Assembly: GCA_020442425.1 (NCBI GenBank)
Contig: JAGRKB010000040.1
Location: 1-64,000, forward strand
DNA: 64,000 bases
Direction: 5' to 3'
Source of the DNA: Alphaproteobacteria bacterium
GTDB lineage: Bacteria > Pseudomonadota > Alphaproteobacteria > Micavibrionales > Micavibrionaceae
The notes under the pieces were generated by a model that was not told the DNA's origin, searched no databases, and saw only the letters and a list, made by a program, of their open reading frames with translations. Shown in pieces: positions 1 to 64,000 of this stretch; positions within the stretch are counted from its first letter, which is position 1, and every line of letters begins with the position of its first letter. The translations under genes and the position numbers were made by a program.

Positions 1-23
1 AAAAGATCATGAACAGGTTCTTA

Positions 24-742
24 GGGGCTGTCCTAGATAACGCGTAAAAAGTGTTATAAAGGACAGCTATGAGAAAGAGTCGGATATCAAAAGAGAAACA
101 AGCCAGATTGATCGAGCATTTTGTGTCAGGATCAACAGCACGATGCGCAGCCGAATTGGTCGGCGTGAATATCAAAACAGCGTGCTATTTTTACCAAAGA
201 CTTCGTGAGCTGATCGCGCTTCAGACTGAACGAGAAGCGAACGAAGTCTTTGCCGGTGAAATAGAAGTCGATGAAAGTTATTTTGGCGGACATCGTAAGG
301 GTAATCGGGGGAGAGGTGCTGCGGGCAAAGTACCTGTGTTCGGCCTTTTGAAACGCGGAGGGAAGGTTTATACCAAGATCATTCCTGATGCATCCGGCAC
401 GACACTTATCCCGATTATCGAGAAAAAAGTTATTCCTGATAGCATTGTCTATTCTGATTGTTGGAAGGGTTATAACGTTCTTGATGTATCCGATTTTAAA
501 CACTATCGCATCAATCATTCAAAGTTATTTGCAGACAGGCAAAATCACATCAATGGTATCGAGAATTTTTGGAACCAAGCCAAGCGTCATTTGCGTAAAT
601 TTAATGGTGTTCCAAAGGATAATTTTGGGCTATTTTTGAAGGAGTGTGAGTGGCGTTTTAATACCCCCTCTCCAAAACATCAATTAACCCAACTTAAACA
701 ATGGGTTAACCAATTTCTTAACTGATTATCTAGGACAGCCCC
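24..742 (+). mobile_element. IS1595-family (IS1016-like) insertion sequence, intact
   Basis: The element is bounded by perfect 17-bp terminal inverted repeats at 24-40 (starting GGGGCTGTCC) and 726-742. It contains one transposase gene filling nearly all of its 719 bp. Size, termini and transposase type fit the IS1016 group of the IS1595 family. The 8 bases outside each end (16-23 and 743-750) do not match, so no target duplication is visible. The copy may be old, or the flank may have rearranged. The right end lies 7 bp upstream of the -35 box of the next gene. Confidence 0.9.
69..725 (+). CDS. IS1595-family transposase
   Basis: This 218-residue DDE-type transposase moves the surrounding insertion sequence. 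A helix-turn-helix-like region covers roughly residues 10-50. The catalytic core shows the first Asp in EVDES (D68), the second in YSDCW (D130), and the HxNxxE element (H160, N162, E165) with the usual FW following. Length and motif order match IS1016-group transposases, and the frame is uninterrupted from ATG to stop, so it is probably functional. The stop codon lies just inside the right inverted repeat. Confidence 0.93.
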   Translation: MRKSRISKEKQARLIEHFVSGSTARCAAELVGVNIKTACYFYQRLRELIALQTEREANEVFAGEIEVDESYFGGHRKGNRGRGAAGKVPVFGLLKRGGKVYTKIIPDASGTTLIPIIEKKVIPDSIVYSDCWKGYNVLDVSDFKHYRINHSKLFADRQNHINGIENFWNQAKRHLRKFNGVPKDNFGLFLKECEWRFNTPSPKHQLTQLKQWVNQFLN

Positions 743-749
743 CTTTTTA

Positions 750-778
750 TTGACATTTTTCATAATTATATCTATATT
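750..778 (+). promoter_or_regulatory. Sigma-70 promoter for the J-domain gene
   Basis: A consensus -35 box TTGACA (750-755) and a -10 box TATATT (773-778) are separated by exactly 17 bp. Transcription would start near 785, about 25 bases before the ATG at 810, with an AGGA ribosome site at 797-800. Both boxes lie outside the insertion sequence, so this is not a hybrid IS promoter. Confidence 0.7.
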
Positions 779-809
779 GAGGGACATTGACTATTCAGGA
801 GCTCTCAAA

Positions 810-2279
810 ATGCCTCAACCCCTAAAAGCAAATGATTTGTATAATACTCTAGGCGTAGCAAGGGATGCAACCGGTGAGGAGATAAAAAGAGCATACAAGA
901 AACTGGCTATGAGACATCATCCTGATCGTGATGGTGGAGATGAAGAAGCATTTAAACAAATCAAAGCCGCCTACGAAATATTAAGCGATTCAAAAAGACG
1001 AGCGGCATATGATAGAGGAGATGAACTTGGCAGCGCGTTTGGAGATGCTGTCAACCCCGCTTCCACAGGAGGTCCTCAAGCCCCCACGATAGATGAGGAA
1101 GAGAAAAAACGTCGTGAGATTTTGGCAGATCTGATTCGACGCGCAAAAGAAATTAAACCTTACATCGTTCAAGCCTCTGCAGAGACGCCAACAGCTCGAG
1201 GGGTTGATGATTTATGGTATGACTTTAACAGACAAAATACAGCGCATCACACACCTGATGAAATTATTAATGTTCTTCAAGCCGCTTCTAAAGCTTGGGA
1301 AACTTGTAAAGTACAAGCAGAACAAATTAGAGCCCAAAAGACTGAACAGCTTAACGACCTTGGAAGAAAAAAAGATGACGGAGAACGCATTCAAAACAGC
1401 GATGTCGCAAAAGAGTTCAGGACATTACTTTCAATGTTTAGAGATAACAAATTTCATCCTGCAACATCACAAACAATCGTAAATGAACTGCAGGCTAGAG
1501 GAAATCTATCTTATTCGATAGAGCATCTTGAAGGTAAGCGCCCCAGCCCGTTTTTGGCCAAAACATTATATAGAGAAGAAGATAAGGAATTGGTCTCGGC
1601 AATTGCCGCGTTGAGACGCCTAGAAGAGATTCATAAGGACATCTCACCAAGAATCAAGAAAACCTTTGGTAAGGATGTTAGCATTTTGGATTTGCCAAAG
1701 GCCTTAAGCACAATAACGCGTCAAGAAATCCACTTAAGATCTTCTCTTAAAAGAGTGGAATTAGATTTGCCTCAAACCTTTAGCATGAGTAGTCGTGTGG
1801 CCTCAGGATTTGAATATCCTCATTTTAAAGCTCAACTCTCAGAAGCACAGCGGACCGTATTAAAATGGATGAATACAAGAGGTTCTGCATTTCAGGGGGG
1901 TGATCAACCCTCGTATGAGATAATGGACACCGCCTTATCTCAAGAGGCCGTTGCCCGTACAGAAAAAGCATTGAGAAAAGCCTATGTGCAAAACAAGGAA
2001 AATACAGCGGCTACGAGGAGTAATGTTCAAGACCTTGCTAACAAAAGGGAGACACTTGATACAATCAGCAAAACACTTGACGAAGTAATAAGATTAGAAA
2101 CTCAACTTGGCAATTACTTCATGCCTGAAGTCACTTCAGACGAGAAATTGAAAGAATTTACTGACGCAATCAAGGCTGGTGAGGAAATGAAAAGCGCAGA
2201 AAACCGTAGAAGCAAGGCGCAGGGTCAAAAGGCCCAGGGTCAATTCACTGAAGGCCCTCAAATTATTCATGGTGTGTGA
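810..2279 (+). CDS. J-domain protein with long unrecognised C-terminal region
   Basis: The 489-residue protein starts with a J domain (about residues 8-68) that has the HPD motif at residues 37-39 and the KRAYKKLA helix. It should stimulate the ATPase of a DnaK-type chaperone. It lacks the Gly/Phe linker, the zinc-binding CxxC repeats and the client domain of true DnaJ. The remaining 400 residues are charged, helical-looking, and match nothing I recognise. I placed the start at 810 rather than at an upstream in-frame start because AGGA at 797-800 is correctly spaced and the J domain begins there. The gene is AT-richer than most of the window and sits directly beside an insertion sequence, which suggests acquisition, though that is inference. 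Confidence 0.85.
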
Positions 2280-2287
2280 CAGAAAAA

Positions 2288-2665
2288 AAGCCAGTCGGTC
2301 TATAAGCCGGATTCTGTGTCTTGGCTCTTTCGAGCCTTGACGAGAACCATTCCTCTTGGACAAATGTTACCACTTGCCTCCAGCAACCTACCCGGGCGAC
2401 GATCCGGAAACAGATCATGCGCCGCCCCTATTTGGTCTTGCTTCCGGTGGGGTTTGCCGTACCTGTTCATTGCTGAACGAGTGGTGCGCTCTTACCGCAC
2501 CGTTTCATCCTTACCTGATCCTGTAAAACAGGCCATCGGCGGTTTGCTTTCTGTTGCACTTTCCGTCAAGTCACCCTGCCCGGTCGTTAACCGGCACCGT
2601 GCTTCCGTGAAGTCCGGACTTTCCTCACCTCCCGAAGGAGGCGCGGTTCTCCGACCAACTGGCGG
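2288..2665 (-). ncRNA. rnpB: RNase P RNA, bacterial type A
   Basis: On the minus strand the conserved 5' P4 segment GAGGAAAGTCCGGAC appears (2612-2626), and the 3' P4 partner CAGAATCCGGCTTATAG lies near 2300-2317. The ends pair to form helix P1: 2653-2663 pairs with 2290-2300 over 11 bp with one G-U. A run of seven T follows the 3' end as terminator. The RNA is about 378 nt, normal for type A. It is the catalytic subunit that matures tRNA 5' ends. It lies downstream of the amidase gene on the same strand but has its own promoter. Confidence 0.96.
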
Positions 2666-2670
2666 GACGA

Positions 2671-2699
2671 CTATAAGCATGATTTCATGGGTTCGTCAA
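2671..2699 (-). promoter_or_regulatory. Promoter of rnpB
   Basis: Read on the minus strand, TTGACG (2694-2699) and TTATAG (2671-2676) are spaced by 17 bp, placing the transcription start close to the P1 helix of the RNase P RNA. The promoter is squeezed between the amidase stop codon (2702) and rnpB. Confidence 0.6.
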
Positions 2700-2701
2700 A
2701 T

Positions 2702-3427
2702 TCAGCGCGTTTGAGCTAGAAGCGAGAGGATTGCCGCACAGGTCTCCTCGTCTATATCCTTACTTCCCAATGATTTTGGGGCGTAATGCGCCCGAAAAGC
2801 CCAGAGCAAATCTGCGGGGTTGGCGTCAGGATTGTATCCGAATTGGTGGAGAGCCTTATAGAATAGGTCAGGTATCTCCAGCATTTCTTTTTTGGGAGAG
2901 TCATGCTCTTCACCAACTTGGGGCATCAGGCCTATTCCGTTAATTTCGAGAAGTCTCCAGGGGAATTTTTCTCCGGGGTCTTTTTTGCGCCCCGGAGCGA
3001 TGTCGGAGTGCCCCAATATATTTGCGTTCGGGATATCCCAGCGAGTACGGATATCGTTTATCAGCTCTATCAACGCATCGATTTGTTCGGGGATGAACTC
3101 TTCGCATTCGAATTCGTGGCCGGTGTTCCATATCTCAATGCCGATTGAGTGTGAGTTCATATCGGCTTCGGTCTTCCAAAATGATTTTCCGGCGTGCCAT
3201 GCCCGCTTATCCTCTTCTACAAATTGCAGAATATTGGAGGCTCCGTCGATCATATAATGCGGAGAAATTCGGCCGATCAAATCCTCTTGATCGGGGGTGC
3301 TATCCAGAAAACGGGCGGCGGCTTCTTCGGCAGTTTTTGTGCCTGTGTAATGAAGGATGATGTAGTGAGGCTCGGCTCCGTTTTGGCGGTTATTCCAGTT
3401 TTCTGTCGGTGTTTTTTGAAGCTGCAT
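2702..3427 (-). CDS. N-acetylmuramoyl-L-alanine amidase, AmpD/AmiD-like
   Basis: This 241-residue protein has a zinc amidase_2 domain (about residues 15-160) followed by a peptidoglycan-binding helical domain (about 180-238). Likely zinc ligands are H26 (in LHYTGT), H140 (in LGHSDIAPG) and D150, with a catalytic Lys at 148/149, as in AmpD. Such enzymes cut the amide bond between muramic acid and the stem peptide, either for cytosolic muropeptide recycling or, in the AmiD form, for cell-wall turnover. No signal peptide is evident, favouring the recycling role, although the wall-binding tail is more typical of AmiD. It is transcribed just upstream of rnpB. Confidence 0.88.
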   Translation of the reverse strand: MQLQKTPTENWNNRQNGAEPHYIILHYTGTKTAEEAAARFLDSTPDQEDLIGRISPHYMIDGASNILQFVEEDKRAWHAGKSFWKTEADMNSHSIGIEIWNTGHEFECEEFIPEQIDALIELINDIRTRWDIPNANILGHSDIAPGRKKDPGEKFPWRLLEINGIGLMPQVGEEHDSPKKEMLEIPDLFYKALHQFGYNPDANPADLLWAFRAHYAPKSLGSKDIDEETCAAILSLLAQTR

Positions 3428-3595
3428 GGCAGGGCTTTAATCTTTTGTTAAGGCTTATCTTACTATGCGACAATCTTAGCTGAATAATTCGCAAATACAT
3501 AGGTTTAAGTAACCTGTTATTAAATAAAATCCAGTCTAATAGGGGGTGATAAATTCGGGTGTCCTTTCGGGGGAGCTATCGGGACAAATAGATAT

Positions 3596-4948
3596 ATGGA
3601 ATCTTTAAAGAACTTTTTTGGTGTTGTTTTCAAGGGGAACTCGAGCGAGAATTATCCGCTGCTTCTTACGTTTGCGTATATTTTTGCTCTTTCGCTGATT
3701 GCCCTTTTTACATTTGTTTCCCATTCTATCACCAATTACATCAGTGATACGCAGCTAGAACGCGCAGAGATCACCTATCAGCTTCGCTCACAGAGCATTC
3801 TGGTCATGGAAATTTCCCGTTATGCCAGTGACTATTATAACGATTCCATGCGCTATGATTACATCTTTATGGAACAGTCCATCGAGAAGCTGGAAAGCTC
3901 TTATAATCAGACCATCCAATACATCAATACCCCCGCTCGATTTGATCTTGGAGATGCAAAAGAGACTCTTGGTCATTATTACTTCAAGATCGGTTTTGAT
4001 ATTGCAAACAAGATGTCGATGTATCTCAAGTTTTCCAAAGAGTTTGCAAACTTTAGCGACACCAGCTCTTCTCAAGAGCGGCAAAAAGTTTTATCGCAGC
4101 TGAACAGCGGTCAGGATCGATTATTGATCGAGCTATTGAATGCGGCGCAGGCTGACTTCCAGAAAGAGACGATTGACGAGATTCAATCGATCATGAATAT
4201 CCAGCTTTATATGTCGGGTGGTATTATTTTTGTGATCTTGCTGGAAGCCTTGTTCATCTTCCGTCCGATCATTAAAAAGCTTGATCAATATCACGTTACG
4301 ATTATCTCTCAGGCTATGGAAGATACTTTGACGGGGATCAATAACCGTCGAGCGTTTTATAAACATTCTGAGGCCTTCTTTGAAAAGGCTGCTACCGAGA
4401 ATAAGCCGTTTACGGTTGTATTGTGTGATCTGGATAAGTTTAAATCTGTCAACGATACGTATGGTCATGAAGTTGGGGATGAAGTGTTGAAACACTTTGC
4501 AAAAACGCTAACTTCTGCCCTGCGCCCCTTTGATGTGGTGGCACGTCTTGGCGGTGAGGAATTTGCTCTTATTCTCGGTAACACAACGCCTAAAGCTGCG
4601 GCTCATATTCTGGATCGTTTGTTGGAAATTATTCGCAAGAATACTTGTCATTATGTGTTGAATGATGGCACGGAAGGTTCTTTGAAATACACAACCAGTG
4701 TTGGGTATTATGTCTGTCATCCACAGAAGATTCTTGATGTTGACACCTATCTGCGTTATGCCGATTTGGCTTTGTATGATGCCAAGGAAGGCGGACGGGA
4801 TCGCCACGTGCGCTACCTCCCCCAAAAGTCTGATGACAATGATAATTCCGAAGAGCCTGCTGTCGCAGTTGTATCAGAGAAAGCGGATGACGAAGATCGT
4901 AAATACTCATCCAGAGCGACAGATCACAATGTCGAGCAGCCCGCTTAA
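3596..4948 (+). CDS. Membrane-bound diguanylate cyclase (GGDEF)
   Basis: This 450-residue protein makes cyclic di-GMP from two GTP. Two membrane segments (about residues 21-42 and 206-225) enclose a periplasmic, mainly helical sensor region of about 160 residues. The cytoplasmic GGDEF domain spans about 240-400, with the active-site signature GGEEF at 319-323. The product-inhibition site RxxD is intact at 310-313, five residues upstream of the signature, so activity is probably feedback-controlled. No EAL or HD-GYP domain is attached. The acidic, Ser-rich tail after residue 410 looks disordered. It stands alone, and what it senses cannot be read from the sequence. Confidence 0.92.
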   Translation: MESLKNFFGVVFKGNSSENYPLLLTFAYIFALSLIALFTFVSHSITNYISDTQLERAEITYQLRSQSILVMEISRYASDYYNDSMRYDYIFMEQSIEKLESSYNQTIQYINTPARFDLGDAKETLGHYYFKIGFDIANKMSMYLKFSKEFANFSDTSSSQERQKVLSQLNSGQDRLLIELLNAAQADFQKETIDEIQSIMNIQLYMSGGIIFVILLEALFIFRPIIKKLDQYHVTIISQAMEDTLTGINNRRAFYKHSEAFFEKAATENKPFTVVLCDLDKFKSVNDTYGHEVGDEVLKHFAKTLTSALRPFDVVARLGGEEFALILGNTTPKAAAHILDRLLEIIRKNTCHYVLNDGTEGSLKYTTSVGYYVCHPQKILDVDTYLRYADLALYDAKEGGRDRHVRYLPQKSDDNDNSEEPAVAVVSEKADDEDRKYSSRATDHNVEQPA

Positions 4949-4982
4949 GGCCTTCTTACATACATCAAGTTCGATTGATTAT

Positions 4983-5639
4983 CTAAGCAGCCATCTTCAT
5001 ACCGAAGAAGCTCGGTGTGGCATATGGCTTTTGGGTTCTGACTGCGAATTGAGGCGGCTTGATATGCAAGCCTGTGTTCTTCAGAGTTGACGGTGCTTTG
5101 AACGGACTCATCGCAGCTCCGAATATTTCAGAGACCATAGATTGAGGTTCTCCGACCTTCACGCGCCCTTCTATTTTTCGAGGAGACGGTGCATAGATTG
5201 GAGCATTTCCCGCCATCGGCATTACAGGCAAGAACGCTGTTTTGGGGAGATGGCTTTTGTCATACCCCCATGATTGATAGACTGCGCGGATTTGATCCAG
5301 ACCATAACGGCCTTGTCTACATACAGAGTCGGCAGCATCGCGGAAAACTGCATCTCTTCCGCCCATACCCATAACCGATGCCGGTTTGAAATAGTAGTTC
5401 GGTTTTGGTGCAGCCACAGCTTTTGGAGCTGGTGCCGTTATATCTTGAACGGCTACGGCCAGCATAGATTTTTTTGATGTCTTAGGCGTATGAAAGATTG
5501 GAGCGTTGGCAGCCGATGCGCCTGTCGGCATCACGGCAAAACGTGCATTCATATTATGGCGAGCCAAAACGATATCCGATGGGGCGGTTCCGCTCCATGA
5601 AGATCTCAGTTCAGGTAAATGTTTTTTCATGCTCAACAT
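4983..5639 (-). CDS. Hypothetical protein, Ala/Pro-rich
   Basis: I do not recognise this 218-residue protein. It has no signal peptide or membrane segment and is rich in Ala, Pro, Lys and Ser. Short motifs recur: AxNAPIFHTP (about residue 45) resembles AGNAPIYAPSP (about 140), and each is followed by a basic patch, suggesting an internal duplication around the middle domain (about 85-125, with one Cys). The start at 5639 is supported by GAGG five bases upstream on the minus strand. The upstream DNA contains an AT-rich stretch with the 9-mer CCTCTATAT repeated. It could be a lineage-specific structural protein or an effector; no function is proposed. Confidence 0.6.
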   Translation of the reverse strand: MLSMKKHLPELRSSWSGTAPSDIVLARHNMNARFAVMPTGASAANAPIFHTPKTSKKSMLAVAVQDITAPAPKAVAAPKPNYYFKPASVMGMGGRDAVFRDAADSVCRQGRYGLDQIRAVYQSWGYDKSHLPKTAFLPVMPMAGNAPIYAPSPRKIEGRVKVGEPQSMVSEIFGAAMSPFKAPSTLKNTGLHIKPPQFAVRTQKPYATPSFFGMKMAA

Positions 5640-5684
5640 ATTAGCCTCTATATGAAGATATAGACCTCTATATATAAATATGCA

Positions 5685-5721
5685 AGAAAAAAGGGCGACT
5701 AATTTAAAATTAATCGCCCTT
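5685..5721 (-). terminator. Rho-independent terminator after the small basic protein gene
   Basis: A 14-15 bp inverted repeat (arms near 5691-5704 and 5708-5721, AAGGGCGA and TCGCCCTT at the ends) is followed on the minus strand by six T. It lies 50 bp beyond the stop of the gene at 5771-6088 and supports that gene being transcribed. Confidence 0.75.
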
Positions 5722-5770
5722 CGCTTGCTCTCTTGAAGAAAACTTTATTAATCAGTTACTTGAGGCGCAT

Positions 5771-6088
5771 TTACCTTAACTCCGGTCTTGGTTGCGGAAG
5801 TGGTCTACGCCCTACTCCAGCCATCATGGCAAACAAGGCACTAAGCCTGTTCCCTCTATAGGGAACTTTCATTGCGGCCAAAGCCGCCAGATATTTTTGA
5901 ACCCATAGTCGGCACAAGGTCGCGCCGGAGAACATTCCTGCTATCACCCATTCTACGCCCCTAAAGGCTGATCTGAGCGACAGAGGGGGCGGGGTATAAT
6001 ATCCCTGAACGCCTCTAAATGGTCTTCTTGTAAACGCTTTCCTTGCGGCTACTCTGAGTTTTCTATGTATTTTGCTAGGTTTCTTCAT
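5771..6088 (-). CDS. Hypothetical small basic protein
   Basis: This 105-residue protein is very rich in Arg and Pro, with a hydrophobic stretch at about residues 45-65 that might be a membrane segment. The C-terminus is Pro/Arg-rich. I recognise no family. A strong terminator lies just downstream in the same orientation, which argues for a real transcript. The ribosome site is weak, so the frame could instead be a spurious reading of a small RNA gene. Confidence 0.45.
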   Translation of the reverse strand: MKKPSKIHRKLRVAARKAFTRRPFRGVQGYYTPPPLSLRSAFRGVEWVIAGMFSGATLCRLWVQKYLAALAAMKVPYRGNRLSALFAMMAGVGRRPLPQPRPELR

Positions 6089-6198
6089 AATAGAATCATA
6101 TCATTCGAAAAACTGAAAAATCAAATTCCAGAATGGGAAAATAAAACCTAACGCTTTGAAATGCATAGCGAATAAATTTTCAAAGTGGTTTTGATAAT

Positions 6199-7674
6199 TT
6201 ACACTTTTGCACTCAGAATCGGTTGTCTCGCGGCCTTCACTTCGTCCAATCTTCGGCGTGGAGTCGTTTGTGGATTGGCATGCAGTTCTTCTGTTTTACC
6301 GTCAGCGGTATCTTTTGCGATTTGTTTCATTACATCAATAAAACCATCAATTGCTTCTTTGCTTTCGGTTTCGGTTGGCTCGATCAACATCGCGCCTTGT
6401 ACAACCAACGGGAAATAGACCGTCATCGGGTGAATGCCATTTTCGATGAGCGTCTTTGCAATATCGAGCGTTGTCACACCCTGCTCTTTTTGAAGCTTAT
6501 CCGTGAGCAAACATTCGTGCATACAAGTCTTATCCCCGAATGGTGCATGATACTCTCCCTTTAATTTGGAGAGGATATAGTTGGCACTCAGGACTGCATC
6601 TTCCGAGACTTGTTTTAGACCGTCTTTGCCATGAGACATCATGTAGGTCAGAGCGCGGACAAACATGCCGAACTGTCCTTGGAAGCCCTTTAGTCTTCCG
6701 AAAGAAGACGGGCGATCTTCGATGGTTTCAAGTTTAAATCCTGCGTTCGTTTTAATGACGCATGGAACAGGCAAATAATCTTTTAAACTATCTGCCACGC
6801 AGATCGGGCCGGAACCGGGTCCTCCGCCTCCGTGCGGGGTCGAGAATGTTTTATGCAAGTTGATATGCATGACATCGACGCCAAAATCCGCAGGGCGCAC
6901 TTTACCGACCAGGGCATTAAAGTTTGCGCCGTCGCAATAGAAATATCCGCCTGCTGCGTGGAGCAGTTTTGCACATTCGGCGATTTCTGTTTCAAATAAT
7001 CCGCATGTATTCGGATTTGTGACCATCATTCCGGCAACGTCTTTTCCGTCGCCTAACGCTTCTTTGAAATTTTCCAACGTGACGCAGCCTGTTTCTTTGG
7101 TCGGGATCACGCGCAGCTCATAGCCACACATAGCGGCTGTTGCGGGGTTCGTTCCATGAGCCGAGTCAGGGCAGAGAATGATTTTACGGTGGCCTTGACC
7201 GTTTAGTTCATGCGCCCGTCTGATTGTCATCAGCCCTGCCAATTCGCCATGGGCTCCGGCAGCAGGAGACAAGCATACGCCGCTCAATCCCGTTAGCTCT
7301 CCTAACCAGTTTTGAAGATCAAACATCAATTCCAAAGCTCCTTGAACCGAGCTTTCGGGCTGCAAGGGGTGGATATTGGCAAAGCCGGACAGACGCGCAA
7401 CTTTTTCATTCAGGCGCGGGTTATGCTTCATCGTGCAAGAGCCCAGCGGAAAAAAGCCGTGGTCGATTGAAAAATTTTTGGTCGAATGGCGCACGAAATG
7501 TTTGACGATTTGCGGTTCTTTTAATTTTGGCCAACCGATAGTCTCGCGCGCGGTCTGCCCCGTTTTGAGCGCCGTGTTTTTTGGCACGGGCAAATCGACG
7601 CCACATCCGTCAGAAACGCGATGCTCCCAGAGTAAAGGTTCTTCGTAATTCAGGGCGTAGGATTTATTTGTCAT
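6199..7674 (-). CDS. gcvPB: Glycine dehydrogenase (decarboxylating) subunit 2
   Basis: This is the PLP-bearing half of the split P-protein of the glycine cleavage system. With GcvPA it decarboxylates glycine and passes the aminomethyl group to lipoyl-GcvH. The PLP lysine lies in HINLHKTFSTPHG, followed by the glycine-rich GGGGPGSGP loop. The 491-residue length is normal for the split form. Two ATGs lie six bases apart. AGAGGA at 7681-7686 is six bases from the inner ATG at 7674 but abuts the outer one at 7680, so 7674 is the likely start. It is the last gene of the operon, four to ten bases after a small membrane-protein gene. Confidence 0.95.
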   Translation of the reverse strand: MTNKSYALNYEEPLLWEHRVSDGCGVDLPVPKNTALKTGQTARETIGWPKLKEPQIVKHFVRHSTKNFSIDHGFFPLGSCTMKHNPRLNEKVARLSGFANIHPLQPESSVQGALELMFDLQNWLGELTGLSGVCLSPAAGAHGELAGLMTIRRAHELNGQGHRKIILCPDSAHGTNPATAAMCGYELRVIPTKETGCVTLENFKEALGDGKDVAGMMVTNPNTCGLFETEIAECAKLLHAAGGYFYCDGANFNALVGKVRPADFGVDVMHINLHKTFSTPHGGGGPGSGPICVADSLKDYLPVPCVIKTNAGFKLETIEDRPSSFGRLKGFQGQFGMFVRALTYMMSHGKDGLKQVSEDAVLSANYILSKLKGEYHAPFGDKTCMHECLLTDKLQKEQGVTTLDIAKTLIENGIHPMTVYFPLVVQGAMLIEPTETESKEAIDGFIDVMKQIAKDTADGKTEELHANPQTTPRRRLDEVKAARQPILSAKV

Positions 7675-7684
7675 GATCATTCCT

Positions 7685-8002
7685 CTAAAAAATGTACGCT
7701 ATAATTGCGCTATACAGTCCGAACAACAGAAGCAGTACACCTGCAACCATAATTTCCTGGATTTTATAGTTCACGACATTCCGCAAAAACCCTTTATCCT
7801 CATCATAATCTGATGTTCTTTCATATAGTAGCTTACCCCCAATACCCAAAATCACAGGGAGGCCTGCCCCGATAAAGAACACTCTAAAAAAAGAACTCCA
7901 ACTTTTTTCCATTATTGCGTTTCCGCCAGCATAAAAGGTAAGGACAACCATCCAAAAAGCCAGCAGTCCTTTGAATATTTTTCCTAGAGTTCTATCGTCC
8001 AT
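7685..8002 (-). CDS. Small membrane protein in the gcv operon
   Basis: This is a 105-residue protein of no recognised family with about three hydrophobic segments (near residues 8-27, 35-55 and 82-103) separated by short charged loops. An in-frame start further upstream (8110) would overlap the hydrolase gene. The ATG at 8002 begins one base after the hydrolase stop codon region and gives a sensible protein. Tight spacing to both neighbours (hydrolase ending 8004, gcvPB starting 7674) places it in the glycine cleavage operon. Its role there is unknown. Confidence 0.65.
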   Translation of the reverse strand: MDDRTLGKIFKGLLAFWMVVLTFYAGGNAIMEKSWSSFFRVFFIGAGLPVILGIGGKLLYERTSDYDEDKGFLRNVVNYKIQEIMVAGVLLLLFGLYSAIIAYIF

Positions 8003-8003
8003 T

Positions 8004-8780
8004 CTAGAATCTCTCGAACCATGTGTATGTTTTTTGGACCAGATCGTGGGCGGTTTTTCCTTTGCCGAAAATGTGATCAGCTCCTTTGATTTTAACTTTG
8101 CCTTTTTCACACTCCAAGTCTTCGAAAAGCATGTTCGGGTCTTCGCCTAGCCAGCTATTCTCAGCCAGAACAACTAATGAAGGAGTGTTGATTTTTCCTG
8201 CCAAATTCTTTGCAACATCTCTTGTTAGAGATTTTACTTCCTCAATCGAATCTTTTCCGACCATAAATTTAAATCGCCCATCGCGTTCGAAATATTTCCC
8301 TGACGCGTCCAACCGCGCGTTTAACACCCAACGACGCCCGGGGGGCTGATAGGACGGGTCCCAGAATGCGATTGCATCTGCTTGTGGATTGGCGTAAATC
8401 AATGTTAATCCGCCATGAGAATGGCCAATAACGCATAGCTTTTTGTGTTTGGCGCGCACGTGCTCCAAAACTTCATTCAAATCTTGAGCGTGAATAGCCA
8501 ATGTCGTTTCGTGAAGCCTACGATATCCGCTTTCATCGTAATAAAACGCTAATCGATAGACATCATATCCTTTGTCATTAAAATAATCTCTGGCTACTTG
8601 GTGTAATGCCTCTTCCGGTTTGCCTGTGAAGCCATGCCCTATAACAATAGCCTTTTCTGATAGTGTGTCCCCTGCCATATTGAGGCGCACGAAAATTTTC
8701 TTGCCGTCGGAAGCAGTGATATCAAAATCTTTTTCACGGCTTAGGCTTTTATCGATTTCTTCGCGGGATATATCTTCCAT
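8004..8780 (-). CDS. Alpha/beta-hydrolase
   Basis: The 258-residue protein shows an alpha/beta-hydrolase fold: an oxyanion-hole HGF motif (about H49), the nucleophile elbow GHSHGG with the likely catalytic Ser at 121, and a candidate catalytic His in the ADHIF motif near residue 237. It has no signal peptide, so it is probably a cytosolic esterase or acyl/peptidyl hydrolase; the substrate cannot be inferred. Its ATG overlaps the gcvPA stop by one base (TAATG), so translation is coupled to gcvPA. It therefore splits gcvPA from gcvPB, which normally sit side by side. Confidence 0.85.
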   Translation of the reverse strand: MEDISREEIDKSLSREKDFDITASDGKKIFVRLNMAGDTLSEKAIVIGHGFTGKPEEALHQVARDYFNDKGYDVYRLAFYYDESGYRRLHETTLAIHAQDLNEVLEHVRAKHKKLCVIGHSHGGLTLIYANPQADAIAFWDPSYQPPGRRWVLNARLDASGKYFERDGRFKFMVGKDSIEEVKSLTRDVAKNLAGKINTPSLVVLAENSWLGEDPNMLFEDLECEKGKVKIKGADHIFGKGKTAHDLVQKTYTWFERF

Positions 8781-10108
8781 TACAAAATCTCTTTTAAAGC
8801 GGCAATAAGTGCATTGATATCTTCATCGGTCGTCATTTCGGTGGCTGTTACCAAGATTTTATTTCCGTCTAGCGGCAGGCCGGCAATGATCTTTTTATCT
8901 AATAGTTTTTGGCACATATCTTTTGCGCCCATTGGCGTTTCAATGACGAATTCGTTAAAGAATGTGTCATTTACTATTTTGATGCTGCTGATTTGAGAGA
9001 GCGCGTCTGCCAGATCACAGGCGCGTTCATGGTTTAGGCGCGCCAATTGTTTTAGTCCCTCTTCTCCCAGCAAAGCGGCATGGACTGTGAAAGCCAAAGC
9101 GCAGAGGCCTTGATTGGTGCAAATATTTGAGGTCGCTTTTTCGCGGCGGATGTGTTGTTCGCGGGTCGAGAGCGTGAGAACAAATCCGCGCTGGCCGTCT
9201 GCATCTACGGTTTCTCCGCACAGACGACCCGGCATCTGGCGCAGATATTCCTGTTTACAGGCAAAGAATCCGAGATGCGGGCCACCATAAGACATAGGGA
9301 TACCGATACTTTGAGCTTCTCCGCAGACGATATCGGCGTCCGTTGGCGCAGGCAGCAACCCCAGAGACACAATCTCTGTAATCACGACAATTAATTTTGC
9401 GCCAATGGCATCACATTTCTTTTTCCAGTCTGCATAGGCGTGTGGCTTGCCTAAGAAATCGGGGGACTGGACGATAATCGCCGCAATATCACTCAAACTG
9501 TCATCCTGAGGCAATGCCGAAGGATCTCCCTTTAGTTTTTCCAAGAGAGATTCTTCCGCCGGATCAAGCCCGGCGTCAGAATGACAATTCTGTGATCCAA
9601 TATAACTTTCCAGTACTTCGCGGTAATGGGAGTGAAGTTCTGTGCCGATCATCACTTTTTCTCGGCCTGTTATGCGCATCGCCATCAATGCGGCTTCAGT
9701 GCATGAGGTTGCACCATCATACATTGAGGCGTTCGCAACATCCATTCCGGTTAGGCGCGCGATAAAAGTCTGAAATTCGAAAATGACTTGAAGCGTACCC
9801 TGTGCCATTTCCGGTTGATACGGCGTGTAAGATGTCAGAAATTCAGAGCGCTGAATGATGTAATCAACCGTAGCAGGAATATGGTGACGATAGACACCTG
9901 CTCCTAAAAAGAACGGTGCCTCATTCGCCGCTTGGTTTTTGGAAGCGAACGCTGCCATAAAACGTTCGACTTCCATTTCGCCTTGATGATCGGGGAGATC
10001 ATAATTATCTGCTTTTGGTAGAGCCTTAAATAAATCATCGGTTGATTGCACTCCGACTGATTTTAGCATCTCGGCGCGGTCTTGTTGGGTCAACGGCAGG
10101 TAACGCAT
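8780..10108 (-). CDS. gcvPA: Glycine dehydrogenase (decarboxylating) subunit 1
   Basis: This 442-residue protein is the N-terminal half of the split P-protein, partner of GcvPB. The family pattern is clear: FLGAGVYRHHIPATVD, SYTPYQPEMAQGTLQVIFEFQT and YDGATSCTEAALMA. An unusual stretch at about residues 174-206 (CHSDAGLDPAEES to PQDDSLS) is encoded by a palindromic repeat at 9499-9586 (listed separately). It sits in the variable segment before the IIVQSPDFLG strand, so the enzyme may tolerate it. The start is five bases after the gcvH stop. Confidence 0.93.
   Translation of the reverse strand: MRYLPLTQQDRAEMLKSVGVQSTDDLFKALPKADNYDLPDHQGEMEVERFMAAFASKNQAANEAPFFLGAGVYRHHIPATVDYIIQRSEFLTSYTPYQPEMAQGTLQVIFEFQTFIARLTGMDVANASMYDGATSCTEAALMAMRITGREKVMIGTELHSHYREVLESYIGSQNCHSDAGLDPAEESLLEKLKGDPSALPQDDSLSDIAAIIVQSPDFLGKPHAYADWKKKCDAIGAKLIVVITEIVSLGLLPAPTDADIVCGEAQSIGIPMSYGGPHLGFFACKQEYLRQMPGRLCGETVDADGQRGFVLTLSTREQHIRREKATSNICTNQGLCALAFTVHAALLGEEGLKQLARLNHERACDLADALSQISSIKIVNDTFFNEFVIETPMGAKDMCQKLLDKKIIAGLPLDGNKILVTATEMTTDEDINALIAALKEIL
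9499..9586. repeat. Palindromic repeat element inside gcvPA
   Basis: Outer arms TGTCATCCTGA (9499-9509) and TCAGAATGACA (9576-9586) pair at 10 of 11 positions. Inside, an arm near GAAGGATCTC (9519-9528) pairs with GAGATTCTTC (9547-9556) at 9 of 10. Two side hairpins lie between the outer and inner stems: GGC-AAT-GCC and a CGCCGG/CCGGCG hairpin (9557-9575). The whole folds as a branched cruciform. It resembles intergenic palindromes common in many proteobacteria, but here it is in frame within a conserved enzyme gene. Confidence 0.8.
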
Positions 10109-10113
10109 TCTTT

Positions 10114-10485
10114 TTAATCCACGGTTTTCAAATAGTCTTTATAGGCGGCTTCATCCATTAAGCCGGCAAGCTCATCCGCACTGGTGATCTTGAATTTGGC
10201 GATCCATCCGTCTGTGTCAGATTTCAAAAGATCAAAATCATTTTCGAGTGCGTCATTCACGGCGACGACTTCGCCGCTCACAGGCGTGTAGACTTCTGCT
10301 GCGGTTTTAACGGACTCTACAACTGCAAAGTTTGCGCCCTTGGTGTAGCTTGCTCCCATTTTTGGCAATTCGATAAACACCAAATCCCCTAGCGCATGTT
10401 GGGCATATTCAGTAATTCCAATCACGGCAACATCGTTGCCTTCAAGCTTGACCCATTCGTGATCTTTGGTGAATTTAGTTGTCAT
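10114..10485 (-). CDS. gcvH: Glycine cleavage system H protein
   Basis: This 123-residue lipoyl carrier shuttles the aminomethyl group from the P-protein to GcvT and electrons to the L-protein. The lipoylated lysine is in VESVKTAAEVYTP (about residue 63), and the flanking hairpin and FDLLKSDTDGWIAK segment are typical. Length is normal. It lies between the GIY-YIG cassette upstream and gcvPA five bases downstream. The lipoamide dehydrogenase (L-protein) gene is not in this window. Confidence 0.96.
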   Translation of the reverse strand: MTTKFTKDHEWVKLEGNDVAVIGITEYAQHALGDLVFIELPKMGASYTKGANFAVVESVKTAAEVYTPVSGEVVAVNDALENDFDLLKSDTDGWIAKFKITSADELAGLMDEAAYKDYLKTVD

Positions 10486-10502
10486 GTTCCGCTCTCTCCT
10501 TT

Positions 10503-10529
10503 GTCATCCCCGCGTAGGCGGGGATCCGG
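10503..10529 (+). repeat. 27-bp REP-like repeat, left copy
   Basis: It begins GTCATCCCCGCGTAGG, carries the 6-bp stem CCCCGC/GCGGGG and ends GATCCGG. It is a perfect inverted match to 10840-10866. It lies at the 3' end of the nuclease gene and 17 bp upstream of gcvH, close to where gcvH's ribosome site must be. Confidence 0.9.
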
Positions 10530-10823
10530 TCAAAATAAACTTTCGTACAAACCTTTCCAATCCGGATTCATTTCTTCAATGACCCGCATTTTCCAGACCC
10601 TATTCCATTTCTTCAGTCTTTTTTCTCTCAATATAGCCTGTTCGATAGACTGGTACTGCTCATAATAAACCAGAGTTTTCACTCCATGTTTTGTTGTAAA
10701 GTCACAATTTATATTGTTTTTATGCTCTGAAACTCTCTTTACTAAATCAGATGTTACACCTACATAAAATGTACTATTTCGTGCCTTGGCCAAAATATAA
10801 ACATAAAAAATATCCTTACTCAT
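10530..10823 (-). CDS. GIY-YIG domain nuclease (URI/YhbQ-like)
   Basis: This is a 97-residue single-domain protein. The GIY-YIG signature is FYVYILAKARNSTFYVGVTSDLVKRV (residues 5-30), with the conserved Arg at 29 and a downstream Glu/Asn region. Family members are small endonucleases. I chose the ATG at 10823 because the longer frame starting at 10868 translates the inverted repeat itself (SSPRRRGSG), a common annotation artefact for this family. The ORF ends directly at the left repeat. The upstream and downstream repeats make it the only gene of a small bounded cassette. Confidence 0.85.
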   Translation of the reverse strand: MSKDIFYVYILAKARNSTFYVGVTSDLVKRVSEHKNNINCDFTTKHGVKTLVYYEQYQSIEQAILREKRLKKWNRVWKMRVIEEMNPDWKGLYESLF

Positions 10824-10839
10824 ATCATACAACTCTTTG

Positions 10840-10866
10840 CCGGATCCCCGCCTACGCGGGGATGAC
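10840..10866 (-). repeat. 27-bp REP-like repeat, right copy
   Basis: It is the exact reverse complement of 10503-10529, including the CCCCGC/GCGGGG hairpin. It ends two bases before the gcvT stop codon, so it also abuts the end of gcvT and could act as a partial transcription or mRNA-processing barrier. Confidence 0.9.
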
Positions 10867-10868
10867 AA

Positions 10869-11918
10869 TTACAATTTTTTCGTACGTGGTTTTAAAAATG
10901 GCATTGATGAAACTTTTGCGGGGATCAATCTTCCGCGAACGTCAATATCGACCTCCGTATTGGTGAGCGCATAATCCAATGGCAGATAAGCCTGTCCGAT
11001 TGAGGCTTTTAATGTCGGCGAAAACCCTCCACTTGTCAGCACTCCGATTTCCTTTCCGTCTTTGGATTTTACAAGAGAGCCTTCGCGCGCGACACCTTTA
11101 TCTGTCAGCATAATTCCAACACGTTTATATGTTGGTTCCGGCATTGATTCTTTCGCGTCTTTCCGCATAACCCAGCCGAGATCGGCTTCGAGGGGCGTGG
11201 TGGTTGCGTCAATATCATGTCCATAGAGGCAGTATCCCATTTCAAGACGCAGAGAATCCCGAGCCGCTAATCCGATTGGTTTGACGCGGTCGTCTGAGAG
11301 TAATTTATTCCAAACCTCTTCGGCATTATCATTGGGGACGGAGATTTCAAAACCATCTTCTCCTGTATAGCCAAGGCGTGAAACAAACATGGTATAATCT
11401 TTAAACCACAGTCCCATATAAGGAACGTCAGCCAGATCAATACCAAGTGTGTCGCGCATGACGGCTTCGGCTTCGGGGCCTTGAAGCGCCATGAGCGCCC
11501 AATCCTCAAAATAGGTGAATTCTTGTTCGGCAGTCAGGTTGGATTTCATCCAAGCGATATCTTTATCTTTGCATCCGGCATTGATCACCATGTGAAACTC
11601 ATCTTCACCGGTTTTGGTCACCATCAGATCATCAATAATGCCGTTTTGATCGTTTATTAGGACAGTGTATTTGGCGCGGTTTACTCCCAACTTTTCGAAA
11701 GACGATGGGGTAAGCTTTTGAAGCAAGTCTTGCGTGCCTTTTCCTTTGATGGACACTTGCCCCATGTGGGAGACATCAAAAAGACCAGCATGATCGCGTA
11801 CCCATTCATGTTCTTTGAGGACACCAAGATCATAGTAAAGCGGCATGTCATAGCCAGCAAACTCCCCCATCTTGGCGTTTAAGTTTTTGTGCGCAGAATG
11901 GAGGGCAGTTTGTTTCAT
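10869..11918 (-). CDS. gcvT: Aminomethyltransferase (glycine cleavage T protein)
   Basis: This 349-residue protein transfers the methylene group from aminomethyl-lipoyl-GcvH to tetrahydrofolate, releasing ammonia. Family features are the N-terminal GxxxLFDVSHMGQ, the folate-pocket MALQGPEAE region, GYTGEDGFEI and LAARDSLRLEMGYCLYGHDI. Length is slightly short but within the family range. It is the second gene of the operon, 12 bases after purS. Confidence 0.96.
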   Translation of the reverse strand: MKQTALHSAHKNLNAKMGEFAGYDMPLYYDLGVLKEHEWVRDHAGLFDVSHMGQVSIKGKGTQDLLQKLTPSSFEKLGVNRAKYTVLINDQNGIIDDLMVTKTGEDEFHMVINAGCKDKDIAWMKSNLTAEQEFTYFEDWALMALQGPEAEAVMRDTLGIDLADVPYMGLWFKDYTMFVSRLGYTGEDGFEISVPNDNAEEVWNKLLSDDRVKPIGLAARDSLRLEMGYCLYGHDIDATTTPLEADLGWVMRKDAKESMPEPTYKRVGIMLTDKGVAREGSLVKSKDGKEIGVLTSGGFSPTLKASIGQAYLPLDYALTNTEVDIDVRGRLIPAKVSSMPFLKPRTKKL

Positions 11919-11930
11919 TTTATGCTCTTT

Positions 11931-12164
11931 CTAGGCGACTAAAGTTACTTCAAAGTCTTCTGTAACAGGATTGGCCAGAAGCTTTTGGCACATTTCTTTG
12001 ATGCGCGTTTCGGATGTTCCTTCAGGAACTTCGATCTCGATAAATTTTCCTTGGTGAACGTCTCCCACTTCTGCAAAGCCAAGATTATGGAGGGCGCTTT
12101 CAATGGCTTTCCCTTGTGGGTCAAGAACGCCTTTTCTGAGTGTTACTTTTACAATTGCTTTCAT
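11931..12164 (-). CDS. purS: Phosphoribosylformylglycinamidine synthase subunit PurS
   Basis: This 77-residue protein is the small bridging subunit of the PurSLQ complex (fourth step of purine synthesis). The start MKAIVKVTLRKGVLDPQGKA, the central GDVHQGKFIEIEV and the CQKLLANPV segment are diagnostic. In alphaproteobacteria purS normally lies directly between purC and purQ. Here it heads the glycine cleavage operon on the opposite strand from purQ and purL, 12 bases before gcvT. Glycine-derived one-carbon units feed purine synthesis, so co-expression makes metabolic sense. Confidence 0.95.
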   Translation of the reverse strand: MKAIVKVTLRKGVLDPQGKAIESALHNLGFAEVGDVHQGKFIEIEVPEGTSETRIKEMCQKLLANPVTEDFEVTLVA

Positions 12165-12276
12165 TCTATTTCCTTTTATTTACAGTTTTGTATTTTTAAC
12201 GCGAAGCTCCGAAGAAACGAAGAGTTTTTTTCGTGTTTATATTTCTTTTATAGTAATTTTAAATAAGAATAGGACA

Positions 12277-12394
12277 CCCTCACCCACTCGGGTAAGGCTT
12301 TTACAAAGCCGACCCTCCTTCCCCTCTCCCTTCGAGGGAGAGGGATGAGAAGGCTTAGCGGGCGTAAGCTTGCTTAGCCGAAGCTGGGTGAGGG
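12277..12394. repeat. Palindromic intergenic repeat with CCCTCACCCA ends
   Basis: Ten-base perfect arms (12277-12286 and 12385-12394, CCCTCACCCA/TGGGTGAGGG) bound a 118-bp element. At its centre is a 10-bp perfect hairpin CCCTCTCCCT-TCG-AGGGAGAGGG (12322-12344). A further imperfect stem uses GGCTTAGC/GCTTAGCC (12352-12379). The nested symmetrical layout is typical of dispersed palindromic repeats in proteobacterial genomes. Confidence 0.8.
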
Positions 12395-12436
12395 GGAAAT
12401 ATAAATGTCCGGTTTTTAGTAGAATGACTATATATT

Positions 12437-12501
12437 AACTACAGAGTCCGCAGAGATAAATAGGAATATAAAACTCTGAGCACTCTGTTTCCTCTGTAGT
12501 T
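12437..12501. repeat. Inverted repeat AACTACAGAG/CTCTGTAGTT
   Basis: Ten-base perfect arms (12437-12446 and 12492-12501) enclose a second stem CGCAGAG / CTCTGAG near 12449-12480. The design, repeated xGGAG/xAGAG units facing their complements, resembles the element at 35133-35199, although the sequences differ. Confidence 0.65.
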
Positions 12502-12514
12502 TTAATGTTTCCTC

Positions 12515-12547
12515 TGGATTGCTTCGGGCTTATGCCCTCGCAATGAC
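12515..12547. repeat. Short palindrome ATTGC...GCAAT
   Basis: The stem ATTGC (12518-12522) / GCAAT (12540-12544) continues as GGGC (12526-12529) / GCCC (12534-12537) with a small internal loop. The flanking GGATTGCTTCG and CTCGCAATGAC look like a known type of dispersed intergenic palindrome. Confidence 0.6.
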
Positions 12548-12596
12548 ACTTTTATTTCCTTCGGGTCTTCGATCCTACGCGTTATTTATTCCTACT

Positions 12597-13475
12597 CTAT
12601 TTCCACGGTTTGGACGGAGATGATTTGTTCACGGAGCGGAGTTTACGTTCTCTCGCCAGTTCATTTTCAATTTCCCCCAAAGAGGATGCAATTTGCTCAT
12701 CAACATTGCCACCCTGGATAATGCCCGTATCAGGGATCAAACCAAAGCGTTTGGCGATATCCTGATACGCCTCTATGACTCCTCCCATGTCCTGATGGAA
12801 GCGGTCTTTGTCCATTTTTTCGTTGGTTTTTTCATCCCATAGTCGGCAATTGTCCGGAGAGATTTCATCTGCCAACAAAATGTATATTTCGTCATACTCA
12901 CCATAGAGTTTTCCGAACTCTATTTTAAAATCCACCAGTTTGACCCCGATGCCGGTAAACAAGCCGGATAGGTAGTCGTTTATTCTCCAAGCTTGGGATA
13001 CTATTTCTTCCAGCTCGTACGGGTCGGCCCACCCCATGTTCAGGATGTGGTTTTCTCCGACCATCGGGTTTCCAAGCTCATCATTTTTGTAGTAAAACTC
13101 GATGAGTGGGAAGTTCAGCGCTGCCCCTTCCTTTAGACCGAATTTTGTGACCATTGATCCGGCTGCGACATTTCGCACCACGATCTGGAACGGGTACATT
13201 TCAACCTGACGGATGAGCTGCTCCCTCATATTGAGGGATTTCAGGAAGTGGGTCGGGATGCCCATTGCCTCCAGTTTTGTCATGATATGCGCGGAAATCC
13301 TGTTGTTCAGAACGCCTTTCCCCGCAATCAACTCCTTCTTTCCGTCTTTACGTGAGGTCGCATCGTCCTTGAAATACTGGATGTAAGTTCCCGGCTCCGG
13401 CCCCTCGAACAGGGTCTTGTCTTTACCGTCATAAATGACTTTGCGACGGGATAAATTGATACCGGAAAAAAGCAT
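12597..13475 (-). CDS. purC: Phosphoribosylaminoimidazole-succinocarboxamide synthase (SAICAR synthetase)
   Basis: This 292-residue protein joins aspartate to CAIR in purine synthesis. Core motifs are IYDGKDKTLFEG near the N-terminus, the VVRNVAAGS strand, LVDFKIEFGK and LADEISPDNCRLWD. It is about 40 residues longer than the short alphaproteobacterial form, with the extra length at the C-terminus (a basic, Ser-rich tail). AAAAGGAC precedes the ATG. It is divergent from the first DUF1476 gene, and purS lies downstream on the same strand across the repeat-rich gap. Confidence 0.94.
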   Translation of the reverse strand: MLFSGINLSRRKVIYDGKDKTLFEGPEPGTYIQYFKDDATSRKDGKKELIAGKGVLNNRISAHIMTKLEAMGIPTHFLKSLNMREQLIRQVEMYPFQIVVRNVAAGSMVTKFGLKEGAALNFPLIEFYYKNDELGNPMVGENHILNMGWADPYELEEIVSQAWRINDYLSGLFTGIGVKLVDFKIEFGKLYGEYDEIYILLADEISPDNCRLWDEKTNEKMDKDRFHQDMGGVIEAYQDIAKRFGLIPDTGIIQGGNVDEQIASSLGEIENELARERKLRSVNKSSPSKPWK

Positions 13476-13627
13476 GCGTTTTTTGTCCTTTTGCTCTTAT
13501 TTTTCAGCCTTTTTTCAAGGCGCGTTAAGTCTTTGGTTAGAGTTCCTTGGTATAACAGAAGATATGCTTCTAGCAAATATTATTCAGACCTTTACAGGCA
13601 TTTTTTAGAACAGGAGAATGACCCCAA

Positions 13628-13957
13628 ATGCAAGATGTTATGTCTATGAACGACCTCGGGAAAGCCATTGAGACCAAATTTGCCATGGATCAGGAACTCG
13701 CATTTAAAATCGAGAACCAGACCCAGATTTTGGTGGCCGAATGGGCTGCGGAACGAATTGGCCTTGATCCTGACAGCTCAAAGAAATTTGTGGTCGAACT
13801 GGGCGAGTGGAGCCTTCAGCCCTCTCATAACAAGGATTTTAAAACCCGTCTTATGGCAGATTTCTCCGCTAATGGGGTCGAAATCTCGGAAAATGCACTG
13901 GAGCGCTTGATCGAACTTAAGCGACAACAAGTTAAACGCAAATATTTGGCTTCTTAG
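13628..13957 (+). CDS. DUF1476 protein, F1-ATPase zeta-inhibitor-like (paralog 1)
   Basis: This 109-residue helical protein of the DUF1476 family includes the zeta subunit that inhibits ATP hydrolysis by F1-ATPase in Paracoccus. The pattern AIETKFAMDQELAFKIENQTQILVAEWAAERIGL matches the N-terminal inhibitory helix. It is preceded by AGGAG (13611-13615), and an extended -10 (TGGTATAAC, 13548-13556) is a possible promoter. It is followed by a terminator, so it is transcribed apart from its paralog. The two copies are clearly diverged. Confidence 0.85.
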   Translation: MQDVMSMNDLGKAIETKFAMDQELAFKIENQTQILVAEWAAERIGLDPDSSKKFVVELGEWSLQPSHNKDFKTRLMADFSANGVEISENALERLIELKRQQVKRKYLAS

Positions 13958-13978
13958 TCTTTTATTATCCTCTTTATA

Positions 13979-14004
13979 AGGGCGGGGTTTTCCTGCCCTT
14001 TTCT
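13979..14004 (+). terminator. Terminator after first DUF1476 gene
   Basis: The stem AAGGGC / GCCCTT, extended by GGG-TTTT-CCT, is followed by TTCTATTTTC. The T-run is imperfect but the hairpin is strong. Confidence 0.6.
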
Positions 14005-14031
14005 ATTTTCTCTCCAAGATTTGTTTTTTTA

Positions 14032-14060
14032 TTGGACGCAAGCGGGAAGGTCTATATATT
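14032..14060 (+). promoter_or_regulatory. Promoter for second DUF1476 gene
   Basis: TTGGAC (14032-14037) and TATATT (14055-14060) are separated by 17 bp. The gene starts at 14108, leaving a leader of about 40 bases. Confidence 0.6.
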
Positions 14061-14107
14061 GACGACCGAAGCAGACTAAAACTCAAGGGTAAAAGGACTT
14101 AAAGACT

Positions 14108-14437
14108 ATGGCTTTAGATGAACGCAAAGACGCCGCAGAAAAGAAATTCGAACTGGATCAACAGGCCTTGTTCAAGGTTGAAGCTCGTGCCAGCAAGCTG
14201 GTTGGGGCTTGGGCGGGTGAGAAAATGGGGCTTTCCGGTTCCGAACTCGAAGCCTACGCCAAGGATGTTGTTATCGCCAATCTCGATGAGCCAGGCTATG
14301 ACGACGTAAAACGCAAGTTGATTAGCGATTTCTCCCAATCAGAGACCGCTTTCGAAGAGAGCGAAATTGACCACATGATTTCCAAATATGTGCTGTTGGC
14401 TACCGAGCAGATTGCCGAAGAAGCCCAGAAAGTCTAA
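14108..14437 (+). CDS. DUF1476 protein, F1-ATPase zeta-inhibitor-like (paralog 2)
   Basis: This 109-residue protein is the closer match to canonical zeta subunits: the N-terminus FDERKDAAEKKFELD-type segment is present as MALDERKDAAEKKFELDQQ, followed by KVEARASKLVGAWAGEKMGL and a C-terminal helical bundle. Expected role: binds F1 and blocks ATP hydrolysis. It has its own promoter and a strong terminator, so it forms a single-gene unit. Whether both paralogs act on the ATPase is unknown. Confidence 0.9.
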   Translation: MALDERKDAAEKKFELDQQALFKVEARASKLVGAWAGEKMGLSGSELEAYAKDVVIANLDEPGYDDVKRKLISDFSQSETAFEESEIDHMISKYVLLATEQIAEEAQKV

Positions 14438-14465
14438 TGATATTGCCTCTTAATTGCAGACAATA

Positions 14466-14494
14466 AAAAAAGCCCGTTCGCGGGCCTTTTTTTA
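14466..14494 (+). terminator. Strong terminator after second DUF1476 gene
   Basis: The hairpin GCCCG-TTCG-CGGGC (14472-14485) is followed by a run of seven T, with matching A residues upstream. The stable TTCG tetraloop and long U-tract make this a textbook intrinsic terminator, possibly bidirectional. Confidence 0.9.
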
Positions 14495-14769
14495 TTATTG
14501 ATTTTATTGGTATTTCCCTGAGTCAACCCGCTGAGGCTTTTCTATAAGCCCATCCGGTTTTTTTATAATCAGACCCTCTAAAAATCTGCATATAATATTT
14601 CGTACTATGGTTTTTTCCTTTTACGCAATAAAAAAATAAGCTTAACTTCAAAAAAATGATATTATTTCCGTAATATTTTAAATTCCTTTCAAATCAGGCT
14701 TTTAATGTTACTTTTTTTGCAGTACAGTCCTATAACTCTACGCAATCATTATATAAATTAGGTTCACAG
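14495..14769. other. AT-rich non-coding leader ahead of purQ
   Basis: About 275 bp with no supported ORF. It contains long A and T runs and, close to purQ, a candidate promoter. I see no purine riboswitch core and no clear operator. The 5' half (14521-14565) has short GC-rich patches that do not form a convincing hairpin. Confidence 0.5.
14708..14736 (+). promoter_or_regulatory. Candidate promoter for purQ
   Basis: TTACTT (14708-14713) and TATAAC (14731-14736) lie 17 bp apart. Transcription would start near 14743, about 27 bases before the purQ ATG. The -35 is only a partial match. Confidence 0.4.
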
Positions 14770-15459
14770 ATGAAATCAGCGATTATCGTCTTTCCCGGTA
14801 CAAATCGTGAGAAAGATATGCAAATGGCCATTCAACATGTCTCCGGTCATGCACCTTCCTTGGTTTGGCATAAGGATACTTCTCTTCCTGAGTGCGATTT
14901 AATGGTTTTGCCAGGTGGTTTTTCATACGGAGACTATTTGCGCTGTGGTGCAATGGCGGCCCACTCCCCTATTATGAAAGAAGTCATTGCACGCGCAAAA
15001 AAAGGTGTTCGTCTACTGGCTGTGTGTAACGGATTCCAGATGCTGGTTGAAACCGGATTGGTTCCGGGGGCGTTGCTTCACAACCGCTCTTTAAAGTTTA
15101 TCTGCAAACAAGTTCACTTGCGGGCTGAAAATACTTCTACAGAATTCACCAAGTCTTTCACACCTTCGCAAGTATTTCAGGTTCCTGTGGCTCACGGTGA
15201 GGGAAATTATTTTGTTGATGCTGATGGTTTGAAGGCTATGAAAGATCATGACCAGATTGCATTCCGTTACTGTACAGCCGATGGTCAGATCACAGAGGAC
15301 TCTAACCCAAACGGGTCTCTTGAAAATATTGCAGGAGTCTTTAATACCGAGAAAACCATTCTCGGGATGATGCCCCACCCTGAAGATTCAGTCGTTACAC
15401 ATGCAAATTCAAAAGACGGAACACCACTATTTAAAAGCATTGTAGAGGCCTTAGCTTAA
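14770..15459 (+). CDS. purQ: Phosphoribosylformylglycinamidine synthase subunit PurQ
   Basis: This 229-residue class I glutamine amidotransferase supplies ammonia to PurL. The nucleophile is the Cys in LLAVCNGFQML (about residue 86), and the His/Glu of the triad are in MMPHPED near the C-terminus. VLPGGFSYGDYLRCG is the typical oxyanion region. The gene leads a plus-strand run towards purL, but a secreted protein, a DUF1653 gene and an acetyltransferase lie between them. Confidence 0.96.
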   Translation: MKSAIIVFPGTNREKDMQMAIQHVSGHAPSLVWHKDTSLPECDLMVLPGGFSYGDYLRCGAMAAHSPIMKEVIARAKKGVRLLAVCNGFQMLVETGLVPGALLHNRSLKFICKQVHLRAENTSTEFTKSFTPSQVFQVPVAHGEGNYFVDADGLKAMKDHDQIAFRYCTADGQITEDSNPNGSLENIAGVFNTEKTILGMMPHPEDSVVTHANSKDGTPLFKSIVEALA

Positions 15460-15462
15460 ATC

Positions 15463-16017
15463 ATGAAAAAAACTTACTTTACTTTTCTTGCCCTTATTCT
15501 GGTTTTGAGCCTGAGCTCAACTCACTCTTACGCTCAAGACAAGCCACCTGCCATCACCGATCAAATGGTGCATGATTTTTATAAAAGAAGTGTTGATACC
15601 ATGTATGGCTCGTATGAAAATTATGCAGCCTATTTGAACTCTTCCATGGCAGATCAGTTCCAGTCCCAAGTCAACATTACTACACAGATCAGCGGCTATC
15701 CACCAATGTCCCAAACACGAACTATAAGTAAGAGCGAACTTCTAAATGAGGCTTATCAAACGCATCAGAGTATGCGCGGTGTCAAGATGACCAATACTGT
15801 TATGGAGATTTTGAGAGATCCGGATGGACGGAAAGTTGCTGTAAAGGATTACACCGCAGCAGATGGAATCAAGATTCCTTCTCCCGCAGGAAGCGCTCAA
15901 GCTACAATGAATGGAGGCGGAACATGTCATGATCTCCTCGAGTTAAATGCTTCAGGAACTCTGCAAATCATAAAATCCTTTTGCAATCTGACTTATACAA
16001 TACAGATGCCACAATAA
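15463..16017 (+). CDS. Secreted hypothetical protein
   Basis: This 184-residue protein has a clear signal peptide (MKKTYFTFLALILVLSLSS, likely cleaved after about residue 24 at SYA|QD). The mature part is about 160 residues with two Cys (in GGGTCHD and KSFCNLT) that may form a disulfide. It starts three bases after the purQ stop, so it is co-transcribed with purine genes. The alternating helix and strand pattern is compatible with an NTF2-like or similar small periplasmic fold, but I cannot assign a family. Confidence 0.75.
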   Translation: MKKTYFTFLALILVLSLSSTHSYAQDKPPAITDQMVHDFYKRSVDTMYGSYENYAAYLNSSMADQFQSQVNITTQISGYPPMSQTRTISKSELLNEAYQTHQSMRGVKMTNTVMEILRDPDGRKVAVKDYTAADGIKIPSPAGSAQATMNGGGTCHDLLELNASGTLQIIKSFCNLTYTIQMPQ

Positions 16018-16040
16018 ATGCATTACCAATCTTTTTTGAG

Positions 16041-16292
16041 ATGAAGACATTAGAAACATACAAGCATTATAAAGGCGGGCTGTACATTAAGCTTTATGAA
16101 GCCTTGCATACAGAAACCAATGAAGAGTTGGTTATATACGCCTGTGCTGTTCGTGGTGAAATTTTCGCCCGCCCCAAGAGCCAGTTTTATGCCGATATTC
16201 AAGAAGGCGATTATTCAGGCCCGCGTTTTCAGTTGATTAATCACGGCATGAGTAAAGAGGATGCCCGTACATTTTTAAAGGAAGAGTTTTAA
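16041..16292 (+). CDS. DUF1653 domain protein
   Basis: This 83-residue protein matches the DUF1653 pattern: YKHYKGGLYIKLYEALHTETNEELVIYACA, followed by IFARPKSQFYADI. The family is widespread and of unknown biochemical function. The ATG at 16041 gives a protein that begins at the domain; the longer frame overlaps the preceding gene. It lies 24 bases after the secreted protein gene and nine before the acetyltransferase gene. Confidence 0.85.
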   Translation: MKTLETYKHYKGGLYIKLYEALHTETNEELVIYACAVRGEIFARPKSQFYADIQEGDYSGPRFQLINHGMSKEDARTFLKEEF

Positions 16293-16300
16293 TTTAAAGC

Positions 16301-16753
16301 ATGACTTCGACATTCAAATTAATTCCGATTAAAACAGAGAAAGACTTCATGGAATCTTTTCCGCTGTTGAGGCAACTCATCGCAATTGAAAACCCTGAGT
16401 CCAAAACAACGAAATCCACATCATGGCGGCAATATCAGAAAGCTATGAAAGAAGGTTATTCTCTTTATGCAGCCAGAACTTCTGCAGAAATTATTGCTCT
16501 GGTTGGAATTCGTATATTGAATGATCCGTTTGATACAAAGCCTTATGCCATTATCAACAATCTTGTTGTCGAGGAAGATTATCGTGGCATGGGGATTGGG
16601 ACGGACGTTTTAGAACAAGCCGAAAAAATTGCAAAAAAGAATAAGGCATCCAGTGTGATCGTAAATGTTCTTAAATCCAATAAGAAGGCGAAAAAATTAT
16701 ATCTGTCTCTTGGACTCAACCCAATTGCTGACCTCATGTATAAAGAATTATAA
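16301..16753 (+). CDS. GNAT-family N-acetyltransferase
   Basis: This 150-residue protein has a GNAT fold. The acetyl-CoA pyrophosphate loop corresponds to [17 protein letters not shown] (about residues 90-106, Q/RxxGxG/A type). The preceding strand [11 protein letters not shown] and the following [21 protein letters not shown] are typical of motif A and B. The substrate is not predictable. It ends 13 bases before purL and overlaps nothing once purL's correct start is used. Confidence 0.88.
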
Positions 16754-16766
16754 AAGGACGAAAAAT

Positions 16767-19010
16767 ATGACTGCACTTCAAAAACAAAAACCAGCTATTC
16801 AAGAACCTGAAATTACGTTTGAGCTTGCCAAATCTTTTGGACTAAGCGAAGACGAATTTGCATTGGTCAAAGATATTCTGGGGCGCGATCCGTCCTATAC
16901 CGAGCTTGGTATCTTTTCAGTCATGTGGTCAGAGCATTGTTCTTATAAATCTTCCCGTCTTCATTTAAAGAAGCTCCCTACGGAAGGCAAGTGCGTTATT
17001 CAAGGCCCGGGCGAGAATGCCGGTGTGATTGATATCGGTGACGGGCAAGCTGCCGTTTTTAAAATGGAATCGCACAACCACCCGTCCTATATCGAGCCCT
17101 ATCAAGGGGCTGCGACTGGTGTTGGCGGGATTATGCGCGATGTGTTCACCATGGGCGCACGCCCGATTGCTAACCTTAATGCGCTTCGGTTTGGCGAGCC
17201 GTCACATCCTAAAACCCGTACGCTCGTTAATGGTGTTGTGGCGGGGATTTCCGGATACGGGAATTGTGTTGGTGTGCCAACTGTTGGCGGGGAAACCAAC
17301 TTCCACAAATCTTATAACGGTAACAACCTCGTCAATGCGATGACGGTTGGTCTCGCCGATCAGGATAAAATCTATTATGCGCGCGGTGCAGGCGTTGGTC
17401 AGCCGATTGTTTATGTCGGGTCCAAAACCGGACGTGACGGTATTCACGGTGCAACCATGGCGTCTGCCGAATTTGGAGACGGGAACGAAGAGAACCGCCC
17501 GACCGTTCAGGTTGGTGATCCGTTCACTGAAAAGCTTTTGATTGAAGCCTGCCTTGAGTTGATGCAATCGGATGCGATTATTTCCATTCAGGATATGGGC
17601 GCTGCGGGTCTTACCTCTTCTGCTGTTGAGATTGCATCCAAGGGCGAGATCGGCGTTGTGCTTGATCTGGATCATGTGCCACAACGCGAGATGAACATGG
17701 TTCCTTACGAGATTATGCTCTCCGAGTCTCAAGAACGTATGTTGATGATTTTAAAACCGGGTTCCGAGACACAAGCCCGTGCGATTATCGAGAAATGGGA
17801 TCTGGATTTTGCAGTGATTGGTCATACGACTGACGATCAACGATTGAAACTGAATATGTATGGCGAGTGCTGGTGCGATATTCCTGTGCCTCCTCTCGTC
17901 GATCAATCTCCTTTGTATGATCGTCCGTCTGTTGCCCCTCAAAAACCGGCAGCGATTGATGATGCGGCCTATCCTGTCTCTGCTAACGGATTGTTGGGTG
18001 ATCTTAAAACTCTTATGGGCTGTCCTGATCTTGCGTCCAAGCGCTGGATTTGGGAACAGTACGATTCCCTCGTGATGGGTGAAACGATTTTCTCTCCGGG
18101 TGTTGCGAATACGCAGGCGCTTAAATCAGGTGATGCGGCTTTGGTCAAGATTCCAAATAAAGATAAAGCCTTGGCGATGACTTCCGATGTGACACCGCGC
18201 TATGTCGAGGCTGATCCATATGAAGGCGGCAAACAAGCTGTGGCTGAAAGTTATCGCAACATAACCTCGACAGGAGCTACGCCTTTGGCTGTGACCAATA
18301 ACCTCAATTTCGGAAACCCTGAGAAGCCTGAAATAATGGGGCAGATTGTGGCAGCCCTTGACGGGATGGGCGAAGCCTGTCGCGTCCTTGATTATCCAAT
18401 CGTATCAGGCAACGTGTCGCTTTATAACGAGACTTCGGGCCGTGCGATCCAACCTACTCCTACTATTGGCGGTGTGGGGCTTATTGCTGACTATAAAAAA
18501 GCGGCTCCAATTGCCTTTGCTGCCGAAGGGCTTACCATTCTGGTCATTGGGGATACACGCGGTCATTTGGGGCAATCTCTCTTCCTTCGTGAAATTCACG
18601 GGCTGGAACAAGGTGGGGCGCCGATTGTTGATTTGTCTCTAGAGAAGAAAAACGGTGATTTTGTTCGTAATCTTATTCTAAGTGGTCAGGTTAGTGCGTG
18701 TCACGATGTCAGTGATGGTGGGTTACTTGTTGCCGTAGCTGAGATGGCGATTGCGAGCGGGATCGGTTGCACCCTGACAGATACTACGGACGCAGCGTCA
18801 TTCTGGTTCGGGGAAGATCAGGCTCGATATGTGATTGCGACTTCGAATGCTGAGGGCGTCATGTCTAAGGCTAAAACTGCGGGCATTGCTGTTCAAGCTA
18901 TAGGAGAGACCAAAGGAACTTCTTTTACTGTTCAAGGTCAATCTGTTGCCGTTGCCGAATTGCTTTCCGTCAATGAAGATTGGCTTCCTAATTATATGAA
19001 AGCCGTATAA
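16767..19010 (+). CDS. purL: Phosphoribosylformylglycinamidine synthase subunit PurL
   Basis: This 747-residue small-type PurL uses ATP and PurQ-derived ammonia to convert FGAR to FGAM. Motifs include [16 protein letters not shown] near the N-terminus, [50 protein letters not shown] and [17 protein letters not shown], covering both AIR-synthase-like halves. The ATG at 16767 follows AAAGGACG. An upstream in-frame start inside the acetyltransferase gene is rejected. Confidence 0.97.
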
Positions 19011-19121
19011 ACAGGAATTAGTGGCTTTGAGCTTGTTCTTAGTGCATAAGTTAATTGATTTACTATATTATGGACCTGTTTAAATATTTGCTGCAGTTCA
19101 TTATGAAAGGTATTTTTGGAG

Positions 19122-19355
19122 ATGGCTCTTTCTTCGGAAGAAATTATTACTCTTATCATGGCTGGCATCCCCGACGCCTCCGTGACCATTACCGATTTAG
19201 CCGGTGACGGTGACCATTATCGGGCAGATATCGTCTCTGCTTCTTTTTCAGGAAAGAGTCGCGTGCAGCAGCATCAGATGATTTATGATGCCTTGGGTAG
19301 CCGCATGGGAAATGAATTGCATGCTTTGTCTATCAAGACTTCAGCTCAAGAATAA
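19122..19355 (+). CDS. BolA-family protein
   Basis: This 77-residue single BolA domain has IPDASVTITDLAGDGDHYRADIVSASFSGKSRVQQHQMIYDALG and ends LHALSIKT. The conserved His in the VQQHQ segment is an Fe-S ligand candidate. BolA proteins pair with CGFS monothiol glutaredoxins to bind or traffic [2Fe-2S] clusters. The very next gene is such a glutaredoxin, 20 bases away. A TTG two codons upstream is possible, but the ATG at 19122 is preferred. Confidence 0.93.
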   Translation: MALSSEEIITLIMAGIPDASVTITDLAGDGDHYRADIVSASFSGKSRVQQHQMIYDALGSRMGNELHALSIKTSAQE

Positions 19356-19375
19356 AACCACAATCGAGGAACACA

Positions 19376-19717
19376 ATGACACAAGAACAAATTTTTGACC
19401 GTATCAAATCCGAAGTCTCAGAGAATGATGTCGTTCTCTATATGAAAGGAACGAAAGTCTTTCCCCAGTGTGGTTTTTCTGCGCTGGTTGCCAACGTCCT
19501 TAACTCTATGGAGATTGATTATCTCAGTGTTAACGTTCTCGAAGATGATGATATCCGTCAAGGGATCAAGGATTATTCCAACTGGCCAACTATTCCCCAG
19601 CTTTATATCAAGGGTGAATTTATCGGCGGATGCGATATTGTAAAAGAAATGTTTGAAAGCGGTGAGCTTCAGGATCTCTTGAATGATAAAGGTATTGCCT
19701 ATCGGGTTGCCTCTTGA
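19376..19717 (+). CDS. grxD: Monothiol glutaredoxin, Grx4 type
   Basis: This 113-residue protein has the CGFS active site in FPQCGFSALVANVLNS (about residues 29-32), WPTIPQLYIKGEFIGGCDI as the glutathione-binding region, and a normal C-terminus. It acts with BolA in [2Fe-2S] cluster delivery and iron sensing. An unusual point is QGIKDYSNWPT with the typical basic residue retained. Its stop overlaps the start of the next gene by four bases. Confidence 0.96.
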   Translation: MTQEQIFDRIKSEVSENDVVLYMKGTKVFPQCGFSALVANVLNSMEIDYLSVNVLEDDDIRQGIKDYSNWPTIPQLYIKGEFIGGCDIVKEMFESGELQDLLNDKGIAYRVAS

Positions 19718-20913
19718 GCCGCTATGATACAATCGTGATTGGTGCGGGGGCGGCTGGCCTTATGGCTGCCGCACGTATTGGGCAGGGTGGGAAATCTGTT
19801 CTAATTCTGGATCACAGCGAGACAATCGGGGAGAAAATTCGTATCTCCGGTGGCGGGCGTTGCAACTTCACCAATATTCATACCAAGCCTGCGAACTTTC
19901 TATCCTCTAATCCTCATTTTTGTAAATCCGCTTTAGCGCGGTTTACTCCAAAAGATTTTATCGCTCTTGTCGAACAATACGGTATTGCCTATCACGACAA
20001 GGGAAGAGGCCAGTTATTTTGTGACGGGAAGTCTCAGCAAATTATCGACATGCTGGTTTCGGAATGTGAAAAAGCTTCTGTTAGAATTATTCCAAACACT
20101 ATCATTGAAAATGTAGACCGCAATGAAGATGGACATTATAAAATTGAGACATCGCGCGGGCCGTTTGTATCCAATTCCCTTGTTATTGCGACTGGCGGGT
20201 TATCAATCCCTAAAACAGGAGCAACTCCCTTTGGTTACAGGATTGCCGAGCAATTTGGTTTGAGCGTCATTCCTCCGCGTGCAGCTCTTGTTCCTTTCAT
20301 GTTTTCTGACGAGTTCTTATCTCTTGCTAAGGACTTATCCGGTATTTCGGTTGACCCTTGTGTGGTCAAAATTGATAAAACGAGTTTTGAAGAAGCTATT
20401 CTTTTCACTCATCGGGGGTTAAGCGGGCCTGCCATTTTGCAGATTTCTTCATACTGGAAGGATGGCGATCCTGTTCATATTAACCTTCTTCCCCATCGGA
20501 ATATGGAAGAGCTTTTAAAGACAGAACGAAAAGACTCTCCGAAAAAGATGTTACGCACTGTGTTGGAACATTATTTCTCCGAGCGTTTGGCTCATGGGCT
20601 TGCCAAAATCAGCGGGGTTGATGAACAGATGGGGAATTTATCTGATAAGAAAATTGCTGTTGTATCCAACCTCATTCACAACTGGACTGTCAAACCCTGT
20701 GGTACGGAAGGATATCGTACTGCCGAAGTGACCTTGGGCGGCGTTGATACCAATAGCCTTTCATCCAAGACCATGGAAGCCAGAGACATTTCGGGGCTTT
20801 ATTTTATCGGCGAAGTTGTCGATGTCACCGGACAGTTGGGCGGATTCAATTTCCAGTGGGCATGGAGCTCTGCCGTGTGTTGCGCCGATGCTGTTCTTGC
20901 CAAGGTATCTTAA
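19714..20913 (+). CDS. NAD(P)/FAD-dependent oxidoreductase, YhiN/HI0933 family
   Basis: This 399-residue flavoprotein has the FAD-binding GAGAAGLMAAARIG at residues 8-21, the family signature ISGGGRCNFTN near 48-58 and a C-terminal FAD motif GEVVDVTGQLGGFNFQWAWSSA. The family's physiological reaction is not established. It starts with TTG overlapping the grxD stop (TTGA), indicating translational coupling. It converges with rodA, the two stop regions overlapping by four bases. Confidence 0.9.
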   Translation: MSRYDTIVIGAGAAGLMAAARIGQGGKSVLILDHSETIGEKIRISGGGRCNFTNIHTKPANFLSSNPHFCKSALARFTPKDFIALVEQYGIAYHDKGRGQLFCDGKSQQIIDMLVSECEKASVRIIPNTIIENVDRNEDGHYKIETSRGPFVSNSLVIATGGLSIPKTGATPFGYRIAEQFGLSVIPPRAALVPFMFSDEFLSLAKDLSGISVDPCVVKIDKTSFEEAILFTHRGLSGPAILQISSYWKDGDPVHINLLPHRNMEELLKTERKDSPKKMLRTVLEHYFSERLAHGLAKISGVDEQMGNLSDKKIAVVSNLIHNWTVKPCGTEGYRTAEVTLGGVDTNSLSSKTMEARDISGLYFIGEVVDVTGQLGGFNFQWAWSSAVCCADAVLAKVS

Positions 20914-22049
20914 GCCCCTCTTGGCAGACGGGAGTCGCGGTGAATGTTGCAATTCTGGATTAATCCGAATGCCATCATCACAGTGAGCATCGCTGTGCCT
21001 CCATAAGACATCAGTGGCAGAGGAATTCCAACGACAGGAAGCAGTCCCATCACCATCCCGATATTGACAATCGCATAGACCGAGAAATTAACCGTTAGAC
21101 CAAATGCCAACAGGCGGGTGAAATGATTGCGACAACGAAACGCGATCCAATAGCCATAAAGGATAATCATTCCGATCAAGGTCAGGAGACCTATTCCTCC
21201 TAGAAAACCCCATTCTTCAGCCCAAAGCGTAAAGATAAAATCGGTATGTTTCTCGGGGAGAAAGTTCAGGTGGGTTTGCGTTCCTTCCAAAAATCCTTTT
21301 CCGGCAAATCCACCGGAGCCCAGAGCAATTTTTGATTGAGTGATATGAAATCCAGCCCCTAGCGGATCAGATTCAGGGTCAAGAAATGTTAGCACCCTGT
21401 TTCTTTGATATTCACGCATGAACTGCCATGCAATTGGTACGGCTGCGACGGCTCCGCATATCCCGAGAATGAATAGCCAAAACGGAACTCCTGCCGCAAA
21501 GAGCATGGCGGTCCCCGCAAAGATAATTGCCATTCCAGTTCCCAGATCCGGCTGTGTCACGACCAAAGCCACGGGCAAGAGAATTATAATGGCAGGAACC
21601 AGAAGGTTTTTTAGCTTTTTGATTTCCGATATTTCTCGACCGTGATAGTACCGCGCCAAAGCCATGACGGTCGTCACTTTCGCGAGTTCCGAAGGCTGAA
21701 GCTTCATTACTCCCAGATCAAGCCAGCGTTGCGCCCCCATCCCGACATGACCCAGCAAATCCACGAGCACCAGCAGAAATATGGTGCCTCCGTATAGTAG
21801 CCAGACAGAGCGGAATATCCATTTGACATCGATCAGGGCTATAACAAACATTAAAGCTAACGCGAACAGAAAGCGTCCGAATTGTGCCGAGGCGTATGGC
21901 TCCATACTACCGCCCGAGGCGGAGTACAGACATAAAAACCCGATACTAGCCAGCATGCAAATCAAAACCACTTGCCCCCATGCAACTTGCCTCATACGGC
22001 CTAATAGTGACATATCATCAGAATGAATACGGGAATGCGTAATCAGCAT
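20910..22049 (-). CDS. rodA: Peptidoglycan glycosyltransferase RodA (SEDS family)
   Basis: This 379-residue integral membrane protein of about ten helices polymerises lipid II during cell elongation with PBP2. Signatures include the WLDLGVMKLQPSELAK loop, QPDLGTG with its conserved Asp, and GGTAMLTVMMAFGLIQN near the C-terminus. It overlaps the end of mrdA by one base (TAATG), so the two partners are translationally coupled. It is the last gene of the mreC-mreD-mrdA-rodA operon. Confidence 0.96.
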   Translation of the reverse strand: MLITHSRIHSDDMSLLGRMRQVAWGQVVLICMLASIGFLCLYSASGGSMEPYASAQFGRFLFALALMFVIALIDVKWIFRSVWLLYGGTIFLLVLVDLLGHVGMGAQRWLDLGVMKLQPSELAKVTTVMALARYYHGREISEIKKLKNLLVPAIIILLPVALVVTQPDLGTGMAIIFAGTAMLFAAGVPFWLFILGICGAVAAVPIAWQFMREYQRNRVLTFLDPESDPLGAGFHITQSKIALGSGGFAGKGFLEGTQTHLNFLPEKHTDFIFTLWAEEWGFLGGIGLLTLIGMIILYGYWIAFRCRNHFTRLLAFGLTVNFSVYAIVNIGMVMGLLPVVGIPLPLMSYGGTAMLTVMMAFGLIQNCNIHRDSRLPRGA

Positions 22050-23908
22050 TAGCTTGTCCCTTCTATGTTTTTAGCCAGTATCTTGGATTTCGGATCACGT
22101 TTTTGAACTTCGAGCATGATGTCTTTGGCAATTGGCGCTGCGGCTGCAGAGCCTCCGATGCCGTGGTCGACCACAACACAGCAAGCATATTTCGGATTTT
22201 CAGTCGGGGCATATCCTACAAACAGGGCATGGTGACGCAAATGCCACGGCAAGTCTTCTTGCCGCCTGACCCCTTTGGCTCTTTCCGCCATGGTGATCCG
22301 TTTGACTTGGGAGGTTCCTGTTTTACCGCCCATTGTCATGCCGGGTTCAGATATGCGGGAGCCATAGGCGGTTCCCCCTTGCTCCAGAACAGCTTCTAGC
22401 CCACGACGCACGATATCAATATTGCGTTTGGATATTCCTAAATCCTCGGCTTGTTCTGTTGTGACAGACAAAGGTTTTTCATTGGCATAGCCTGCCAACC
22501 ACGGTTTGATATTTTTTCCACCATTGACCACACGAGAGAGCATTGTTGCCAGTTGCAAAGGCGTTGCCAGAACAGCCCCTTGCCCGATGGCAGAGTTCAA
22601 GCTTTCTCCCGGATGCCATGGTTCTCCTTTGACTTCGTTTTTCCATTTCCTGTCGGGCATAAGACCTGATTTTTCTTCCGGTAAGTCAAAGTCAAAGAGT
22701 TGCCCTACCCCAAGTTTTTTTGCCATTTCTGCAATTGGGTCAATTCCCATTTGATTTGCCAATTTATAAAAGAAGGTATCACAGGAATGAGCCAACGCAT
22801 CGACAACATTGACCATTCCGTGGCCTCCGGATTTCCAGCAGTGAAATCTCGAGCTTCCTAAATCATAATGACCGGGGCAATTGACAGTCCATCCTCTGTT
22901 GATTTCTCCTGTTTCCAACCCCGCCAGTGCGGTCACAATTTTAAATGTTGAACCCGGAGGATAAACTCCACTAATGGCCTTATTGTTTAGCGGGTAGGTC
23001 GGGTCATCACGCAACTGGTTCCAATCCATTGTAGAAATTCCGCCCGAAAATGCGTTCGGATCAAATGCAGGATGAGACACGCAAGCGTAGATTTCTCCGG
23101 TTTCGACATCCATTACAACGGCAGAGGCGCTCCTCTCTGTTGCCAATCTTTGCTGGACGAATCTCTGGAATTCCGCATCAATCGAAAGGACTACCCGCGC
23201 TCCGGCTTTGGCGGGATCAATTCCCAATTGCCGAACAGGCCGTCCATGCACGTTGACTTCCATTTCGGCGCGACCGGCGCGACCTCTTAAATCCAAATCG
23301 AATTTCTTTTCAACCGCGCTTTTTCCGACCTGAAATCCCGGCAGAGATAAAAGTTTGTCATTCATTTTATCCGCATCACTCACACGTCCTACATAACCAA
23401 CAATATGCGCTGTGGCTTCTTTATATGGGTAGCTTCGCAGTTCTCCCGCTTGCACGGTTACACCCGGCAAGTGCGGCAGATTCAATTCGATTTTGGAAAC
23501 ATCTTCCCATGCCAGATTATCTCTGACTTCTACCGGAACATAAGACGGCGTTTTTTTGATAAGTTTTAATGCTTTCTCAATGTCGGCTTCATCAATGGTG
23601 ATGACGCTTTGCAGCTCTCTTAAGGTCTTTTCCGTGTCTTCTGTTTGCTCTTGGGTAATCAAGACCTGAAAGTTTTGAAGATTGGTTGCCAGCGGAACAC
23701 CATAACGATCCACGATCTGCCCTCTGGATGGGGGAATGATGCGAACGTTGATGCGGTTATTTTCCGCCAGTGTGGTATAGCGGTCGCCCTCGACCAGTTG
23801 CAGCCATGACAGGCGCAAGCCAAGCACGGATAGACCAAGCCCCTGTAACCCGCCCACAATAAAGGCGCGTCTTGCGAAGCTGTCTACTTTTTCCTGATCA
23901 CGATCCAT
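22049..23908 (-). CDS. mrdA: Penicillin-binding protein 2
   Basis: This 619-residue transpeptidase works in elongation with RodA. It has one N-terminal membrane segment, a pedestal/dimerisation domain, and a transpeptidase domain with SxxK in GVYPPGSTFKIV, SxN-type motif as AHSCDTFF, and KTGTSQV. I chose the ATG at 23908 (MDRDQEKVDSFARRAF), which gives the usual short cytoplasmic tail; the upstream start adds a stretch unlike the family. Confidence 0.96.
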   Translation of the reverse strand: MDRDQEKVDSFARRAFIVGGLQGLGLSVLGLRLSWLQLVEGDRYTTLAENNRINVRIIPPSRGQIVDRYGVPLATNLQNFQVLITQEQTEDTEKTLRELQSVITIDEADIEKALKLIKKTPSYVPVEVRDNLAWEDVSKIELNLPHLPGVTVQAGELRSYPYKEATAHIVGYVGRVSDADKMNDKLLSLPGFQVGKSAVEKKFDLDLRGRAGRAEMEVNVHGRPVRQLGIDPAKAGARVVLSIDAEFQRFVQQRLATERSASAVVMDVETGEIYACVSHPAFDPNAFSGGISTMDWNQLRDDPTYPLNNKAISGVYPPGSTFKIVTALAGLETGEINRGWTVNCPGHYDLGSSRFHCWKSGGHGMVNVVDALAHSCDTFFYKLANQMGIDPIAEMAKKLGVGQLFDFDLPEEKSGLMPDRKWKNEVKGEPWHPGESLNSAIGQGAVLATPLQLATMLSRVVNGGKNIKPWLAGYANEKPLSVTTEQAEDLGISKRNIDIVRRGLEAVLEQGGTAYGSRISEPGMTMGGKTGTSQVKRITMAERAKGVRRQEDLPWHLRHHALFVGYAPTENPKYACCVVVDHGIGGSAAAAPIAKDIMLEVQKRDPKSKILAKNIEGTS

Positions 23909-24010
23909 AAATAGGGTTATAGCAAGTTTGGCAGAAATGGCTATTCCCATTCCAAATTTGACAGTCTTTATCCCTGCATTTATATCTTATGTCATATTAA
24001 GTCTTTTAAA

Positions 24011-24526
24011 TTATTCGCTTAAATAGCGATTATATGCCATGCAGAGCGGGTGGAACAAAGGATAGATCAGTCCTGCCAGAACTATATTGGCCAGAAGATA
24101 TTTGAGATCAGGAATAGTTGAGGATTGCAGGGCGTAGGCGGCGGCCTGAAAAGACTGGGTTAGGCCAACGGCCAAAAAGAACCCTGCCCAAACCATTTGC
24201 CAGGATTGACCCAGAAGAAACCGTCTTTGCCCTCTGACCACGATTGCCAACACCATAAAGCAGAATGCATGCAGGCCTAACAACCCTCCTGATAAAACAT
24301 CCATCACAATCCCTAAGAGAAAGACAATGCTATAGGGAAGTAGGTTCGGGCGATAAATCGTCCAGAAATATAATCCGATCAGAAAAAAACCCTGACGAAT
24401 TTCTCCGGATTGAAGTGACGGGATATTAATTAACGACAAAAGCAGAAGGCATAATAAAAATACATAGACGGCTGCGTATTTCGAGGCTTTCATCAGTGTA
24501 AGGGATATTGAATTCAGAAAAGACAT
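24011..24526 (-). CDS. mreD: Rod shape-determining protein MreD
   Basis: This is a 171-residue hydrophobic protein with about five membrane helices. The GIVMDVLSGGLLGLHAF segment is typical of MreD. It forms part of the elongasome with MreC. Sequence conservation in this family is low; the assignment rests on this motif, size and its place ten bases after mreC and upstream of mrdA. Confidence 0.92.
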   Translation of the reverse strand: MSFLNSISLTLMKASKYAAVYVFLLCLLLLSLINIPSLQSGEIRQGFFLIGLYFWTIYRPNLLPYSIVFLLGIVMDVLSGGLLGLHAFCFMVLAIVVRGQRRFLLGQSWQMVWAGFFLAVGLTQSFQAAAYALQSSTIPDLKYLLANIVLAGLIYPLFHPLCMAYNRYLSE

Positions 24527-24536
24527 GATGAGTTTC

Positions 24537-25436
24537 CTACCGTCTTCTTTCCGGAATTGTTATCAAAGCATCCAGACTTTTTCTTACATCCGGATCCATC
24601 GGCTTTTCAACGATCTGGACATAGCCTGCGCTGCTTGGGTCTGAAAACATTTCCACCATAATTTGACCATTACGGGTTTGGGTAATTTCTCCAATCGGTA
24701 GCCCCGCAGGGAACTGTCCTCCTGAGCCCGACGTTACAATCCTCAACCCTTTTGAAACCAAGACTTCGGGAGGCAAATGGATTAGTGATAGAATATCATC
24801 ATTGTTTCCCGCCAGAATAGCGCGTTGATTGATCCCTTCGATAATCACCGGAACACGGGAGTTAATATCAGTTAGAAGTAAAATCCTCGAGGCTTTTTCT
24901 CCGACTTCGATGACCCTGCCGATCATGCCTTTTCCACCCATGACGGCTTGGCCTTCGACTACACCATCTTGCATTCCAGCTTGTAAGAGTAGCGTTCTGA
25001 TATATGAAGATGCAGAGTCCCCTATTACTCTTGTTGTAATATAGCTTTGGTCCGGTTCAGGAATTACATTTAGCAAATCTTTTAAAGACTGGTTTTCTGC
25101 TCTGAGTAACATCGCTGTTTGATACCATTCTTTGAGCTGCTCATTCTCGCTTTTCAGGCGGGCATTTTCCGAACGTATTTCACCTAGTCCTGTAATCTCG
25201 CCGAAGGTTTCTCCGGCAAAGCGGAATGGAGCTCCTACTGCTGATATGACAGGAGAGAATGTATCAGCAGCTGTTGTTCTGGGGTTTTTCCAGACATCAG
25301 GATTAAAGATCGATATCATCAGAAGGATTCCTGCAACACTTGTCAGGGCAAAAGGAGAATAGCGTGACATGCGCAAGGCTATCGATGCCGCCCGAAGCGC
25401 CCGTCGTCTCCCTATTCTTCTGTTGTAAGATACCAT
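24537..25436 (-). CDS. mreC: Rod shape-determining protein MreC
   Basis: This 299-residue bitopic protein has a short Arg-rich cytoplasmic start, a membrane helix at about residues 30-47, a periplasmic coiled coil (about 85-120, SENARLKSENEQLKEW) and a beta-rich domain with VIGDSASSYIRTLLLQAG and GMIGRVIEVGEKASRILLLTDINSRVPV. It scaffolds PBP2/RodA. mreB, which usually precedes mreC, is not in this window; the upstream neighbour is a Tad pilus gene. Confidence 0.95.
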   Translation of the reverse strand: MVSYNRRIGRRRALRAASIALRMSRYSPFALTSVAGILLMISIFNPDVWKNPRTTAADTFSPVISAVGAPFRFAGETFGEITGLGEIRSENARLKSENEQLKEWYQTAMLLRAENQSLKDLLNVIPEPDQSYITTRVIGDSASSYIRTLLLQAGMQDGVVEGQAVMGGKGMIGRVIEVGEKASRILLLTDINSRVPVIIEGINQRAILAGNNDDILSLIHLPPEVLVSKGLRIVTSGSGGQFPAGLPIGEITQTRNGQIMVEMFSDPSSAGYVQIVEKPMDPDVRKSLDALITIPERRR

Positions 25437-25449
25437 TCCGACTTTCCTA

Positions 25450-25515
25450 TTATTAATATCTCCGCCGTCTTCCCTTTCGGGGAAGAGACCTTCTTCACTG
25501 TCTGATATTAATATA
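25450..25515. repeat. Palindromic element upstream of mreC
   Basis: Outer arms ATTAATATC and GATATTAAT (about 25452-25460 and 25504-25512) enclose a central hairpin CTTCCC-TTTC-GGGAAG. It lies between the tadG-like gene stop (25603) and the mreC start (25436), both on the minus strand. It could be a terminator/attenuator or another dispersed palindrome. Confidence 0.5.
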
Positions 25516-25602
25516 AAGGACTTATCGAATTATTACCGGCAACTCAAGACGAAGCTTACCTCAATCCAAGGCTTTCCTCAGATCATTCGTACTCTCGCCC
25601 CG

Positions 25603-26934
25603 TTACTCTTTAATATGTATATTCGAGAGCTCGCGGCTGATCGCAACAAAGGCATTAATTAGGTCGGCCTGCTCAGGAGCATCGTAGTATTTACTCGTAC
25701 CGGATGCGCAATTTCTGAAGTAATTTTTGGTCGTCTCATTAATTCCTGACGTAAATGTTACTGTATATATGGTAATCCCATCTTCTTTCATATTTTCGCA
25801 AGTCTGCGCCAAACGCTCGTCAAGATCATGGTCGGTTAATTGCAAATCTGACCACTGACCATAACCGCTGTAGCTGCTAGAGCTTCCTATATTGTTATCT
25901 CCATCTGTCATCAGCAGGGCTACTTTTCTAACTTTTTTGTCTGTCCATGAGGCTCCCTCACGGAATGGAGCTTCCGGTGACAAGACTCTGTATCCCCAGA
26001 CCATCCCCAAATTGCTCAGAGTATTTCCGGAGGCATACAGGCTGCTAATCTTGTTTTTGATGTCCGTGTAAGAACTGGTCAGCGGCAATATATATGATTT
26101 ATTACAGCCATAGTTCTTGTTGGAATTTGTAGAATTTCTGTACATATCCCACATCCACCCGGTTGTATAATTTTCTGTGTCTTCTGGATTAGAGCGCGCC
26201 AGCACGCATCCCCACCAACGATAACTCTTCGTTTGGTCAAATGTTGTTCCCCATGGATTATTTACAAAGGCGTCATCATAGGCCGTGCCGTCAGGATTTT
26301 TTCCTAATCCATAGGGGCCAACATTCACGGCTGCAGAAAACGGGACAATGCCAACTTTAACCAAGCTTGAGCAACTTGAGTCTTTACACAGCGTATCCAA
26401 AAATGCATTCGAAGCCGTTTTTAAAGTCTCAATATTTCCATTCCAAGACATCGAGCCTGTCACATCCACAACCATGGCTACTTCAAGCCCCAGAATTTCT
26501 CTAGTTACGCGCGTAGAAGCATCGACAGTCAGTTTATCAACGCCCAATAATCTTGAAAAGGATGTGTTGTAATCTGCCTTCACATCTACTGCGATATCTT
26601 CTCCAATAATCTGAACATTCAGATCATAAGTTGCTCCGATTTTGTATGACGGATAGTTCTGGTGAAAGAACTGGTTTACTTTTGCCGTTACATCTGCATC
26701 TGTGTTGGCGACAGCCGCAGCGGCCAAAGCGGCGGCATCAATGGCATGAGAAAGGCGTTTTTTGACCATATAGGCCATCGACATATCAACTGCCATTCCG
26801 GCAGACCCCACAACAACCGGAATAATAAGCGCGAATGCCACGGCAGTTGCCGCACCTGTCTGTCGGACATAGGCTCTGATGCCTGACATCCACCCGATTT
26901 TCGGTGTCGACTTTCTTTGATTTCCCAAAAACAT
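25603..26934 (-). CDS. TadG-like pilus protein with von Willebrand factor A domain
   Basis: This 443-residue protein begins with a short basic segment and one membrane helix in a TadE/G-type pseudopilin N-terminus (GAATAVAFALIIPVVVGSAG). It then has a large vWA domain (about 150-440) with a MIDAS-like VVDVTGSMS, where Thr replaces the first Ser of DxSxS, and a later LMTDGDNN. TadG-family proteins are anchored outward-facing parts of Flp/Tad pilus systems. GGGAGG six bases upstream fixes the start at 26934. Five-gene-scale Tad machinery (TadA, TadB/C, RcpA) is not present nearby. Confidence 0.85.
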   Translation of the reverse strand: MFLGNQRKSTPKIGWMSGIRAYVRQTGAATAVAFALIIPVVVGSAGMAVDMSMAYMVKKRLSHAIDAAALAAAAVANTDADVTAKVNQFFHQNYPSYKIGATYDLNVQIIGEDIAVDVKADYNTSFSRLLGVDKLTVDASTRVTREILGLEVAMVVDVTGSMSWNGNIETLKTASNAFLDTLCKDSSCSSLVKVGIVPFSAAVNVGPYGLGKNPDGTAYDDAFVNNPWGTTFDQTKSYRWWGCVLARSNPEDTENYTTGWMWDMYRNSTNSNKNYGCNKSYILPLTSSYTDIKNKISSLYASGNTLSNLGMVWGYRVLSPEAPFREGASWTDKKVRKVALLMTDGDNNIGSSSSYSGYGQWSDLQLTDHDLDERLAQTCENMKEDGITIYTVTFTSGINETTKNYFRNCASGTSKYYDAPEQADLINAFVAISRELSNIHIKE

Positions 26935-26959
26935 TATTCCCTCCCTTTTGGGCACTCTT

Positions 26960-27487
26960 TTAAAATGCCCAGTTTACAGTGGGGCTTCTACGTCCCCGTG
27001 CAAATGCTACTTCGCTAAAATCAATATCGTCTGTGAAATATTTCGAAAACATCGGCGTGTATCCGTATTGTACCGTGACAATAACCATCCCTTCCCCTTC
27101 CGGAGCCAGGCCATCTACACTGGCTACAGCAACATCATTGGGTGGCATGTCTCTTGTCTCTCTCCATAAAATTTCCGGATGGCTATTCTCATCAAACTTT
27201 ATGCTGACAATATCGATTCCAAATCCTGCTGTTCCATAGGGTTCGAATGCCAGTTTTGTCCCTTCTATAATGTCATTTACATCGGCAAGATCTACCGTTT
27301 TATTTCTGGATACCAAATCCGCTCCAATCTGGGATGCCGTAATCGTTTTGGCCGATAACGCAATTCCGTTTCCCAAATCAAAAACGCCCATGAGCAAAAC
27401 CAGCATCACGGGCATTAACATTGCAGCCTCCATTACCGCAACGCCGTCCTCTTGTTCTATCCAATTTTTTACCAGTTTAACTATCAT
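26960..27487 (-). CDS. TadE-family pseudopilin-like protein (second copy)
   Basis: This 175-residue protein has the TadE-type start EDGVAVMEAAMLMPVMLVLLMGVFDLGNGI (Glu followed by a hydrophobic helix, about residues 12-41) and a beta-rich exported part. It belongs to the Flp/Tad minor pseudopilin group. Its start overlaps the end of the upstream TadE-like gene by four bases, and tadG follows after 25 bases, so the three are one unit. Confidence 0.85.
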   Translation of the reverse strand: MIVKLVKNWIEQEDGVAVMEAAMLMPVMLVLLMGVFDLGNGIALSAKTITASQIGADLVSRNKTVDLADVNDIIEGTKLAFEPYGTAGFGIDIVSIKFDENSHPEILWRETRDMPPNDVAVASVDGLAPEGEGMVIVTVQYGYTPMFSKYFTDDIDFSEVAFARGRRSPTVNWAF

Positions 27488-28035
27488 AATTCATCCACCA
27501 CCAACTCAACATCGTAAGGCTCTGTTTCAAGCACCACAGTTGAAACAAATCTTTTTGTTGTTCCTCCTCCATCACCCATGAACTGAGCGATCAACGGAGT
27601 CATTAATTTGTATTGATAGACTGCGCGGATCAAAATCACATCATTGACTGACCCTGCATCAAAGCCTTGAGAAACCAGATTTCCATCACCATCGAAAGAG
27701 GCCGCATGGCTCGCAAAATCACCAAAGCCATTCATATGAATGACTTCGTATTGAATCTTTCCGCAATCCAGAAAAACATTTGCAGCATCACACAGCGCAT
27801 CTTTGAACACTGTTTCAGGATCTCCTGCTGATTGTTGAACTTGTCCTGTGCGAATTAATCGGGACGCTTCACTCGTTGCAAAATCAAGAACACTCATGCC
27901 CGTGAACATCATCGCCATCTCGATAATACCGAGCAGAAGATAAACCATGGGAACACCAATCATCGCAAATTCGACGGCTGTTGCCCCCTTGTCGTCATGA
28001 CAATAGTCTTTCATTTTTTTTGATATACAACCCAT
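27484..28035 (-). CDS. TadE-family pseudopilin-like protein (first copy)
   Basis: This 183-residue protein has the N-terminal KGATAVEFAMIGVPMVYLLLGIIEMAMMF, the classic TadE/F pseudopilin pattern with the conserved Glu in VEFA. The exported part has two Cys (DALCDAANVFLDCGK) likely to pair. It is the first gene of the minus-strand trio. The DNA upstream is T-rich and followed by the terminator of the neighbouring operon. Confidence 0.87.
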   Translation of the reverse strand: MGCISKKMKDYCHDDKGATAVEFAMIGVPMVYLLLGIIEMAMMFTGMSVLDFATSEASRLIRTGQVQQSAGDPETVFKDALCDAANVFLDCGKIQYEVIHMNGFGDFASHAASFDGDGNLVSQGFDAGSVNDVILIRAVYQYKLMTPLIAQFMGDGGGTTKRFVSTVVLETEPYDVELVVDEL

Positions 28036-28109
28036 CCCTGCTCCAAAAGACCCAAAAGATTTAATTTTATCTTTTTTTGTTTTTAATGCCGCCTAAAATG
28101 CAGACATAA

Positions 28110-28130
28110 AAAAACATGCTCCGCGCATGT
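28110..28130 (-). terminator. Terminator of the pseudokinase operon
   Basis: ACATGC (28114-28119) and GCATGT (28125-28130) form a hairpin followed on the minus strand by a run of seven T. It separates the 28202-30771 operon from the downstream TadE genes. Confidence 0.75.
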
Positions 28131-28201
28131 CTTCTATCTTTATCCTATAGAGTTTTCTTTAATATGTTTTTAAGAATGTTAAGAAATTATATCGTTTTTT
28201 A

Positions 28202-28699
28202 TCAATTATCTTCTTCATTCTTTACCGGAAAGCCAAAGCGATCTAACGGAATCTCGCCTGTTACTTCTTCTCCCCACCTTGTGATTAATTCTTGTTGGGT
28301 TTTCTTGATTTGCTTTAGCCGCGTATGGCCTTTTTGAACCATCATCGTTGCCACAATCCCCGACAGCCCCCAGTCAATCAGATACCCCATAAACGCGCCG
28401 CCGTACATAATGACAATGTTAAGCGGATCAGTCAGAATTTCCAGTGTGTGGTCCAGAGAATGACCTTTTTGAATCAATTGGAAGAAAAACGGGAATACTG
28501 CCGCCATATTCATGAAGGTGATGGTCAGAGTTCTCATTTTCTGAGATGAAGTATCGATAAATCGTGCCACGATAGATGGCATCATGCCAAAGAAAAACAA
28601 AACAGTTGTCGGCAAAATAGCCACGGAGGTCAGAAAAAATCCAACCAGTAACACTCTATGTTTTATTGATTTTTTCCCTTTGCTTTTTTGTTTTGCCAT
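28202..28699 (-). CDS. Three-helix membrane protein, partner of the pseudokinase
   Basis: This 165-residue protein is of no recognised family. It has a basic N-terminus (KQKSKGKKSIKHR), three hydrophobic segments (about residues 15-36, 55-76 and 92-120) and a charged cytoplasmic C-terminal tail of about 40 residues. It starts two bases after the pseudokinase stop, so the two are almost certainly co-translated and probably act together at the inner membrane. Confidence 0.75.
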   Translation of the reverse strand: MAKQKSKGKKSIKHRVLLVGFFLTSVAILPTTVLFFFGMMPSIVARFIDTSSQKMRTLTITFMNMAAVFPFFFQLIQKGHSLDHTLEILTDPLNIVIMYGGAFMGYLIDWGLSGIVATMMVQKGHTRLKQIKKTQQELITRWGEEVTGEIPLDRFGFPVKNEEDN

Positions 28700-28701
28700 T
28701 T

Positions 28702-30771
28702 CTACCCTCTTACCAACTGGAAGAATACATAGACCAAGATTACCAGTCCGGAAATTGCACCAGAGACAATGGTGGATGTTTGTTGACCGACACCACGGCC
28801 AAAATTCTTATTGTTCTCTAGATCATAGCTCAGGCGCGCATATTCTTTTTTCAAATTTTGATATTGCTGCATTGCAATTGCGAATAGCTTTGTATCATCC
28901 TGAATTTGCCTAGCGTTATTGAACAATTCTGCAAAGTTCTGCATACTGCCCTTTGCCATAAGCTTATCCGCTTCAACTTTAATTGCTCTTCGTCGCTCCC
29001 GATCATGGAACCTATTAACTAGCACTTCAATATGCCCCCCGATCCACGCCGTCAAATGTGGTAAGGTCGCAATTTTCTCCCGTTGCTGAATTTTCGAGAA
29101 TATCTTTATTGCGCCTGCTACTTGGCGGTACTTTTCGTCGGACATCAAATCTGCAGAAAATGACTCAATGGACTGACGATCGTGAGTGAACAAATAGGCC
29201 ACAATATGCCGATCAAAAAACCAAGACGGTTTTGATTTTCCAGAGCCTATCTTATCCAATGCTATCACAAGATCTTTTGACGACCGCACATGATAGAGTG
29301 CCAATTTTTCACTGAGACATTTTGAACTTGGCGATAGAAAATAAGCGCAACGTTCAATTCCGAAGCCCATAGACTTCTGGAGCATGTACATGCGACAAGT
29401 CTCAAATTTACCCGGCTCATCACCAATTGAAATTCCTGCGTCAAATCTTCCTGATGCCCATAAAGGCACTAACTCTCCCTGTATTACTTCTACAAATAGA
29501 TTCAGGTCTCTTCCTTGTGCCATTGCATCAACAATCAAGTGTCCGAAATGTTCAGGGAAGAAGATATTCCCTTTATAAACCATTGGAAAATTTGGAGCCA
29601 ACGCCATTGTGATGTAGGACACCATTCTTTCGGCATAATTTGATCCGGATGAATTCTTTTTAGCTTGCTCTACAGCCGCCTCATATCGTTCTTCATACTC
29701 ATCCACTTGAATTGCCCGATTGAGCCAGAGATACAACTCTCCGGATTCCACTAAGTCCAGTGTCGCTGCCGGATCTTTGTAAAGCTGTGTTGCCAGAACA
29801 TCCGGTCTAAAATATTTTTTCTTTTTAAACTCGATGGGACGCGATGATTTTGGAACTGGACGACTTCCTTGCTTGGCAGATACCCGCCGTCCATCCATCC
29901 ATTCTTTGATATCCCAGATTGTCCAGCGAGCCGCCACGTCATCACTTAAGAGCCCCCTGAGAACTTCTATAATTTGCCCCGGAAACCTGTCTCTAGAGGT
30001 TACAAGGTTGAAAGTTCCGTGCTCAAGTTTATGAAGCATTACTTCTTCCTTGCTCATACCAGCAGAAAAATCATGCGGGGCAATCATCAGCGCCAGCGCC
30101 ATCCCCAGCGCATAAATATCATCTGCATTCGTGGCCTCGCCTTTGGACAAGGGGTTTGTCATTGACCTTTCCAATGTTTCATAAAGCGCCGGTTGAGCAA
30201 AGCCACTCGATACGGACAAACACTCTCCAAGCATTACGTTTTCAAAGGTGGCTGACCCTCCATCAAGAATATTTTCCAGACATATATTTCCGTGAGAGAC
30301 TCCGCGGTCGTGAAGAGCAGATACGGCATCTACCAAATTGTGAAAGACCGTGTTTAGTACCAAATCAAGTTTCAGCCCGAGAGATTTTCCTTCTTTTAAC
30401 GTAGAAAGTGGCTTTCCAGGGTTACCATCATAGACAAAAACATATTTTTCCCGTCTCTCCGGTGTCCAATCCACGACGCCTGAGGCCACAATTTTCTGCA
30501 GGGCACTGGACATCGCGTTCATGTATTTATGAACAACAGATATACGCGGAACAATATTATCCGGACAAATTAGGGCATATGCTTTGCCGCCGTTTTTATT
30601 TTCAGCTTCGTAAGCCTTGGCAGCGCCTCTATCCAAATGCGGTAGAGGTTTTCCGGGAAAGATTTTAATGTCGCCCTTTAACAAAACTTCAGCCATAGAA
30701 GACGTTGATGCGACTTCCGGCTTTTTGTCTGCTGTGGCTTTTTGCGCTGTATTTTCTTCTTGATCGGGCAT
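28702..30771 (-). CDS. Tail-anchored protein-kinase-like protein (probable pseudokinase)
   Basis: The first 290 residues of this 689-residue protein follow a Ser/Thr kinase fold: LVDAVSALHDRGVSHGNICLENIL (residues 146-169) aligns with the HRDxKPxN catalytic loop, and ADDIYALGMAL (217-227) with subdomain IX. The catalytic Asp is replaced by Asn (HGN, N162), the Lys two positions on by Cys, and no DFG or clear beta-3 Lys is visible, so phosphotransfer is unlikely. Residues 300-640 are an unrecognised, helical, charged region, and a single hydrophobic segment at about 664-686 anchors the C-terminus. It lies downstream of purA after a hairpin. Confidence 0.75.
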   Translation of the reverse strand: MPDQEENTAQKATADKKPEVASTSSMAEVLLKGDIKIFPGKPLPHLDRGAAKAYEAENKNGGKAYALICPDNIVPRISVVHKYMNAMSSALQKIVASGVVDWTPERREKYVFVYDGNPGKPLSTLKEGKSLGLKLDLVLNTVFHNLVDAVSALHDRGVSHGNICLENILDGGSATFENVMLGECLSVSSGFAQPALYETLERSMTNPLSKGEATNADDIYALGMALALMIAPHDFSAGMSKEEVMLHKLEHGTFNLVTSRDRFPGQIIEVLRGLLSDDVAARWTIWDIKEWMDGRRVSAKQGSRPVPKSSRPIEFKKKKYFRPDVLATQLYKDPAATLDLVESGELYLWLNRAIQVDEYEERYEAAVEQAKKNSSGSNYAERMVSYITMALAPNFPMVYKGNIFFPEHFGHLIVDAMAQGRDLNLFVEVIQGELVPLWASGRFDAGISIGDEPGKFETCRMYMLQKSMGFGIERCAYFLSPSSKCLSEKLALYHVRSSKDLVIALDKIGSGKSKPSWFFDRHIVAYLFTHDRQSIESFSADLMSDEKYRQVAGAIKIFSKIQQREKIATLPHLTAWIGGHIEVLVNRFHDRERRRAIKVEADKLMAKGSMQNFAELFNNARQIQDDTKLFAIAMQQYQNLKKEYARLSYDLENNKNFGRGVGQQTSTIVSGAISGLVILVYVFFQLVRG

Positions 30772-30793
30772 AACTATATGAAAAACTATTTGC

Positions 30794-30812
30794 TTCGCGG
30801 AGAACCCGCGAA
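30794..30812 (-). terminator. Hairpin between purA and the pseudokinase gene
   Basis: TTCGCGG-AGAAC-CCGCGAA is a perfect 7-bp stem. On the minus strand it is followed after nine bases by a TTTTT run, so it may be a weak terminator for purA or an attenuator for the next genes. Confidence 0.5.
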
Positions 30813-30859
30813 CTGAGATAAGAGAATCATACAGTGTGCAGCGTCAAATGTAAATTCCG

Positions 30860-33527
<2,668 letters not shown>

Positions 33528-33604
33528 AGGTGGGTTTTAGCCGTTTAACGACCTGAATACAAAAGAATTTTGGTAAAAATCCCCCAAATGAATGAGTATA
33601 TTAG

Positions 33605-35077
33605 CTATTTCACAGGAAATTCGGTCGGGGTTTGACTGCCCAGCTTGATTGTTTTTATGGAATTATGATTGGTATCAGAAATCAGGAGCTGTCCGTTTAT
33701 GATACGAATATCCCCCGGTTCAAACAAAGCCTTGCCTTTGGTCAAAGTTGAGAGTTCTCCGCTTTTCAGATCATATATCCGTATAGCGTTATTATAGGTA
33801 TCAGCCAGAAAGATCTTATTGTTGGCGACATCCAGACCTTGCGCGTGTTGGAGCATCGCTTTCGGATAAGTTCCATCAATCAAGCCGTAATCAAACAGTC
33901 CTGTTCCGATGAGGGTTTTCACCTCTCCGTTTTTCAGCATTCTGAGGGATGAGCTTTCGGCATCGACAAAGAATAGTGTGTCTCCATTCGTTGCAAGGCC
34001 ACTCGGTTGAGCAAGCTTGGCATTGGACGCTGCGCCGTCTTCTATATCTTCGTATCCGCTCCCTGCCAAAACAGAAATTGTTCCTGACGGGATGTCGTAA
34101 ACATGAAGCTGGTGCAGGCCTGCCATGGCAATGGCGAGTTTCTTGTTCTCTGACTGCGGCAAGATTTCGACATCCCATGGAGAGGCCAGAGAAACGGTGG
34201 TGCCTTTATCATTTTTAATTTTGCGGTCGTAGCCGCGCTTGCCGTTACCCGCAAGTGTGGTCACAGTTTTTGTTGTGGTATCAATCACACGCAGCGCGTG
34301 GTTATCAGTATCGGCGATATAGATTTTATCGCCGATTGCTTTTAATCCGCGCGGGTTGTTAAAAGAGGCGTCTTGGTATGTTCCGTCTTTTAAAGCTTTT
34401 TCGCCGCTTCCGATACGGGTTAATATTTTTCCCGTGTTATCTGTGATGACAATTTGATTGTGTCCGGCATCTGCGATCACAAATCCGTTTTCGAAATTTT
34501 CGAGGCGCGCAGGGAATGACAGAGGCGTTTCGGTTTTATGGTTGAGCACAAGGTCTTCATTTGAGGATGTATTCGTTGCGGTTGAAATATGTTTTCCGAT
34601 ATCTTTATCAAGCTCAGATCTGTGCCCTTCTCCTGAATAGCGGCTAATTTCCTGTCCGTCTGCGCCTAAAACTATTAGGGTTGGCCATGCATTGACGCCG
34701 AATGATTTCCAAATGGCGTAGTCGTAATCGTTGGCAATGGGGTGATTTAATCCGAAGCGTTTGGCAGCGGAGAGGATACGATCATTATCCTGTTCTCCTT
34801 TATATTTGGCGGAATGGACACCAATGACGAGGAGTTTATCGCCATATTTATGTTCCAGAAATTCCAGATCGGGGACGATTTGCATGCAGTTCACGCAGCC
34901 ATAGGTCCAGAAATCGAGGAGCAGGATTTTGCCATCCAAATCTTTTTGCATTAGAGGGCGTTCAACATTCAGCCAACCACCTACTCCACCTTTGGCAAGG
35001 TTTGCCGTCAACGGGTTTGCGTGTGCAATCCCAACAATCATCCAGATAGCCAAAAGGAATATCAGAGTCTGTTTCAT
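33605..35077 (-). CDS. Thioredoxin-like protein with NHL beta-propeller (NHLRC2-like)
   Basis: This 490-residue protein has a signal peptide (about residues 1-20), then a TlpA/thioredoxin-like domain (30-165) with a WTYGCVNCMQ redox motif (CVNC). NHL repeats (190-480) follow, recognisable as recurring FNNPRGLKAIGDKIYIADTDNHALRV, AQPSGLATNGDTLFFVDAESSSLR and HAQGLDVANNKIFLADTYNNAIR. The order matches NHLRC2-type proteins. It is likely periplasmic, with the propeller perhaps binding a partner or ligand. The reaction is unknown. Confidence 0.87.
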   Translation of the reverse strand: MKQTLIFLLAIWMIVGIAHANPLTANLAKGGVGGWLNVERPLMQKDLDGKILLLDFWTYGCVNCMQIVPDLEFLEHKYGDKLLVIGVHSAKYKGEQDNDRILSAAKRFGLNHPIANDYDYAIWKSFGVNAWPTLIVLGADGQEISRYSGEGHRSELDKDIGKHISTATNTSSNEDLVLNHKTETPLSFPARLENFENGFVIADAGHNQIVITDNTGKILTRIGSGEKALKDGTYQDASFNNPRGLKAIGDKIYIADTDNHALRVIDTTTKTVTTLAGNGKRGYDRKIKNDKGTTVSLASPWDVEILPQSENKKLAIAMAGLHQLHVYDIPSGTISVLAGSGYEDIEDGAASNAKLAQPSGLATNGDTLFFVDAESSSLRMLKNGEVKTLIGTGLFDYGLIDGTYPKAMLQHAQGLDVANNKIFLADTYNNAIRIYDLKSGELSTLTKGKALFEPGDIRIINGQLLISDTNHNSIKTIKLGSQTPTEFPVK

Positions 35078-35132
35078 ATTATCCCGCCAATTGCTTTACC
35101 GAACCCTGTTTGTACCAGCCTATATTAATTTT

Positions 35133-35199
35133 ACACGGAGTAACGGAGATGCGGAGAAGAGAAAATATAAGATAACTCCGATCCTCTGCTTCTCCGTGT
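35133..35199. repeat. Inverted repeat ACACGGAG/CTCCGTGT
   Basis: Arms ACACGGAG (35133-35140) and CTCCGTGT (35192-35199) are perfect. Internally ACGGAG and GCGGAG face ACTCCG and CCTCTGC, giving a long imperfect palindrome made of short CGGAG units. It sits in the gap downstream of the gene at 35268 and may also act as a terminator. Confidence 0.7.
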
Positions 35200-35267
35200 T
35201 ATATAGATAGGTTCGGAAAAACAGGTGGAATAGTTACATTTCATTTGTAAATGCATAAAACTACAGA

Positions 35268-35636
35268 TTATCGACCGGTCGCACCGAATTCTAAAAACGG
35301 TGCGGCTTTGGCAAAGAGGCTTTCCTGATAATAGCGCAATCTCAAATATGTTACGGGGTGTTGGAGCGCCGCCCAAGCCAGCTTCAAACCTGCCATTAGA
35401 GGATCAGGTTCATCGGCCGCTTTGCCGATTTCACTTCTGAGAGACTGCCCTTCATAAGAGTTTCCAAGCTTTGAGAGCGCTGTAAATGTTGCTTTATATC
35501 CGAGGTCATTATCCAGCATCGCGAAATGGGTATTCAACGCGAGGGTGGCAGCCTTATCTGTCGAAAGTGACCGTGCGCCAAGGGCTGCGTCAGCGACAAC
35601 GTCATCAAAGGCTATTCTTAATTCTAAAAAATCCAT
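35268..35636 (-). CDS. Hypothetical protein
   Basis: I cannot assign this 122-residue, mainly helical protein with no signal peptide. It is rich in Ala and Leu, with YLRLRYYQESLFAKAAPFLEFG at the C-terminal end. It lies on the minus strand between ftsH and the NHLRC2-like gene, separated from ftsH by a terminator. Codon pattern looks native. Confidence 0.6.
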   Translation of the reverse strand: MDFLELRIAFDDVVADAALGARSLSTDKAATLALNTHFAMLDNDLGYKATFTALSKLGNSYEGQSLRSEIGKAADEPDPLMAGLKLAWAALQHPVTYLRLRYYQESLFAKAAPFLEFGATGR

Positions 35637-35705
35637 TATCCCTGACCATTTTTATGCTTAATCAGAACAGAGTGCTTTAATAATATGAAAAAATCAAGAA
35701 AATTA

Positions 35706-35732
35706 AAAAAAGCGCCGAGAAGCGCTTTTTTT
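35706..35732. terminator. Terminator after ftsH (bidirectional)
   Basis: The stem AAGCGC / GCGCTT with a short loop is flanked by A-runs on one side and T-runs on the other. It lies 22 bp beyond the ftsH stop and probably ends the pal-cpoB-tilS-ftsH run. Confidence 0.85.
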
Positions 35733-35753
35733 GAATTTGGATGGATTTTTTGG

Positions 35754-37661
35754 CTAAGCCCCTTGTGGGAGGCCGCCGACGCCGCCGCCTTTGGGGACTG
35801 AGGCCCTAGGAGAGCTTGGTTCGTCATCATCCTTATCACGCAGGATCGGCTCACCTCGGAGCAAGGCTTTGATCTCGTCGCCTGACAGCAATTCATATTC
35901 CAGTAAGGCTTTTGCCAGCGTGTGCAGGTCATCCATTTTGTCATTCAGGATTTCCGTTGCGCGGGCGTAGGCTTCCTCAACGATACGGCGAATTTCACTG
36001 TCCACGGTGTGGGCTGTTTCATCCGACATGTTTTTGGTTTGAGATACGGAATGACCCAAAAACACTTCTTCCTGATCGCCTGCGTATCTCAGAGGGCCGA
36101 GTTTATCGCTCATGCCCCATTCGGTGACCATGCGGCGCGCAATATCGGTTGCCATTTTAATGTCGCTGGATGCGCCTGTTGTGACTTTTTGCGTTCCGAA
36201 AATCAGCTCTTCGGCGATACGACCGCCCATGGCGACGGCCAAGTCTGCTTCGAGTTTGGCTTTGGACATTGAAATACGGTCGCCTTCGGGCAAGCGCATG
36301 ACCATCCCCAAAGCCCGACCGCGCGGCACAATCGTTGCCTTATGGATCGGGTCGGATTCAGGTTCGTTCAGAGCCACAATCGCGTGGCCTGCTTCGTGAT
36401 AGGCGGTCAGTTTCTTTTCGTTATCCGTCATCGCCATGGAGCGGCGTTCTGCGCCCATCATGACTTTATCTTTGGCGGATTCGAAATCATCCATACCTAC
36501 GACACGTTTATTTCTACGCGCTGCCAAAAGAGCCGCCTCGTTCACGAGGTTTGCCAAGTCAGCCCCAGAAAACCCAGGGGTTCCGCGCGCGATGACCATC
36601 GCGTCGACGTTGCTGGCCATCGGCACTTTCTTCATATGGACTTTAAGGATTTTCTCGCGTCCCTTTACATCAGGGTTCGGGATCATCACCTGACGGTCAA
36701 AACGACCAGGGCGGAGCAAGGCCGGATCGAGAACATCCGGACGGTTGGTTGCCGCAATGATAATGACGCCCTCATTGGCTTCAAACCCGTCCATTTCAAC
36801 CAGCAATTGGTTGAGGGTTTGTTCGCGTTCATCATTTCCGCCGCCGAGACCTGCACCGCGGTGACGACCGACTGCGTCGATCTCGTCAATAAAGATGATG
36901 CATGGTGCGTTCTTTTTCCCTTGCTCGAACATATCGCGGACACGGGATGCCCCGACACCCACAAACATTTCAACAAAGTCAGAACCGGAAATAGTGAAGA
37001 ACGGAACGTTGGCCTCGCCTGCCACAGCACGCGCGATCAAGGTTTTACCAGTCCCCGGTGGGCCTACCAGCAATGCGCCTTTCGGGATTTTACCGCCCAA
37101 GCGTTGGAATTTTTGAGGGTCTTTCAGGAACTCAACAACTTCGCTCAACTCTTCTTTGGCTTCGTCGATGCCTGCCACGTCTTCAAATGTTACGCGGCCC
37201 TGTTTTTCGGTGAGCATACGCGCACGAGATTTACCGAAGCCCATTGCTCCGCCGCCGCCCTTGCCTTGCATCTGGCGCATGAAGAAAATCCAGACACCGA
37301 TTAACAGCAGCATCGGGAACCATGAGAGCAAGACCCCCAGAATAGAGAATTTTTCTCCCTCTTCCGGTTCTGCCTTGATACGGACATTCGTCCCTTGCAA
37401 ACGGTCTACAACATTTTCACCGTTCGGAACCAGTGTATGAAAAAGAGCCTGATTATCTGCCAAATGTCCTGTGACTTCCTGCCCCTGAATGACAACATCG
37501 GAGATTTTTCCCGCTTTTGCGTCTGCCATAAACTCGCTATAGGCCAAGTTTTGAGACTTGCCATCCTGCATGTTTTTGGAATTCTGGAAGACATTAAATA
37601 ATACGAACAATGCCAATCCGATCAACAACCACATCAGCAAGTTTCTATTCATTCCCTGCAC
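35754..37661 (-). CDS. ftsH: ATP-dependent zinc metalloprotease FtsH
   Basis: This 635-residue membrane-anchored AAA+ protease degrades misfolded membrane proteins and regulators. It has two N-terminal membrane helices (about residues 7-24 and 105-124). The AAA module has Walker A GPPGTGKT, Walker [12 protein letters not shown] and the second region of homology ending RPGRFDRQV. The protease domain has zinc motif HEAGH. A Gly/Pro-rich tail ends the protein. It follows tilS on the same strand after 165 bp of AT-rich DNA holding its likely own promoter. Confidence 0.98.
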
Positions 37662-37825
37662 AATCTATTCCTTTAAGTTGAATGGTACACTTTAGCTTAT
37701 CTAGCTCAATATTGCTAAGATAACGCTACCATAAACAGATTCAATAGACCCGTCTATGGTTATACAATACTTATATATATAGTTTTTTGGCTCTGCGCCA
37801 AGATACCGAATAGGTATTTAAGGAA

Positions 37826-38854
37826 TTATTTTCCCGATTCTTTAAGGGCTAACAGCACAGCCAGACGCTTTTTATATTTGAATTGAACTCCACCAAGTGT
37901 TGCCCCTTTGAAGCCTTCCTTCTCTCTTTTGATTTTCAGAGCAAGGCGCTCAATATCTTCCAACCTTGCGGGATATTTCCTGTTTGGGGACAGATGCGAG
38001 ATCACATGACCGATGACCCGACAGATCAGCTCTTCATGGGCGTTGATTAACTCCTCCCACTTAATTTCGGAATGACCGTCGTCCGAATGCTTAATGATCT
38101 GCTCAAATTTCTCGGCCAAAAGCGAATCCAGTACTTCCCTATTTTTTTGCAGGCGCCCAACCAGTGATCCGATCCGTTTTGGTGTTAGCCCCTCTTGCTC
38201 GAGCGCTTTTTTAGAGGCGCGCATTCTTCCGCGCATATATTTCCCCGACATGTTGGACGGGTCTTCAACCCAGACTATTTTTTTAAGCCTACAGGTTTCA
38301 ACAAGCGCACTATGTGTGACGCTTAACAAAGGTCTTACCAATGTCAGATGTTCAGAGTATTTTTGAATTGATTTCATGCAGGCCAGACCATCGGGGCCAG
38401 AGCCTTTTGCCAAGCGAAACAAAAATGTTTCGAATTGATCGTCAGCGTGATGAGCCAAAAAGAGATATTTTATATTCTTCTTTTTGCAGTATTCCGCCAT
38501 CATTTCATAGCGTGCTGCGCGTGCGGCTTCTTGAATCGACTTCTGATCCTCATCCGGTATCCAATTGAATTTTTTACATTTTACGCCTAGGTTTTTTGCA
38601 AAAGACGCCACCATTTTGACTTCTTGCGCCGATTCATTGCGCAATCCATGATCCACTGTCAGAATGTGCATTTCAGAGTCAGTGACGCGCCATTGATCCA
38701 GCAACCACGCCAATGCCATCGAGTCCGCGCCACCCGATACAGCAACCGCAAAGGAACCATTTTGAAGTTCTTTGATTAGGGGGAAAGGGATTTCCCTTTC
38801 CATGAGCTGTTCAATATCCGCCTTATCCAATGGCTGTTGTTGAGCCGTCGTCAC
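37826..38854 (-). CDS. tilS: tRNA(Ile)-lysidine synthase
   Basis: This 342-residue protein converts C34 of tRNA-Ile (CAU) to lysidine, changing decoding from AUG to AUA. The PP-loop is AVSGGADSMALAW (residues 33-45), with VDHGLRNES and LAHHADDQFETFLFRLAKGSG downstream. It lies four bases after cpoB, giving the usual alphaproteobacterial pal-cpoB-tilS-ftsH order. Confidence 0.95.
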   Translation of the reverse strand: MTTAQQQPLDKADIEQLMEREIPFPLIKELQNGSFAVAVSGGADSMALAWLLDQWRVTDSEMHILTVDHGLRNESAQEVKMVASFAKNLGVKCKKFNWIPDEDQKSIQEAARAARYEMMAEYCKKKNIKYLFLAHHADDQFETFLFRLAKGSGPDGLACMKSIQKYSEHLTLVRPLLSVTHSALVETCRLKKIVWVEDPSNMSGKYMRGRMRASKKALEQEGLTPKRIGSLVGRLQKNREVLDSLLAEKFEQIIKHSDDGHSEIKWEELINAHEELICRVIGHVISHLSPNRKYPARLEDIERLALKIKREKEGFKGATLGGVQFKYKKRLAVLLALKESGK

Positions 38855-38858
38855 TCAA

Positions 38859-39848
38859 TCAGTTTCCGCAACCCAGTTTTGTCATTTCCTGAGAGGCCGT
38901 TCTCAGGATGCCGGAATTTCCGTTCGGAAATTCTTTTTCAAGCTGATTGAGCGTGATACAGGCTTGTTGGATTTTTCCTGTTTTTCCCAAAGACATACCG
39001 AGCTTTAACAAACTGTCTGCCGATTTCGGGCCTTTTGGATATTTCTTATAGCTTTCGGCAAAAACGCGCGTGGCTTTATCGTAGCTTCCTTCGGCGTAGT
39101 AGTTTTCTCCCGTCCAGTAGAGCGCATTCGGTGCCAACGGGTGATCGGGGTAGCTGTTCAGAAATGTTTCAAATCCGTTTCTTGAAGCGCTGTAGTTTCC
39201 GCTTTTTAACAGTGAAAACGCCATTTCGTATTGTCCTGCCGGATCATTGCCTGCCTGAGGGATGCTGGCCCCTCCCGGAGATTGAGTGAGCGTTCCCAAA
39301 TTTTGCTGGGTCGGAGAATTTTGAGAAGCCGGAGCATTATAATCAATATCTGCCGCTCCATTTTCACTATCAGCGACAGCGCCGCCCATATCATTTACTC
39401 CTAACGTTCCCGACTGTGCGCCCATCTGATTTATGCTAGGAGCCGTTGAGCCGTTTGATTGCCGGGATGAAAATCGAAGTTCGATATCTGCCGCTAAACG
39501 ATCCAAACGATCTTTTAATTGTTGAGCTTCAAAATTTTGCTGTTCAACTTTTCCTGTCAACTGCCTGATCTGGCTTTCCATTTCAGACAAGCGCACTTCA
39601 ACATTGGCCTGATACTCTCCGCTGGCGCCTGATGGCATTGCAGAGGGTGCTGGAACTTTGCCTTTGTAAACAGCTTGATTGAGCGTATCAATTTCGCGCT
39701 CTAACCGATTCATGCGTGCGTCAAAATCTTCGGCGTGCGCCGCATCCATAGTCATGGTTATGCCCCCAACGAAGACAGCACAGGCCGCAAGTGCGGCCTG
39801 AAGTGTCGTGAGGGAGGTTGATCTTTTCAGAAAAGCTGCCATAGGCAC
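38859..39848 (-). CDS. cpoB: Cell division coordinator CpoB (YbgF)
   Basis: This 329-residue periplasmic Tol-Pal accessory protein has a signal region ending near AHAED (about residue 41), a coiled-coil trimerisation segment (about 45-125), a low-complexity linker, and TPR repeats (about 205-329), including YEMAFSLLKSGNYSASRNGFETFL and ANALYWTGENYYAEGSYDKATRVF types. It couples PBP1B activity with outer-membrane constriction. The start may be at residue 1 or 3. Confidence 0.93.
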   Translation of the reverse strand: MPMAAFLKRSTSLTTLQAALAACAVFVGGITMTMDAAHAEDFDARMNRLEREIDTLNQAVYKGKVPAPSAMPSGASGEYQANVEVRLSEMESQIRQLTGKVEQQNFEAQQLKDRLDRLAADIELRFSSRQSNGSTAPSINQMGAQSGTLGVNDMGGAVADSENGAADIDYNAPASQNSPTQQNLGTLTQSPGGASIPQAGNDPAGQYEMAFSLLKSGNYSASRNGFETFLNSYPDHPLAPNALYWTGENYYAEGSYDKATRVFAESYKKYPKGPKSADSLLKLGMSLGKTGKIQQACITLNQLEKEFPNGNSGILRTASQEMTKLGCGN

Positions 39849-39876
39849 CCCACAGGTTATTTGTTTGCTACTTCTA

Positions 39877-40392
39877 TTAGTTTACGACAGTTACGCCGCG
39901 ACGGTTTTGAGACCATGCTGCTGCTGTTGATTCAGGAACTGCCGGACGCTCTTTACCATAGCTGATGGTGTTGATGCGGTTTGCGTCAACGCCGAGAGAC
40001 ATCAAATAGCTGCGAACAGAAGAGGCACGACGCTCGCCCAGAGCCAAGTTGTATTCACGGGTTCCGCGCTCATCAGCGTGACCTTCGATTGTGACCATAA
40101 CAGCAGGATATTGTTTCATCCAAGTTGCTTGACGCTCCAAAGTTGTACGAGCTTCGTATGAAAGATCAGACTGGTCATAGCCGAAGAATACACGGTCGCC
40201 GACATTGACAACCAAATCCTGTTGAGTTCCAGGCATTACACCATTTACAGGCGCCATACCCATTTCAGAACCGGACAATTCTGTTCCGTTCATTCCGGAC
40301 ATAGAGGTGTCCATGCCGTTTTCGTCTGTTTTATCACAAGCTGACAAAGCTACGAGGGCGGCGGACATCAAAAGAAGATTACGAATAGTCAT
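39877..40392 (-). CDS. pal: Peptidoglycan-associated lipoprotein Pal
   Basis: This 171-residue outer-membrane lipoprotein has signal and lipobox MTIRNLLLMSAALVALSAC (lipidated Cys 19). A Gly/Met-rich linker leads to an OmpA-like domain (about 65-170) with FGYDQSDLSYEA and GHADERGTREYNLALGERRASSVRSYL, which binds meso-diaminopimelate in peptidoglycan. cpoB follows 28 bases downstream. tolQ, tolR, tolA and tolB are not upstream as they usually are. Confidence 0.97.
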   Translation of the reverse strand: MTIRNLLLMSAALVALSACDKTDENGMDTSMSGMNGTELSGSEMGMAPVNGVMPGTQQDLVVNVGDRVFFGYDQSDLSYEARTTLERQATWMKQYPAVMVTIEGHADERGTREYNLALGERRASSVRSYLMSLGVDANRINTISYGKERPAVPESTAAAWSQNRRGVTVVN

Positions 40393-40558
40393 GAATAGAC
40401 TCCTGTGGTGAAGACGTGTTGGAAACTTTTTTGTGTTGATCGGGCGATTCGCATCCCCCGTTTGAAACCTTTACCTAAATAGACCTTAGAAAGGGGATTC
40501 GCAAGGGGGCTGCGCCAGTTTTTTTATATTACCCCCGATAAGTCTTTTTAGAAATTCC

Positions 40559-41407
40559 TCACTCCAGACTAGTTTCCAGAGTCCGAAGAAGCAGCTCTGC
40601 ATCATAGCGATCTCCAGGATCTGTTACGGAATGAAGATATTGCCTGACCAGATCAATTGCCGAGGCTATATTTCCCAGCCGAGCGTTTAATACACTTTCA
40701 TCGAGCAGCAATCGATGCTCATCAGGGGCAAATGACCGCATCATGGCAACTGTCCCCAGCGCTTCTTCATACTCTTCTTTTTCAATCTGGCGGAATTTGA
40801 TGTTATTTTGGAGTCTGAGCAAGATTTCGCGGTTGCTGGCTTCCTGATACAACGTGGCGGACAACTCGGCATCCTGCCCCACAACCGATTTCAAAAGCTG
40901 ACGAAGATCGGAGGCCTGCAAAATCCGGAACTGGTGGAACGGATCACAGATCACCCGCTTTCCTTCCTGATCAAACCTCAAGAGAAAATGTCCGGGGAAG
41001 TTTATTCCGAAAACTTCCCAGCCCTGCGCTTTTCCCGCCTCAATCGCCAGTATTGATAACGCAATCGGCAGTCCTTTACGACGATCGATCACTTCTATCA
41101 TATTGGCATTGCGAAGATCATTGTATGTTTCTTCATCCCCTGCGTAGCCATGCTGATCACAAATCACATGTTTCAGGGATGCTATTTTTGTTTCGGGGTT
41201 ATCACTGGCTCCGGCCGCTATTAAATCTTCAAAGCGCTGGCCGACTTGGTCGCATATTTTTTTAATATGAGTCAGATATGGCCCTAAACTTCTTCCCCGG
41301 TGGTTTTCCAATGCTAGATGAAGTGCCGTTTCTGCCAGAGGGATTTTTTCATCGGAGAATTCTCCGAAAAATCTCAAACCCTCTTTTTTATTTTCCTTCT
41401 CGGTCAA
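40559..41407 (-). CDS. SirB1-family protein (transglutaminase-like with TPR)
   Basis: This 282-residue protein has a SirB1-type N-terminus with the transglutaminase-like core: YNDLRNANMIEVIDRRKGLPIALSILAIEAGKAQGWEVFGINFPGHFLLRF (about residues 97-145). A TPR-like helical tail follows (about 205-280). The family's activity is undetermined. It is transcribed towards pal, but 166 bp and pal's own promoter region intervene. Confidence 0.85.
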   Translation of the reverse strand: MTEKENKKEGLRFFGEFSDEKIPLAETALHLALENHRGRSLGPYLTHIKKICDQVGQRFEDLIAAGASDNPETKIASLKHVICDQHGYAGDEETYNDLRNANMIEVIDRRKGLPIALSILAIEAGKAQGWEVFGINFPGHFLLRFDQEGKRVICDPFHQFRILQASDLRQLLKSVVGQDAELSATLYQEASNREILLRLQNNIKFRQIEKEEYEEALGTVAMMRSFAPDEHRLLLDESVLNARLGNIASAIDLVRQYLHSVTDPGDRYDAELLLRTLETSLE

Positions 41408-41455
41408 AAGCTTACCGTTCCTTTTTGATTCAAACTCTTAAATTTCTTCATTCCC

Positions 41456-42268
41456 CTAAGGAGGCAGCATTTCCGATTCAACGGAAGATGGCGCCACGTA
41501 CCCAGTTGAAGAACCGGAGGCCGCTCCCTCCATGCTACCAGCCAAAGGAACCGGTTGTCCATTTTGCCCATCATTATAATCATACGGGACAGATCCACCC
41601 TGCCCCTGTTGCCCCAGCTGCCCTTGTTGCTCTTCATAAGCAACGCCCTGAGCGGAACCTGTCTGGAACCCACTGCCCGGTTCTACAGGGGCTCCCAAAA
41701 ACTTCACGTAGGATATGACCTCTTTTACGCCGCCAATTTTTCGAGCAATATCAATGACACGATCCAATTCATCCTGACTTTGCGCAACTCCCATCAAATA
41801 GACGGCGCCACGGACTGTTTCAATCGAGTAGTTGATTGATTGGATGTATTTATCGAAGGTAATTTGCGTTCTGAGCTGACCTGAAATCCACGTATCTTTT
41901 GCAAAGCTGGCCAAGGTTGCACTTTCCCCTATTCGAATTTCATTAATAACCTGCTTCACCCCTTCCGGCTGCCACGCCAGACGAATGGCTTCAACACGAT
42001 CTTCAGGAGATTGAACAACCCCCGTCACCAAAACGCGTCCTTGATTAACATTCAAGTTCAATTTTCCGAACATGTTTACGTCACGACGAAACCACAAATC
42101 GGAGATAGACAGGCGAATGGCTTCATCAGAGATCGTTCCTCTTATCCCACCTTCCTTGGCCGCCGAGACACCGACTGCGGCTCCAACTCCTGATGCCATT
42201 CCGAGTGAAGTGCATCCGGAGAGTAGCATGGTTGAAGCCATAAGGGTTAAATACAAAGCCTTTTTCAT
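41456..42268 (-). CDS. BON-domain lipoprotein
   Basis: This 270-residue predicted lipoprotein has lipobox TMLLSGC (Cys 19). Two BON domains follow (about 48-110 and 125-190), each with the VxGVVxSxEDRxxAIxLA-type signature. The C-terminal 70 residues are Gln/Gly/Ser-rich and probably disordered. BON lipoproteins such as DolP maintain outer-membrane integrity. The position between yraN/rsmI and the SirB1-like gene matches the usual DolP neighbourhood. Confidence 0.9.
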   Translation of the reverse strand: MKKALYLTLMASTMLLSGCTSLGMASGVGAAVGVSAAKEGGIRGTISDEAIRLSISDLWFRRDVNMFGKLNLNVNQGRVLVTGVVQSPEDRVEAIRLAWQPEGVKQVINEIRIGESATLASFAKDTWISGQLRTQITFDKYIQSINYSIETVRGAVYLMGVAQSQDELDRVIDIARKIGGVKEVISYVKFLGAPVEPGSGFQTGSAQGVAYEEQQGQLGQQGQGGSVPYDYNDGQNGQPVPLAGSMEGAASGSSTGYVAPSSVESEMLPP

Positions 42269-42360
42269 CGTTTTAAACCTTTCAGTTTTTCAAGTCCGTC
42301 TATCTTTTGAAATTGCCGCGAGAAAACAGCGGCGCGAATCGTATTAAAATTTCTGCCCCA

Positions 42361-42732
42361 TTATGGGCTTGGAAACCATGCATTGTCCAGATGCCAGATA
42401 CGAAAACCTGACACCACCACAACATCAAAACGCTGATCGACTTCAATCCCCCCCGATTTATTTCCGCTTTTTTGCATGTAATGTTGTGCCGCTCTTGATA
42501 TTCTGGATTTCATTTTTGGTGTAATGCACGTCATTCCCTCATCGCGGGATGGTCTGAGTTTTACCTCAACAAATATGATCTTGCCGGATTTTTTAAAAAT
42601 CAAATCAACCTCGCCCACTGGGGTTTTGTATCGCCACGCTTTGAAGCTATAGCCCTTTAAAATCAAAAACGCTGCCGCATAAAATTCGGCAAACATTCCT
42701 CGTCTATAATCAGAAAATAATTTATTTTTCAC
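42361..42732 (-). CDS. yraN: YraN family (UPF0102) protein
   Basis: This 123-residue protein has the nuclease-like core RRGMFAEFYAAAFLILKGY, then GEVDLIFKKSGKIIFVEVKLR with Glu-Asp-ExK residues of the PD-(D/E)xK fold. Function is unproven, but the fold suggests nucleic-acid cleavage or repair. It lies 25 bases after rsmI, the standard neighbourhood. Confidence 0.92.
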   Translation of the reverse strand: MKNKLFSDYRRGMFAEFYAAAFLILKGYSFKAWRYKTPVGEVDLIFKKSGKIIFVEVKLRPSRDEGMTCITPKMKSRISRAAQHYMQKSGNKSGGIEVDQRFDVVVVSGFRIWHLDNAWFPSP

Positions 42733-42757
42733 AATCTTTTAGCCTGAAATGTTTATC

Positions 42758-43654
42758 TTATTTTTCCGGTTCATCTTTAATTTCCAGCGCACGATTATAG
42801 ATTTGTTTTTTGGGCAATCCGGTTTTTTGAACCAAAACCTCAACAGCACCCTTCAATGTATCTGATTTCAATTGTTCTTTTATCAGAGCATCGAGATCAA
42901 TTTCTTCATGAATTTCTTCTCCGCGATCAATGACCAAGACGAATTCCCCTTTTGGAACTCCTTCTTCGGCAAGGCGATTTCGAATATCCGAAACACTCCC
43001 ACGCCAAACTTCTTCAAATTTCTTGGTCAATTCCCTGACCAATGCCATTTGCCGATCACCCAACGTTATTTCAATGTCCTGAGTGGCAGCTTCAAGGCGC
43101 GATCCCGCTTCGAACAAAATAATTGTCGACGGAACGTTCTTCCATTGTGAGAGAATTTCTTGTCTAGCCTTTGTTTTTGAAGGCAAAAATCCAAGAAATG
43201 AAAAATGGTCACTGGGGAGCGCCGAGAGCTGAAGTGCTGTTAATGGTGCATTCGCTCCGGGGAGGCTCGTTACATATAAATTCTGCATTGCGCAGTCCCG
43301 AACCAACTTATATCCCGGATCGGAGATTAGGGGCATTCCTGCATCTGATACCAACGCAACCATTTGACCTTGCTTGATTCTCTCAATGATGACGGGTCGT
43401 TGCGTATCGGCATTATGCTCGTGATATGGCAATAATTTTTGTTTAATCCCCAACAAGGATAAAAGCTTTCCTGTCATGCGAGTGTCTTCACAGGCCACAC
43501 AATCTGCGGCCTTTAAAATATCCAACGCCCTTAGTGTTATGTCCCTCAAATTCCCAATTGGAGTTGCTACCAAAAACAATCCGGCTGTTTTTTGTATAGG
43601 CTGAATTAAAGATTCAAAATCTGCAGTTGATGAATCTGTGATCATGTCAGTCAT
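42758..43654 (-). CDS. rsmI: 16S rRNA 2'-O-ribose C1402 methyltransferase
   Basis: This 298-residue SAM-dependent tetrapyrrole-methylase-fold enzyme modifies 16S rRNA C1402. It has LVATPIGNLRDITLRALDIL at about 28-47, CEDTRMTGKLLSLL and VSDAGMPLISDPGYKLV, and a C-terminal HTH-like tail (GAVEVLVQKTGLPKKQIYNRALEI). It is divergent from the LpoA-like gene, sharing an 84-bp promoter region. Confidence 0.96.
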   Translation of the reverse strand: MTDMITDSSTADFESLIQPIQKTAGLFLVATPIGNLRDITLRALDILKAADCVACEDTRMTGKLLSLLGIKQKLLPYHEHNADTQRPVIIERIKQGQMVALVSDAGMPLISDPGYKLVRDCAMQNLYVTSLPGANAPLTALQLSALPSDHFSFLGFLPSKTKARQEILSQWKNVPSTIILFEAGSRLEAATQDIEITLGDRQMALVRELTKKFEEVWRGSVSDIRNRLAEEGVPKGEFVLVIDRGEEIHEEIDLDALIKEQLKSDTLKGAVEVLVQKTGLPKKQIYNRALEIKDEPEK

Positions 43655-43738
43655 CTGTCTTGTTTCCCGTTCGGGTTTTGTGTAGGGTCAAGTCCTTCAG
43701 TTTTTTTATTCATATACAAAGATGTACGGGAGCTTTTG

Positions 43739-44935
43739 ATGCTACGCAATCTGCTTTTTGTTATTTCGGTGACTTTCTTGTGTTCCGCACTCCTGACCTC
43801 TTGCGTCAGCTCCAGCGGCAGCCCCTGGAAAACCAGCAGCACAACCCGTCATGCTCCATCGCCTTCCCATGCTCCGCAAAATACCCAAGATGCAGCCTTA
43901 ATAACTCCGGATCAGGCGCCAGTGGCTATTAAATCCAAAGTGGCGATGCTCCTACCTCTTTCCGGACGCGGGAGCGATACAGGCGAAGCTATGTTAAATG
44001 CCGCTCTTTTGGCGATGAATGATCTGGGGGCTACGGATTTGTTCGAGCTGATGCCAAAAGATACAGGAGAAGGTGCGGCCTTAGCGGCGCAAGAGGCTCT
44101 TCATGAGGGCGCGGGACTTATTTTGGGCCCAGTTTTTTCTGATGACACCAAAGCTGTGGCTCCTTTGGCTGTCCAGCGCGGCGTCGGGGTTGTTTCCTTT
44201 TCGACCGATACTACAGCCGCGGTCGGGACAACTTTTCTGATGGGATTTGTACCACAAACTCAAGTCGAGCAAATTATTGATTTTGCTGCCACCCGGCAGA
44301 TTAGAAGTATCGCTCTGATTGCTCCGCGCAATGCTTACGGGGATGCCGTGGCTGCCAGTTTTTACTCGCAAATGCAGCTTCGTTCCTTGCAAAATGCCGG
44401 ATTGGTTCGCTATAGCGGGCAAGTTCCTGATACAGCAGAGCTAGCCAGTCTCAATCAAAGCCGTCCGCAGGCAATCCTGATTGCGACCCCTGCACCGATT
44501 GCCGCCAAGATATCCGCCCAAATTACAGCGATGGGGATGCCCCCTACACTCGTCAAACGTTTAGGAACAGGATTATGGGATGATACAGCATCTTATCAAT
44601 ATTCTGAGCTTCAGGGCGCTTGGTATGCCGCGTCCTCTCCTGATCTACGTGTTCGTTTCGAGAGGCGCTATCGCGAAATGTACGGAACACAACCTCCACG
44701 CCTCGCCTCTTTGGCCTATGATGCCACTGCGCTGGCTGTCGTTTTGTCCAAGTCCGGAAAAGGGTATGGCCGCCAAGCTCTGACCAATCCTAACGGTTTT
44801 GCCGGTATTGACGGTATCTTCCGATTCCGTATGGATGGGTTAGCAGATCGCGGTCTCGGTATTCTGGAAATATCATCCGGTCGCGCCGTTCAAATTCAAA
44901 ACGCTCCGTCCAGCTTCGCCCAGCAGAAACGTTAG
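43739..44935 (+). CDS. LpoA-like penicillin-binding protein activator (lipoprotein)
   Basis: This 398-residue lipoprotein has signal and lipobox (VTFLCSALLTSC). The main part is a periplasmic-binding-protein type I fold, with KVAMLLPLSGRGSDTGEAMLNAALLAMND near residue 65 and LILGPVFSDDTKAVAPLA. This is the LpoA/LppC C-terminal domain that activates PBP1A or binds a ligand. The N-terminal TPR-rich part of E. coli LpoA is absent, as in most alphaproteobacteria. The ATG at 43739 is preferred over an overlapping TTG because CGGGAG lies seven bases before it. Confidence 0.87.
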   Translation: MLRNLLFVISVTFLCSALLTSCVSSSGSPWKTSSTTRHAPSPSHAPQNTQDAALITPDQAPVAIKSKVAMLLPLSGRGSDTGEAMLNAALLAMNDLGATDLFELMPKDTGEGAALAAQEALHEGAGLILGPVFSDDTKAVAPLAVQRGVGVVSFSTDTTAAVGTTFLMGFVPQTQVEQIIDFAATRQIRSIALIAPRNAYGDAVAASFYSQMQLRSLQNAGLVRYSGQVPDTAELASLNQSRPQAILIATPAPIAAKISAQITAMGMPPTLVKRLGTGLWDDTASYQYSELQGAWYAASSPDLRVRFERRYREMYGTQPPRLASLAYDATALAVVLSKSGKGYGRQALTNPNGFAGIDGIFRFRMDGLADRGLGILEISSGRAVQIQNAPSSFAQQKR

Positions 44936-45055
44936 CACTCGCAAGATAATAACAAGAAAAGTATTTTTTTATTCAGTTTTACTTGCTCTTTTCACGGATT
45001 TGGGGGTAAAACTCCAACCTTGCTTGATTTCATCGCCTAACCTTATGAGGATCCT

Positions 45056-45736
45056 ATGGCCATCTCTGCCGCAACAAAAGTGCAATCCGATGCCCCGGAA
45101 TTTGACCTTCCAACTCCAGAAGGACAAGACAATGATCAATCTTCAGGCGGTATGACTTCCATCAATTCCAAGAACTCCGGTCGCCCGCGTTCTGAAAAAT
45201 CACGTAATGCCATTCTGGATGCGACCAACAAATTGCTTCTTCATATGTCTGTGCGAGAGGTTTCCATTGAAGCGGTTGCCAAAAAAGCCGGTGTTGGCAA
45301 AACCACGATCTACAGATGGTGGCCTAATAAGGTCGGCCTTATTCTGGATGCTGTTTCCGGTCCTATGGGTGTTTTGCCTGCTCCGGTTCAGGGGGCAGAT
45401 GCCTCCGACTCCCTCACCAAGCAACTGGAACGTTTTACCCGCATTTGTCGCGGTCGCGGCGGAAAAATCATTGCCGAGATTTATGCCGAGGCTCAAGGTG
45501 ACCCGGAACTCCAAGCTTTGTTCTTCGAGAAATTCATGCTTCAACATGAAGAAATTCTAGCTAGCATTATTCAAAGCGGAAAAGAAAGCGGCACATTCTC
45601 TTCCAATATGGATACCGGACTGGCTGTTGATATGATTTATGGTTCTGTATTTTATCACCTGATGAGCAATCCTGAACCTTTGGATCAGAATTTTTCGAAT
45701 ACACTCATCATGGAAGCGTTGCGCATTCTCAAATAA
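45056..45736 (+). CDS. TetR/AcrR-family transcriptional regulator
   Basis: The DNA-binding HTH of this 226-residue protein spans about residues 45-95: [51 protein letters not shown]. The C-terminal ligand domain is a helical bundle. An unusually long disordered N-terminal extension (about 40 residues, acidic and Gly/Ser-rich) precedes the HTH. It overlaps the next gene by one base (TAATG), so the two are translated together. Confidence 0.88.
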
Positions 45737-46464
45737 TGAATGATTTGTTTGACAGTATTGATGATCCTTTAGAGGAAGAGGCCAGTTCTTCGCAGAAAAG
45801 TGTCGCCTCTTCCCCCGATTGCGGGTTATACCTTATCCTCTCCCCGACTGCCGATCACGATAAGCAAGCCTTTCAATTGGGGCAGGCTTTGCACGCCGCC
45901 AATCGTTTTTCTGCCTACTCCCTTAATCGGCATGTTGTTGAGTTTCGTCCAGAGATCGTTCATGGCGACGACTCCTTGACAGAAATTGCCAAGAAATATT
46001 GTGACGTCACTCAAAAGAACGGTTTTGTCTTCCTTATATATGATGACATTATTCTGGCACGGGATATCGGTGCGGATGGCGTTTTATGCTCTTCCCTGAA
46101 AAAATGCTCCGATGCCCGAAAAATGCTCGATGAGAATGCCATTATCGGCCTAAAGGCTTCGGCACAAACGCAGGCTCAATCCGCCATCTCTCTGGAACTA
46201 GATTATGTTTTATTTTCCCGAACTGATGGGGATAGTTCTTTGATTGAGCTTTTGAACTGGTGGACAACGACGACCGACATTCCGGCAGCAATTGAAGGAA
46301 ATTTCGATCAGGAAAATTGCGCTCCGTTTATTCTTGCCGGTGCAACTTTTATTGACGCCAGCCACCACATCTGGACTCACCCTTCAGGAAATCCCATGCA
46401 AGGGACTGTGAATATGTTGGATGCTATAGAGCGTCACGGGACAAAACCTCAAGCCTTGAATTAG
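45736..46464 (+). CDS. ThiE/TenI-fold protein (degenerate thiamine-phosphate synthase-like)
   Basis: The order of strands and motifs in this 242-residue protein follows thiamine-phosphate synthase: GLYLILSPTADH, FVFLIYDDIILARDIGADGVLCSS (as in the ThiE ND-ALALGADGVHLG region), AIIGLKASAQTQAQSAISLELDYVLFS (as in IIGVSAHS...GADYV). Several substrate-binding residues look altered, so activity is uncertain. It is coupled to the TetR gene and may be its partner or sensor rather than a thiamine enzyme. Confidence 0.6.
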   Translation: MNDLFDSIDDPLEEEASSSQKSVASSPDCGLYLILSPTADHDKQAFQLGQALHAANRFSAYSLNRHVVEFRPEIVHGDDSLTEIAKKYCDVTQKNGFVFLIYDDIILARDIGADGVLCSSLKKCSDARKMLDENAIIGLKASAQTQAQSAISLELDYVLFSRTDGDSSLIELLNWWTTTTDIPAAIEGNFDQENCAPFILAGATFIDASHHIWTHPSGNPMQGTVNMLDAIERHGTKPQALN

Positions 46465-46472
46465 ACTTTTTT

Positions 46473-47525
46473 CTAGCTCCTAATTTCAGTTGATTGGGGT
46501 ATGTCTGTAAACAAAATGGTCTGCAGATGAATTAAATCTTCAAGGTTCTGACTCGTAACGCGCTCGGCCATTTTCTCAATTGTTTTGTCAAAAATATTTC
46601 GTACATATCTAGCATTCCCGAACCTAGCGTTATTTAATTTTTCGGTTTCATTCATCAGTTTCTTAAGAGGAATTTCTGCATCTGCATGCAAAATATACTG
46701 ATTATCCTGACAGAATTTTTTGTATATCAAAAATAGTTCCTCAGGTGAGTAGTCTTCGAAGTTTATTTGGTGACGAATGCGAGATGTTATCCCTGCATTT
46801 GATCTTAGTAAGATATCCATATCGTCTTCATATCCAGCAAGTACTACAACCAAATCAGAATATGAGTCTTCCATTTCTTTCATCAAGACTCCCACTGCTT
46901 CCGCTCCAAAATCTCCCTCATATGGATCCCACAAGGAATATGCTTCATCAATGAATAGGACCCCTCCTCTAGCATAATCTACAATCTCTTTAGTCTTAAT
47001 AGCAGTTTGACCAATATACCCCATAACCAAATCAGAGCGATCTACTTCAACGACATGTCCATTGCTAACCACGCCAGACTGATACAAAATGTTTCCCAAA
47101 ATTCTTGCTACTTCATTTTTTCCTGTTCCAGGATTCCCAAGAAATGCAAAGTGATTTCGCGCACGATCCATTGTCAATCCTGACTCTTGACGTTTCTTGT
47201 CAAAATTCATCACATATTCAACACGCTTGATTTGCTTTTTCACTTCATCAAGTCCTATCAATCCGTTCAATCTACTCCATGCATCTTCATGCGCAGATGG
47301 TAGATGGACTCTAAGTGATGACGGGTTTAGAAAAACATAATCGTTTGTTTCAGCATATGTTTCTGTTTCATATTGCGTGTTTTCAGTGTAAAAAGCGGAA
47401 CGATCATCAAATACTTCTGTAACAAGCTCACCTGCCTCATTCTTTTTAAATGCAAAATCCTTGAATGATTTTTGAGGCTTGTCGGACAGAAGATTAGAAT
47501 TTACTTTATCATTATCATGTTCCAT
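46473..47525 (-). CDS. CbbX-like AAA+ ATPase with altered Walker A
   Basis: This 350-residue protein has a CbbX/SpoVK-type AAA domain (about residues 85-330). Walker A is FLGNPGTGKNEVARILG, where the residue after the Lys is Asn instead of Thr/Ser. Walker B is GGVLFIDEAYSLW, and the sensor/arginine-finger region DMDILLRSNAGITSRI is present. The first 80 residues are unrecognised. No RuBisCO genes are nearby, so it is not a RuBisCO activase in context. The gene is AT-rich and has no operon partner, which hints at horizontal acquisition. Confidence 0.82.
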   Translation of the reverse strand: MEHDNDKVNSNLLSDKPQKSFKDFAFKKNEAGELVTEVFDDRSAFYTENTQYETETYAETNDYVFLNPSSLRVHLPSAHEDAWSRLNGLIGLDEVKKQIKRVEYVMNFDKKRQESGLTMDRARNHFAFLGNPGTGKNEVARILGNILYQSGVVSNGHVVEVDRSDLVMGYIGQTAIKTKEIVDYARGGVLFIDEAYSLWDPYEGDFGAEAVGVLMKEMEDSYSDLVVVLAGYEDDMDILLRSNAGITSRIRHQINFEDYSPEELFLIYKKFCQDNQYILHADAEIPLKKLMNETEKLNNARFGNARYVRNIFDKTIEKMAERVTSQNLEDLIHLQTILFTDIPQSTEIRS

Positions 47526-47585
47526 TTTATTACACCCTTATTTTTCTATATATTATTGTATATAAAACTGATGATAGTTAATACA

Positions 47586-47615
47586 AAAAAAGCCCTCGCA
47601 CATGAGGGCTTTTTA
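47586..47615 (-). terminator. Terminator of the ahpC-ahpD operon
   Basis: AGCCCTC (47591-47597) and GAGGGCT (47604-47610) form a 7-bp stem followed on the minus strand by TTTTTTT. A-runs on the other side make it potentially bidirectional, also serving the convergent region. Confidence 0.88.
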
Positions 47616-47647
47616 AAATAAATATATTAATCAATTACTTAGGTGGA

Positions 47648-48205
47648 TTAAGCAGCTTGAGCCACTGCACCTTGAGTGTATTTTGCGGATTCAACGGCCG
47701 CTGCTGCTGCATTAACAGTTGCAGCGATCCGCAATGCGCATTGAATTTGCTCTGTGCTCATTCCTGCCTTAGCCACTTGAGCTTCGTGTGCATCAAGACA
47801 CATTCCGCATCCGTTGATTGCAGAAACCGCCATTGACCAGAGTTCAAAGTCTATCTTATCCACGCCGTGACTTGCGATGAAGGTCATTCGCAATTTGGCA
47901 GGCATATTTTGATATTCTTTGTTGCTCATCAAGTGAACGCTGCGATAATAGACATTATTCATGGCCATAATCGTTGCGGCGCCACAGGCTGCGTTGCGAG
48001 CTTCAGCACTCAAATGCCCAGAGGCTTCAGCGTCAATTGCAGAGATCACATCAGCCTGACGGGTTGCCATGGCGCAAGCCAGATAGCAGCCCCAGAGCTG
48101 TTGCGGGTTGAGCGTTTCTTCGCCAGCCAGATTGGAAAGATTGAGTTTGATATCTTTCGCATAGTCCGGCAGTGCGTTACGCAGGTCTTCCAATGAGTTC
48201 ATCAT
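47648..48205 (-). CDS. ahpD: Alkylhydroperoxidase AhpD
   Basis: This 185-residue protein has the CxxC redox site INGCGMCLDAHEAQ, with the relay Glu/His of the AhpD fold. It recycles the peroxiredoxin AhpC or acts as a thiol peroxidase. I start it at the ATG at 48205, two bases after the ahpC stop, rather than at the longer frame from 48259, which lies inside ahpC. The TAACAATGATG junction suggests coupling. Confidence 0.93.
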   Translation of the reverse strand: MMNSLEDLRNALPDYAKDIKLNLSNLAGEETLNPQQLWGCYLACAMATRQADVISAIDAEASGHLSAEARNAACGAATIMAMNNVYYRSVHLMSNKEYQNMPAKLRMTFIASHGVDKIDFELWSMAVSAINGCGMCLDAHEAQVAKAGMSTEQIQCALRIAATVNAAAAAVESAKYTQGAVAQAA

Positions 48206-48207
48206 TG

Positions 48208-48771
48208 TTAAGCTGCCTTGCTGAGGTCGATATTCTCGCCGCCAACCGGACGGTTGCATGGGCAGAGTTCATCGGTTTGCAATGCATCGAGAATACGCAA
48301 AACTTCCTTAGGGTTACGACCGACGTTCAGGTTGTTCACAGACACGTGTTGAATAACATTGTGTGGATCAACAATGTAGGTTGCACGGTATGCAACACCA
48401 GAATCCTCACGGATACCCAGACCGTCAATCAAAGAGCCGTTGGTATCAGCAAATTGCCATTGTGGCAATTGATTGAGGTCTTTGTGTTCACGGCGCCAAG
48501 CCAACTTACAGAATTCGTTGTCACAGCTTCCGCCCAAAACAACGGCATCACGGTCAGCAAATTCAGAGTCAATTTTTGCAAATTCGGAAATTTCAGTCGG
48601 GCAAACAAAAGTGAAGTCTTTCGGATAGAAGTAGAATACTTTCCACTTTCCGGCAAAGCTTTCTTCGGTCAGGGTTTCGAATGCGCTCTCGCCATTTTCT
48701 TCATGTTTCATAAATTTTGGTTTTACACCAACAATTTCAAATTCGGGCATATGATCGCCAACACCAAGCAT
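48208..48771 (-). CDS. ahpC: Alkyl hydroperoxide reductase AhpC (2-Cys peroxiredoxin)
   Basis: This 187-residue protein has the peroxidatic Cys in DFTFVCPTEISEF (about residue 60) and the resolving Cys near DELCPCNRPV at the C-terminus. It reduces peroxides and, with AhpD, forms a two-gene operon. It is preceded by AAAGGAGAT and is divergent from a LysR regulator, an arrangement seen with oxyR-ahpC in many bacteria. Confidence 0.96.
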   Translation of the reverse strand: MLGVGDHMPEFEIVGVKPKFMKHEENGESAFETLTEESFAGKWKVFYFYPKDFTFVCPTEISEFAKIDSEFADRDAVVLGGSCDNEFCKLAWRREHKDLNQLPQWQFADTNGSLIDGLGIREDSGVAYRATYIVDPHNVIQHVSVNNLNVGRNPKEVLRILDALQTDELCPCNRPVGGENIDLSKAA

Positions 48772-48935
48772 GTTTATCTCCTTTGGTCGGGTTGTGGTTA
48801 TTCATTTGGATGAGATCAACATGGACTGTTTTTATTCAAAAATCCAATGGATAATTTTATTGACTTTAATCGATTTATTGAATAAATAACTTTTAATTAT
48901 ATTTAATAAATAAAATTACGATATAAAGCTCTATT
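48772..48935. promoter_or_regulatory. Divergent ahpC / LysR regulator promoter region
   Basis: This 164-bp, strongly AT-rich gap between the divergent genes holds a plausible plus-strand promoter for the regulator (TTGACT at 48860-48865, TAAATA at 48883-48888, 17-bp spacing). The repeated AATAAATA units on either side of an AATTATATT core (48880-48910) could be a LysR-type operator. This is inferred from layout, not from a matched consensus. Confidence 0.45.
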
Positions 48936-49856
48936 ATGAAACTTCCTAGCGCACGGCAATTACAATATTTTCTGGCGGTTGCCGATCACCTGTCTTTTTC
49001 AAAAGCGGCAGAGAGTTGTCATGTTACACAATCTACGCTTAGTAACGGCTTAAATGAGTTGGAAGATATGTTGGGGAAAAAGCTTTTTGCCCGCGACACC
49101 CGCAAAGTCGCCCTAACCCCAGCGGGAGACGAACTGATTGTTCCTGCCCGTTCTATTCTTGAGCAGCTGACCAATCTGGTTCACCTGTCGCGCCGTCATC
49201 GAGCTCCGTTGTCTTCCCATCTGGTTTTGGGGATTATCCCAACGATTGCCCCTTACCTGTTGCCCGTCCTACTGCCCAGACAGCAGCAGGATTACCCTGA
49301 CCTCGATTTACAATTGCGGGAAGACTTATCAGGAAGGCAGTTGGAATATCTCGAAAAAGGACAGGTCGATGCGGTTCTGATGGCTTTTCCGTATGACGCC
49401 CCACAAACCGATCAGTTGATTTTGTGGAGTGAGCCTTTTTATCTGGCTTGCTCTGAAAAATTTACAGGGCGGAAGAAAAGCCTGAAGATTTCTGATTTAC
49501 AACAAGAGACTATATTATTGCTTGAAGATGGGCATTGCCTTAGAGATCACGTCATTTCTGCCTGCAGTCTTTCCCGTAAATCAGGCGAATCTTCGGGAGG
49601 AATCGGCAGAAATTTGGGGGCAACCAGCCTTCAAACCCTAATTCAGATGGTTCAGCATGGATATGGGGCGACTTTATTGCCCCATATGGCAATCAATACC
49701 ACCTTTTTACCCAAGGGAATCAAGGCCATTCCCTTCTCTGCTCCCAAACCATCGCGCCAGATTGGTCTGGTTTGGCGGAAAAATGACCCAAGAGCAGAGG
49801 AATTCAGACTTTTGGGCCGTTTTATAAAGAAGGCTTGCTCCCCGTTAATTAGTTGA
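48936..49856 (+). CDS. LysR-family regulator, OxyR-like
   Basis: This 306-residue protein has an N-terminal HTH (SARQLQYFLAVADHLSFSKAAESCHVTQSTLSNGLNELEDMLGKKLFAR, residues 4-52) and a periplasmic-binding-like effector domain. OxyR's redox cysteines correspond to the Cys in DGHCLRDHVISACS (about residues 200 and 209), which fits a peroxide sensor. Divergence from ahpC-ahpD strongly supports an OxyR role. Confidence 0.88.
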   Translation: MKLPSARQLQYFLAVADHLSFSKAAESCHVTQSTLSNGLNELEDMLGKKLFARDTRKVALTPAGDELIVPARSILEQLTNLVHLSRRHRAPLSSHLVLGIIPTIAPYLLPVLLPRQQQDYPDLDLQLREDLSGRQLEYLEKGQVDAVLMAFPYDAPQTDQLILWSEPFYLACSEKFTGRKKSLKISDLQQETILLLEDGHCLRDHVISACSLSRKSGESSGGIGRNLGATSLQTLIQMVQHGYGATLLPHMAINTTFLPKGIKAIPFSAPKPSRQIGLVWRKNDPRAEEFRLLGRFIKKACSPLIS

Positions 49857-49920
49857 TTTATTGACTTAATGCTCTAAAATTAGTGCTGCGTTTGCACGCG
49901 TTTCCGTTTTGAGGTTTTTC

Positions 49921-51549
49921 ATGAAAAAAGTACTGCCCCTTACTCTTACTGTTGCCCTTCTCTCTTCTTGTTCTTTTATTCCAAGCTTTACCCAGCCCGA
50001 TGTTGAGGTTCCTGTCCGTTGGAAAAATGAACTGAGCCAGTCTGCTCGTCAAGCTCAGATTCCTGCGCAGTGGTGGACTTTATATCAAGATGAGACTTTG
50101 AATGCGCTTGTCGAGGATGCCTTAACCCAAAATCTGGATTTGCGTGCAGGGTTTGAGCGCGTTAATCAGGCGCGTTCTGCCTTGCGTATTGCGGGAGCCA
50201 GTATGTTGCCTTCTGCCAGCGCCTCTCTGGGCGCAGAGCGAGCCCGCACTAATCCTGCTGTCGGGCCTTCGTCGACCGACAATAGTTTTTCTGCGGGATT
50301 GGCTATTTCCTATGATCTGGATTTGTTTGGTTCTAACCGCGCGACAATTGATGCGGCCCGCGCAAGCCTGCGCAGCGAACAATATGAACAGGAAGCTTTG
50401 AAACTTGTTACTATCAGTGATTTGACCGAAGCCTATTTCAATTTACTTTCCACGCGCGAACGCGTTCGTATTGCTGAGGACAATCTTAAAAACTCCCGCG
50501 AAGTTTTGCGCATTATAAATATCCGCGTTGATACAGGACTGGATTCTGATCTGGAGCTTTCCCAGCAACGCGTTGCTGTTTCTTCAAGTGAAGCGGCTTT
50601 GGCTACTTTGCGTTTGCAAGAGTCTGTTTTTGAAAATGCTTTGGCCTTGTATCTTGGGCGCGCTCCGCAAACATTCGACATGATGAGCACCAAGGCCATA
50701 TCTCAATTCCCTGTACCGGAAATTGCTTTGGAGCAACCATCTGTATTGTTGGAGCGTCGTCCTGATATTCATGTTGCCGAGCAAAACCTTATTGCTGCCA
50801 ATGCCAATATCGGTGTGGCGCGGGCAGCGTTCTTCCCATCTCTTAATTTGGGAGGAACCGGATCTGCGGCAGTGGCCTCATTGGGTGATCCTGCAACGAC
50901 TTTATTGGCCGCAACAGCGTCTTTGGCTGCTCCGCTTTTTACAGGCGGGCGTTTGGAAGGCGGTTTGGATCAAGCCAATTCCCGCCAGCGCGAACTGGTT
51001 GAAGTCTACCGCAAAACCGTTCTGGTTGCCTTCCGCGAAGTGGAAGATGCTTTGGCAGCGACACGCGCAGCACAAGACCGTGAAGTTGCATTACGGACTG
51101 CGATGAATAGTGCCAGACGCGCCTATGATATTTCCCGCAAGCGATACGAAGTTGGAACAATTGATTTCCAGACTTTGCTGGATACGCAAGCGGCTCTCTT
51201 GAGTGCTGAAGACAGTTATGCACAAGCTCTGGATGCAAAACTGACGGCTTCTGTTGATCTGGTAAAAGCTTTAGGCGGTGGTTGGTCTGATCCTGTCGCG
51301 GAGCTTCCGGTTCCGGACGAAGAGCCTGCTGCCGGTGATGTGGTACAAGCAATCGAAGAAGGGCCGGTTGAGACAATCTCGGTTGAAGAAAATTCTGCCA
51401 GTACATCTGTGATACCAGAGGATTCCGAACCACAAAAAATCATTCCTCAAGCTGGCGGTGATAGTGCCCAAGAGCAGGAACGAGCTATGAAATCCCAGCT
51501 ATCTCAAACGAAGGCGCAGAAAGTTACCGAAGAGAACCCAACGCCCTAA
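49921..51549 (+). CDS. Outer-membrane efflux lipoprotein, NodT/TolC family
   Basis: This 542-residue protein has a signal and lipobox LTVALLSSC (Cys 17). The TolC-fold repeats cover about residues 40-455, with WWTLYQDETLNALVEDALTQNLDLRAG and the second half ANIGVARAAFFPSLNLGG and FREVEDALAATRAAQ. A further C-terminal extension of about 90 residues is acidic, Glu/Ser/Pro-rich and apparently disordered. The start at 49921 begins at the signal peptide. No inner-membrane pump or adaptor is adjacent. Confidence 0.92.
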   Translation: MKKVLPLTLTVALLSSCSFIPSFTQPDVEVPVRWKNELSQSARQAQIPAQWWTLYQDETLNALVEDALTQNLDLRAGFERVNQARSALRIAGASMLPSASASLGAERARTNPAVGPSSTDNSFSAGLAISYDLDLFGSNRATIDAARASLRSEQYEQEALKLVTISDLTEAYFNLLSTRERVRIAEDNLKNSREVLRIINIRVDTGLDSDLELSQQRVAVSSSEAALATLRLQESVFENALALYLGRAPQTFDMMSTKAISQFPVPEIALEQPSVLLERRPDIHVAEQNLIAANANIGVARAAFFPSLNLGGTGSAAVASLGDPATTLLAATASLAAPLFTGGRLEGGLDQANSRQRELVEVYRKTVLVAFREVEDALAATRAAQDREVALRTAMNSARRAYDISRKRYEVGTIDFQTLLDTQAALLSAEDSYAQALDAKLTASVDLVKALGGGWSDPVAELPVPDEEPAAGDVVQAIEEGPVETISVEENSASTSVIPEDSEPQKIIPQAGGDSAQEQERAMKSQLSQTKAQKVTEENPTP

Positions 51550-51590
51550 TATAATTTGATTTTTCAGCAAAAACCCCTTAAAAGAGCGGC

Positions 51591-52478
51591 ATGACATACA
51601 AAGTTGCCGCTCTTTATCGTTTTGTGCCTGTAGCCGACGTGGAAACCCATGTTGAGGCCCTTAAGGCTTTATCCGACACGTATGATATGTGCGGCACGTT
51701 ATTGGTTGCTCCAGAGGGGATTAACGGAACAATTGCCAGTTCCAACGGCGGTTGTGATGCGGCTTTGGACTATTTGGAAAAACATTTCGAAATTTTTAGA
51801 GGTGAAGTGAAATTCTCTGAGGCTAGCAGACGCCCCTTCTTACGATACAAAGTTCGCCCTAAGAAAGAGATTGTTACACTGCGCCAGCCGCAAGCTGATC
51901 CGACCAAACAAGTCGGAACCTATGTTGTACCAGAAGATTGGAATAATCTGATTGCTGATCCTGATGTGTTGCTGATTGATACACGCAATGATTACGAAAC
52001 CAAGATTGGTATTTTCGAGGGTGCGATTGATCCAAAGATCAAAGTCTTTACCGAATTTGTCGATTATGTAAGGCAAAATCTTGATCCTGAAAAACATAAA
52101 AAAGTTGCTATGTTTTGTACGGGTGGTATTCGTTGTGAAAAGGCCTCCAGTTTTATGCTCGCAGAAGGCTTTAAGGAAGTTTATCACCTCAAAGGCGGCA
52201 TCTTGAAATATTTGGAAGACATTCCCGTTGAGCAGAGCAAATGGAACGGAGAATGCTTTGTTTTTGATCGTCGAGTCGGCGTGGCTCATGGCCTTGAAGA
52301 AGGCGAAGCTCGTCTTTGTCATGGGTGCCGCGCAACACTCATGTCCAACGATTTAATGAGCGACAAGTACGAGTTTGGTGTCACTTGCCCGCATTGCTTT
52401 GACAGTTTGGACGAAAAAGAAATTGCCGCACGTCGTATGCGGCATATACAGTATATTAAGATGAAAAATTCCGCCTGA
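51591..52478 (+). CDS. trhO: tRNA uridine(34) hydroxylase TrhO (YceA, rhodanese family)
   Basis: This 295-residue protein hydroxylates U34 of some tRNAs. It has an N-terminal acylphosphatase-like domain (about residues 1-95) and a rhodanese domain with the catalytic Cys in AMFCTGGIRCEKASSFML (about residue 179). A C-terminal Cys-rich tail follows (LCHGCRATLM and CPHCFDSL), typical of TrhO. It converges with the AMIN lipoprotein gene, five bases apart. Confidence 0.94.
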   Translation: MTYKVAALYRFVPVADVETHVEALKALSDTYDMCGTLLVAPEGINGTIASSNGGCDAALDYLEKHFEIFRGEVKFSEASRRPFLRYKVRPKKEIVTLRQPQADPTKQVGTYVVPEDWNNLIADPDVLLIDTRNDYETKIGIFEGAIDPKIKVFTEFVDYVRQNLDPEKHKKVAMFCTGGIRCEKASSFMLAEGFKEVYHLKGGILKYLEDIPVEQSKWNGECFVFDRRVGVAHGLEEGEARLCHGCRATLMSNDLMSDKYEFGVTCPHCFDSLDEKEIAARRMRHIQYIKMKNSA

Positions 52479-52483
52479 ATTTT

Positions 52484-53305
52484 TTATTCCGGAACAATAT
52501 CCAGATAGACTCTGTGTCCGTATTCTCCAGCCGGATTCAAGCGTGCCGTGGTTAGAACTTTCGCGTTCTTTTTAAGCTGTACCAAAAGACGGGAGCCTGA
52601 CTCTTCCGAGTTTGCCGTAAATGACTTGACCATCGGGGACGATTTCAAGTCCAATTTTTTTGTAGCTTCCCATTTGTTCCCGGGAAGTTCTACCATCAAA
52701 ATATGTTCGCCGTTGTCCAGATCATATTTCATTTCCGCAGGCTTGGTTGTATCCATAACGATACGCGTTATCTCTCCTTTTTGCTCGCCTATACGAATGC
52801 TTGTTACTGCAGCAACAGTATTGGAAGATTTTGATTTTGCTGCGGGTGTTTTCGAGTGAGCAAGATTATCCGGTTTTGATTTTGGCTCAGGTGTATTTTG
52901 AAATACTGGCTTCGGTTGAGGCTTTTGTGCCATTTCAACTGACTTTTGCTGCGGGGTTACCGCTGCTGGCGTTTTTAGCGCCATGACTTCTGATGGGTGA
53001 GGGATTCTATAGCTTGCTTCGATGCGATCCAGCTCCAGTGACAATGCTCTGAAATGATTTTGCATGGCATCAACCTTTTTCAAGGTCGGTTGCGCCGATG
53101 CCATTTTATCTTCCAGCGTTAGAATGCGGGATTCAATCATAGACAATCTGTTTTCATCAATCGGTCTTTGTTCGACCTGAGGAACAGGGTTTTTCGGCAT
53201 TCTCGTGTCATCAGAGCCGTTTGATGCCGTAGTGGTCTGACAGGCCGACAAGGCCAACGTCGCCAACGAGGTGAGAACCAAAAAGGATAAGGAATGTTTT
53301 TGCAT
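52484..53305 (-). CDS. AMIN-domain lipoprotein
   Basis: This 273-residue protein has a signal and lipobox (LATLALSAC). The coiled-coil-like N-terminal part contains ENRLSMIESRILTLEDKM. A Pro/Lys-rich linker leads to a C-terminal AMIN-like beta domain (about residues 165-273) with IRIGEQKGEITRIVMDTTKPAEMKYDL and ending GEYGHRVYLDIVPE. AMIN domains bind peptidoglycan or secretins. The start at 53305 is chosen because the signal peptide begins there. Confidence 0.82.
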   Translation of the reverse strand: MQKHSLSFLVLTSLATLALSACQTTTASNGSDDTRMPKNPVPQVEQRPIDENRLSMIESRILTLEDKMASAQPTLKKVDAMQNHFRALSLELDRIEASYRIPHPSEVMALKTPAAVTPQQKSVEMAQKPQPKPVFQNTPEPKSKPDNLAHSKTPAAKSKSSNTVAAVTSIRIGEQKGEITRIVMDTTKPAEMKYDLDNGEHILMVELPGNKWEATKKLDLKSSPMVKSFTANSEESGSRLLVQLKKNAKVLTTARLNPAGEYGHRVYLDIVPE

Positions 53306-53388
53306 GTGCCCAAGGTGGCGGGAGAATCGGGAAGCGTCAATTCCTCCCCCGTTTTCACACAGATTTATCCACAAGCCAAAGGACTGGG

Positions 53389-54486
53389 TTATTTCGATAT
53401 TACGCGCTCATAAACAGCCATGGTTTTTTGCGCCATTGTGGAAAATGTAAAGAAATCCTCGAAGCGCTTCCGTCCGTTTTTTCCCATCTGGCATTGGGCT
53501 TGGCGGTCTTCAATCAATTTGCGCAGTTCCTTTAGCAAAAACTCATCTGATTTGGGGGGGACGAGAATGCCCGTGTGGCGATGAGCCACTACCTCGGATA
53601 CTCCGCCAACATCACTGGCAATCACAGGCAATTGTGATCTCATGGCTTCGATAATGGTCAGGGGCAGTCCTTCCCAATTGCTGATGAGCGCGAAAATATC
53701 AGCTTTTTCCATCAGTTGGGGAACGTCCAGTCTTTCCCCAAGGAAGTTTATCCGATCGTCAATTTTCATGTGTTTGGCTAATTGGCGCAACTCGTAGTCA
53801 TCGCCACCACCTACCAAATCCAGTTTCCAGTTTAAATCCGTGCATCCCCATAAGGCTCGCAAGAGACTCTCATGATCTTTTTGAGGGCCTACCCTTGCGA
53901 CCATCAGAATTTTTACGGCGCCTTTTCGCCCTTCTCTCGAAGGTGGAGAAGGAATTGACGGCATGCCGTTTAAAACGGTGCTGATTTTATTTTCAGGTAG
54001 AATATGATTTTTGAGCGCCAATTGGCGGTCATATTCGCTGACAGTAATGACTTGTGTAGAGAAAAATCCTGCAAGCTTTTCTAATCCTTTGTAGATCAAA
54101 CGATGGGCTTTAGGAACGCCGTCCGTGAAGGCCCAGCCATGAGCCGTAAACACTACGGGTATTCCAAGAGAGCGCGCTGCTAGTCGTCCAAGAAGGCCCG
54201 CTTTCGAAGAATGGCATGTTAAGAGATCGGGCTGCAAATCCTTCAATATATTGCGGATTTGGAGGAAGGCTCTCCAGTCTTTAAGAGGGTGAATCGAGCG
54301 CTGCAAATCCTCTATTTCGAAATATGGAATATTCTCGTTTTCAACGCTGTCCGAGACTTTCCCCGGCCATCCCGAAAGTAGAGATACTTCGTGTCCTTGA
54401 CCGTGCATCAAGAGACATAAATCTCGGACATGCACCTGAGCGCCGCCAAATTCGTCCATTCGTGTGATTAAGTAGGCAATTTTCAT
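53389..54486 (-). CDS. Glycosyltransferase family 4
   Basis: This 365-residue GT-B enzyme has the N-terminal RMDEFGGAQVHVRDL and the C-terminal donor-binding ALISNWEGLPLTIIEAMRSQLPVIASDVGGVSEVV with its ExxxE-type Glu. It probably adds a sugar to a lipid-linked glycan. It is divergent from the epimerase and sits near a WecA-like initiator, so the group likely builds a surface polysaccharide. A Pro/Arg-rich insertion (PSPPSREGRKG) lies near residue 190. Confidence 0.9.
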   Translation of the reverse strand: MKIAYLITRMDEFGGAQVHVRDLCLLMHGQGHEVSLLSGWPGKVSDSVENENIPYFEIEDLQRSIHPLKDWRAFLQIRNILKDLQPDLLTCHSSKAGLLGRLAARSLGIPVVFTAHGWAFTDGVPKAHRLIYKGLEKLAGFFSTQVITVSEYDRQLALKNHILPENKISTVLNGMPSIPSPPSREGRKGAVKILMVARVGPQKDHESLLRALWGCTDLNWKLDLVGGGDDYELRQLAKHMKIDDRINFLGERLDVPQLMEKADIFALISNWEGLPLTIIEAMRSQLPVIASDVGGVSEVVAHRHTGILVPPKSDEFLLKELRKLIEDRQAQCQMGKNGRKRFEDFFTFSTMAQKTMAVYERVISK

Positions 54487-54560
54487 GTTTTTCAGTTCGA
54501 CATTTTGCTTTTCCTTTTAGTATATAGTCATATCTTGTATTGGAGACCAGCAGAAAGACA

Positions 54561-55583
54561 ATGAGCATGACATCTCTTCACAAAATTGCACTGATCGGCG
54601 GAAGCGGATTTATCGGAACCCGTCTGATGGGCGATTTATTACAAGATGGGCATGACGTCCGAATTGGTGATATTGCCCCGTCTGAGGCTTACCCCGATTA
54701 TCGCGTTGAGGCCGATGTTCGCGAGCTAGAGTCTTTGCTTCAGGCTTGTGCCGATTGCGATACGATTATCAATCTGGCGGCAGCGCATCGTGATAATGTT
54801 CGTCCCGTGTCTCTTTATTATGATACCAATGTGACCGGCGCTCGTATGAGCGTTGCTGTCGCTGAGAAACTCGGTATCCAACGCATTATTTTCACCAGTT
54901 CTGTTGCTGTCTATGGTCACCAACATGGGGAGCCGGACGAAACATTTCCTCATCTGCCTATTAATGCCTATGGTGAAACCAAATCCCAAGCCGAAGATGT
55001 TTTTAATGAATGGGTCAAAGAAGATCCTGAAAACCGGACACTGGTTGTTGTTCGCCCAGCCGTGGTCTTTGGCCCTACAAACCGCGGGAATGTTCATACT
55101 TTAATGGATCAAATTGTTAAGGGGCGATTTATTATGGTCGGAAACGGCGAGAATAAAAAATCGATGGCCTATGTCGGAAATGTAGCTGCCTTTTTAAAAT
55201 TTTCTTTGGGGCTTCCTTGTGGCCATCATGTTTTTAATTATGCTGATAAACCCGATATGAGCATGATCCGTTTGGTAGATATGATTTGCGACCGTATTGG
55301 ATTACCGCATGTGACTGGATTGAGAATGCCTAAAATTCTAGGGCTTGGGGCCGGAATGATTTTTGATGTTATCTCTCGTGTGACCGGAAAAAATCTTCCT
55401 ATTAGTCGAGTCAGAGTTGAGAAGTTTTGCGCCTCCACAGCCTTCAAAGCAGATCGTGTTCAGAAAAGCGGATTTATTCCTCCCTATAAATTAGAGGATG
55501 CTTTAATCGAGACAATTGATGCCGAGTTCAAGTCTTCCAAATCTACTTCGCAGAAGACGTCGCCCGAGAAAGCAGTCGGATAA
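54561..55583 (+). CDS. NAD-dependent sugar epimerase/dehydratase
   Basis: This 340-residue short-chain dehydrogenase-type protein has the NAD-binding GGSGFIGTRL at residues 11-20, active-site SSVAVYG and YGETK (Tyr/Lys of the YxxxK motif), as in UDP-sugar epimerases. It likely makes a modified sugar nucleotide for the neighbouring glycosyltransferases. I use the ATG at 54561, which gives the fold directly. Its 3' end overlaps the convergent WecA-like gene by 41 bp. Confidence 0.88.
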   Translation: MSMTSLHKIALIGGSGFIGTRLMGDLLQDGHDVRIGDIAPSEAYPDYRVEADVRELESLLQACADCDTIINLAAAHRDNVRPVSLYYDTNVTGARMSVAVAEKLGIQRIIFTSSVAVYGHQHGEPDETFPHLPINAYGETKSQAEDVFNEWVKEDPENRTLVVVRPAVVFGPTNRGNVHTLMDQIVKGRFIMVGNGENKKSMAYVGNVAAFLKFSLGLPCGHHVFNYADKPDMSMIRLVDMICDRIGLPHVTGLRMPKILGLGAGMIFDVISRVTGKNLPISRVRVEKFCASTAFKADRVQKSGFIPPYKLEDALIETIDAEFKSSKSTSQKTSPEKAVG

Positions 55584-56655
55584 ATTTCTGGTGATGTATG
55601 GTTAGGGCTGCGTGTCCTAACCATAGAACAACCCATGCCCATCCCAGAAGCCCTTGCGGCAGACCTGCTATTGCCCCTAAAAACCCTATTGATCCGAGAA
55701 TGATCGACCAGCCAATAATGGTATAAACCGCTGGACCAACACCAAATCCTGCGTTTATAAAATGATGATGGAAATGTCTGCGATCCGGCGAAAAAGGAGG
55801 CTTTTTGTCTTTTAGCCTTGCAACTAACAATCCGAAGGCATCGATGATCGGCAAAGCGATAATCCAAGCAACAGAAACAGGCGGCAAAGGTATATGATTG
55901 TTTTGAGAGAGGGTTATTGCATACCAAGCAATCATGATCCCCAACCCCATACTTCCTGCATCCCCGAGAAATATTTTGGCGTGTTTATTCCATGGAAGGC
56001 GTGCGTTAAGAGTTAAGAACCCTATTAGGCATGCCGAGAAAATCGAAATCTCAATGAGCGGTTTAATCTGTTCCCCCATAAAGGCTGCCAAACCAAACCA
56101 CAGGAAAATTATCAGGGTATTTCCCGCTGCCAAACCATCCAAGCCATCCATCATATTTACAGCATTAATGATGTAGACAACGCAAGCCATAGAAAACGGG
56201 ATGGCCATCCAGCCCAACCAGATCGGGCCAAATCCCAGCAAGTCCCCAAGGCCAATAATTTGTGCGTGACCACCGATTACCAAAATTCCCGCCACCAGAA
56301 AATGGATTACAAATTTAAGTCTGGCATCCACTTCCCGGATGTCATCAATCACTCCCAAAACCAAGGTAATCAGCAAAGATAAAAGGAGTGCTATCGGTAG
56401 AGAGATTCCGTAGATACTTCCTACAATAGTTACACAAATAATCAGCACCGAAAAAATAGCCAAACCTCCGACTGGGGGAACCGGCACATCATGTTGTTTT
56501 CTACCTCCGGGTTTATCGACAATCCCCCACTTCAGCGCCATTTTACGGGCCAGAATAACTGCCAGCACCGTTAGTCCCAATGCGAGTCCGAATACGCCTG
56601 AAACGGCACCGATCAGCTCCGCGTTCGAAGAGTCAAATGATAGAAATTCAGTCAT
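55543..56655 (-). CDS. WecA/TagO-type undecaprenyl-phosphate sugar-1-phosphate transferase
   Basis: This 370-residue protein has about ten membrane helices. Motifs include DKPGGRKQHDVPVPPVGGLAIF, NMMDGLDGLAAG with Asp-Asp, and KIFLGDAGSMGLG. Such enzymes start polysaccharide synthesis by transferring HexNAc-1-phosphate to undecaprenyl phosphate. It lies 22 bases downstream of the pilus operon's last gene in the same direction and may be part of the same transcript. Confidence 0.92.
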   Translation of the reverse strand: MTEFLSFDSSNAELIGAVSGVFGLALGLTVLAVILARKMALKWGIVDKPGGRKQHDVPVPPVGGLAIFSVLIICVTIVGSIYGISLPIALLLSLLITLVLGVIDDIREVDARLKFVIHFLVAGILVIGGHAQIIGLGDLLGFGPIWLGWMAIPFSMACVVYIINAVNMMDGLDGLAAGNTLIIFLWFGLAAFMGEQIKPLIEISIFSACLIGFLTLNARLPWNKHAKIFLGDAGSMGLGIMIAWYAITLSQNNHIPLPPVSVAWIIALPIIDAFGLLVARLKDKKPPFSPDRRHFHHHFINAGFGVGPAVYTIIGWSIILGSIGFLGAIAGLPQGLLGWAWVVLWLGHAALTIHHQKFIRLLSRATSSAK

Positions 56656-56677
56656 AGAAATGATTTATCCGGTATAT

Positions 56678-57736
56678 TTATCTTTTACCGCGAACGCGCA
56701 AGCGTCCGTCTTTTTCAATACCCGGCAAAACTTCAGCCTGGATACTCAAAACTTTTGTTCCTTTTTGATCGCCACTTCCTAGATTGGATGCATATGCCGG
56801 AGGAACAAGAGCTTCCCACTCAATTTTGCCTTTTTTGACTTCGAAACGAACCAACGTTCCATCAATTTTAGTCAAATCATCCAGCAATTGCTGAACACGG
56901 AACGTATATTTCATCATCTCGTTGTTAGAGAGGTCGTAGGCATCTGTCAGAAGTTTTGTGCTTGCTGCGTCTGTTTGCTCCTTCACTTTCTCCAGATTAC
57001 GATCCAAAAAGTTGATCATAATATATTGTGCAGCGATGAAGGCCATCAGGACGACTGAAACGGCAACCCCTGCAATCAGTAAAATTCTTGATGTTGCGCG
57101 AGAGAGTTGTTCAGTTCTTAGCTGGCGGTTTCTCCATGGAACGATATCGGCAATGGAATCATTGATAGTAATAAAGTTGGCTTCCATACTCTGGATTCGA
57201 GGAAGAATTGTTCTGGCTGCCCCAAGAAATATTTGCATACGCCCTGTCTCTTGATCCCAGCGAAGCGCTCCTGCAGCCCCATCTTTTTCGTAGATATAAA
57301 CTGTTTCCTTATCCCAAAACTCGCTATTTCCCGGCAATGCTGATGCCAACGGACACCAGCTATCAGGATTGGAGACCATAGCAGTTGACGGACACGCTAA
57401 GTACCAGACCCGATCTCCTTCTATGGAGTAAACATAGTGTACTTTCTCTGTTGCGCATGCTTGAGACGCTGCATTCCAGACGGCTTCTTCTTCCATACCC
57501 GGAACATAGGGAATTGCTCCTCCGACCAACTCTGATGGAAGAAAAGGAGTCAAATCCGAAACGTAAAGCTTCGCTTCACCTGATAATTTTGAACCGAGAG
57601 TAGGTTGTGGTTTGGCCTGCACACGTTCTTGATCTACCGAAACTCCCTCTTGAGTGACAGCATTGTCTGCGCCAAAACCTTGCTCAGTGTTATCGCCTTC
57701 GTGTTTGTCTTTTTTGGAACCCAATCCGAATGCCAT
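56678..57736 (-). CDS. Type IVb pilus inner-membrane protein, PilO-like
   Basis: This 352-residue protein has an N-terminal cytoplasmic part of about 215 residues containing YVSDLTPFLPSELVGGAIPYVPG and two Cys pairs around residues 90-130. A membrane helix (about 218-240) and a periplasmic coiled coil follow, then a beta-rich end. This bitopic layout fits PilO-like (PilO2) proteins of type IVb pili. Its start overlaps the pilR stop by one base (TAATG). The assignment rests mainly on operon position. Confidence 0.68.
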   Translation of the reverse strand: MAFGLGSKKDKHEGDNTEQGFGADNAVTQEGVSVDQERVQAKPQPTLGSKLSGEAKLYVSDLTPFLPSELVGGAIPYVPGMEEEAVWNAASQACATEKVHYVYSIEGDRVWYLACPSTAMVSNPDSWCPLASALPGNSEFWDKETVYIYEKDGAAGALRWDQETGRMQIFLGAARTILPRIQSMEANFITINDSIADIVPWRNRQLRTEQLSRATSRILLIAGVAVSVVLMAFIAAQYIMINFLDRNLEKVKEQTDAASTKLLTDAYDLSNNEMMKYTFRVQQLLDDLTKIDGTLVRFEVKKGKIEWEALVPPAYASNLGSGDQKGTKVLSIQAEVLPGIEKDGRLRVRGKR

Positions 57737-58956
57737 TACATGTTTCCTTCCATAAGCCCGCCCATCATGCTGTCCATGCTCATATTCATAACCGTCAGAG
57801 CATAAATCGCGCTACCAAATCCGATCGCCAGATAGACGCCGGTAAACAGGAAGGCGAGCCAAACAATCAATTTATGCTTCACACGCGCCGCTTGGGCTCG
57901 CAATTCAGCAATTGATTCCATGATTGTAGCAACCTGAGACAAATCAGACAAGGTTGCGAGTTCCAAACGCTCTGATCTACTCAGAGGTTCTCTGTCCAGT
58001 GCAGTTCCTAACCCTACCCCTCTTGAAAGCTGTTCGTTTGCAGCATCCCAATAGGCTGCAACTTCCGGTGAGTTCGACGCTTCCGAGGATTGTTGTAATG
58101 TTTCGTTAATCGGAACTTTCGAGCGCAACATACGTGATGCTGCCGACATGGAGTCCGCAAAACTCAGATCCCGCATATAACCTCCGATCAGAGGTATTTT
58201 CCGTACTATTCTTTGTGTCGGCCAGTCTCTCTTGCCACGGTTTATAAAAAACGAGAAAACGCACCAGCCCATAAATCCGGCAAATCCAAACGCAATCCAG
58301 ATCAATATGTCCCATGTCAGCTCCAGATTTCCTGTTACGCGAACATATTTTTCTAGATCAGGCCCCTCTTTCGGTGCATTGTCTTTAAACCAATTTAGAA
58401 CAGTCCCTTTACCCCAGAATAGAGATTGCACAATCGTTATCACGTCAAAAGCCAACCAGCCCATTGTCCCCATAATCGCGCCCTTGTTCTTGCGCTTTTC
58501 GGAAATGGCATTTATGGCGTATGGAATTCCTTCTGTCAGCTTTCCCGCGCGTTCACTGGCTGCAATAATCGCTAGGGTTGATCTGTCAAAAATCTGCAAC
58601 GCTTTTAGAGCATCCATTAGTCCAAGACCTCTCGCTAGAGCTTCACGAGCTGGCGCAAGAATATTCTGACGGGTCGGATTTGTTTCTGCCTCGATAATTT
58701 TCCACAGAGCAACCCCCGGCGAGGTCGAGTTTGCCCGGAACATAATTCCACGCAAGAGTTGTACTTGCCACCAGCTTGATCTAGCCAGAAGACGTTCCAG
58801 CGGAGTTCTGGTGTGGGCGCGAATGGTCAGAACATGTCCGCCCTTATTACGAACAGCATCCCGCACATCATTCTCTGTCGGCAGATACATAGTCTCAGTC
58901 GCAGTCTTGGGACCATTGCGACTTTCATAGGCTATCTGGACAATCCACTGCTGCAT
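57736..58956 (-). CDS. Type IVb pilus inner-membrane platform protein, PilR/GspF family
   Basis: This 406-residue protein has the duplicated T2SS-F helical bundle, for example AREALARGLGLMDALKALQIFDRSTLAIIAASERAGKLTEGI and, in the second half, SADSMSAASRMLRSKVPINETLQQ. Hydrophobic segments fall near residues 165-185, 245-265 and 375-400. It anchors the ATPase at the inner membrane. It lies six bases after the ATPase gene. Confidence 0.9.
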   Translation of the reverse strand: MQQWIVQIAYESRNGPKTATETMYLPTENDVRDAVRNKGGHVLTIRAHTRTPLERLLARSSWWQVQLLRGIMFRANSTSPGVALWKIIEAETNPTRQNILAPAREALARGLGLMDALKALQIFDRSTLAIIAASERAGKLTEGIPYAINAISEKRKNKGAIMGTMGWLAFDVITIVQSLFWGKGTVLNWFKDNAPKEGPDLEKYVRVTGNLELTWDILIWIAFGFAGFMGWCVFSFFINRGKRDWPTQRIVRKIPLIGGYMRDLSFADSMSAASRMLRSKVPINETLQQSSEASNSPEVAAYWDAANEQLSRGVGLGTALDREPLSRSERLELATLSDLSQVATIMESIAELRAQAARVKHKLIVWLAFLFTGVYLAIGFGSAIYALTVMNMSMDSMMGGLMEGNM

Positions 58957-58962
58957 TGCTGA

Positions 58963-60792
58963 TTACGACTCCAGATAGTTGATCGCGGATTTAGGGTCAA
59001 CTAAACCGCTAATCACCAAATCTATCAAACCATTCTTCCGAGTATGAACAATTACACCCTCTTCATGAACAATGTCGTTCACGTTTTGCATGAGAGCGCG
59101 ATAAATTTTATCACGATCTGCAGGACCCAACGTGATCAAAAGCGCGTCTAACAACAACGTCCTGCCAGAAATTCCGGTACGATTACACAAGTCGCAGCCG
59201 CTCATATTTCTGCGTCGGACAATAGCTGTCGGGTCAATATCCAGCATGTAGAGTTCATCTTCACCCAGATAATCTCCTGCACGCCCCTGATTGGCACAAC
59301 CTTGACACAATGTCTTCACCAAACGCTGATTGATAATCGCGCGAACCTGTTGCGCCAGCGTAAAAGTTGACGCTCTTTCACGTTCGGCAGGCATCAAAGA
59401 TTTCAGACGCTCGAATGTTTGTAGTGCTGTATCGGCGTGTACGGTCGAGATCACGGTGTGACCTGATTCCGCGGCCTTAAGCGCCGTTTCCACTGTATCA
59501 CTGTCACGAAGCTCCCCGATCACGATATAATCCGGATCATGACGCATTGCTGCGCGGATCAAATCGGAAAATTCTCCCCCGACCATACCCGGGCGAACCT
59601 GCCACTGTGTTGCATAGCGCAGCTCATATTCGATTGGATCTTCAATAGTCAGAACATGTTTACGACGACGATCTATATACTGAATACAAGCGTATAGAGT
59701 TGTTGTTTTCCCAGACCCTGTCGGTCCTGATAGCATCACCAGACCACCACCCCCTTTAATTTCAGGGGAAAGGGATTGTGACAGATAATTTCCAACGTCT
59801 TCGTGGCGTTTGAACAATTCATCGTAGCCTTTCAGAGAGGCTCTATCGAGCAGACGCAATGTCAGCTTTTCACCATCTTGCGCTTGAGGCCCTGCAGCAA
59901 CACGAACGTCAATCACGCGCCCTTGCCAAGTAAAACTAAACCGTCCGTCTTTTGGAGCTGTTCTATCCCCGAAGTTCATCCCGGCATCCCGCTTGATCAA
60001 TGTTGTCAAACGCGCCATGGCATCAGACGGGAGAATATGGATCGGAACCAAATCTCCATCGATGCGATATCTGATCCAGTTAGGGTTTGTCGCGTTATTG
60101 TCTTGAAGAATGTGAATATCCGATACGCGCATCTGAAGCGCTTCTGCCAGCATATCTCTCATAAACTGGTTCAAAAGCAAACCATTGTCCGTGTCATTGA
60201 GCCAAGAGGCCAGAGTCTTCTCACATCGGTCCGCAGACAAATCATGCACTGCCCGCATAGTCTGGAGCAATTCCGCACGATCCCAAACTTCTGCCTCAAC
60301 GCGCTCTACCATCAACCCTGAACGGTTGGCCGTTGAAATTAGTGCATCTATTTGACGCGTGTTCAGTTCATTAAGAGGGGCAATCTTTAGAACCCCTTCT
60401 TGAAGGCCAATCAAGTGAATGCTCAAAGGTAGCCATGATTGCACCGGCAAAAGTGAGCGCAATTGATCCCCGTTTGCATGATCCCGAATACCGACTACTT
60501 CTGTGTCGTCGTCCGAAGAGATTGGGGTTCCCGCCATATCCAAAAGCTGATCGATGGAGCGGGTAATCCCCTGTTCCATCAGAATAACGCGCTCACGTTG
60601 AACCATATCGAGATAACGTTCGCGACCTTCACTCGATTTTGACTTTCGACGATCATTCCACTGGCGTCGCTCAACTCCGTCAGGAGGAACGTGTTTATCC
60701 TGACGTCTTTCCATTCCGGAACGAACATTGTCCGCGTCGGAAGTATCGCTGTTGTTTATATCGAATTGATCTGATCCGGACGGGTTATCCAT
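58963..60792 (-). CDS. Pilus assembly ATPase, PilQ/GspE family
   Basis: This 609-residue ATPase powers pilus assembly. It has a charged N-terminal extension (about 1-60), then an N1E-like domain. The motor has Walker A SGPTGSGKTTTL, Asp box, Walker B IVIGELRDSDT and the His box STVHADTALQTFERL. A tetracysteine zinc site follows (LCQGC...GCDLC). It is preceded by a PilP-like gene and followed by pilR, all in the same direction. Confidence 0.93.
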   Translation of the reverse strand: MDNPSGSDQFDINNSDTSDADNVRSGMERRQDKHVPPDGVERRQWNDRRKSKSSEGRERYLDMVQRERVILMEQGITRSIDQLLDMAGTPISSDDDTEVVGIRDHANGDQLRSLLPVQSWLPLSIHLIGLQEGVLKIAPLNELNTRQIDALISTANRSGLMVERVEAEVWDRAELLQTMRAVHDLSADRCEKTLASWLNDTDNGLLLNQFMRDMLAEALQMRVSDIHILQDNNATNPNWIRYRIDGDLVPIHILPSDAMARLTTLIKRDAGMNFGDRTAPKDGRFSFTWQGRVIDVRVAAGPQAQDGEKLTLRLLDRASLKGYDELFKRHEDVGNYLSQSLSPEIKGGGGLVMLSGPTGSGKTTTLYACIQYIDRRRKHVLTIEDPIEYELRYATQWQVRPGMVGGEFSDLIRAAMRHDPDYIVIGELRDSDTVETALKAAESGHTVISTVHADTALQTFERLKSLMPAERERASTFTLAQQVRAIINQRLVKTLCQGCANQGRAGDYLGEDELYMLDIDPTAIVRRRNMSGCDLCNRTGISGRTLLLDALLITLGPADRDKIYRALMQNVNDIVHEEGVIVHTRKNGLIDLVISGLVDPKSAINYLES

Positions 60793-60803
60793 GAGCGATC
60801 CTA

Positions 60804-62369
60804 TTAGTTGGTTGTCGTTGCGGTTGTCGTTGTGGTTGCCGTACTGGCGGTCCCACTGGAAGAAGAGCTAGATGATGATGAGCTGCTTGTTGCCCCTGTT
60901 CTGCTGGCTGAAGACAAAGAGCGATCAAACAATAAGCGAACGCGATCATTGCCACTCAAGAACTCAATTCCATTTTCTACAATATCAACTTTCCATTCCA
61001 CGCCACCCAAAACAATACTTTGTTTGTGAGAGATTACGCGGCTTCCCCCCGGGCCATTGATAATGGCTTTTTTCGGGGAGTGGGATGTGATGATAAAGCC
61101 TTCTAGTGCCTGACGTTTATCTGCTGGTTTTACTTCTACTGAAGGAGATCCTGTTTGAGAGACTACAACGGCTTTAGTATCTCTGTTGATTGCAGAATCT
61201 GCGCTGCCACGAACAGGGATTATCAAAACGCCACGCGCCCCATCATGCTTGATACGAATATCTTCAATGAGCTCACCTGATCTGACAGGAGACCATGCCA
61301 ATGTCAACGGACAGGCCTCAACAGGCTCCAAAACAGAACCGGTTATACAGCCGCTATGGACAATTTTCAGGCCAGTATCTTCGCTTGCCAATGAAATATC
61401 TTTGAGCTGCAAAGCATCTTCCCCAACATTCACCAAAGAGATTGTCATAGAAGCTTCATTGGTAATTTTTCCAAAGTCCATTTCTTCTTGAGAAGAAATC
61501 AACAAACCTACACCAGGAACTGCTTCAGGAAAGATTCCTGCCTTGGTTACATTTTCAGGTTCGAATGACCCGCGCAAGTTTACACTTGCCACACGGGTTG
61601 GGCCATCATGTTCAACAATCAAAACTCCATCGGATTGCCCTTTGGAGACAGGCGCCCATGTGATTGTTGAAATACAAGCCTGACCAACTGCCAATTTATC
61701 GCAGTCGGACGACAGAGCGTATCCTGCTTGTGCCGGAGCCTCAATTGATACTTTTTTGATCTGCACCGGATCAGAAGTTACGTTTCTGAAGATAACAGAT
61801 TTAACCAGAGGACGTGATGAGTCCAGAGTTCCAAAATCCAGCTCATTCGGAATTGCTTCCACATCACTCAAGAGTAATTCAGAGTCACTATCTCCCTCTT
61901 CTACACTTCCCGTCATTGACGCGGTTACAATTCTGGAACGACCACTATGACGCAATAGCATCTCAACACGCCAATTTCCGACTTTTAATCCTTTAACTGA
62001 AACAACAACAGCGCATTCAGCTCCTGATGGGAGACCTTCTTTACTGCTACACTCATTTAAAGCAACCTCCGAACTTACCGTTGATGACGGATATAGGTTG
62101 ATCTGTCCGACTTGAACATCCTTAGAGGATACGTTTCTGAATTTTACAACAACTTGAGACGCAGAGCCTACGGTAATTTCGCCTGCTTTCACTTCCGCCT
62201 CAACCGGAGCAATGCCGTCTCCATTGCCTGTTCCCGCGATACGCGCGGCGGGATCCCCCAATGCGTTTGCCATCGCCTGACCGGACATTGAAACCAAGGG
62301 CATAAGCGACAAACCCAGAACAGGGATCATATACGTGAATTGCTTTAGGTTTTTAATACCGAGTTTCAT
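60804..62369 (-). CDS. Exported protein with three Ig-like (ASH-type) repeats and a PilP-like C-terminal domain
   Basis: This 521-residue protein has a signal peptide (about residues 1-36). Three beta-rich repeats follow, each with a conserved Cys pair (for example NECSS...GAECAVVV, SSDCDK...GQACISTITWAPVSKG and HSGCITG...EACPLTLAWSPVRSG). These match the ASH/choice-of-anchor Ig-like pattern. Residues 415-485 (VEWKVDIVENGIEFLSGNDRVRLLF) resemble the PilP/GspC periplasmic barrel. The end is a Ser/Thr-only tail. Its position between secretin and ATPase is where PilP-like proteins lie. Confidence 0.72.
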   Translation of the reverse strand: MKLGIKNLKQFTYMIPVLGLSLMPLVSMSGQAMANALGDPAARIAGTGNGDGIAPVEAEVKAGEITVGSASQVVVKFRNVSSKDVQVGQINLYPSSTVSSEVALNECSSKEGLPSGAECAVVVSVKGLKVGNWRVEMLLRHSGRSRIVTASMTGSVEEGDSDSELLLSDVEAIPNELDFGTLDSSRPLVKSVIFRNVTSDPVQIKKVSIEAPAQAGYALSSDCDKLAVGQACISTITWAPVSKGQSDGVLIVEHDGPTRVASVNLRGSFEPENVTKAGIFPEAVPGVGLLISSQEEMDFGKITNEASMTISLVNVGEDALQLKDISLASEDTGLKIVHSGCITGSVLEPVEACPLTLAWSPVRSGELIEDIRIKHDGARGVLIIPVRGSADSAINRDTKAVVVSQTGSPSVEVKPADKRQALEGFIITSHSPKKAIINGPGGSRVISHKQSIVLGGVEWKVDIVENGIEFLSGNDRVRLLFDRSLSSASRTGATSSSSSSSSSSSGTASTATTTTTATTTN

Positions 62370-62380
62370 TCCTCTACCCC

Positions 62381-64000
62381 TTATTGTCCCAAAACTTCGT
62401 AATTGACGATTACTGACGGATCAGTCTGATTGCCTGAAACTTCCTCAGGCATATTCACCTCTACAGCAGGTGTTGATGGTTCTTTCGGTGTCTCGTATTG
62501 AGGAGCAGCCACTCTTTCTTCCATTAGAGGCTGAGCTGCACTTTGCTCTATCACCTGATTAAACTCTTTAGGAGCCCGAGCTTCTGTCGGCACAGTGGAA
62601 ACAGGTTTATCCGGTAGTGCCGGAGCGACTTCATCGGATACCATCTCTGGGGCCGGAGCGGATGCGAAGACAGGTTCTGATATAACAGGTTCCGGCATTA
62701 CTGTTGGTGCTTGCGCTTGCATCCCCTGCATTTGAGGCGGCATGATGTAGCTGATTTGTTGAGCTCCTTTTTTATGGGATGCTTCGCTTTGAGAGGTAAA
62801 GACAACGACACGAGGACGCAGCAAGAAAACAAGTTCAGTATTATGAGCCTGTGCAGAGCGCGAGAACGGCAGTGTTGGTTCGTTTGTTCCAAGACCTTCT
62901 TTATCTAGTGCATCTGTTTCCCTCACCAAACCAGCAATCAACAATAGATCGCCCGGACGGATACGCACTTGTGTTTCAAGCTCACGCTCAGTTGTCTGAG
63001 GCAACTGCACAACCGCATCAGGGTTGTCATCAAATGTATCTATACGACGAACTTCCTGCAGCAGGATATTAATATCGCCATACACTGTAGAGTTATCCCA
63101 ATTTGATCCGATCTCCAATGTGAAGCCACTATCAACCGAGTCTGTCGTTGTTGAAACTGTTGTCGTGCCGCCATCTGTTGTGGTTCTGGATAAAGACGCC
63201 ACATAGTTTTGTGTATCAGCTACTCGCAGACGCGCTGTAGACCCTGACAGCACTGTGATTTGAGGCTGGGAGACTGTTTTCACAGCGCCATACGATGACA
63301 CAAATTGCAAGACATCATTTACATCAAAATCAACGCTTCCCGTTGTCGGCAGACCAATACTGATTGGACTTCCGACGTTTGTATCCGCAGCCCCGGCTAC
63401 ATCCACACCGAAGCGGAAACGTCCGACTTTATCAAATAACGACCAACGAATTCCTGTTGTATTTCCTGAGTCAAGCGACACTTCCCAAACATAAGTTTCA
63501 AAAACCACCAATGCGGTGCTGGAACGCAGACGCTGGAAATAACGGCGCGCCAATTCGGATGTCCTCTGACTTGCGCGATAGACAATCGTTCTGGTTGACG
63601 GATCTGTAATCGGTGCGCTTCCTGTAATGCTTCCCACTGCTCCGGAGATATTGGTCAATAAAGAGGATACACCTTCAGAGTTTGTGATGGGAGGAACCGC
63701 AACTGTAAAAACTTGCGTATCTTTTACAACCAACATTCCATTTTGATAGGAGCAATACATATCCGCCAAAGAACAAACTTCTTGTACGATCGAGTTCAAA
63801 GGCCCTTTTAGATTTGTAACTGTAATTGTTTTATTAAGGCTTTCTTCAGTTTCAAAGGCAATCGGGATATTTGTTCCATCCAATATTAATTGCAATGCCC
63901 CTGCTAATGTTTCCCCACGGAGTTCATAAGGCCCCACAATTGCGTACGGCAAAGGATCGCTTTCTTCGGCTTGCGGAACCAAGACATCATCCCCTAATGG
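62381..64000 (-). CDS. Type IVb pilus secretin, PilN-like (partial, runs off window)
   Basis: The secretin gene is read on the minus strand. Its 5' end lies beyond 64000, because the frame continues open through the edge. Visible are an N0-like domain (ETLAGALQLILDGTNIPIAFETEESLNKTITV), N-domains, and a secretin core with VFETYVWEVSLDSGNTTGIRWSLF, KTVSQPQITVLSGSTARLRV and RPGDLLLIAGLVRETD. A Pro/Glu/Ala-rich C-terminal tail of about 130 residues extends past the secretin domain. It is the outer-membrane channel for the pilus. Confidence 0.9.
   Translation of the reverse strand, partial: PLGDDVLVPQAEESDPLPYAIVGPYELRGETLAGALQLILDGTNIPIAFETEESLNKTITVTNLKGPLNSIVQEVCSLADMYCSYQNGMLVVKDTQVFTVAVPPITNSEGVSSLLTNISGAVGSITGSAPITDPSTRTIVYRASQRTSELARRYFQRLRSSTALVVFETYVWEVSLDSGNTTGIRWSLFDKVGRFRFGVDVAGAADTNVGSPISIGLPTTGSVDFDVNDVLQFVSSYGAVKTVSQPQITVLSGSTARLRVADTQNYVASLSRTTTDGGTTTVSTTTDSVDSGFTLEIGSNWDNSTVYGDINILLQEVRRIDTFDDNPDAVVQLPQTTERELETQVRIRPGDLLLIAGLVRETDALDKEGLGTNEPTLPFSRSAQAHNTELVFLLRPRVVVFTSQSEASHKKGAQQISYIMPPQMQGMQAQAPTVMPEPVISEPVFASAPAPEMVSDEVAPALPDKPVSTVPTEARAPKEFNQVIEQSAAQPLMEERVAAPQYETPKEPSTPAVEVNMPEEVSGNQTDPSVIVNYEVLGQ

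Follow-up and report, generated by a model that had tools for sequence, protein, structure and literature searches.

REP units that carry a CGTC tag form a broad superfamily, which occurs mostly as intergenic head-to-head dimers, with some in-frame intragenic copies of 20-30 amino acids (Di Nocera et al. 2013, PMC3733652). These units have a CGTC tag (with TGTC and CCTC as variants), a stem of 8-9 bp that starts with AT, a loop of 4-5 nt and a tail that is mostly CCA. Several intragenic copies were found in uvrA, polA, truB and tRNA synthetase genes, Micavibrio was reported to carry CGTC-1, and no association with a transposase was reported (PMC3733652). RPE-4 and RPE-6 of Rickettsia were placed in the same superfamily (Di Nocera et al. 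2013, PMC3733652); in the account of Ogata and Claverie, as relayed there, RPEs are palindromes lying in frame in functional genes.

We investigated a palindrome located inside gcvPA in a window of 64,000 nucleotides, which is the whole stretch of DNA analysed (contig JAGRKB010000040.1, assembly GCA_020442425.1). We estimate a probability of roughly 0.87 that a REP dimer inserted in gcvPA, is read through and is tolerated. The identity of the mover is kept out of this figure.

The palindrome in gcvPA

The original prediction placed a branched palindrome in frame inside gcvPA. We obtained exactly the same coordinates, and both units were recovered by pattern match and hairpin scan.

8780..10108, minus strand: gcvPA (glycine dehydrogenase subunit 1), host of the insertion; 442-aa ORF, Pfam GDC-P, NCBIfam GcvPA equivalog
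9499..9586, no strand assigned: 88-bp head-to-head REP dimer, in frame in gcvPA, corresponding to GcvPA residues 175-204
9499..9528, plus strand: REP unit 1, TGTCATCCTGAGGCAATGCCGAAGGATCTC
9547..9586, minus strand: REP unit 2, TGTCATTCTGA-CGCCGGGCTTGATCCGGCG-GAAGAATCTC, with a longer inner stem

The outer arms, TGTCATCCTGA (9499-9509) and TCAGAATGACA (9576-9586), matched at 10 of 11 positions and the inner stem, GAAGGATCTC/GAGATTCTTC, at 9 of 10. Both side hairpins (GGC-AAT-GCC and CGCCGG..CCGGCG) were confirmed as well. The RNA fold of the coding strand reached -50.9 kcal/mol (z = -6.0) and was better than that of 200 out of 200 dinucleotide shuffles. The palindrome lies entirely inside the 442-aa ORF, the frame of which is open over its full length. 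The product matched Pfam GDC-P (E = 4e-117) and NCBIfam GcvPA (560 bits, cut-off 364). Residues 175-204 are CHSDAGLDPAEESLLEKLKGDPSALPQDDS and directly precede LSDIAAIIVQSPDFLG, so the encoded segment sits just ahead of the IIVQSPDFLG strand, as had been predicted.

We also inspected an AlphaFold model of GcvPA, the best fold matches of which were the glycine decarboxylase structures 9a73 and 1wyt. Residues 179-194 and 196-202 had pLDDT values below 50 and were bordered by well-predicted elements; the model was built from a shallow alignment (23 rows) and further loops were also poorly predicted.

The repeat family

The gcvPA element consists of two inverted REP units with TGTC tags outside, i.e. 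a head-to-head dimer. The unit consensus is TGTCATYCTGA, a variable hairpin and GAAGRATCTC. Further copies in the same genome, on which the prediction depended, were found: there were 18 exact units, each half a palindrome, in 2.2 Mb, and 0 matches of the reversed control pattern. Most of the copies lie outside genes and they are often paired head to head, tags outside. Of the 104 genomes of the family, which comprises Micavibrio relatives, 21 contained the dimer pattern and 0 the control pattern; the exact pattern misses diverged copies, and most of these genomes are drafts.

After 5 bp (ATYCT/AGRAT) the stem is interrupted by a tandem G-A; the inner stem that follows has 0-7 bp, and the loops vary in length. 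In 140 of 143 distinct units the Y and R positions of the outer stem were complementary. The inner stem had a mean length of 2.9-3.3 bp, compared with 0.6 bp after shuffling, both in genes and elsewhere. The long inner stem of unit 2 in gcvPA has a similar counterpart in a pepN copy of genome G114 (L280). The tail is CTC in both gcvPA units and in nearly all copies of the genome.

Two other kinds of copies were noted. A third subtype (TGTCATTGCGAGG...GAAGCAATCCA) is represented by one REP-like unit on the minus strand at 12518-12548, in the intergenic region upstream of gcvT. Genome G026 (L287-L296, L325-L328) contains more than 10 near-identical copies of a very uniform dimer of about 70 bp, GTCATCCTGAACTTGTTTCAGGATCT; this uniformity suggests that they may have spread recently.

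We compared the family with the described systems. It shares with the CGTC superfamily the TGTC at both outer ends, the stem starting with AT, and the tags-outside head-to-head dimers, which are partly intragenic. It differs in its stem, which has 5 bp and then the tandem G-A with a very variable inner stem-loop, and in its CTC tail in place of CCA. The interrupted stem, the variable inner hairpin and the tail therefore put it outside the four published CGTC families, which we set apart by their text descriptions. Rfam contained no family matching the gcvPA element, and the literature search returned no relevant paper naming the repeat sequence or its peptide. The likeness to RPEs is one of behaviour, namely in-frame copies in functional genes (gcvPA and 26 other Pfam-verified cases); the gcvPA host belongs to another order of Alphaproteobacteria. 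The palindrome had been said to resemble common intergenic palindromes rather than RPEs. The first half of this claim agrees with the mostly intergenic copies, but the contrast is softer than proposed, as RPE-4 and RPE-6 were assigned to the CGTC superfamily, which the gcvPA element resembles (PMC3733652). In-frame intragenic REPs are already known in Rickettsia and other genera, and the gcvPA family is a variant with a TGTC tag, a G-A interrupted stem and a non-CCA tail.

Candidate movers of the dimer

As in REPINs, an inverted pair of REPs acts here as one miniature element. For GTAG REPs, mobilisation in trans by a Y1 transposase (RAYT/TnpA-REP) has been proposed, and we considered this mover for the dimer as well. 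The tag is TGTC here, unlike the GTAG of the REPIN/RAYT system, and a search of the source genome for Y1_Tnp (PF01797) found none. Y1_Tnp genes were present in 10 of the 21 dimer-bearing genomes, but also in 24 of the 83 dimer-free ones (Fisher p = 0.12), so that we rejected Y1/RAYT as a partner of the dimers for want of a significant association. They were also absent from the dimer-rich genomes G019, G114, G115, G118 and G085, and the Y1 genes examined were not flanked by complete units of the TGTC family. We regard this mover as unlikely. In lacking a significant Y1 association the family again resembles the CGTC superfamily; an association with GIY-YIG genes was seen, however.

A cassette with such a gene lies between gcvT and gcvH, about 1 kb from the gcvPA element.

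10502..10529, plus strand: REP unit of another subtype, TGTCATCCCCGCGTAGGCGGGGATCCGG, flank of the cassette
10530..10823, minus strand: gene for a small GIY-YIG protein, 97 aa from ATG, a candidate REP-associated nuclease (Pfam PF01541, E = 1.5e-14)
10840..10867, minus strand: inverted REP unit identical to that at 10502..10529, opposite flank of the cassette

The GIY-YIG gene is thus enclosed by two identical inverted 28-bp REPs. In same-genus relatives the gap between gcvT and gcvH was mostly 6-40 bp and the GIY-YIG gene was present in none, which indicates that the cassette is an insertion. One locus (L052) has a gap of 62 bp with a lone REP-like unit. Lone units of this kind, of other subtypes, were seen in the gap in both G003 (L052) and G026 (L031). 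These sequences suggest that the gap may be a repeated landing site. In the window, gcvPA and gcvPB are not adjacent: an alpha/beta hydrolase gene lies between them, as does a small hydrophobic ORF (7685-8780).

In the dimer-bearing genomes, inverted CGTC/TGTC REPs flanked 14 of 42 small GIY-YIG genes compared with 14 of 374 other genes (p = 2e-8; the GIY-YIG statistics given here ignore kinship between genomes, and the 374 controls came from loci mostly chosen for dimers, one of the 14 flanked controls being itself a GIY-YIG gene). The two flanks of a GIY-YIG gene were matched in subtype (40 of 42 tail letters identical, permutation p = 5e-5), and dimer-bearing genomes had more GIY-YIG genes than the others (4.6 vs 2.8 per genome, p = 3e-4). 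Among proteins similar to that of the window, REP flanking was observed class-wide in 6 of 22 completely covered loci (0 of 44 neighbouring genes) and phylum-wide in 9 of 25 (1 of 46 neighbouring genes). Outside Alphaproteobacteria the flanks included canonical CGTCATTCCCGCG...CGGGAATCCA units. Most of the best 30 PF01541 matches of the family had no REP flanking, and the association therefore concerns only part of the GIY-YIG genes.

Since GIY-YIG proteins are nucleases, a reasonable model would have them cut at REP hairpins, with repair then driving the copying. On the basis of co-location we tentatively propose that small single-domain GIY-YIG nucleases mobilise CGTC/TGTC REPs, and that the REP-flanked gene would be the autonomous element and the dimers, including that in GcvPA, its non-autonomous derivatives. 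Alternatively, REPs could merely be preferred landing sites for GIY-YIG genes. A small GIY-YIG nuclease is our preferred, as yet unproven, candidate for the mover of the dimer. The literature search found no paper in which "GIY-YIG" and "repetitive extragenic palindromic" occur together.

In-frame dimers in other genes

We read 127 dimers with their flanks and counted as intragenic those inside Pfam-supported ORFs. By this count 27 were in frame and internal to Pfam-verified genes, and the remaining 100 were located elsewhere. Long ORFs over copies without a Pfam hit (L155, L162, L261, L263 and others) are outside the count, as are copies located at the start or end of a gene (L224, L248, L260, L282, L305, L309, L311), which might reflect misread start sites or extensions.

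One case each: pdhB, ileS, valS, rnhB, Mur ligase, dxs, gcvPA, pepN, argS, ispH, truB
Two cases each: purL, purQ, leuS, hemH, polA, uvrA, mnmE, DAO-family oxidoreductase

In genome G019 purL, purQ, ileS, valS, hemH and pdhB all carry inserts, two of them in purL. In 26 of the 27 cases the frame in use gave Q[DN]D for the 3' half of the dimer, although a second frame (LRMT) was also open (p = 4e-7 if both had equal odds). The length of the dimer was divisible by 3 in 1 of 27 copies in genes compared with 28 of 100 elsewhere (p = 0.008). In hemH (L185/L316), mnmE (L283/L315) and the DAO-family gene (L297/L312), two congeneric species share the site of the insert. As these are orthologous pairs, the number of independent cases is about 24. 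Within the pairs the inner hairpins were exchanged or altered on both sides, with frame and pairing intact.

It could be argued that the palindrome was selected in place, either because its hairpin in the mRNA slows translation or makes the gcv transcript more stable, or because the loop that it encodes is of use to the protein. The stable folding of the coding strand (z = -6.0), the persistence of the orthologous copies between species, and the second unit of the mnmE insert, which changed on both stem sides and is still paired, are in line with such a role. The hairpin changes, however, may reflect conversion between copies, hairpin template switching or selection on structure. Moreover, the host genes are unrelated to one another, most copies lie outside genes, and at gcvPA the insert was present in one sampled species only. 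The insert may conceivably act at the level of the mRNA or the protein, but we consider selection in place improbable.

Comparison of gcvPA with relatives

We compared GcvPA with its homologues. The nearest ones among titled records were L055 (Pseudomonadota, 70%) and L095 (Micavibrio sp. DHS20C02, 63%), and the source genome, on sequence grounds, groups with Micavibrio relatives. In four same-genus genomes (G002, G004, G005, G010) about 25 residues were absent exactly at the element, the matched GcvPA segments being 76-84% identical. The element-bearing protein reads IGSQN-(element)-LSDIAA where the relatives have IGSQNIVETADDCAA; in the alignment YIGSQN, 30 aa and LSDIAAIIVQ correspond to YIGSQNIVETADDCAAAIIIQ of L047. 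Neither the same-genus GcvPA proteins (L044-L048) nor those of the wider family contain the stretch. It is therefore not shared with these relatives, and its absence from the same genus, at a net difference of 25 codons, argues for insertion into a variable loop. The element would have entered this loop after the split from the sampled sister species.

The net gain over the nearest relatives was 25 codons, compared with the 30 residues encoded by the element, which means that about 5 ancestral codons were lost or that the loop was different beforehand. In other bacteria the position is occupied by an ordinary variable segment, and the total length of GcvPA is similar. This indicates that the loop is tolerant of length and makes the exact junctions uncertain; no clean target-site duplication was readable at them, as the loop varies too much between species. 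The similar total length could also be taken to mean that the segment was inherited with GcvPA and is palindromic by chance. We find this very improbable, since same-genus and same-family relatives have no such segment, both ends and the centre of its DNA match the repeat family, and no shuffle folded as well.

Outside the insert, dN between gcvPA and its relatives was 0.10-0.19 and dS was 2.4-2.8 or saturated, which shows purifying selection on this part of the gene. Together with the full-length ORF and the profile matches, this bears out the prediction of an in-frame palindrome in an otherwise conserved enzyme gene. The genome is a draft of 117 contigs, but an assembly chimera or a decaying pseudogene is hardly credible given the open frame, this strong selection, the intact gcvT, gcvH and gcvPB around gcvPA, and the occurrence of such in-frame inserts in many independent genomes.

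Discussion

The results are best explained by a REP dimer that inserted in gcvPA, where it is read through and tolerated. The miniature element would insert mostly between genes, where it would be harmless. Within genes the survivors would be insertions in loops, in frame and in a soluble phase, and the phase used would yield a soluble peptide rich in Ser, Gly, Asp, Pro and Gln. In GcvPA the 30 encoded residues would form a tolerated, probably disordered loop, which we infer to be translated in the cell and near-neutral. Three features would let the insert persist: a length and phase that keep the frame open, a tolerant loop, and the solubility of the peptide read in this phase.

These observations extend protein-coding palindromes to Micavibrio relatives, in which 27 in-frame cases allow statistics and one reading phase is strongly preferred. 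As the same kind of insert occurs in some twenty other core enzymes of related bacteria, it appears to be a recurrent route for adding protein loops. The link with GIY-YIG genes is more novel than the in-frame repeat family itself. If this association is causal, it would offer a testable mover for a large class of bacterial repeats, the spread of which has lacked an explanation since their description.
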